A stretch of 22,241 nt of DNA from a virus. Shown one piece after another: positions 1-22,241 of the stretch. The position numbers and the translations under genes were made by a program. How positions within the stretch are numbered: the stretch's first letter is position 1; each line of letters opens with the position of its first letter. The stretch spans positions 1 to 22,241 of the IMG/VR virus record IMGVR_UViG_3300021131_000053. The stretch is one strand, 5' to 3'. The notes under the pieces were generated by a model. That model saw only the letters and a list, made by a program, of their open reading frames with translations. It was not told the DNA's origin and ran no database searches.

Positions 1-79
1 AAATGCGGAAGAATATTGTGCCAAATGGGAAAAAGAGCATTACATTGCTCCGTCAATAACTGAATTAGATTTGATTTAA
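1..79 (+). CDS. 3' end of an unidentified phage gene
   Basis: Only the last 25 codons are inside the window, read from base 2 and ending at TAA 77-79. The visible tail is rich in charged and aromatic residues (it includes EEYCAKWEKEHY) and ends in LDLI. Nothing here identifies a family. It is followed after 16 bases by the next gene, so it is probably the upstream member of the same operon. It is called coding because the frame is open from the window edge and the stop sits directly before a Shine-Dalgarno sequence and start. Confidence 0.55.
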   Translation, partial: NAEEYCAKWEKEHYIAPSITELDLI

Positions 80-99
80 GAAAGGCACAAGAGAAATGA
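77..99 (+). repeat. Translation-initiation segment, copy 1
   Basis: The 16-mer taagaaaggcacaaga recurs exactly at 292-307. Extended through the start codon to ATGA, the two 23-base segments differ at one position. In this copy TAA is the stop of the upstream gene and AAAGG serves as ribosome binding site for the ATG at 96. Confidence 0.8.
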
Positions 100-314
100 C
101 TACTTATCAAGAGCATGAAGTAGAAAAAGCTGGCGATTACACAGATTGGATTAGACCTATTCGTAAGAATTACAAAATGGCTTGTTGTGATTGCAATTTA
201 GTGCATGATTTAGATTTCAGAATCCGCAAAGAATGGCGAGGATTAGTTGTTGAGTTTAGGGCAAAAAGAAACAACAAAGAAACAAAACGACTAAGAAAGG
301 CACAAGAAAAATGA
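96..314 (+). CDS. Conserved phage hypothetical protein with a CxxC pair
   Basis: This is a 72-residue protein. After an acidic N-terminal third it has a compact block (about residues 24-59) containing MACCDCNLVHDLDF and a VVEFRAKRNN segment, then a lysine/arginine-rich tail. Proteins with a similar YKMACCDC-LVHD block are common in phage early regions, from my memory of the family, and have no firm function. The adjacent cysteines and the histidine could bind a metal, but that is inference. The start at 96 is supported by AAAGG about nine bases upstream. The stop overlaps the next start as ATGA, implying translational coupling. Confidence 0.8.
   Translation: MTTYQEHEVEKAGDYTDWIRPIRKNYKMACCDCNLVHDLDFRIRKEWRGLVVEFRAKRNNKETKRLRKAQEK
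292..314 (+). repeat. Translation-initiation segment, copy 2
   Basis: This is the near-identical copy (22 of 23 bases) of 77-99. Here the same bases are read through in frame as the last residues (LRKAQEK) of the upstream protein, while AAAGG and ATG serve the gene starting at 311. One sequence thus does different coding work in its two places. Confidence 0.8.
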
Positions 315-652
315 AACCAGATACCAAAGTTGTTGACCCTAATGATTGCGTTGATTACCTATACGAATTTGCACCAGAATACGCTAAAGCAAAAGGTGAA
401 CTTGCAGAATTGGAAGCATACAAAAGTTCATTAAAAGCAATTAAGATGAAACAATCATCTGAACAAAGTTTGGGCGCCCAAGAACGTGAAGCATATGCCA
501 GCCAAGATTATCAAGACTTATGCAAAGCTATTGGTGCCGCAACGTATAAAACAGAAATGTGGAAGTTTAGATTAGAAGCGGCCAAGCTTAGATTTGAAGC
601 CTGGCGTACCCAAGAAGCAAGCAACCGTAACCTTGAAAGATTAACCAAATGA
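311..652 (+). CDS. Conserved phage hypothetical protein, helical
   Basis: A 113-residue protein that looks almost entirely alpha-helical and rich in Ala, Glu and Lys. It has heptad-like stretches near residues 22-50 (AKAKGELAELEAYKSSLKAI) and 75-105 (ending EAWRTQEASNRNLER). The layout, with KG-LAELE, a central GAQEREAYA-QDY segment and a C-terminal W-EASNR, matches a family I recall from many small phage genomes beside recombination or single-strand-binding genes, still without assigned function. Both ends overlap neighbours as ATGA (311 and 649), so it is translated as part of a coupled chain. Confidence 0.8.
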   Translation: MKPDTKVVDPNDCVDYLYEFAPEYAKAKGELAELEAYKSSLKAIKMKQSSEQSLGAQEREAYASQDYQDLCKAIGAATYKTEMWKFRLEAAKLRFEAWRTQEASNRNLERLTK

Positions 653-783
653 CACGTGAAGAATTAGTTGAAATGATTGATGAAGCAATTAAAAGAATAC
701 AAAAACAAACACAAGAAATTAAACAATTGCGTGACAAAGTAAATTATTTAGAACAACAAGTTTACGGGGGAACAACCAAATGA
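649..783 (+). CDS. Small coiled-coil protein (44 aa)
   Basis: A 44-codon gene starting at ATG 649, which overlaps the stop of the previous gene, and ending at TGA 781-783. The product is one predicted amphipathic helix with heptad spacing of Leu/Ile/Val (MTREELVEMIDEAIKRI, then IKQLRDKVNYLEQQV) and a short GGTTK tail. A parallel dimer or trimer is likely. No family is recognised. The tail codons overlap the next start (ATGA at 780), giving a third consecutive coupled junction. Confidence 0.65.
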   Translation: MTREELVEMIDEAIKRIQKQTQEIKQLRDKVNYLEQQVYGGTTK

Positions 784-956
784 TTGACCGTTCAGAATTA
801 ATTATTAGTATGCAAAAAGGCGTAAACAAACTTTACGAATTGCAAAACAATAAAAAATATGAAGATGCAATTAAAATTGCCCACCGATTAGTCAATGATG
901 CTATGGCAATTGAAGTTGATTGTTTACGTGAAATTAAAAAGCAATGGACGTCATAA
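780..956 (+). CDS. Small hypothetical protein (58 aa)
   Basis: An ORF from ATG 780 to TAA 954-956, 58 residues, predicted mostly helical (IISMQKGVNKLYELQ, then YEDAIKIAHRLVNDAMAI). The KKYEDAIKIAHRLVND segment resembles a single TPR-like helical hairpin, but one repeat is too little for a family call. Support comes from its place in the coupled chain: ATGA overlap upstream and a 13-base overlap with the next gene downstream. Confidence 0.6.
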   Translation: MIDRSELIISMQKGVNKLYELQNNKKYEDAIKIAHRLVNDAMAIEVDCLREIKKQWTS

Positions 957-1390
957 TCCAATTGTCGCCAGCAGAAATTCAAATGGCGGCTTTTGTAGGA
1001 TGCCAACGTACCGTGCAATGCCTTCAGAACGGTTCAAAACACCGTTACGGCGCTAAAGACAGCAATGGCTGGCAAATGTCTATTGAAGGCGCATTAGCTG
1101 AATGTGCGCTTGCTAAACACTTGCAAATCTTTTGGTCTAAAGGTACGCCAGGTGCGTGTGACGTAGGACCGCATGATGTACGTGCTACAGAACATTTACA
1201 CGGTAGTCTTATAATTCATCCTACAGATGCAGATGAAAGAAAATATTATTTGCTAACTGGATGTAATGGTAAGTATTACGTGCGTGGATATATGTACGGT
1301 TATCATGCAAAGCAACAAAAGTATTGGAAAGACCCACAAGGCGGCCGACCAGCATTTTTTGTACCCCAGGCAGATTTAATTAATGACTAA
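944..1390 (+). CDS. Conserved phage protein, possible nuclease-like fold
   Basis: A 148-residue soluble protein. Conserved-looking features are W-x5-EGALAECALAK (about residues 43-58), a GACDVGPHDVRATEH core (about 69-83), a beta segment with YYLLTG (about 101-106), GYMYGYHA and a C-terminal GRPAFFVPQADL. I recall this signature from many phages as an uncharacterised conserved protein. An early Glu followed by an acidic-strand motif would fit a PD-(D/E)xK-like nuclease, but the usual E-x-K lysine is not obvious here (HDVRAT), so that is only a suggestion. It overlaps its upstream neighbour by 13 bases and the Ref-like gene by 8. Confidence 0.8.
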   Translation: MDVIIQLSPAEIQMAAFVGCQRTVQCLQNGSKHRYGAKDSNGWQMSIEGALAECALAKHLQIFWSKGTPGACDVGPHDVRATEHLHGSLIIHPTDADERKYYLLTGCNGKYYVRGYMYGYHAKQQKYWKDPQGGRPAFFVPQADLIND

Positions 1391-1652
1391 GAATGACAAA
1401 ATCCGTAATAGTAAAATCGCTGACCTCGGCTGTGCGTTATGTCGGCATCAAGGAACTCCGGGAACGCCAGCAGAATTGCATCACATTAGACGAACTAGCA
1501 AAAGAAGTAATGCCCCTGTTATCCCATTATGCCCCGCCCATCATAGATTCGATACCGGTATTCACGGAATGGGTAGAAAGCGCTTTGAAAGGGAGTACGC
1601 TATCACGGAAGAAGAACTACTTGAACAAACGAAAGCGTTAATCAATGAGTAG
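1383..1652 (+). CDS. Ref-like HNH-superfamily nuclease
   Basis: An 89-residue protein matching the phage P1 Ref type (recombination-enhancing, RecA-dependent nuclease). Visible motifs are CALC at 17-20, the HHIRR block at 33-37, IPLCPAHHR at 47-55, GIHGMGR at 59-65 and a C-terminal FEREYAITEEELLEQ helix. The two Cys pairs/His form the zinc-stabilised HNH core, with the HH pairs as metal/catalytic ligands. P1 Ref itself has an extra N-terminal extension; this is the short core form common in phages. P1 Ref cuts at RecA filaments; the same role here is inference from the family. It sits in a coupled chain, with the RusA-like resolvase nearby. Confidence 0.8.
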   Translation: MTKNDKIRNSKIADLGCALCRHQGTPGTPAELHHIRRTSKRSNAPVIPLCPAHHRFDTGIHGMGRKRFEREYAITEEELLEQTKALINE

Positions 1653-1797
1653 TAATCTAATTATTCTTACAGGGCTAATCTATGCTTACATTTGTATTGA
1701 AAGCTTTTGGAAAGGAAATGCTGGATTGGCTTGGATGTATTTTGGATATGCTGTTGCGAATTATGGGGCTTATCTAATGGCCACCAAATATTCATAA
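1645..1797 (+). CDS. Small membrane protein with two helices
   Basis: A 50-residue ORF from ATG 1645 to TAA 1795-1797. It has two hydrophobic stretches separated by a short polar turn (ESFWKGN): LIILTGLIYAYICI near residues 5-18, and AGLAWMYFGYAVANYGAYLMA near 26-46. It overlaps the Ref-like gene by 8 bases at its start. Its last 6 bases overlap the convergent SprT-like gene. Similar two-helix peptides occur widely in phages. It could be a host inner-membrane effector or lysis accessory, but nothing here decides. Confidence 0.7.
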   Translation: MSSNLIILTGLIYAYICIESFWKGNAGLAWMYFGYAVANYGAYLMATKYS

Positions 1798-2160
1798 TTC
1801 CAACGGGTCAAATCCCATTTCTTCTGCAACCATTTTGCAACGCCTACTAAATTCTTTTCCATGTTGCGCCCACTTGTCACCTTTTTGTCGGTGAAATGAC
1901 ATATGTACGACTTCATGCGCCAGCGTGGTAAGGGCTGTATATGCGTGGCCACAACGGGCTGACGATATAGTTATTGTGTGTTCAAAATCTTCACCGGTGT
2001 CATACATATAAGTGCCAAGCGCATCTTTGTCATGCACAATTTGAAAATCTATTTCTTCAGGTAAAGGAAGTTTCCATTTTGTAAATGGGTAGCAACAATA
2101 TAAGAAAGCGTACATATTTCGTACGGCTTCTGGTGTCAACTTCATTTCCAAGTAATCCAA
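1792..2160 (-). CDS. SprT-like zinc metalloprotease domain protein
   Basis: A 122-residue protein with the metalloprotease signature HEVVH at residues 82-86 (HExxH with catalytic Glu) and a downstream H-GKEF at 100-104 giving the third zinc ligand, as in SprT/Spartan-like domains. The C-terminal zinc ribbon of full-length SprT is absent, and the length is that of the bare catalytic domain. Phage SprT-like proteins are common but their substrates are unknown; Spartan relatives cut DNA-bound proteins. It is translated from the same minus-strand transcript as the phosphoesterase, whose 3' end it overlaps by 19 bases. It ends tail-to-tail with the small membrane gene with no terminator between. 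Confidence 0.85.
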   Translation of the reverse strand: MDYLEMKLTPEAVRNMYAFLYCCYPFTKWKLPLPEEIDFQIVHDKDALGTYMYDTGEDFEHTITISSARCGHAYTALTTLAHEVVHMSFHRQKGDKWAQHGKEFSRRCKMVAEEMGFDPLEL

Positions 2161-3362
2161 TCTTTAGAAATTTCTTTACGTTTACGTTCAACATAAACCG
2201 GCATACTAAAAGTCAAACCGTGTTCTGGATGGGTAATCCATAAAGCCTGGCGTGGTGGTTCAAAACCAAAGTTATTAGCGTATGCGTATTCATCGTAACC
2301 TTTAAGGCTACCGTTGACGATAAGACGTTCTAGCTGAATAAGTTGATGCCAATGACCTAATATCATTGTGTCGTATTCCATGTCAATCTGGGCGTTCCTA
2401 GACCGTTTACGGTGGTCGCCACGAATGATTGGGCCTAAAGCGCCAATGACACCATCACCCCCACGAAATTGGTCGCCGTGTGTAAGTAAATATTTATGTC
2501 CGTAGATTGAATAATAGGCATCGGAACCGTCAGGAATGTGAAACTGCACACGGGTATCATTTTCAAACCTCTTTGATAGAAACTGATAGAGTAACCAATC
2601 AAAGGATGTGAAGTTGCGGCCTTTTGCCCTAATTTTGTGCGTGTTACGTCCATGGTTGCCGGATACGCACGGAACAAAGACATTTCCGAACTCATCGGCT
2701 AAAGTTTCAATACACCAAGTCAATACACCAAATAAATCAATAACCGTTGGCATAATTTCCATAGAGTTGGTAGCCATCAATTCTTCATGAATGTCACCAG
2801 ATACCATGTCGCCGCCCAGCACAAACACAATGCCAGGGTAATCAGTTAACGCTACGTGATTCTTTAATAAATCAATTGTCTTTTCAATCATTACCCTTGC
2901 ACGGTCTTGTGCAATCGCTACGTTGTATTCGTTTACGCCATTAATTTGGTTAGGGTCAACTACTTCACCCCAATGCCAATCTGATGCCATCAATGTAGGA
3001 ACACCAGCACTTCTTTTCTTTTTGTTTGGACGTACCAGCCAATTAGGTGGCGATATTTCCTTTTTAGACATTTTTAAAATGGTTGATTTAATGTATTCAG
3101 CCGTCAACGTATTTTCTTCTTGGGAATGAATTGTTGCTTCTAATTGCCTAATTTTGTCTTTTGCTTCTAACAAAGCATTTACTTCTTTATTGGCAATTGC
3201 TACAGTAGGCGTAATACCGGCGGAATATGCTGATCTAAGCCTAGTAGTGTATGTATTTGGATTTATGCCTATTAATTTGGCCGCTTCTGTTTTACTGCCG
3301 GTCTTTGCAAAAGCATTAACCGCTTCTTGCATTTGTTCACGTGTCAACCCTGGGTTAGCCAT
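2142..3362 (-). CDS. HTH plus calcineurin-like metallophosphoesterase
   Basis: A 406-residue protein. Residues about 5-45 look like a helix-turn-helix (TREQMQEAVNAFAKTGSKTEAAKLIGI), followed by a coiled-coil linker around 55-100. The phosphoesterase core runs from about 120 to 345 with all family motifs: D128-x-H130 (SDWHWGE), GGD at 183-185, GNH at 235-237, H295 in LTHGD, and GHWH at 336-339. These bind two metals and hydrolyse phosphodiesters. The N-terminal HTH suggests action on DNA, possibly an Mre11/SbcD-like or site-directed nuclease, which is inference. The start is supported by AAAGG seven bases upstream. It is divergent from the rusA-like gene and co-directional with the SprT-like gene. 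Confidence 0.9.
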   Translation of the reverse strand: MANPGLTREQMQEAVNAFAKTGSKTEAAKLIGINPNTYTTRLRSAYSAGITPTVAIANKEVNALLEAKDKIRQLEATIHSQEENTLTAEYIKSTILKMSKKEISPPNWLVRPNKKKRSAGVPTLMASDWHWGEVVDPNQINGVNEYNVAIAQDRARVMIEKTIDLLKNHVALTDYPGIVFVLGGDMVSGDIHEELMATNSMEIMPTVIDLFGVLTWCIETLADEFGNVFVPCVSGNHGRNTHKIRAKGRNFTSFDWLLYQFLSKRFENDTRVQFHIPDGSDAYYSIYGHKYLLTHGDQFRGGDGVIGALGPIIRGDHRKRSRNAQIDMEYDTMILGHWHQLIQLERLIVNGSLKGYDEYAYANNFGFEPPRQALWITHPEHGLTFSMPVYVERKRKEISKDWITWK

Positions 3363-3389
3363 AACTTACCTTTTTAAGAAGTTTGTGCA

Positions 3390-3417
3390 ATACTACCAAA
3401 ACTTTATTAAGAATCAA
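3390..3417 (-). promoter_or_regulatory. Possible promoter for the leftward operon
   Basis: On the minus strand, TTGATT (3412-3417) and TAGTAT (3390-3395) are separated by 16 bases. Each matches four of six sigma-70 consensus bases, and they lie about 30 bases before the phosphoesterase start in the only divergent intergenic region of the window. The match is weak, so position is the main support. Confidence 0.3.
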
Positions 3418-3426
3418 ATACTTACT

Positions 3427-3774
3427 ATGACCGTTATTAAACTGCCTTATCCGCCATCTGTAAACACTTATTGGCGAAACTTTCGTGGCCATACTGTTTT
3501 AAGCAAAGCTGGGCGGGAATTTAAGACTTCGGTATCAGAGTGCGTTATTGAACAAAACGTACCAAAGTATAATAACCAACGTTTAGAAGTTACGTTGTGG
3601 CTGTACCCACGGTCAAAGATAGTTACTGATTTAGACAATAGACTTAAAGCCGTATTGGATGCCCTTGAAGATGCTGGGGTATATGACAATGACGGCCAGA
3701 TAGACGTTTTAATGATTCAACGTGGTGAAATCAGAAAAGGCGGCGGCGTTGATGTAATGATAGAAGTCCTATAA
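3427..3774 (+). CDS. rusA: RusA-like Holliday junction resolvase
   Basis: A 115-residue protein that resolves or trims branched DNA before packaging. RusA family marks are the N-terminal LPYPPSVNTYWR (residues 6-17), S-x-AGREFK (26-33), the acidic DLDNRLKAVLDALEDAGVYDND block (68-89) carrying the metal-binding aspartates (D68, D70, D87 or D89), and QID at 91-93. E. coli RusA is 120 residues, so this is full length. The frame stays open upstream to 3154, but that stretch lies antisense to the phosphoesterase gene. MTVIKLPYPP at 3427 is the natural family start, although its ribosome binding site is weak. Confidence 0.9.
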   Translation: MTVIKLPYPPSVNTYWRNFRGHTVLSKAGREFKTSVSECVIEQNVPKYNNQRLEVTLWLYPRSKIVTDLDNRLKAVLDALEDAGVYDNDGQIDVLMIQRGEIRKGGGVDVMIEVL

Positions 3775-3782
3775 AATTAGCT

Positions 3783-6191
3783 ATGCCTGACGATAATGAA
3801 CTAGCCACGATTGGTCCAATACCAACCGTCAATCCCAATGTTGCAAAAATTGGTGATTTTCTTGATGCCGCCAAAAAATTTGCTAATCAATATTACGTTA
3901 AAGACTATGTTCCATTAATCGGTGGAACTCAATTAGGTGATGTTTTATTAGGCAAAGCACCGGAAGAAGTTCAGCGTTGGGGCCAAGGCGATTATCCATT
4001 TAGAAACCCATCTGAAGTTACAGGCACCGGCGGAAACCGTTTAGATATATGGAAAACAGGCCGTTTTGAACCTACTTTTGATGTAGCAAATACGGCATTA
4101 ATGGCCGCCCCCTTAGCAACAAAAGCGGCAAAATTAACTAAGGGTTTACCCGTAGGTATGTCTATTCAAGACGTATCTAAGGAAGCCGGCAATATAGTTA
4201 AATCTGAACCAGACGAAATGGGGTTTCATTCTGCGTTAGAAAACGCCGTTGTAAAAATACAACAGCCAAAAGGTACAGGCGAACAAATTCTTAAACAATT
4301 GGAAAAAACGCCAGGTGTTAAATCTGAAGAACTTGAACATACTGGGTTAAAAACGTATTTGCAAGAACATCCAACTGTTACAAAACAAGAACTTACAAAG
4401 TTCATGAATCAAAATCGTATAAGGCTGGATGAACATATTTTAAGCAATGAAGGTAATGGAATAAATCCAGATGATTACCGTTTGGAAGGTGGCGATGTGC
4501 ATTACGACCACGATTATGTAAGTTCTTTATATAACGACTTGCATCATGACATGATGAATGACCCAGATATATACCATCAGGAAAAAGAAGCAATTAAACA
4601 ACAATTTCCTGAAGAATATGCTGGTCATGAAACTGACCCAGAAAAAGATGCGGCACTACATGAACACGTAAAAGATTCATTATTTGCACAAGCTAAACAA
4701 TCCGCTACTGATATGTATTACGAAAATCCAGAACGTCATTATTACGATGAATTTGGATATGATGTATATGGCAATGATGACATGGGTTATTCAATTAAAA
4801 CCCCAAATGGGCGTTTTTTGGATTTAAGCAACGGCCGTGGTTTATACGATATAAGTGATGTTGAATCAGCTTTGGCCCAACACCATATGGAAGAAGGCAA
4901 TTTGAATTTGCATGATGATGGCGCTAAATATGAAGATTACACATTGCCAGGTCCATACACAGAATATCGTGAAATATTGTCACAATTGCCAGCAAATCTT
5001 GACCCTAAAATAATGGGAAGTAAAAAATATCAAGATGCTTTAAAAAATATTAATACAAATGGTCCAAATCATGAATTAGGCGCTATGTTGCATAAGGCTG
5101 AACGCCCAGATTTTCAATCTAGTCATTATGACCAACCTAATATTTTAGGCCATTTAAGGCTTACAAACCGAAATATTAACGGTAAACGTACGCTTATGGT
5201 TGAAGAAGTTCAATCGGATTGGCACCAAGCTGGGCGTAAAAAAGGATATTACAACAAACAAGAATTAGATAAAAATTTAGATTTACAAAGACAATTAGTT
5301 GAAGAAAAAACTAAAATTCTTAATGAAGCTTTGCCTTACACTAATGAAGGAAAAGATGCCCCAGTTGAATTAACAGATAGATTTGCCAAAGCTGATGACC
5401 AATTAAATGCTTTAAGAAAATTAGAAAGCAAAATTAAAAATGGCATACCAGATGCCCCATTTAAAAAGAATTGGCACGAAATGTTGATGAAGCAAGCTTT
5501 AGATATTGCCGCTAAAGGCGATTACGAAGGTGTAGCGTTTACAACAGGAAAACAACAGGCAGAACGTTACAACTTACGCAGACACCTTGATGAAATTTAT
5601 TACAAAAAAAATAATGACGGTACTTATACAGTAAGTGCTATAGACAAAAACCAACGTTCCCATATGGGCGATAGTTATACACCAGAACAAATTGAAGAAC
5701 ATTTAGGCAAAGAAATGGCCAAAAAAATTGTTAATGATGAAGGAAAAATTATTGAAAGAAGTGATTCTAAATCTATTTCTGGGGAAGGTTTAGAAATTGG
5801 CGGTGAAGGTATGAAAGGCTTTTATGACAAAATTCTTCCAGATTTTATTAATAAGTATGGTAAAAAATGGGGTATTGCCGTTAAAAAAGCTAATTTGGAA
5901 CATTCAGGCGGAAATTTAAGAACTGAAGATATTGAAGAAGGTATCAAAAATCAAGGTTATACAATGGATGAATACAGACAATTGCCAGCAGACGAAAAAA
6001 TGAAAATTTTTAATAAAATTGCTGGTGAAGAAGTGCATTACTTTGATATGCCAGAAACGGCTAAAAAAGACATTATGGAAAACGGTCAACCATTGTTTGC
6101 CGGCATAGGATTAGCTGGTGTGCCAATGATGGGGCCAGATGACCAAAAGAAGCATGGCATATTGAAAGATATAGCCAAATCAAAAAAGTAG
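3783..6191 (+). CDS. Large phage polyvalent protein (802 aa)
   Basis: A long multi-domain protein of the type called polyvalent protein (Iyer and co-workers). The N-terminal region (about 28-125) has DYVPLIGGTQLGD. Residues 146-215 carry a recurring module (HSALENAVVKI, LEKTPGVKSEELEHTGL, VTKQEL). A long acidic, Tyr/Asp/His-rich linker spans about 220-400. Residues 426-600 hold ILGHLRLT, VEEVQSDWHQAGRKKGY, NWHEMLMKQAL and FTTGKQQAERY. The C-terminal part has MKGFYDKILPDFINKYGKKWG and a final ENGQPLF. Such proteins are thought to be delivered with DNA or to counter host functions, but the activity here is unknown. No nuclease or protease motif was certain. The start has no clear Shine-Dalgarno sequence. 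Confidence 0.8.
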   Translation: MPDDNELATIGPIPTVNPNVAKIGDFLDAAKKFANQYYVKDYVPLIGGTQLGDVLLGKAPEEVQRWGQGDYPFRNPSEVTGTGGNRLDIWKTGRFEPTFDVANTALMAAPLATKAAKLTKGLPVGMSIQDVSKEAGNIVKSEPDEMGFHSALENAVVKIQQPKGTGEQILKQLEKTPGVKSEELEHTGLKTYLQEHPTVTKQELTKFMNQNRIRLDEHILSNEGNGINPDDYRLEGGDVHYDHDYVSSLYNDLHHDMMNDPDIYHQEKEAIKQQFPEEYAGHETDPEKDAALHEHVKDSLFAQAKQSATDMYYENPERHYYDEFGYDVYGNDDMGYSIKTPNGRFLDLSNGRGLYDISDVESALAQHHMEEGNLNLHDDGAKYEDYTLPGPYTEYREILSQLPANLDPKIMGSKKYQDALKNINTNGPNHELGAMLHKAERPDFQSSHYDQPNILGHLRLTNRNINGKRTLMVEEVQSDWHQAGRKKGYYNKQELDKNLDLQRQLVEEKTKILNEALPYTNEGKDAPVELTDRFAKADDQLNALRKLESKIKNGIPDAPFKKNWHEMLMKQALDIAAKGDYEGVAFTTGKQQAERYNLRRHLDEIYYKKNNDGTYTVSAIDKNQRSHMGDSYTPEQIEEHLGKEMAKKIVNDEGKIIERSDSKSISGEGLEIGGEGMKGFYDKILPDFINKYGKKWGIAVKKANLEHSGGNLRTEDIEEGIKNQGYTMDEYRQLPADEKMKIFNKIAGEEVHYFDMPETAKKDIMENGQPLFAGIGLAGVPMMGPDDQKKHGILKDIAKSKK

Positions 6192-6205
6192 TTATAAAAT
6201 AGGTA

Positions 6206-6229
6206 AACTAGGCTTTTCTAGTTCTTTTT
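6206..6229 (+). terminator. Rho-independent terminator-like hairpin
   Basis: AACTAG (6206-6211) pairs perfectly with CTAGTT (6218-6223) around a six-base loop and is followed by C and five T (6225-6229). The stem is short and AT-rich, so termination may be partial. It sits 14 bases after the polyvalent protein stop. Confidence 0.5.
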
Positions 6230-6245
6230 GCAAAAAGGAAATATT

Positions 6246-6587
6246 ATGGGTTATTACAACAAAGAAGTTGAGCCAAAAGGCGCAAAATCAAGCGACCGTA
6301 CTGGCGAAAAAAAGGGTTCTGAAAAGGGCGTAAATTCCACCAAATTCATGCCTGGCGTATCTGGCGAAAAAGTACCTAAGGGTGCAACATCAAGCGATAC
6401 TACCGGCGAACGTCATGGTAAGCTTGTTGGCGGTGTAGCTATGGGTATGGAAGATGGCATAAGTGTACGTCCTTCCGCACACATGGGTAAGCATGACGGC
6501 CGTTTGGGTGAATTTAATAGCGGTAACATGGGTGAGTCAGTTTGTTATGACCACAAACGTGTAGGTCACGACCAGGACGATATGTAA
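6246..6587 (+). CDS. Hypothetical hydrophilic protein with internal repeat (113 aa)
   Basis: A very hydrophilic, Gly/Lys/Ser-rich protein, probably disordered. A twelve-residue unit occurs twice: PKGAKSSDRTGE at residues 10-21 and PKGATSSDTTGE at 44-55, ten of twelve identical. The C-terminal half is Gly/Met/His-rich (GKHDGRLGEFNSGNMGE) and ends in HDQDDM. No family is recognised; a virion-associated or DNA-associated linker role is possible. ATG 6246 is chosen because AAGGA lies just upstream. The frame extends back to a TTG at 6228, but that would place the start inside the terminator-like sequence. Confidence 0.7.
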   Translation: MGYYNKEVEPKGAKSSDRTGEKKGSEKGVNSTKFMPGVSGEKVPKGATSSDTTGERHGKLVGGVAMGMEDGISVRPSAHMGKHDGRLGEFNSGNMGESVCYDHKRVGHDQDDM

Positions 6588-6589
6588 TT

Positions 6590-6814
6590 ATGGCAGAATT
6601 TACCGCCAATCTGAACCCAGCTAGTAACCAAACTAGCTTGACTGATTTGCTGAAAACATCAGCTTATCTAAAGGATGCAAGATTGGTGAATTTGGCTAAA
6701 AACAAAGGTACTTGGACTGCACCACCCAAAGCGGGCAAGGACATTCCATTTACTTTTGGTTCAGGTCAACAACCGCCAACACAAGCACCAACACAAGTAT
6801 CAGACGAAGATTAA
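6590..6814 (+). CDS. Hypothetical small protein (74 aa)
   Basis: A 74-residue ORF starting two bases after the previous stop. The N-terminal 45 residues could fold as helices (SLTDLLKTSAYLKDARLVNLA). The C-terminal part is Pro/Gln/Thr-rich (QQPPTQAPTQ) and probably unstructured. No recognised family. It is kept as a gene because of its tight spacing, codon use like its neighbours, and the hairpin directly after its stop. Confidence 0.65.
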   Translation: MAEFTANLNPASNQTSLTDLLKTSAYLKDARLVNLAKNKGTWTAPPKAGKDIPFTFGSGQQPPTQAPTQVSDED

Positions 6815-6818
6815 AAGC

Positions 6819-6855
6819 GAAAGACCTACAAGCACGTGAAACTTGTAGGCCTTTC
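6819..6855 (+). terminator. Long hairpin between head-proximal gene groups
   Basis: The arms GAAAGACCTACAAG (6819-6832) and CTTGTAGGCCTTTC (6842-6855) pair over 14 positions with a single A-C mismatch and a nine-base loop. The T run is short (CCTTTCT), so this may be a terminator, a processing site or an mRNA stabiliser. It begins five bases after a stop codon and lies 25 bases before the GroES-like gene. Confidence 0.6.
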
Positions 6856-6879
6856 TAACCAAGTAGTACGGAGAACTAA

Positions 6880-7206
6880 ATGGCTGATGTAGATTTTATA
6901 TTAAAACCCATGGGCGACAAAATTGTTGTACGTCCGGATAAACGCACTCTAAGTACCGTAATTATTGTTGACAACAAAGAAGCCGACAATATGGGTACTG
7001 TTGTCGCTGTAGGCCCTGGAAGAAGAATAAACGGGCGCCGTGAAGCAATGCCGGTACAAGTCGGTGATTACATAAGATTTGGGACAATGAGTAAAGATGC
7101 CCAAGAAGAATATTTAAAGTTCACAGAATACTTCCACGACAAAGAACGTTATTTAATCATGTCATGGCAAGACGTTTGTTTTACTACTGAAAAGGAAGAA
7201 GCATAA
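6880..7206 (+). CDS. GroES-like co-chaperonin (Cpn10)
   Basis: A 108-residue protein with the Cpn10 layout: PMGDKIVVRPD (residues 10-20), a mobile-loop region (about 21-38) with a hydrophobic IIV tripeptide at 28-30 where GroES has IVL, GTVVAVGPG at 39-47, then PVQVGDYIRFG (about 58-68), and a C-terminal ERYLIMSWQDV strand. E. coli GroES is 97 residues. The protein should form a heptameric lid on the host GroEL, as phage T4 gp31 does for its coat protein. That role is inference from the family and from its place ahead of the head genes. No GroEL gene is visible. GGAG precedes the start. The stop overlaps the next ATG. Confidence 0.85.
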   Translation: MADVDFILKPMGDKIVVRPDKRTLSTVIIVDNKEADNMGTVVAVGPGRRINGRREAMPVQVGDYIRFGTMSKDAQEEYLKFTEYFHDKERYLIMSWQDVCFTTEKEEA

Positions 7207-7430
7207 TGGAACTATTAGATGGAACCCCGTTGTTTGAAAAGCTAATGAACCACTTTGGTTGGTATAAAACCAAAAAAGTTGACATGGTTGTTGAAAATTT
7301 GGATGTTCATTACGTATTTCAAATTAAAGATGAAACGCCAGAAACACCATTTCCGGCCCCTAAATCTATTAAACGCAAGCCAGCATTGAAAAAGGCAACT
7401 ACCAGAAAGACTGCTAAAAATGGCAACTAA
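7206..7430 (+). CDS. Hypothetical protein with basic tail (74 aa)
   Basis: Starts at an ATG overlapping the GroES-like stop (TAATG). The N-terminal half has mixed alpha/beta character (LFEKLMNHFGWYKTKKVDMVVENLDVHYVFQI). The last 25 residues are strongly basic and Pro/Lys/Thr-rich (SIKRKPALKKATTRKTAKN), typical of a nucleic-acid-binding tail. No family recognised. It overlaps the next lysine-rich gene by 11 bases. Confidence 0.7.
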   Translation: MELLDGTPLFEKLMNHFGWYKTKKVDMVVENLDVHYVFQIKDETPETPFPAPKSIKRKPALKKATTRKTAKNGN

Positions 7431-7587
7431 ACCTGGCCTTTACGCCAATATCCATAAAAAACAGGCACGTATTGAACGTGAAAAAGCTGAAGGCAAGCCA
7501 GTAGAAAAGATGCGTAAACCTGGAACTAAGGGCGCCCCAACAGCTAAAGCGTTTAAAGAATCAGCTAAAACTGCAAAGAAACCATAA
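7420..7587 (+). CDS. Lysine-rich micro-protein (55 aa)
   Basis: A 55-residue gene from ATG 7420 to TAA 7585-7587. The sequence starts MATKPGLYANIHKKQARIER and continues with KMRKPGTKGAPTAKAFKESAKTAKK. This KPGLYANIHKK ... EKMRKPGTKGAPT pattern is, as I recall, a widespread conserved phage micro-protein of unknown function. About a quarter of its residues are lysine. It is coupled on both sides: an 11-base overlap upstream and TAATG downstream. Confidence 0.7.
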   Translation: MATKPGLYANIHKKQARIEREKAEGKPVEKMRKPGTKGAPTAKAFKESAKTAKKP

Positions 7588-7865
7588 TGGCTACTAAAAA
7601 ACACGACAAACCAATCGCCCATAAAACAACTGGCAAGGGTAAGACTTACAATCCTACTGAAAAGGGCGCCGGAATGACTGCTAAAGGGCGTGAGGAATAC
7701 AACGCTAAGAACGGTAGTAATTTGAAAGCACCAGCACCTAACCCAAAGACTGAAAAGGATAAGGGTCGTAAGGCATCATTTTGTGCAAGAATGGAAGGCG
7801 TAGTAAAAAAAGCTAAAGGTCCGGCTGAAAGGGCTAAAGCATCACTTAAAAATTGGAACTGTTAA
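7587..7865 (+). CDS. Conserved lysine-rich phage protein (92 aa)
   Basis: A 92-residue basic protein. Characteristic segments are GKGKTYNPTEKGAGMTAKGR (about residues 17-36), YNAKNGSNLKAPAPNPK (about 39-55), SFCARMEGV (about 64-72) and a terminal LKNWNC. I recall this layout as a conserved family of phage and cyanophage proteins of unknown function (possibly the one catalogued as DUF6321). The invariant-looking SFCARM and NWNC cysteines could pair or bind metal. It shares a start-stop overlap with the gene before and is two bases from the gene after. Confidence 0.8.
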   Translation: MATKKHDKPIAHKTTGKGKTYNPTEKGAGMTAKGREEYNAKNGSNLKAPAPNPKTEKDKGRKASFCARMEGVVKKAKGPAERAKASLKNWNC

Positions 7866-7867
7866 TC

Positions 7868-8014
7868 ATGCCCCTAATAAAATCAGCAAAACCCGCCGCT
7901 TTCAAAAAGAATGTGGCCACCGAAGTTAAGGCTGGACGTCCAGTCAAACAAGCAGTAGCAATAGCATATTCTGAAAAACGTGAAGCAGAAAAAAAGAAAG
8001 GTAAGAAAAAATGA
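7868..8014 (+). CDS. Lysine-rich micro-protein (48 aa)
   Basis: A 48-residue ORF, ATG 7868 to TGA 8012-8014. It contains AFKKNVATEVKAGRPVKQAVAIAYSEKREAEKK in two pieces: a basic amphipathic helix region and a poly-lysine end. The KAG-PVKQAVAIAYS core is a very common phage micro-protein signature of unknown function (DUF6496-like, from memory). The stop overlaps the next start (ATGA at 8011). Confidence 0.75.
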   Translation: MPLIKSAKPAAFKKNVATEVKAGRPVKQAVAIAYSEKREAEKKKGKKK

Positions 8015-8256
8015 GTTTAGATACATTAAAACTAGAATTTAGCCATTCCGTACAGGAAATGGAAATCATCTTAGCTGGCCTTAAAAAGCTACCTATGGAA
8101 TTAGTAATGGAACTGTATGCCAAGCTTCATGCAAGCGCTAAACAGCAAGTAGATGACCATTTAGCGGTACAAGCACCAGCGATTAATCCTAGTGATATTA
8201 CAATTACATCCGAAGGTAACCCAGCATCAACAGAAGCTACTACAACTGTTGCGTAA
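8011..8256 (+). CDS. Hypothetical protein (81 aa)
   Basis: An 81-residue protein with two likely helices in its first 55 residues (LEFSHSVQEMEIILAGLKKL and LVMELYAKLHASAKQQVDDHL) and a Pro/Ser/Thr-rich flexible tail. It is acidic, unlike the lysine-rich genes just before it. No family recognised. The start overlaps the upstream stop, and AAAGGTAAG upstream gives a good ribosome binding site. Confidence 0.7.
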   Translation: MSLDTLKLEFSHSVQEMEIILAGLKKLPMELVMELYAKLHASAKQQVDDHLAVQAPAINPSDITITSEGNPASTEATTTVA

Positions 8257-8273
8257 ATACCACAAAAAGTATT

Positions 8274-8279
8274 TATAAT
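8274..8279 (+). promoter_or_regulatory. Possible -10 element before the packaging genes
   Basis: A perfect TATAAT lies nine bases before the TerS start codon. The nearest -35 candidate is TTGCGT (8249-8254) at a long 19-base spacing. Transcription from here would begin almost at the ATG. A six-base match in AT-rich DNA is easily fortuitous. Confidence 0.2.
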
Positions 8280-8287
8280 TCAAGAAT

Positions 8288-8593
8288 ATGGACGAACAAA
8301 CGAATAATTCAAGGGGTGGACAGCCTGGCAATAATAACGCCAGCAAGAATAAGCCATTCCTAGATGCTATGCGTAGGGCATTAGCCCAGAATCCCCAGAA
8401 GATTGCCAAGATAGTAGATAAGGTTCTTGACCAAGCAGAAGCCGGTGAAGCATGGGCCGTAAAAGAAGTAGCGGATAGACTGGATGGCAAGGCAATCGCC
8501 ATTCAAGAAATCCAAGGACCTAATGGTGCTGAACTAAAGACTGGCGTAGTAATAACGTTCGTGGAACCTGATGGAACCATCACAACAGATTAA
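8288..8593 (+). CDS. terS: Terminase small subunit, putative
   Basis: A 101-residue protein directly before and overlapping the large terminase by 23 bases. The N-terminal RGGQPGNNNASKNKPFLDAM (residues 9-28) is a recurring opening of phage small terminase-like proteins. The middle (about 36-67) is helical, and EAWAVKEVADRLDGK (54-68) is the usual conserved helix. The C-terminal 30 residues form a short beta tail (VVITFVEPDGTITT). TerS proteins assemble as rings that recognise phage DNA and hand it to TerL. The assignment rests on position and the GGQPGN/ADRLDGK signature. There is no strong ribosome binding site before the start. Confidence 0.7.
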   Translation: MDEQTNNSRGGQPGNNNASKNKPFLDAMRRALAQNPQKIAKIVDKVLDQAEAGEAWAVKEVADRLDGKAIAIQEIQGPNGAELKTGVVITFVEPDGTITTD

Positions 8594-9857
8594 AGATGCC
8601 ATTGCTAGGGAACGGTTTCCAGCCAAATTAAGATGCTTATTTGAACCCAAGCAATCACGCTATAGAATCCTGTACGGTGGACGTGGGGGTGCAAAATCTT
8701 GGGGAATTTCTCGTGCGCTACTGATTAAAGGCATTAAAAGCCCTATTCGTGTTCTATGCGCCCGTGAGTTCCAAACCAGCATTAAAGATTCTGTTCACAA
8801 GCTATTAAGTGACCAAATCTATGCCATGGGATTAGAAGCCCATTATGAAATCACCCAAAACACCATTAGGGGTATCAACGGTTCGGAGTTCATCTTTGCC
8901 GGCATTAAGAACAATATCAACGGTCTAAAATCTATCGAAGGAATTGATATTTGCTGGGTAGAGGAAGCCAACAACGTTAGTTCCCTTTCCTGGGGGGTTT
9001 TAATACCTACCATCCGTAAAGAAAACAGCGAAATCTGGATAAGCTTTAACCCAGAACTACCCACGGATGAAACCTATAAGCGCTTTGTATTAAATCCGCC
9101 GGATAACGCCATTGTTACTAAGCTTAATTGGAGTGACAACCCATACTTTCCAGAAGTGTTGGATATAGAACGCCGACAACTTCAATCACGTGACCCAGAA
9201 GCATATAACAACGTATGGGAAGGTATTCCACGCCAGACTATTGACGGTGCTATCTTTGCCAAAGAAATGACTATGGCTGAATTACAAGGCCGCATTACAA
9301 ACGTGCCATACGATGCAACCAAAGGCGTTCATATTGTGTTCGATTTGGGGTGGAATGACCATACGGCCGTGTGGTTTGTCCAGCTATTCCCAACTGAAAC
9401 ACGGCTTATTCGATACCTGGAAGATAGACAGCAGACGATTAGCTATTGGTTGGCAAAAATCCAGTCATTTGGTTACATGATTGATACCATCTGGTTGCCA
9501 CACGATGCAAAAGCGAAGTCCTTAGGAACTGGTCGTTCCATAGAGGAAATTGTACGACAAACTGGTTTAATGACAAAAGTTCTAGACCGTGTTCCAGTTT
9601 CAGATTCGATTAATGCGGCACGAACAATCTTCAGCAAATGCTATTTTGATAGGCAAAATTGCGAAGAAGGCTTACAATGCTTAAGACATTACCGGTATGA
9701 TGTTGACCCCGAAACAAAACAGTTTAGTCAGAAGCCACTTCACGACCATTACAGTAACGGGGCCGATGCCTTCAGGTACATAGGATTAATGATTAACGAA
9801 CCAAGGAAGCCGCCCAAAAGGACGGTTCCCCACGTTCAATCTAGTTGGATGGGATAA
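8571..9857 (+). CDS. terL: Terminase large subunit
   Basis: A 428-residue packaging motor. The ATPase domain has Walker A GGRGGAKS at 36-43, Walker B with catalytic Glu in IDICWVEEA (125-133), and a coupling segment ending ISFNPE (157-162). The nuclease domain (about 250-405) has an RNase H-like acidic set: D258 in VFDLGWND, D312 in PHDAK, and D399 in SNGADAFRY. The family is the PBSX/Terminase_3-like group, and the length is normal. It cuts concatemeric DNA and drives it through the portal encoded next. The start overlaps terS; GTGGA lies just upstream. It is followed by the portal gene after three bases. Confidence 0.95.
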   Translation: MEPSQQIKDAIARERFPAKLRCLFEPKQSRYRILYGGRGGAKSWGISRALLIKGIKSPIRVLCAREFQTSIKDSVHKLLSDQIYAMGLEAHYEITQNTIRGINGSEFIFAGIKNNINGLKSIEGIDICWVEEANNVSSLSWGVLIPTIRKENSEIWISFNPELPTDETYKRFVLNPPDNAIVTKLNWSDNPYFPEVLDIERRQLQSRDPEAYNNVWEGIPRQTIDGAIFAKEMTMAELQGRITNVPYDATKGVHIVFDLGWNDHTAVWFVQLFPTETRLIRYLEDRQQTISYWLAKIQSFGYMIDTIWLPHDAKAKSLGTGRSIEEIVRQTGLMTKVLDRVPVSDSINAARTIFSKCYFDRQNCEEGLQCLRHYRYDVDPETKQFSQKPLHDHYSNGADAFRYIGLMINEPRKPPKRTVPHVQSSWMG

Positions 9858-9860
9858 ATT

Positions 9861-11954
9861 ATGGCTGAAACGGTTGAATACGATTACGACCCACGAATTG
9901 AGGATGCAAAACAATTCCTAAGATTTGCGGCCGATGCCGATACCAATAACCGTTCAGAAGCCCTTGATGACTTAAAGTTTGCTGGTGGCGACCAATGGCC
10001 AGTTGAAATCCAAAACAGCCGTTCAGTCGAAAGCCGTCCTTGCCTGACAATCAATAAAGTGGATGCGTATATCCGCCAGCTATGCAATCAACAACGTCAG
10101 CAACGCCCCCGGATGAAGGCGCATGGTATGAACCATGAATCTGACGAGAAAATGGCAGAAATCATTACTGGTATCTGTCGCCACATTGAAAATCAATCCA
10201 ATGCAGACCACGCATATGACACCGCTTATGAATCAGCCGTGCGTATGGGTTGGGGATATTGGCGTGTAAATACCAAATATGTAAACGAAAAGTCATTTGA
10301 CCAAGAAATCTACATTGATACGATTGACAACCCTTTTACCGTATATTTTGACCCCAATTCGGTGCTACCTGACGGTTCAGATGCCGAAAAAGTGTTAATC
10401 ACAACGGTAATCCCTAAAGAAAACTTCAGGGCTATGTACCCAGGCGCAGAAGATGGAAGCGGATTTAGCGCACGTGGTACAGGTGATAGCAATGCTGAAT
10501 GGGTAATGAAAGAAGATATTCGCCTTGCTGAATACTTTTACACCAAGATTGTGAACACCGAACTGATTTTATTGTCCGATGGCACACACGTTTATGAAGA
10601 TGAAATGCCAAATCCAGACCTTTTGGAAGCCGCTGGCATTTATGAAGTGTCCAGACGTACATCATGGCGCAAAGAAATCCATTGGTGCAAGCTAACAGCT
10701 ATGCAAATCCTTGAAGAAGGCCGTTGGATTGGTAAGCACATTCCAGTTATTCCTACTTATGGTCAACAACTGGTTATTGAAGGAAAACGTAAGAAATTTG
10801 GTCTAGTTCGTATGGCCAAAGACCCACAAAGAATGTATAACTTCTGGGTTACATCAATTACTGAATCGGTCGCCCTGGCGCCCAAAGCCAAATGGATTAT
10901 GGCGGAAGGACAAGATGAGGGTCACGAAAACGAATGGTCACAAGCTAATACTAAAACCATGGCTTATTTACGGTATAAGCAGACTGATACCGATGGCCAA
11001 CCGGCACCACCCCCCATCCGCCAAGCACCGGAACAACCGCCAGCGGGAATTATGTCAGCGGCGGCGGGAATTAATGCAGACTTAATGGCAGTAGTAGGTA
11101 TTTATGACCCAAGCCAATTACCACAAGGCAATATCAGCGGTAAAGCATTGCAAGGTCAGCAAATGCAAGTGGACATGACCAATTTCCACTATTACGATAA
11201 TTTGACACGTTCTATTGCCCATACTGGTCACATCATTCTTGACCTGATTCCTAAGATTTATGACAAAGAACGGGTAATGCGGATTATTGGGGATGACGGT
11301 AAGCCTAAAGTTATTACCCTAAATCAAAAAAGTCAGGATGAAAACGGCATTGAAAGAATATTGAATGACGTAACCGTTGGTCAATATGACATTGTTATGG
11401 ACACCGGCCCTGGCTACAGCACTAAGCGCCAAGAAGCCGTTGAATCTATGATGGCCGCTTTGACAGCCAACCCTAATTTGTTTGGTCAAATCGGTGATTT
11501 GGTGTTCCGCAACATGGATTTCCCAGGTGCAGACGTTATTGCAGACCGTTTGGCTTCTGTTAACCCATTGGCTAATATTGATGACAATTCAAGCGTTCCG
11601 CCACAGGTTCAAATGCAGATTCAACAGATGCAAGCCGCAATGCAACAAATGGGCCAGCAAAATCAGCAGTTACAGATGATGATTAAACAGCGCCAGGACA
11701 TTGAACAGGTTAAACAAGCCCATGAGGACCAAAGGGCAATCCTTAATGCTGGCGTTAAAGTGCATGACCAGAACACACGGTCAATTACTAGCCAAAATAA
11801 GATGGAAATTGATGCCATTATGGAACTTTTGTTACACCATATGGACACCAATCGCCTTGAAAAAGAAATTGCCGCCCGTAACCGTGAACAGTACGAATAC
11901 ATGGGTCAAGCAAATGTCGGATTAGGACAAGGAAATGTTGCACAACCACAATAA
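9861..11954 (+). CDS. P22-type portal protein
   Basis: A 697-residue portal of the P22 gp1 type (P22 gp1 is 725). Marks of the family are FAGGDQW (about 40-46), RPCLTINKVDAYIRQLCNQQRQQRP (in pieces, about 58-82), the helix with EIITGICRHIENQSNADHAYDTAYESAV (about 100-127), GWGYWRVNT, and NPFTVYFDPNS. The last 120 residues are a glutamine/methionine-rich coiled coil (about 578-640), the counterpart of the P22 portal barrel that extends into the capsid; here it is low-complexity. A dodecameric ring at one capsid vertex is the known role. It is co-transcribed with terL. Confidence 0.95.
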   Translation: MAETVEYDYDPRIEDAKQFLRFAADADTNNRSEALDDLKFAGGDQWPVEIQNSRSVESRPCLTINKVDAYIRQLCNQQRQQRPRMKAHGMNHESDEKMAEIITGICRHIENQSNADHAYDTAYESAVRMGWGYWRVNTKYVNEKSFDQEIYIDTIDNPFTVYFDPNSVLPDGSDAEKVLITTVIPKENFRAMYPGAEDGSGFSARGTGDSNAEWVMKEDIRLAEYFYTKIVNTELILLSDGTHVYEDEMPNPDLLEAAGIYEVSRRTSWRKEIHWCKLTAMQILEEGRWIGKHIPVIPTYGQQLVIEGKRKKFGLVRMAKDPQRMYNFWVTSITESVALAPKAKWIMAEGQDEGHENEWSQANTKTMAYLRYKQTDTDGQPAPPPIRQAPEQPPAGIMSAAAGINADLMAVVGIYDPSQLPQGNISGKALQGQQMQVDMTNFHYYDNLTRSIAHTGHIILDLIPKIYDKERVMRIIGDDGKPKVITLNQKSQDENGIERILNDVTVGQYDIVMDTGPGYSTKRQEAVESMMAALTANPNLFGQIGDLVFRNMDFPGADVIADRLASVNPLANIDDNSSVPPQVQMQIQQMQAAMQQMGQQNQQLQMMIKQRQDIEQVKQAHEDQRAILNAGVKVHDQNTRSITSQNKMEIDAIMELLLHHMDTNRLEKEIAARNREQYEYMGQANVGLGQGNVAQPQ

Positions 11955-12015
11955 AGTGTTGTAATATAGTCACAACCTACCGTTGGGTTCAGCGGGTCAA
12001 ATCTTGGAGTTATCC

Positions 12016-12939
12016 ATGTCAGAAGCAAATGTAGCAGAACGTTTGGCATCAAACGTTGTAACAAGTGAGAATGTAGTTGAATGGAATGTTAATAAGTTAG
12101 GTTTAGCTACCGAACCGGCCCAAACTGCGGCTGAAACCGTTGAGGAAACTCCAGTTTCAGAGCCAGTAGCCGAAGAAGGTCAGAGTGAACCAGCCGTAAC
12201 TGAACAGGAAACGACCGAAACAGAGGAACGAAAACCCAACCCCAAGTTGGAAAAGCGGTTTTCAGAGTTGACCAAAGCACGTAAAGCGGCAGAAGAACAA
12301 GCCGCCCAAGAACGTGCCGCTAGGGAAGCGCTGGAAGCACGTTTGCAAGCTTTAGAAGGACAGCAATCGAATAAGAAAACGAATGAGGTCAATACAAAGC
12401 CACAACCTGATGACTATGCAGATGCGTTTAGATACGCTGAAGCTTTAGCCGAATGGTCAGCAAACGAAGCAGTAGCAAGACGTGAACAGGAAATAAAGCA
12501 ACAAGCTGAACAAGCCAAGCAACAAGAAGTAATGAAAACTTGGCAACAAAAGCTTGAAGCAGTAAAAGCTGAATTACCTGATTACGAAGATATGGTTGCA
12601 TCATCAACCGTTGCTGTAAGTGATGCGGTGCGTGATGCGATTTTGGAAAGTGATGTTGGTCCACGGATTCTGTATGAATTAGCTTCAGATGATGAACTGG
12701 GCGCCAAGATTGCAAACCTATCTACTGCACAAGCTTTGAAAATGATTGGTAAGTTGGAAGCGAAGTTTGAGGTGCAAACCGAAGAACCAGCTAAGAGTAA
12801 GCCTGTTGCGGTGAAGTCTAATGCACCGAAACCTATTAATCCTATTCGTGGGACTGGCAGTCAAAGCGTTTATACAGATGGCGAACAAATCGACTATCAA
12901 GCTTGGAAAGCCGGCCGCAAATTAGGAAAGATTCGTTAA
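12016..12939 (+). CDS. Scaffolding protein
   Basis: A 307-residue internal scaffold, placed between portal and coat as in P22 (gp8, 303 residues). The N-terminal 75 residues are acidic and disordered. Residues about 77-118 and 145-185 are strong coiled coil (Ala/Glu/Gln/Lys heptads). A helical region follows to 250, and the C-terminal YQAWKAGRKLGKIR is a small basic helical tail of the kind that binds coat in P22. Start choice: ATG 12016 has GGAG (12006-12009) at ideal spacing. The frame extends to TTG 11983, but that codon has no ribosome binding site. Confidence 0.85.
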   Translation: MSEANVAERLASNVVTSENVVEWNVNKLGLATEPAQTAAETVEETPVSEPVAEEGQSEPAVTEQETTETEERKPNPKLEKRFSELTKARKAAEEQAAQERAAREALEARLQALEGQQSNKKTNEVNTKPQPDDYADAFRYAEALAEWSANEAVARREQEIKQQAEQAKQQEVMKTWQQKLEAVKAELPDYEDMVASSTVAVSDAVRDAILESDVGPRILYELASDDELGAKIANLSTAQALKMIGKLEAKFEVQTEEPAKSKPVAVKSNAPKPINPIRGTGSQSVYTDGEQIDYQAWKAGRKLGKIR

Positions 12940-12976
12940 GGTAACAATTTAATTTATCCTTAAAGGAATTAGTATC

Positions 12977-14221
12977 ATGGCAAATAATTTATTGACGATT
13001 TCAAAAATTACTAATGAAGCTTTGATGGTTCTAGAAAACGAACTAACATTTACTTCTGAAGTTGACCGCAATTATGATGATCAGTTCGCTGTCGTTGGTG
13101 GAAAAATTGGCGCAACCGTTAACGTAAGACGTCCTGGACGTTTCGTTGGTGCGACAGGTCCCGCTTTGTCAGTTGAAGATTTCAACGAAACTTCTGTACC
13201 TGTTACATTGACAACCCAATTCCAAGTTGCGACCCAGTTCACAACCCAAGATTTGGCATTGTCTTTGGATATGTTTTCGGACAGAGTTTTGAAACCCGCT
13301 GTAGCAACTATTGCAAATAAGATGGACCGTGATGGTTTGTTGATGGCTAAAAACAATACCGCTAACATCGTTGGTACTGCTGGTACAGCACCAACTGGTT
13401 TGATTACCTACTTGACAGCCGCCGCTTACCTTGATTCTGAAGGTGCGCCACGTGACGGTCGCCGTAGCTGTATCGTTGAGCCATTCACATCCGCAACTAT
13501 TGTTGATAGCTTGAAAGGTTTGTTCGTTCCACAAGAAGCAATTGGCGAACAGTATCGTAAAGGTTTGATGGGTCGTGATTCCGGCGGCATGAACTGGAAA
13601 ATGGACCAAAACGTTCAGGCACAAACATTCGGTAGCTACTCCGGTGCTACATTGTCTTGCAACGTTACAACTGCAACTGGCTTCTTGACTTCAGGTTGGG
13701 CACAAACTTCTACCATCACTATTGGTGCTACAAGTGCGGCCGCTACATTGAACCAAGGTGACACATTCACCATCAACGGTGTATATGCAGTTAACCCACA
13801 AAACCGTCAAGCTTACGGTTCAGGCAAACTACGTTCATTCGTTGTTACTGCACCTGTATCTATCAGTTCTGGTGGTACTGCTTCTGTTACTGTTTCCCCA
13901 GCCGTTATTACTGCTGGTCAGTTCCAGAACGTTAGCGTAACTTCAACTGGTTCACAGACTGTTAATCCTTTCAACAACACCGGTACAACTTCTTCACAAA
14001 ACATCATCATGCACCGCAATGCGTTTACGCTTGCAGTAGCAGACCTTGAGTTGCCTGAAGGCGTTCACTTTGCTGGTCGTGCATCTGATAAGGAAATTGG
14101 TTTGAGTATGCGTGTCGTGCGCCAATACACCATCAATAACGATAGTATTCCTACTCGTTTGGATGTGTTGTACGGCTGGGCGCCACTCTACCCAGAACTC
14201 GCTTGCCGTGTTGCATCGTAA
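12977..14221 (+). CDS. P22-type major capsid protein
   Basis: A 414-residue coat protein (P22 gp5 is 430) with the P22_CoatProtein pattern: NNLLTISKITNEALMVLENEL at the N-terminus, an E-loop region with GATVNVRRPGRF (about 46-57), a helix with NKMDRDGLL, and LEPFTSA-like VEPFTSATIVDSL. An inserted region (about 210-340) holds GDTFTINGVYAVNPQNR and the surrounding beta strands, consistent with the P22 I-domain. The C-terminal half ends SIPTRLDVLYGWAPLYPELACRV. AAAGGA precedes the start. A strong terminator follows, so coat and the upstream genes probably form one high-level transcript. Confidence 0.93.
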   Translation: MANNLLTISKITNEALMVLENELTFTSEVDRNYDDQFAVVGGKIGATVNVRRPGRFVGATGPALSVEDFNETSVPVTLTTQFQVATQFTTQDLALSLDMFSDRVLKPAVATIANKMDRDGLLMAKNNTANIVGTAGTAPTGLITYLTAAAYLDSEGAPRDGRRSCIVEPFTSATIVDSLKGLFVPQEAIGEQYRKGLMGRDSGGMNWKMDQNVQAQTFGSYSGATLSCNVTTATGFLTSGWAQTSTITIGATSAAATLNQGDTFTINGVYAVNPQNRQAYGSGKLRSFVVTAPVSISSGGTASVTVSPAVITAGQFQNVSVTSTGSQTVNPFNNTGTTSSQNIIMHRNAFTLAVADLELPEGVHFAGRASDKEIGLSMRVVRQYTINNDSIPTRLDVLYGWAPLYPELACRVAS

Positions 14222-14230
14222 GCATTAATT

Positions 14231-14257
14231 AGTGGGGCCTAAAAACCCCACTTTTTT
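14231..14257 (+). terminator. Rho-independent terminator after coat
   Basis: AGTGGGG (14231-14237) and CCCCACT (14246-14252) form a perfect seven-pair GC-rich stem with an eight-base loop, followed by T14252-14257. It begins ten bases after the coat stop. Confidence 0.9.
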
Positions 14258-14280
14258 AAACCAAATTAAAGGAAATAATC

Positions 14281-14727
14281 ATGAGCAATCCAGGACCAGC
14301 ATCAACCCAAACGATTCACCCATCAAATCTAGCTTCTAACCAAGCTATCCGTTTGATTGGTGTTTTAGTTGGCGCAAACTTGAACCAAGGTGCAAACACC
14401 GATTTGTTAATCCCAGTTCAAAACACAACTAACTTTTCAGTTAGCAACGTAATCGTAACTAATGCTTCAGCAAGCTTGTCATCGGCCACTATTGGTCTAT
14501 ACCCAGCCGCTAATGCACAAGGTACAGCTATCGTTGCTGGCGCTACTGCACTATCAGGCAATACCGGTGCTTCAGTAGTTAACCAGTTAACTGTTGCTTC
14601 TACTGCAATCCAAGCTGAACAGAATTTGTATGTTCGTATTGGTACTGCACAAGCCGCTACCGCTGACATTTATGTTTACGGTTACGACTTTAGCAACTAC
14701 AACTTAACAAACCCTATTGGGGCTTAA
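14281..14727 (+). CDS. Putative virion protein, possible decoration protein (148 aa)
   Basis: A 148-residue Ala/Thr/Asn/Val-rich protein that looks all-beta, with no Cys and no catalytic motif. Segments such as LIPVQNTTNFSVSNVIVTNA and QNLYVRIGTAQAATADIYVYGYDF read as alternating strands. No family is recognised with certainty. It has a strong ribosome binding site (AAAGGAAATAATC before ATG) and is bracketed by terminators on both sides right after coat, so it could be made in large amounts. Decoration or vertex protein is a guess from place and composition. Confidence 0.7.
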   Translation: MSNPGPASTQTIHPSNLASNQAIRLIGVLVGANLNQGANTDLLIPVQNTTNFSVSNVIVTNASASLSSATIGLYPAANAQGTAIVAGATALSGNTGASVVNQLTVASTAIQAEQNLYVRIGTAQAATADIYVYGYDFSNYNLTNPIGA

Positions 14728-14746
14728 TTAAGTAAGAAGTAAAGGG

Positions 14747-14776
14747 AAAGCCATCCTCAAAAGGGGTGGCTTTTTT
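14747..14776 (+). terminator. Rho-independent terminator
   Basis: AAAGCCATCC (14747-14756) pairs with GGGTGGCTTT (14764-14773), ten pairs including one G-T wobble, with a seven-base loop and six T (14771-14776) at the end. It follows the preceding stop by 20 bases. Confidence 0.9.
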
Positions 14777-14788
14777 CCTATTTGGACT

Positions 14789-14794
14789 TATAAT
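14789..14794 (+). promoter_or_regulatory. Possible -10 element after the terminator
   Basis: A perfect TATAAT lies between the terminator and the next gene, 28 bases before its start and with room for a leader carrying AAAGGA. No good -35 hexamer is found at 16-18 bases, as that space is the terminator T run. It could restart transcription of the tail genes. Confidence 0.3.
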
Positions 14795-14821
14795 TAATCA
14801 TCCTCATTTAAAGGAAAAATC

Positions 14822-15151
14822 ATGTCACTTCAAACTACAGTATTGCGTGGAAATATCTACGCTTCTTTCTTGGTTTATCCATCTTTAACACCAGCACAAG
14901 TTTCCGGTAGCACAACTGTTACCCAAACTTTTACCATTCCTGGCTTAGTTGTTAATGATTGCGTAAATCTTTCATTTAATGGCGCACAAACAACCAGCAT
15001 CAGCATTATTAATGCTTGGGTTTCTGCCGCTAACACATTAAGCATCCAATTTGTAAATGCTTCTGGTTCTGCTGTAACCCCAGCGGCTGGTACTTACATT
15101 TTGGCTGTTGACCGTTTAGAAGGCACAATTCTGCCAACTAACGCCGCTTAA
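14822..15151 (+). CDS. Putative virion protein (109 aa)
   Basis: A 109-residue protein predicted all-beta (VTQTFTIPGLVVNDCVNLSF, then IINAWVSAANTLSIQFVNA and PAAGTYILAVDRLEG). The pattern IPGL-x2-D-V, then AWVSAANTLSIQF and GTY is one I recall from small phage structural proteins near coat or tail genes, with no fixed role. AAAGGA precedes the start. The next gene begins nine bases later. Head-tail or fibre accessory function is inference from location. Confidence 0.7.
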   Translation: MSLQTTVLRGNIYASFLVYPSLTPAQVSGSTTVTQTFTIPGLVVNDCVNLSFNGAQTTSISIINAWVSAANTLSIQFVNASGSAVTPAAGTYILAVDRLEGTILPTNAA

Positions 15152-15160
15152 GGACTGACC

Positions 15161-15511
15161 ATGGCTAACACTTCGGTATATCGCTTTATTGGCCCCACAA
15201 CGGCAATTACCGTTAGTGGAACGTCATCTACTGCTGTAACTATTACCCCAGCCGGCAACGACCAAATCAACTATTGTGGTTTCCTCAATACTGGTGCAAA
15301 CCCTGTTGCTATTACCATTACCCCTGTAGTTCAGGGTGTTGGTTCAGCACCAGCGGCGGTCTTGCCAACTGGCGGGAATAGCAGTCAATCATTTGTATTG
15401 GGTGTAGCAATGTCCCAACCTACAGTCATTGCAGTACCACAGATTTTCAGCATTACCACTATCGGTACTTCTGGAACTTTGTATGTAATGCCAATGGCCG
15501 ACCAATCGTAA
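15161..15511 (+). CDS. Putative virion protein (116 aa)
   Basis: A 116-residue beta-rich, Thr/Ile/Ser/Val-dominated protein (TAITVSGTSSTAVTITPAG, NYCGFLNTGANPVAITITPV, SITTIGTSGTLYVMPMADQS). The FLNTGANPVAI segment resembles surface-exposed structural proteins of phages in general composition only. No recognised family or motif. AAGGA just ahead of the ATG overlaps the previous stop region. It belongs to the cluster of four small beta proteins between coat and fibre. Confidence 0.7.
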   Translation: MANTSVYRFIGPTTAITVSGTSSTAVTITPAGNDQINYCGFLNTGANPVAITITPVVQGVGSAPAAVLPTGGNSSQSFVLGVAMSQPTVIAVPQIFSITTIGTSGTLYVMPMADQS

Positions 15512-15521
15512 GGAAATAATT

Positions 15522-15992
15522 ATGGCAAACCCAGGCGTAGCTAATAGTTCAGTAATCAATCTTTTGCCCGTACAGGCCGAATATGATGCCAATGGCAACT
15601 GCCTGGGTCTTTTTGGTCAAGGCGGAAACGCATTACAAACACCATTAAATGCTACTAATTTAAGTATTGAAGGCAATTTATTAATTTCTGGTACAAACCC
15701 AACTTTAGGTTCTGGTTGGGGTACAAATCCTACTATTCTTGCCAATAACAGTTTTTGCTTCAAAGTAACTGTTGGTACTGGTGGTGCGGCTAATGGAACA
15801 ATTAACCTTCCTACTGCACCTAATGGATGGTTAGGATTTGCGGCAGACGTTACTAGCGGTAATGCTGTATTTTTACAATTAACAGGAAGCACCGTTTCTT
15901 CAGTAACTTTTACAAGTTATTCAGTTACTACTGGTGCGGCCGCTAACATGACTGCTGGGGACACCGTTCTAGTCAACTGCATCGCTTATTAA
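15522..15992 (+). CDS. Fibre-related structural protein sharing the fibre N-terminus (156 aa)
   Basis: A 156-residue protein whose N-terminal 35 residues resemble those of the following large fibre: NLLPVQAEYDANGN at 13-26 and FGQG at 31-34, against NLLPVQAYFNVDGS and IGQG there. The remainder is a separate beta domain (NNSFCFKVTVGTGGAANGTINLPTAPNGWLGFAADVTSG in pieces, about residues 76-115). A shared N-terminal segment in neighbouring proteins suggests a common docking point on the virion. It has a strong ribosome binding site (AAGGAAATAATT). It is eight bases ahead of the fibre gene. Confidence 0.75.
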   Translation: MANPGVANSSVINLLPVQAEYDANGNCLGLFGQGGNALQTPLNATNLSIEGNLLISGTNPTLGSGWGTNPTILANNSFCFKVTVGTGGAANGTINLPTAPNGWLGFAADVTSGNAVFLQLTGSTVSSVTFTSYSVTTGAAANMTAGDTVLVNCIAY

Positions 15993-16000
15993 GGTTTAGT

Positions 16001-18694
16001 ATGACTACACCATCAAATTCTGCGGTACAGAATTTACTGCCGGTTCAAGCGTATTTTAACGTTGACGGAAGTTTTAATACATTTATTGGTCAAGGTAAAC
16101 CTTTTTACGCTACTTCTAACCCTGTTCAATCAGGTTTAGCAATCACTAATAGTACGTTAGATAGTAGTCCAATTGGTTCAATTACACCTTCTACTGGTGT
16201 TTTTACCAATATTGCTACAACTACTGGAACAATCAGCACAAATGCTTCAGGTGCAACAGATATTGTCAATTTATTAACTTTGCAATCATATGCCGCTGGC
16301 ATTAGTTGGAAAAACCCTGTTACTGCGGCGACAACTACAAACATTACATTGTCAGGACTGCAAACAGTTGATACTGTTTCATTAGTAGCTGGCAATACAG
16401 TATTAGTAAAAAACCAAACTAATAGCGCACAAAATGGTATTTATCAAGTAAATAGTGGCGCATGGACTTATGCTTTAGGTTCAACAACATGGTCGCAATA
16501 TGTTAGCGCATTAGTGTTTGTTGAATATGGTACACAAGCTGGTTCTGCATGGTATTGCACAGCACAACCAGGTGGAACGCTTGGTACTACTGCAATGACT
16601 TGGAGTAATTTTAGCGTTTCAACAACTTATTCTGCTGGTACAGGTTTAACCCTTACAGGTTATGTATTTAGCATTACACCAGTAGGAACTGCTGGTACTT
16701 ATGGTTCAGCATCTAGCGTTCCTGTATTGACAACTAATGCAAGCGGTCAAGTATCAAGCGTAACTAATACTTCTATTGCTATTAATGGCAATCAAATTAC
16801 TTCTGGAACAGTTGGTTCTAGCTATATTAGCGGTTCATATACCGGCATTACTGGCGTTGGTACGCTAACTGCTGGAACATGGAACGCTGGCGTTATAGGC
16901 GCTTCTTATGGCGGTACAGGTGTTGCTGGTACTCTTACAGGCGTTCTATATGGTAATGGCACAAGCGCTTATACCGTAGCAACTGCGGCTCAATTAGTAT
17001 CTGCAATCGGTACAACTGCTGTAACCAATGCTACTAATGCTACAAATGCAACAACCTCAACCAATTTGGCTGGCGGTGCGGCTGGTTCATTACCTTATCA
17101 ATCAGGTAGCGGTGCAACTACATTCTTGGCCGCTGGTTCAAATGGTCAATATTTAACATTATCTGGCGGTGTTCCAACCTGGGGTTCGTTAGGTAGCATT
17201 GTTTCTACATTTAGTGCTGGAACAACTGGATTTACGCCTTCTACAGCTACTTCTGGCGCTATAACACTTGCTGGTACATTAAATATAGCTAACGGTGGAA
17301 CAGGTATTACTTCTTTTGGTACTGGCGTACAAACTGCATTAGGACAAGCTGTAACCGGTTCAGGTGGTATTGTTTTAGCAACTAGCCCAACTTTAATAAC
17401 ACCAGCATTAGGCACTCCATCATCTGCAACCCTTACAAATGCTACTGGTTTGCCAGTATCTACAGGTATTAGCGGATTGGGTACGGGTGTTGCTACAGCA
17501 TTAGCTGTAAACATAGGTTCTGCTGGCGCTGTTATAACTAACGGCGGTGCATTAGGCACACCATCAAGCGGTGTTGCTACAAACTTAACCGGTACTGCAT
17601 CTGGCCTTTCTATTGGTGGAAATGCGGCCACAGCAACTACAGCAACAAACGCAACAAATACTGCTATAACCGATAACACCAGTTCAAGTTCTACTTGGTA
17701 CCCAACAATTGTTTCATCAACAAGTGGTAATTTGCCACAAACTACATCATCTACAAAATTAAGTTTTGTTCCTTCTACTGGTGTTTTAAGTGCTACTACA
17801 TTTAGCGGAAGCATTGCTGGTTCTAACGTATCAGGCAATATTTCAGGAAATGCGGCTAACGTAACCGGTACAGTAGCAGTAGCTAATGGCGGTACAGGAT
17901 TAACTTCTACTCCATCCAACGGTCAAATTGATATTGGTAATGGTTCAGGATTTACTAGAACCACTTTAACTGCTGGTACAGGCATTACGATTACAAATAG
18001 TGCTGGCGGTATCACGATTGCGGCTGGTGCTTCCGGCTCTACTTACGCAGTTCAATACTTTGTTGTAGGCGGTGGTGGCTCAGGCGGTGGATTCAATCCA
18101 GGAACTAACTGGGGTGGTGGTGGAAATGGTGGATATGTTTCAAGTGGGTCATTAACCCTTACACAAAGCACCGCATATACAGTTACAGTAGGTGCTGGTG
18201 GTGCTGGAGTTGGAAACAATTCAACAGGAAATACTGGTGGAAGTTCAGTATTTGGAAGCATTACTTCTGCTGGCGGTGGTGGTGGTAACACCAATAATGG
18301 TTCAGGAACAGGCGCTGGAAATCTATATGCTTCACCAGGTAGTTCATTAGGCGGTCCAGGAGTTTATTATTTTAGCGGCACTTTTGCTGGTGGCGGTCAA
18401 GCTGGAAATACTTCAGGTGCGGCAACTACATTAGATGACGGCGGATGGTACGGCGGTGGAGCAACTGGCGGTGGTAGTGGTCCTTATACTATTTACCCAA
18501 GATTTAATAGCGGCGGTGGTGGTGCTGGTTCTTATTCAAATGGTGGAACTTCACAACCTGGTGGTAGCGGTGCAGTAATTATTTGCGTACCAACTGCCAA
18601 TTATTCAGGAACAACTACTGGAAGCCCTAGAATTACTTACATGGATGGTTATGTAATGCTTTACTTTAAATCTTCAGGGAGTTACACAGCATGA
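16001..18694 (+). CDS. Modular tail fibre / host-recognition protein (897 aa)
   Basis: A long low-complexity adhesin built from modules. Residues 11-32 are the NLLPVQA...GQG docking segment. About 97-208 is a fibre module common in phages (NITLSGLQTVDTVSLVAGNTVLVKNQT in pieces, then NGIYQVNSGAW). About 210-660 is a repetitive shaft with the recurring NGGTG motif (near 16911, 17291 and 17885), TSPTLITPALGTPSSATLTNATG and NATNATNAT. From about 690 to 860 a glycine-rich domain begins with FVVGGGGSGGG, reminiscent of polyglycine receptor-binding tips of phage adhesins such as S16 gp38, and a short YMDGYVMLYFKSS end follows. It likely trimerises and binds the host surface. It overlaps the next gene by four bases. 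Confidence 0.88.
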   Translation: MTTPSNSAVQNLLPVQAYFNVDGSFNTFIGQGKPFYATSNPVQSGLAITNSTLDSSPIGSITPSTGVFTNIATTTGTISTNASGATDIVNLLTLQSYAAGISWKNPVTAATTTNITLSGLQTVDTVSLVAGNTVLVKNQTNSAQNGIYQVNSGAWTYALGSTTWSQYVSALVFVEYGTQAGSAWYCTAQPGGTLGTTAMTWSNFSVSTTYSAGTGLTLTGYVFSITPVGTAGTYGSASSVPVLTTNASGQVSSVTNTSIAINGNQITSGTVGSSYISGSYTGITGVGTLTAGTWNAGVIGASYGGTGVAGTLTGVLYGNGTSAYTVATAAQLVSAIGTTAVTNATNATNATTSTNLAGGAAGSLPYQSGSGATTFLAAGSNGQYLTLSGGVPTWGSLGSIVSTFSAGTTGFTPSTATSGAITLAGTLNIANGGTGITSFGTGVQTALGQAVTGSGGIVLATSPTLITPALGTPSSATLTNATGLPVSTGISGLGTGVATALAVNIGSAGAVITNGGALGTPSSGVATNLTGTASGLSIGGNAATATTATNATNTAITDNTSSSSTWYPTIVSSTSGNLPQTTSSTKLSFVPSTGVLSATTFSGSIAGSNVSGNISGNAANVTGTVAVANGGTGLTSTPSNGQIDIGNGSGFTRTTLTAGTGITITNSAGGITIAAGASGSTYAVQYFVVGGGGSGGGFNPGTNWGGGGNGGYVSSGSLTLTQSTAYTVTVGAGGAGVGNNSTGNTGGSSVFGSITSAGGGGGNTNNGSGTGAGNLYASPGSSLGGPGVYYFSGTFAGGGQAGNTSGAATTLDDGGWYGGGATGGGSGPYTIYPRFNSGGGGAGSYSNGGTSQPGGSGAVIICVPTANYSGTTTGSPRITYMDGYVMLYFKSSGSYTA

Positions 18695-19023
18695 GTTATT
18701 TTGCTCAAGTTATTGATGGAAAAGTTCAGCAAGTTATTGTTTCAGATTATGAACATATTGCTACATTACCTGATGCTTCTAATTGGATTGAAACGTATAT
18801 TGATGCAAATGGTCAAACCGATAAAGGCGGTAATTATGCTGGAATAGGATATACGTATGATGCTACCTATAAAGTTTTTTATGGCCCATCACCATTTCCT
18901 TCTTGGACTATGAATCAATCAAATTGGCAATGGACAGCACCAACACCAATGCCTACTGGTAACGAAATGTATGCTTGGGATGAATCTACAAAAACATGGA
19001 ATGTAGTAACAATGCCAGCATGA
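18691..19023 (+). CDS. Fibre-associated conserved phage protein (110 aa)
   Basis: A 110-residue protein starting inside the fibre stop (ATGA). It begins MSYFAQVIDGKVQQVIVSD, then NWIETYIDA, GGNYAGIGYTYDATYKVFYGP, FPSWTM-x-QSNWQWTAPTPMP and a C-terminal YAWDESTKTWNVV. This NYAGIGYTYD...PFPSW...W-x-P-PMP...W pattern is a common phage protein found next to tail fibres and in cyanophages. The fixed spot after fibre suggests a fibre-assembly or fibre-tip accessory role, which is inference; no function is established for the family that I can name. Confidence 0.8.
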   Translation: MSYFAQVIDGKVQQVIVSDYEHIATLPDASNWIETYIDANGQTDKGGNYAGIGYTYDATYKVFYGPSPFPSWTMNQSNWQWTAPTPMPTGNEMYAWDESTKTWNVVTMPA

Positions 19024-19325
19024 TTAATTATCAATGGAAAATTTTAAATATAACAAATGAATGTAAAAGCGTTCGTTATTTATTATCGGCTTTTGATGGT
19101 AAAAATACAGTAGAAACAGAAGGTTATCATGTGTTTTCTGAAGATTTAATAAAAAAATCATTTGCAGAAATTAAGGAATCTGATTTAATTGGATGGCTTG
19201 AATCAGATACTACTAAAAATGATGTAAATGCAATAAAATTAAATCTTGAAACACAATTAAATTCATTGGAAAAAGAACAAAAAGTAGATTTTCCATGGTT
19301 AGCTAATACATTTACGGTGGAATAA
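19020..19325 (+). CDS. Conserved small phage protein after the fibre (101 aa)
   Basis: The start is set at ATG 19020, which overlaps the previous stop (ATGA). An upstream in-frame ATG at 18996 lies inside that gene and has no separate ribosome binding site. The 101-residue product begins [12 protein letters not shown], continues with [22 protein letters not shown] and a closing FPWL. I recall this W-x-I..., E-x-DLIGWL, ...PW arrangement as a family of short phage proteins (perhaps DUF7936), unknown in function and usually near tail genes. It is coupled to the fibre cluster and one base from the gp4-like gene. Confidence 0.75.
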
Positions 19326-19326
19326 T

Positions 19327-20298
19327 ATGGCCCAGCCAATTGACATTATTAGCGGTGCGTTAAAAGACATTGGCGCTTTAGCGGCTGGGGAAACACCAAC
19401 TGCTGATGCCGTACAAGATGCGTTTTCAATGTTAAACGACATGGTTGACCAATGGTCTAACGAATCCATGATGGTTAGCTATAAGACTGAAATCATTTTT
19501 CCAATTACACCAGGTCAAATTCAATACACAATCGGTCCTGGCGGCACAATTGGCGCTAACTTTACTGGTTCTATCAGCGGCAACGTATTAACTGTTACTG
19601 GCATTACCCAAGGTGCTTTGGCATTAGGGCAAACCCTAAGTGGAACAGGAATTGCAAATGGTACAACTATTACTGCGTTTGGTACGGGCGCCGGTGGCAA
19701 CGTTAATGATAATGGCACATATACTGTTAGTATCAGCCAAACGGTTTCTTCAACAGCCATTAATGCTTATTATCAGCGCCCTCTTGCTATTCAGTCTAGC
19801 TTTGTGCGAATTAATACTAATAGTAACGGTACTCCTATTGTTAACGGGGGTTTGGACTATCCCGTTGCAGTCCTCAATCTTGAAAATTATGAAATGATTG
19901 GTTTAAAGACCTTATCAGGTCCTTGGCCAAAAGCAATGTATTACCAGCCATCTGACCCATTGGGTAACATTTTTGTATGGCCAAATCCATCCCAAGGTGA
20001 AATGCACATTTTTGCTGACACATTGTTTACACGTTATGGAACGGTTTATGACAATATTGTGTTGCCACAGGGCTACGTATTGGCCCTTAGATGGTGTCTT
20101 GCCGAACGTTTGGCACCTATGTATGGAAAGAATGACCCAACGGCTATGGCAATGATTAGCAAGTTTGCGGCACAAGCAAAAGCAACTTTAAAACGTACTA
20201 ATATGCGCCCAATCCAAGCTTCAACATTTAGTGATGCTTTGTTGGTTGGACGTCAAAAAGATGCTGGATGGATATTAACCGGCGGTTTCTTAAGATAA
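19327..20298 (+). CDS. P22 gp4-like head-tail adaptor with an inserted beta module
   Basis: A 323-residue protein. The N-terminal [42 protein letters not shown] (in pieces, residues 5-46) and YTIGPGG (67-73) match the P22 gp4 tail-accessory type that plugs below the portal. After an insert the family resumes at [15 protein letters not shown] (148-162), and the C-terminal part holds [16 protein letters not shown] and GGFLR. P22 gp4 is only 166 residues. The excess comes partly from the beta module at 79-147, which also occurs in the next gene. The gene starts one base after the previous stop, behind GGTGGA. Confidence 0.85.
19561..19767 (+). repeat. Shuffled beta module, copy A (in gp4-like protein)
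   Basis: Encodes residues 79-147: [13 protein letters not shown], then [21 protein letters not shown] and [18 protein letters not shown]. It interrupts the gp4-like continuity between YTIGPGG and the [12 protein letters not shown] segment. The pattern F-[TI]-G-S-x2-G-x2-LT[VI] ... GQ ... G[TV]-x-[TV]IT-x2-G ... G-[TS]Y-T[VI] ... [SG]-[QT]QT recurs in the next gene. The DNA copies are diverged, so this is not a recent duplication. Confidence 0.85.
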
Positions 20299-20308
20299 AA
20301 GGGGCTAT

Positions 20309-22241
20309 ATGCCGGATTTTGGATTTATTGGCCCATCATACGAAGCCCCGTCCATCTATCAAGATGCACAGGAATGTATTAACTTTCGTCCTGAAACTGA
20401 CCCATTAAAACAACCTGGGCAGAATGGCGTAGTGGCTTTATATCCCACGCCAGGACTAACTGTTGTAGCCCAATTATTTAATCAAGATGAAGTACGTGGT
20501 ATGCGTACTGTATCTGGTGGTCAATATTGCGTTACGGTATGTGGTCAATATGTATATGTTTTAACGTCTACTTTAACGCCTACTTTAGTAGGTACTTTAA
20601 ATAGCAGTTCTGGTCATGTAGGAATTACAGATAACGGCCAATCTGTTTATATTACAGATGGTTCTTATCGTTATGCTTGGCGTATTTCTAACCCAGCTTC
20701 AGCCCAATTTATTGGTTCAGTAACAGGGACAACCCTAACTGTCACATTAATGAAATCCGGCACGATTGCCGTAGGACAACAATTATTTGGTCTTGGTGTA
20801 ACACCAGAAACCATTATTACTGGTCTTGGCACCGGTACAGGCGGCGTTGGTACATACACAATTAATTTAAGTCAAACCGAAACATCAGAAGTGTTCAATT
20901 CTTCTGCAACAGCCGCTACCTTTACTGGTTCACTTGCCGGTGGAATTTTGACAATCAGCGCTATTTCTAGTGGTACCATTTATCCAGGACAAACCATTCA
21001 AGGTTCTACAGTAAACGCTGGAACAGTTATTACAGCTTATGGTGGCAATACAGTATTAAGTAACAGTATTGTTACAGGCGGCACTGGTTATGCAATTAAT
21101 GACATTGTTACAGCAATTGGCGGTATTTATACTGTTCCAGTTAGTTATACGGTAACTGCAATTAGCGGAAGTGGTGTTATTACAGGGTTAACCCTAACTA
21201 CTTCTGGCCAATCTAATTCTTATAGTGTAGAACCTTCAAATCCAGTATCTTTTTCCACAAATGGAAATGGAACAGGTTTAACTTGTAATTTAACGTTTGG
21301 TACTGGTATTGGCGGAACAGGTAGCTATACAGTTAATGGCACACAAACTGTAACTTCTAGGACAATGTATGCGCTTAACTTTAGCGTTTTGCCATCTTCT
21401 GATGGCGCATTTACTGGTGGTACTGTTGTAGATATTGTTGATAACTATTTTGTTTATAACCGGCCTAATACCCAACAATGGGGATGTTCTAACATTCTTT
21501 CCCCCGTTTCCAATCAATTAAACTTTAGTTCCAAAGATGGCGCACCAGATAATTTGGTGTCTATTATTGTGTCAAACCGTGAAGTATTTTTGATGGGTGA
21601 AACATCATCTGAAGTATGGATTGATGCTGGTTTGTTTCCATTCCCATTCCAAAGGATTCCAGGAACCAATACCCAGCACGGTATTGCCGCCCCATTTAGT
21701 ATGGCTAGGATTGGCAATTCGTTTGCTTATGTAAGTCGCAATATTCGTGGCCAAGCGCAAATTATGATGATGAACGGCTATATTCCTACACGCATTTCTA
21801 CCCATGCTGTAGAAAACACGCTTGTGGACCAATATATTGAAGATGCGATTGCTTACACTTATCAGCTAGAAGGCCACGAAGTTTATGTAGTCACATTCCC
21901 AACTATAGATTTAACTTGGGCGTATGACATTTCTACAGGAATGTGGCATAAATGGCTTTCTGTTGACAATCAAAACGTTTTTCACAGACACCGTTCTAAT
22001 TGCCAAGCAAACTTCCAAAACATGAATTTGGTTGGCGATTACCAAAATGGTTTAATTTATATGTTGGACCAAGCTAATTACACCGACAATGGCAATGAAA
22101 TCCGCCGTGTTCGCAGATGCCCACATTTGATTAGTGACTACCAACGTGAATATTTTCACGAATTACAAATTTATTTTCAGCCAGGCGTAGGTCTTTCTAA
22201 TGGTCTTGCGGCTAACGAAGTGCCACAGGCTATGTTGCGTT
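20309..22241 (+). CDS. P22 gp10-like packaged-DNA stabilisation protein, 3' end beyond window
   Basis: Starts at ATG 20309 behind AAGGGG and stays open to the window edge (644 codons). The N-terminus PDFGFIGPSYEAPSIYQDAQECINFRPE (in pieces, 2-29) and later blocks NREVFLMGETSSEVWIDAG, FPFPFQRIPGTNTQHGIAAPFS, GQAQIMMMNGYIPTRISTHAVE and MWHKWLSVD match the P22 gp10 type, which closes the portal after packaging and binds gp4 and the tail. P22 gp10 is 472 residues; this one is much longer. The extra length is explained by two inserted beta modules at 134-197 and 205-355, the second itself interrupted. Confidence 0.88.
   Translation, partial: MPDFGFIGPSYEAPSIYQDAQECINFRPETDPLKQPGQNGVVALYPTPGLTVVAQLFNQDEVRGMRTVSGGQYCVTVCGQYVYVLTSTLTPTLVGTLNSSSGHVGITDNGQSVYITDGSYRYAWRISNPASAQFIGSVTGTTLTVTLMKSGTIAVGQQLFGLGVTPETIITGLGTGTGGVGTYTINLSQTETSEVFNSSATAATFTGSLAGGILTISAISSGTIYPGQTIQGSTVNAGTVITAYGGNTVLSNSIVTGGTGYAINDIVTAIGGIYTVPVSYTVTAISGSGVITGLTLTTSGQSNSYSVEPSNPVSFSTNGNGTGLTCNLTFGTGIGGTGSYTVNGTQTVTSRTMYALNFSVLPSSDGAFTGGTVVDIVDNYFVYNRPNTQQWGCSNILSPVSNQLNFSSKDGAPDNLVSIIVSNREVFLMGETSSEVWIDAGLFPFPFQRIPGTNTQHGIAAPFSMARIGNSFAYVSRNIRGQAQIMMMNGYIPTRISTHAVENTLVDQYIEDAIAYTYQLEGHEVYVVTFPTIDLTWAYDISTGMWHKWLSVDNQNVFHRHRSNCQANFQNMNLVGDYQNGLIYMLDQANYTDNGNEIRRVRRCPHLISDYQREYFHELQIYFQPGVGLSNGLAANEVPQAMLR
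20708..20899 (+). repeat. Shuffled beta module, copy B (in gp10-like protein)
   Basis: Encodes residues 134-197: FIGSVTGTTLTVTLM, then GQQLFGLGVTPETIITGLGTG, GTYTINLSQTETSEVFN. It has the same strand order and Gly positions as copy A in the upstream gene and copy C just downstream. Confidence 0.85.
20921..21373 (+). repeat. Shuffled beta module, copy C, split by another insertion
   Basis: Encodes residues 205-355. The first half is FTGSLAGGILTISAI ... GTVITAYG (205-245). The second half resumes as GTGIGGTGSYTVNGTQTVTSRTMYA (331-355). Copies A and B show the two halves should be contiguous. The 85 residues between them are a different domain. Confidence 0.8.
21044..21298 (+). other. Domain nested inside beta module copy C
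   Basis: About 85 residues (246-330) lying exactly between the ITAYG and GTGIGG halves of copy C. It reads IVTGGTGYAINDIVTAIGG, VPVSYTVTAISGSGVITGL, TTSGQSNSYSVEPSNPVSFS, then NGTGLTCNLTF. This GGTGY-x2-ND-V pattern with following beta strands is, as I recall, a separate module of phage structural proteins. The boundaries are set by comparison with copies A and B. Confidence 0.75.

Follow-up and report, generated by a model that had tools for sequence, protein, structure and literature searches.

The gp10-like nozzle protein of a P22-like podovirus carries two copies of a beta module, which we termed module A, and the second copy is interrupted at its ITAYG/GTGIGG hairpin by a different domain, module B. 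Comparison with related phages leaves little doubt about the insertion history: from no insert to two tandem A modules, and then to B inside the second A, with further nesting. The window, that is, the whole stretch of DNA analyzed, is 22,241 bases long and contains the complete IMG/VR record IMGVR_UViG_3300021131_000053. The gene order, terminase-portal-scaffold-coat-adaptor-gp10, with a P22-type coat and an SU10-type adaptor, matches the arrangement of P22 gp10-type phages. The gp10-like ORF starts at 20309 and its 3' end is lost at the end of the contig; the missing part was taken from a full-length copy, L003, which is 707 aa long and 96% identical.

The 644 residues encoded in the window (20309–22240) identify the protein as a gp10-like nozzle, or head closure Hc3, protein (phrog_578, E 1.5e-79). 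Residues 1–130 (20309–20698) are the N-terminal core, comprising part of the platform and the first propeller blades, as defined by the DSSP assignment of the model, alignment with P22 gp10 and conservation in gp10s that have no insert. The C-terminal core, residues 365–644 (21401–22240), contains the remaining propeller and platform part, as defined by a BLAST search with the core and the same P22 alignment. Between the two cores lie an intact copy of module A, A1 (residues 131–199; 20699–20905), and a split copy, A2, whose N-terminal part (residues 203–245; 20915–21043) and C-terminal part (residues 331–356; 21299–21376) flank module B (residues 246–330; 21044–21298). The gene immediately upstream encodes a 323-residue head-tail adaptor (19327–20298) of the SU10_adaptor family (PF24175, 30.5 bits, cut-off 27), which holds another copy of module A at residues 76–149 (19552–19773). 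All of these features are on the plus strand. Inserted beta domains are present in both rings, at 76–149 of the adaptor and at 131–199 and 203–356 of gp10. A second length-variable site is found near the C-terminus of gp10, after an FQPGVG motif (for example in L095, L144 and L196), where the sequence ranges from about 10 residues in L003 to several tens.

The first-pass annotation had described two copies of one beta module, the second split by an unrelated domain of about 85 residues, with both halves alignable to the two intact copies. Each of these points is borne out by shuffle tests, which keep composition and so control for the T/G-rich sequence. Module A is about 69 residues long. When residues 246–330 are removed, A2 aligns with A1 at z 13.3 (2000 shuffles) and with the adaptor copy at z 14.1, close to the z of 15.5 between A1 and the adaptor copy themselves. 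Single halves of A2 score z 5.1–12 against intact modules: the N-terminal part reaches 8.5 with A1 and 12.0 with the adaptor copy, and the C-terminal part 7.5 with A1. Module B shows no likeness to A in the same test (z 0.5–0.7). When the best single excision is sought without preset boundaries, 86 residues are removed, from 243/246 to 328/331, which gives the boundaries of B to within ±2 residues. The interval originally proposed, 20921–21373, corresponds to residues 205–355 of the ORF and is correct, and its split boundaries agree with the excision search to within a few residues. Because 131 distinct insert sequences, drawn from many metagenomes, show the split arrangement, it is not an assembly error.

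The AlphaFold model of L003 gp10 has a mean pLDDT of 87 and a pTM of 0.86, with block means of 78–97 over residues 131–357. The strands of A1 (132–151, 157–160, 169–172 and 181–200) recur in A2, at an offset of +71 before B (203–222, 229–231 and 239–243) and of +71+85 after it (337–354, where strands 337–341 and 347–354 match A1 181–200). In a structure search, the model displays the platform and beta-propeller fold, aligning with P22 gp10 (8eap_D) over 447 of 471 residues with a Z score of 38.0 and an rmsd of 2.7. The Sf6, Pan3 and Pam1 homologues also align with the core, as do, less closely, the SU10 and crAss001 nozzles. At 471 residues versus 707, P22 gp10 is too short to contain 131–357, indicating that the insert lies outside the propeller core and is not part of one continuous propeller, an arrangement named beforehand as one that would overturn the nesting. 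By strand counting on a single-chain model, from which both blade and face were assigned, the insertion site is probably the hairpin that joins strands three and four of blade 2 and probably lies on the outer edge of the propeller. Neither A nor B has a match above the cut-off in a sequence and profile search of the PDB or a family above the cut-off in Pfam, which does not show that either is a new fold.

Among relatives, we sorted the 298 distinct sequences between the N- and C-terminal cores by insert length, and they fall into discrete classes with no intermediate lengths between them. Seventy-two have no insert, only 11–20 residues (a linker of about 15), and 87 have the intact A-A tandem (145–155 residues). 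The 231–243-residue class contains 136 sequences, 131 with B inside A2 and five with a different module, C, in another loop of A2. The remaining three are 310–328 residues long. Two of these, L095 and a sequence shared by L123 and L129, carry a further module, D, inside B; in the L095 model, the A2 strands after the insert are shifted by +71+174, the length of B plus D, and D, itself poorly modelled, follows the third strand of B and precedes the fourth. Written with nesting in brackets, the observed classes are no insert, A-A, A-A[B], A-A[C] and A-A[B[D]]. In the third of the longest sequences (L456, ORF 3041+, residues 132–273), an A-like domain interrupts A1 at its hairpin, and A2 holds B. 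Distant named phages, Rhodoferax P26218, PBR31 and PAE2, also have no insert at the site. A search for gp10s with zero, one or two A modules had been proposed; zero and two are both found, and none of the 298 distinct inserts has a single A, so the first step is visible only as a transition from none to A-A.

The existence of no-insert and intact A-A gp10s in related phages confirms that the A modules are insertions in gp10. A tree built from the cores alone separates the no-insert from the A-carrying gp10s with a support of 100, contrary to the idea that the split form is ancestral, and A-A is kept across a whole clade. In a tree of the modules, the adaptor copies, A1 and A2 each fall on one side of a branch (supports 75, 97 and 91, moderate values from an alignment of few columns), and split and intact A2 copies group together on one side of one branch. 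Together with the intact A-A relatives, this grouping places the insertion of B after the formation of A2. In quick trees, a single clade of all B carriers is not rejected (p 0.60) and scores slightly better. The initial quick tree asked for at least three changes of B, but given this result we do not claim repeated gains. A single origin of C is likewise not rejected (p 0.67), whereas a single clade for D in gp10 is rejected (p 0.019), indicating either two separate entries of D at one spot or its transfer by recombination.

In nearly all these phages the adaptor has module A at a single position, and this includes phages whose gp10 lacks an insert: an A-bearing ORF lies just upstream of 57 of the 81 no-insert gp10s. 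Judging from this distribution, A was probably present in the adaptor before it entered gp10. Of the original proposal that the order of events can be read from the sequence, A before B holds; the entry of A needs correcting, as it is seen in gp10 only as a pair and the module is probably older in the adaptor. The adaptor loop is empty in Rhodoferax P26218 and others (L224, L226, L229 and L230), and some adaptors, about 400 aa long, carry a tandem A-A. Recent copying of A from the adaptor of the same genome was considered and dropped, as modules are no more identical within a genome than between genomes, leaving no visible trace of recent copying or gene conversion. Named phages yielded no match when searched with A alone, probably because the BLAST low-complexity filter masks it.

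The inserted modules B and D have relatives elsewhere. B is related to the head decoration family phrog_9703, and its closest named relatives are parts of Hoc-type and SGNH hydrolase proteins of Enterobacter and Erwinia phages. Six of 12 B members match Gp18_dom_I (PF22639) weakly (best E 0.00052), at no more than 14.2 bits on re-scanning against a cut-off of 27. Hits to antibody light chains, none better than E 0.01, were attributed to composition and discarded. The nearest families of D are virion structural and tail fibre families. D also occurs, 70% identical, in a fibre-like 1529-residue ORF of the same genome as the gp10, among NTAVGYQAL-type repeats; the D of the other lineage is 65% identical.

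Purifying selection maintains all the modules measured. When 126 close pairs are pooled, pN/pS is 0.29 in A1, 0.21 in the A2 flanks and 0.24 in B, compared to 0.21 in the N-terminal core and 0.15 (0.147) in the C-terminal core. These values give no sign of an arms race or of hypervariable receptor binding.

On balance, the best overall explanation is probably a nozzle that has grown outward by stepwise accretion of domains. The outward edge of the gp10 propeller would be the site of accretion. The series itself is shown by the relatives and proceeds from no insert to two tandem A modules, to B in the A2 hairpin and, in some relatives, to D inside B; in other relatives, C has entered another A2 loop or an A-like domain has entered A1. 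Every step places a beta domain in a surface hairpin of the prior domain, which leaves the gp10 core intact. The modules may project outward beside the A module of the neighbouring adaptor ring. There they may serve as nozzle or fibre-contact domains, as in SU10, T7 and crAss001, lengthening the tail tip, carrying fibres or contacting the cell surface during docking. They may also be drawn from a pool of virion-surface modules common to fibre and Hoc-type genes, with recombination as the means of spread. Taken together, these two functional proposals, contact domains and a shared pool, have at most about an even chance of being right. It is conceivable, at somewhat worse than even odds, that the outer hairpin of the propeller and the hairpin of module A are general ports for recursive insertion of surface modules, building a tail-tip appendage.

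Insertion and nesting have precedents in other tail proteins. The P22 gp10, Sf6 gp8 and Pam1 needle head proteins share the platform and beta-propeller (Z 33–38) and a similar gene order after coat and adaptor, but P22 gp10 has no domain at the insertion site. In the SU10 nozzle gp17, extra Ig-like domains lie between blades 2 and 3, away from the channel; the nozzle has four domains, matches the L003 model with a Z score of 23, and is not described as nested (PMC9509320). The crAss001 muzzle gp44 has one domain between blades 2 and 3 and a second, Ig-like one in blade 3 that itself contains insertions, so that the arrangement is nested; unlike the protein studied here, it is about 1360 residues long and has other domains, and the portions of that report available to us describe no stepwise series of relatives (PMC10172136). 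Compared with these placements at blades 2–3, our insert follows the third strand of the second blade, by strand count only. In T7, beta domains are added on the outer surface of both the gp12 nozzle and the gp11 adaptor (PMC6702177); the T7 nozzle dock, in contrast to the insert described here, is placed between the end of the propeller and the platform, and no sequence relation of module A to the T7 docks was found. A further parallel for nesting is the T4 tail sheath protein gp18, in which domain I lies in II, II in III and III in IV, and domain I faces outward and binds retracted long tail fibres (PMC3004832). It is a different protein in a different assembly, and the likeness of B to its domain I is weak.

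Four other readings were weighed. The exposed modules could serve for host or carbohydrate contact, as the first-pass annotation suggested, binding capsule, LPS or other glycans and being swapped to alter adsorption, as might be expected from the Hoc-type and SGNH hydrolase relatives of B, the sharing of D between gp10 and a fibre-like protein, and a site probably at the outer edge. We regard this as unlikely, because pN/pS in A1, A2 and B (0.21–0.29) stays within twofold of that of the C-terminal core and none of the modules has a hit at curated level in Pfam, whether to carbohydrate-binding families or to any other. Roles in extending the nozzle or docking fibres suit the observations equally well. 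Equally doubtful is a fibre dock, in which the adaptor A and the gp10 A-A jointly clamp a tail fibre. The T7 fibre is held between paired docks on adaptor and nozzle, and the P22 and Sf6 adaptors have no dock (PMC6702177, PMC9509320); here both rings bear an inserted beta domain. However, the many no-insert gp10s preceded by an A-bearing ORF indicate that a paired dock is not obligatory, and no co-varying fibre gene was found.

The modules could also be selfish or neutral passengers that do little, spread by recombination, perhaps via homing endonucleases between adaptor and gp10. In 19 dereplicated genomes the gene directly upstream of gp10 is an HNH or GIY-YIG gene, and D is found at the same site in two lineages, but purifying selection and the retention of A-A in a whole clade make this improbable. 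Least plausible, to the point of being nearly negligible, is that there was no insertion and that 131–357 is an old, integral part of gp10, modular in look only. T/G-rich low complexity might mislead, and the split form is common in the clade; against this, the P22 gp10 structure is covered without 131–357, the shuffles account for composition, and no-insert and A-A relatives exist, the former already contradicting this reading unless they are losses.

Stepwise outward accretion, the reading we prefer, differs from the precedents in that the series is still extant. As a rule, nested insertion is deduced from one structure at a time, as for T4 gp18 and the crAss001 muzzle, whereas here one clade holds nearly every stage, empty sites included, so that the order, recurrence and fitness effect of each insertion become measurable. 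A channel-sealing protein enlarged by about half at one hairpin also suggests that podovirus nozzles have a site tolerant of such growth.

Several additional features were observed in these genomes. Free-standing HNH or GIY-YIG genes directly upstream of gp10 (L015, L024, L139, L190, L222 and others) may drive recombination of this region. Just 3' of gp10, L003 encodes a 281-residue protein (8174–9019) with a C-terminal SET domain (Pfam E 2e-9), apparently an uncommon occurrence in the tail region of a podovirus. In the window, 16001–18694 encodes a fibre-like protein of 897 residues with a C-terminal Gly_rich_2 domain (E 3.4e-9), a candidate receptor-binding protein, and 6880–7206 encodes a GroES-like co-chaperonin (phrog_3188, E 2.2e-11). 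The A-A[B] gp10 also turns up in L470 and L471, contigs that binning placed with an uncultured beta proteobacterium and with a Methylococcales MAG, which is either a hint of the hosts or a binning error.
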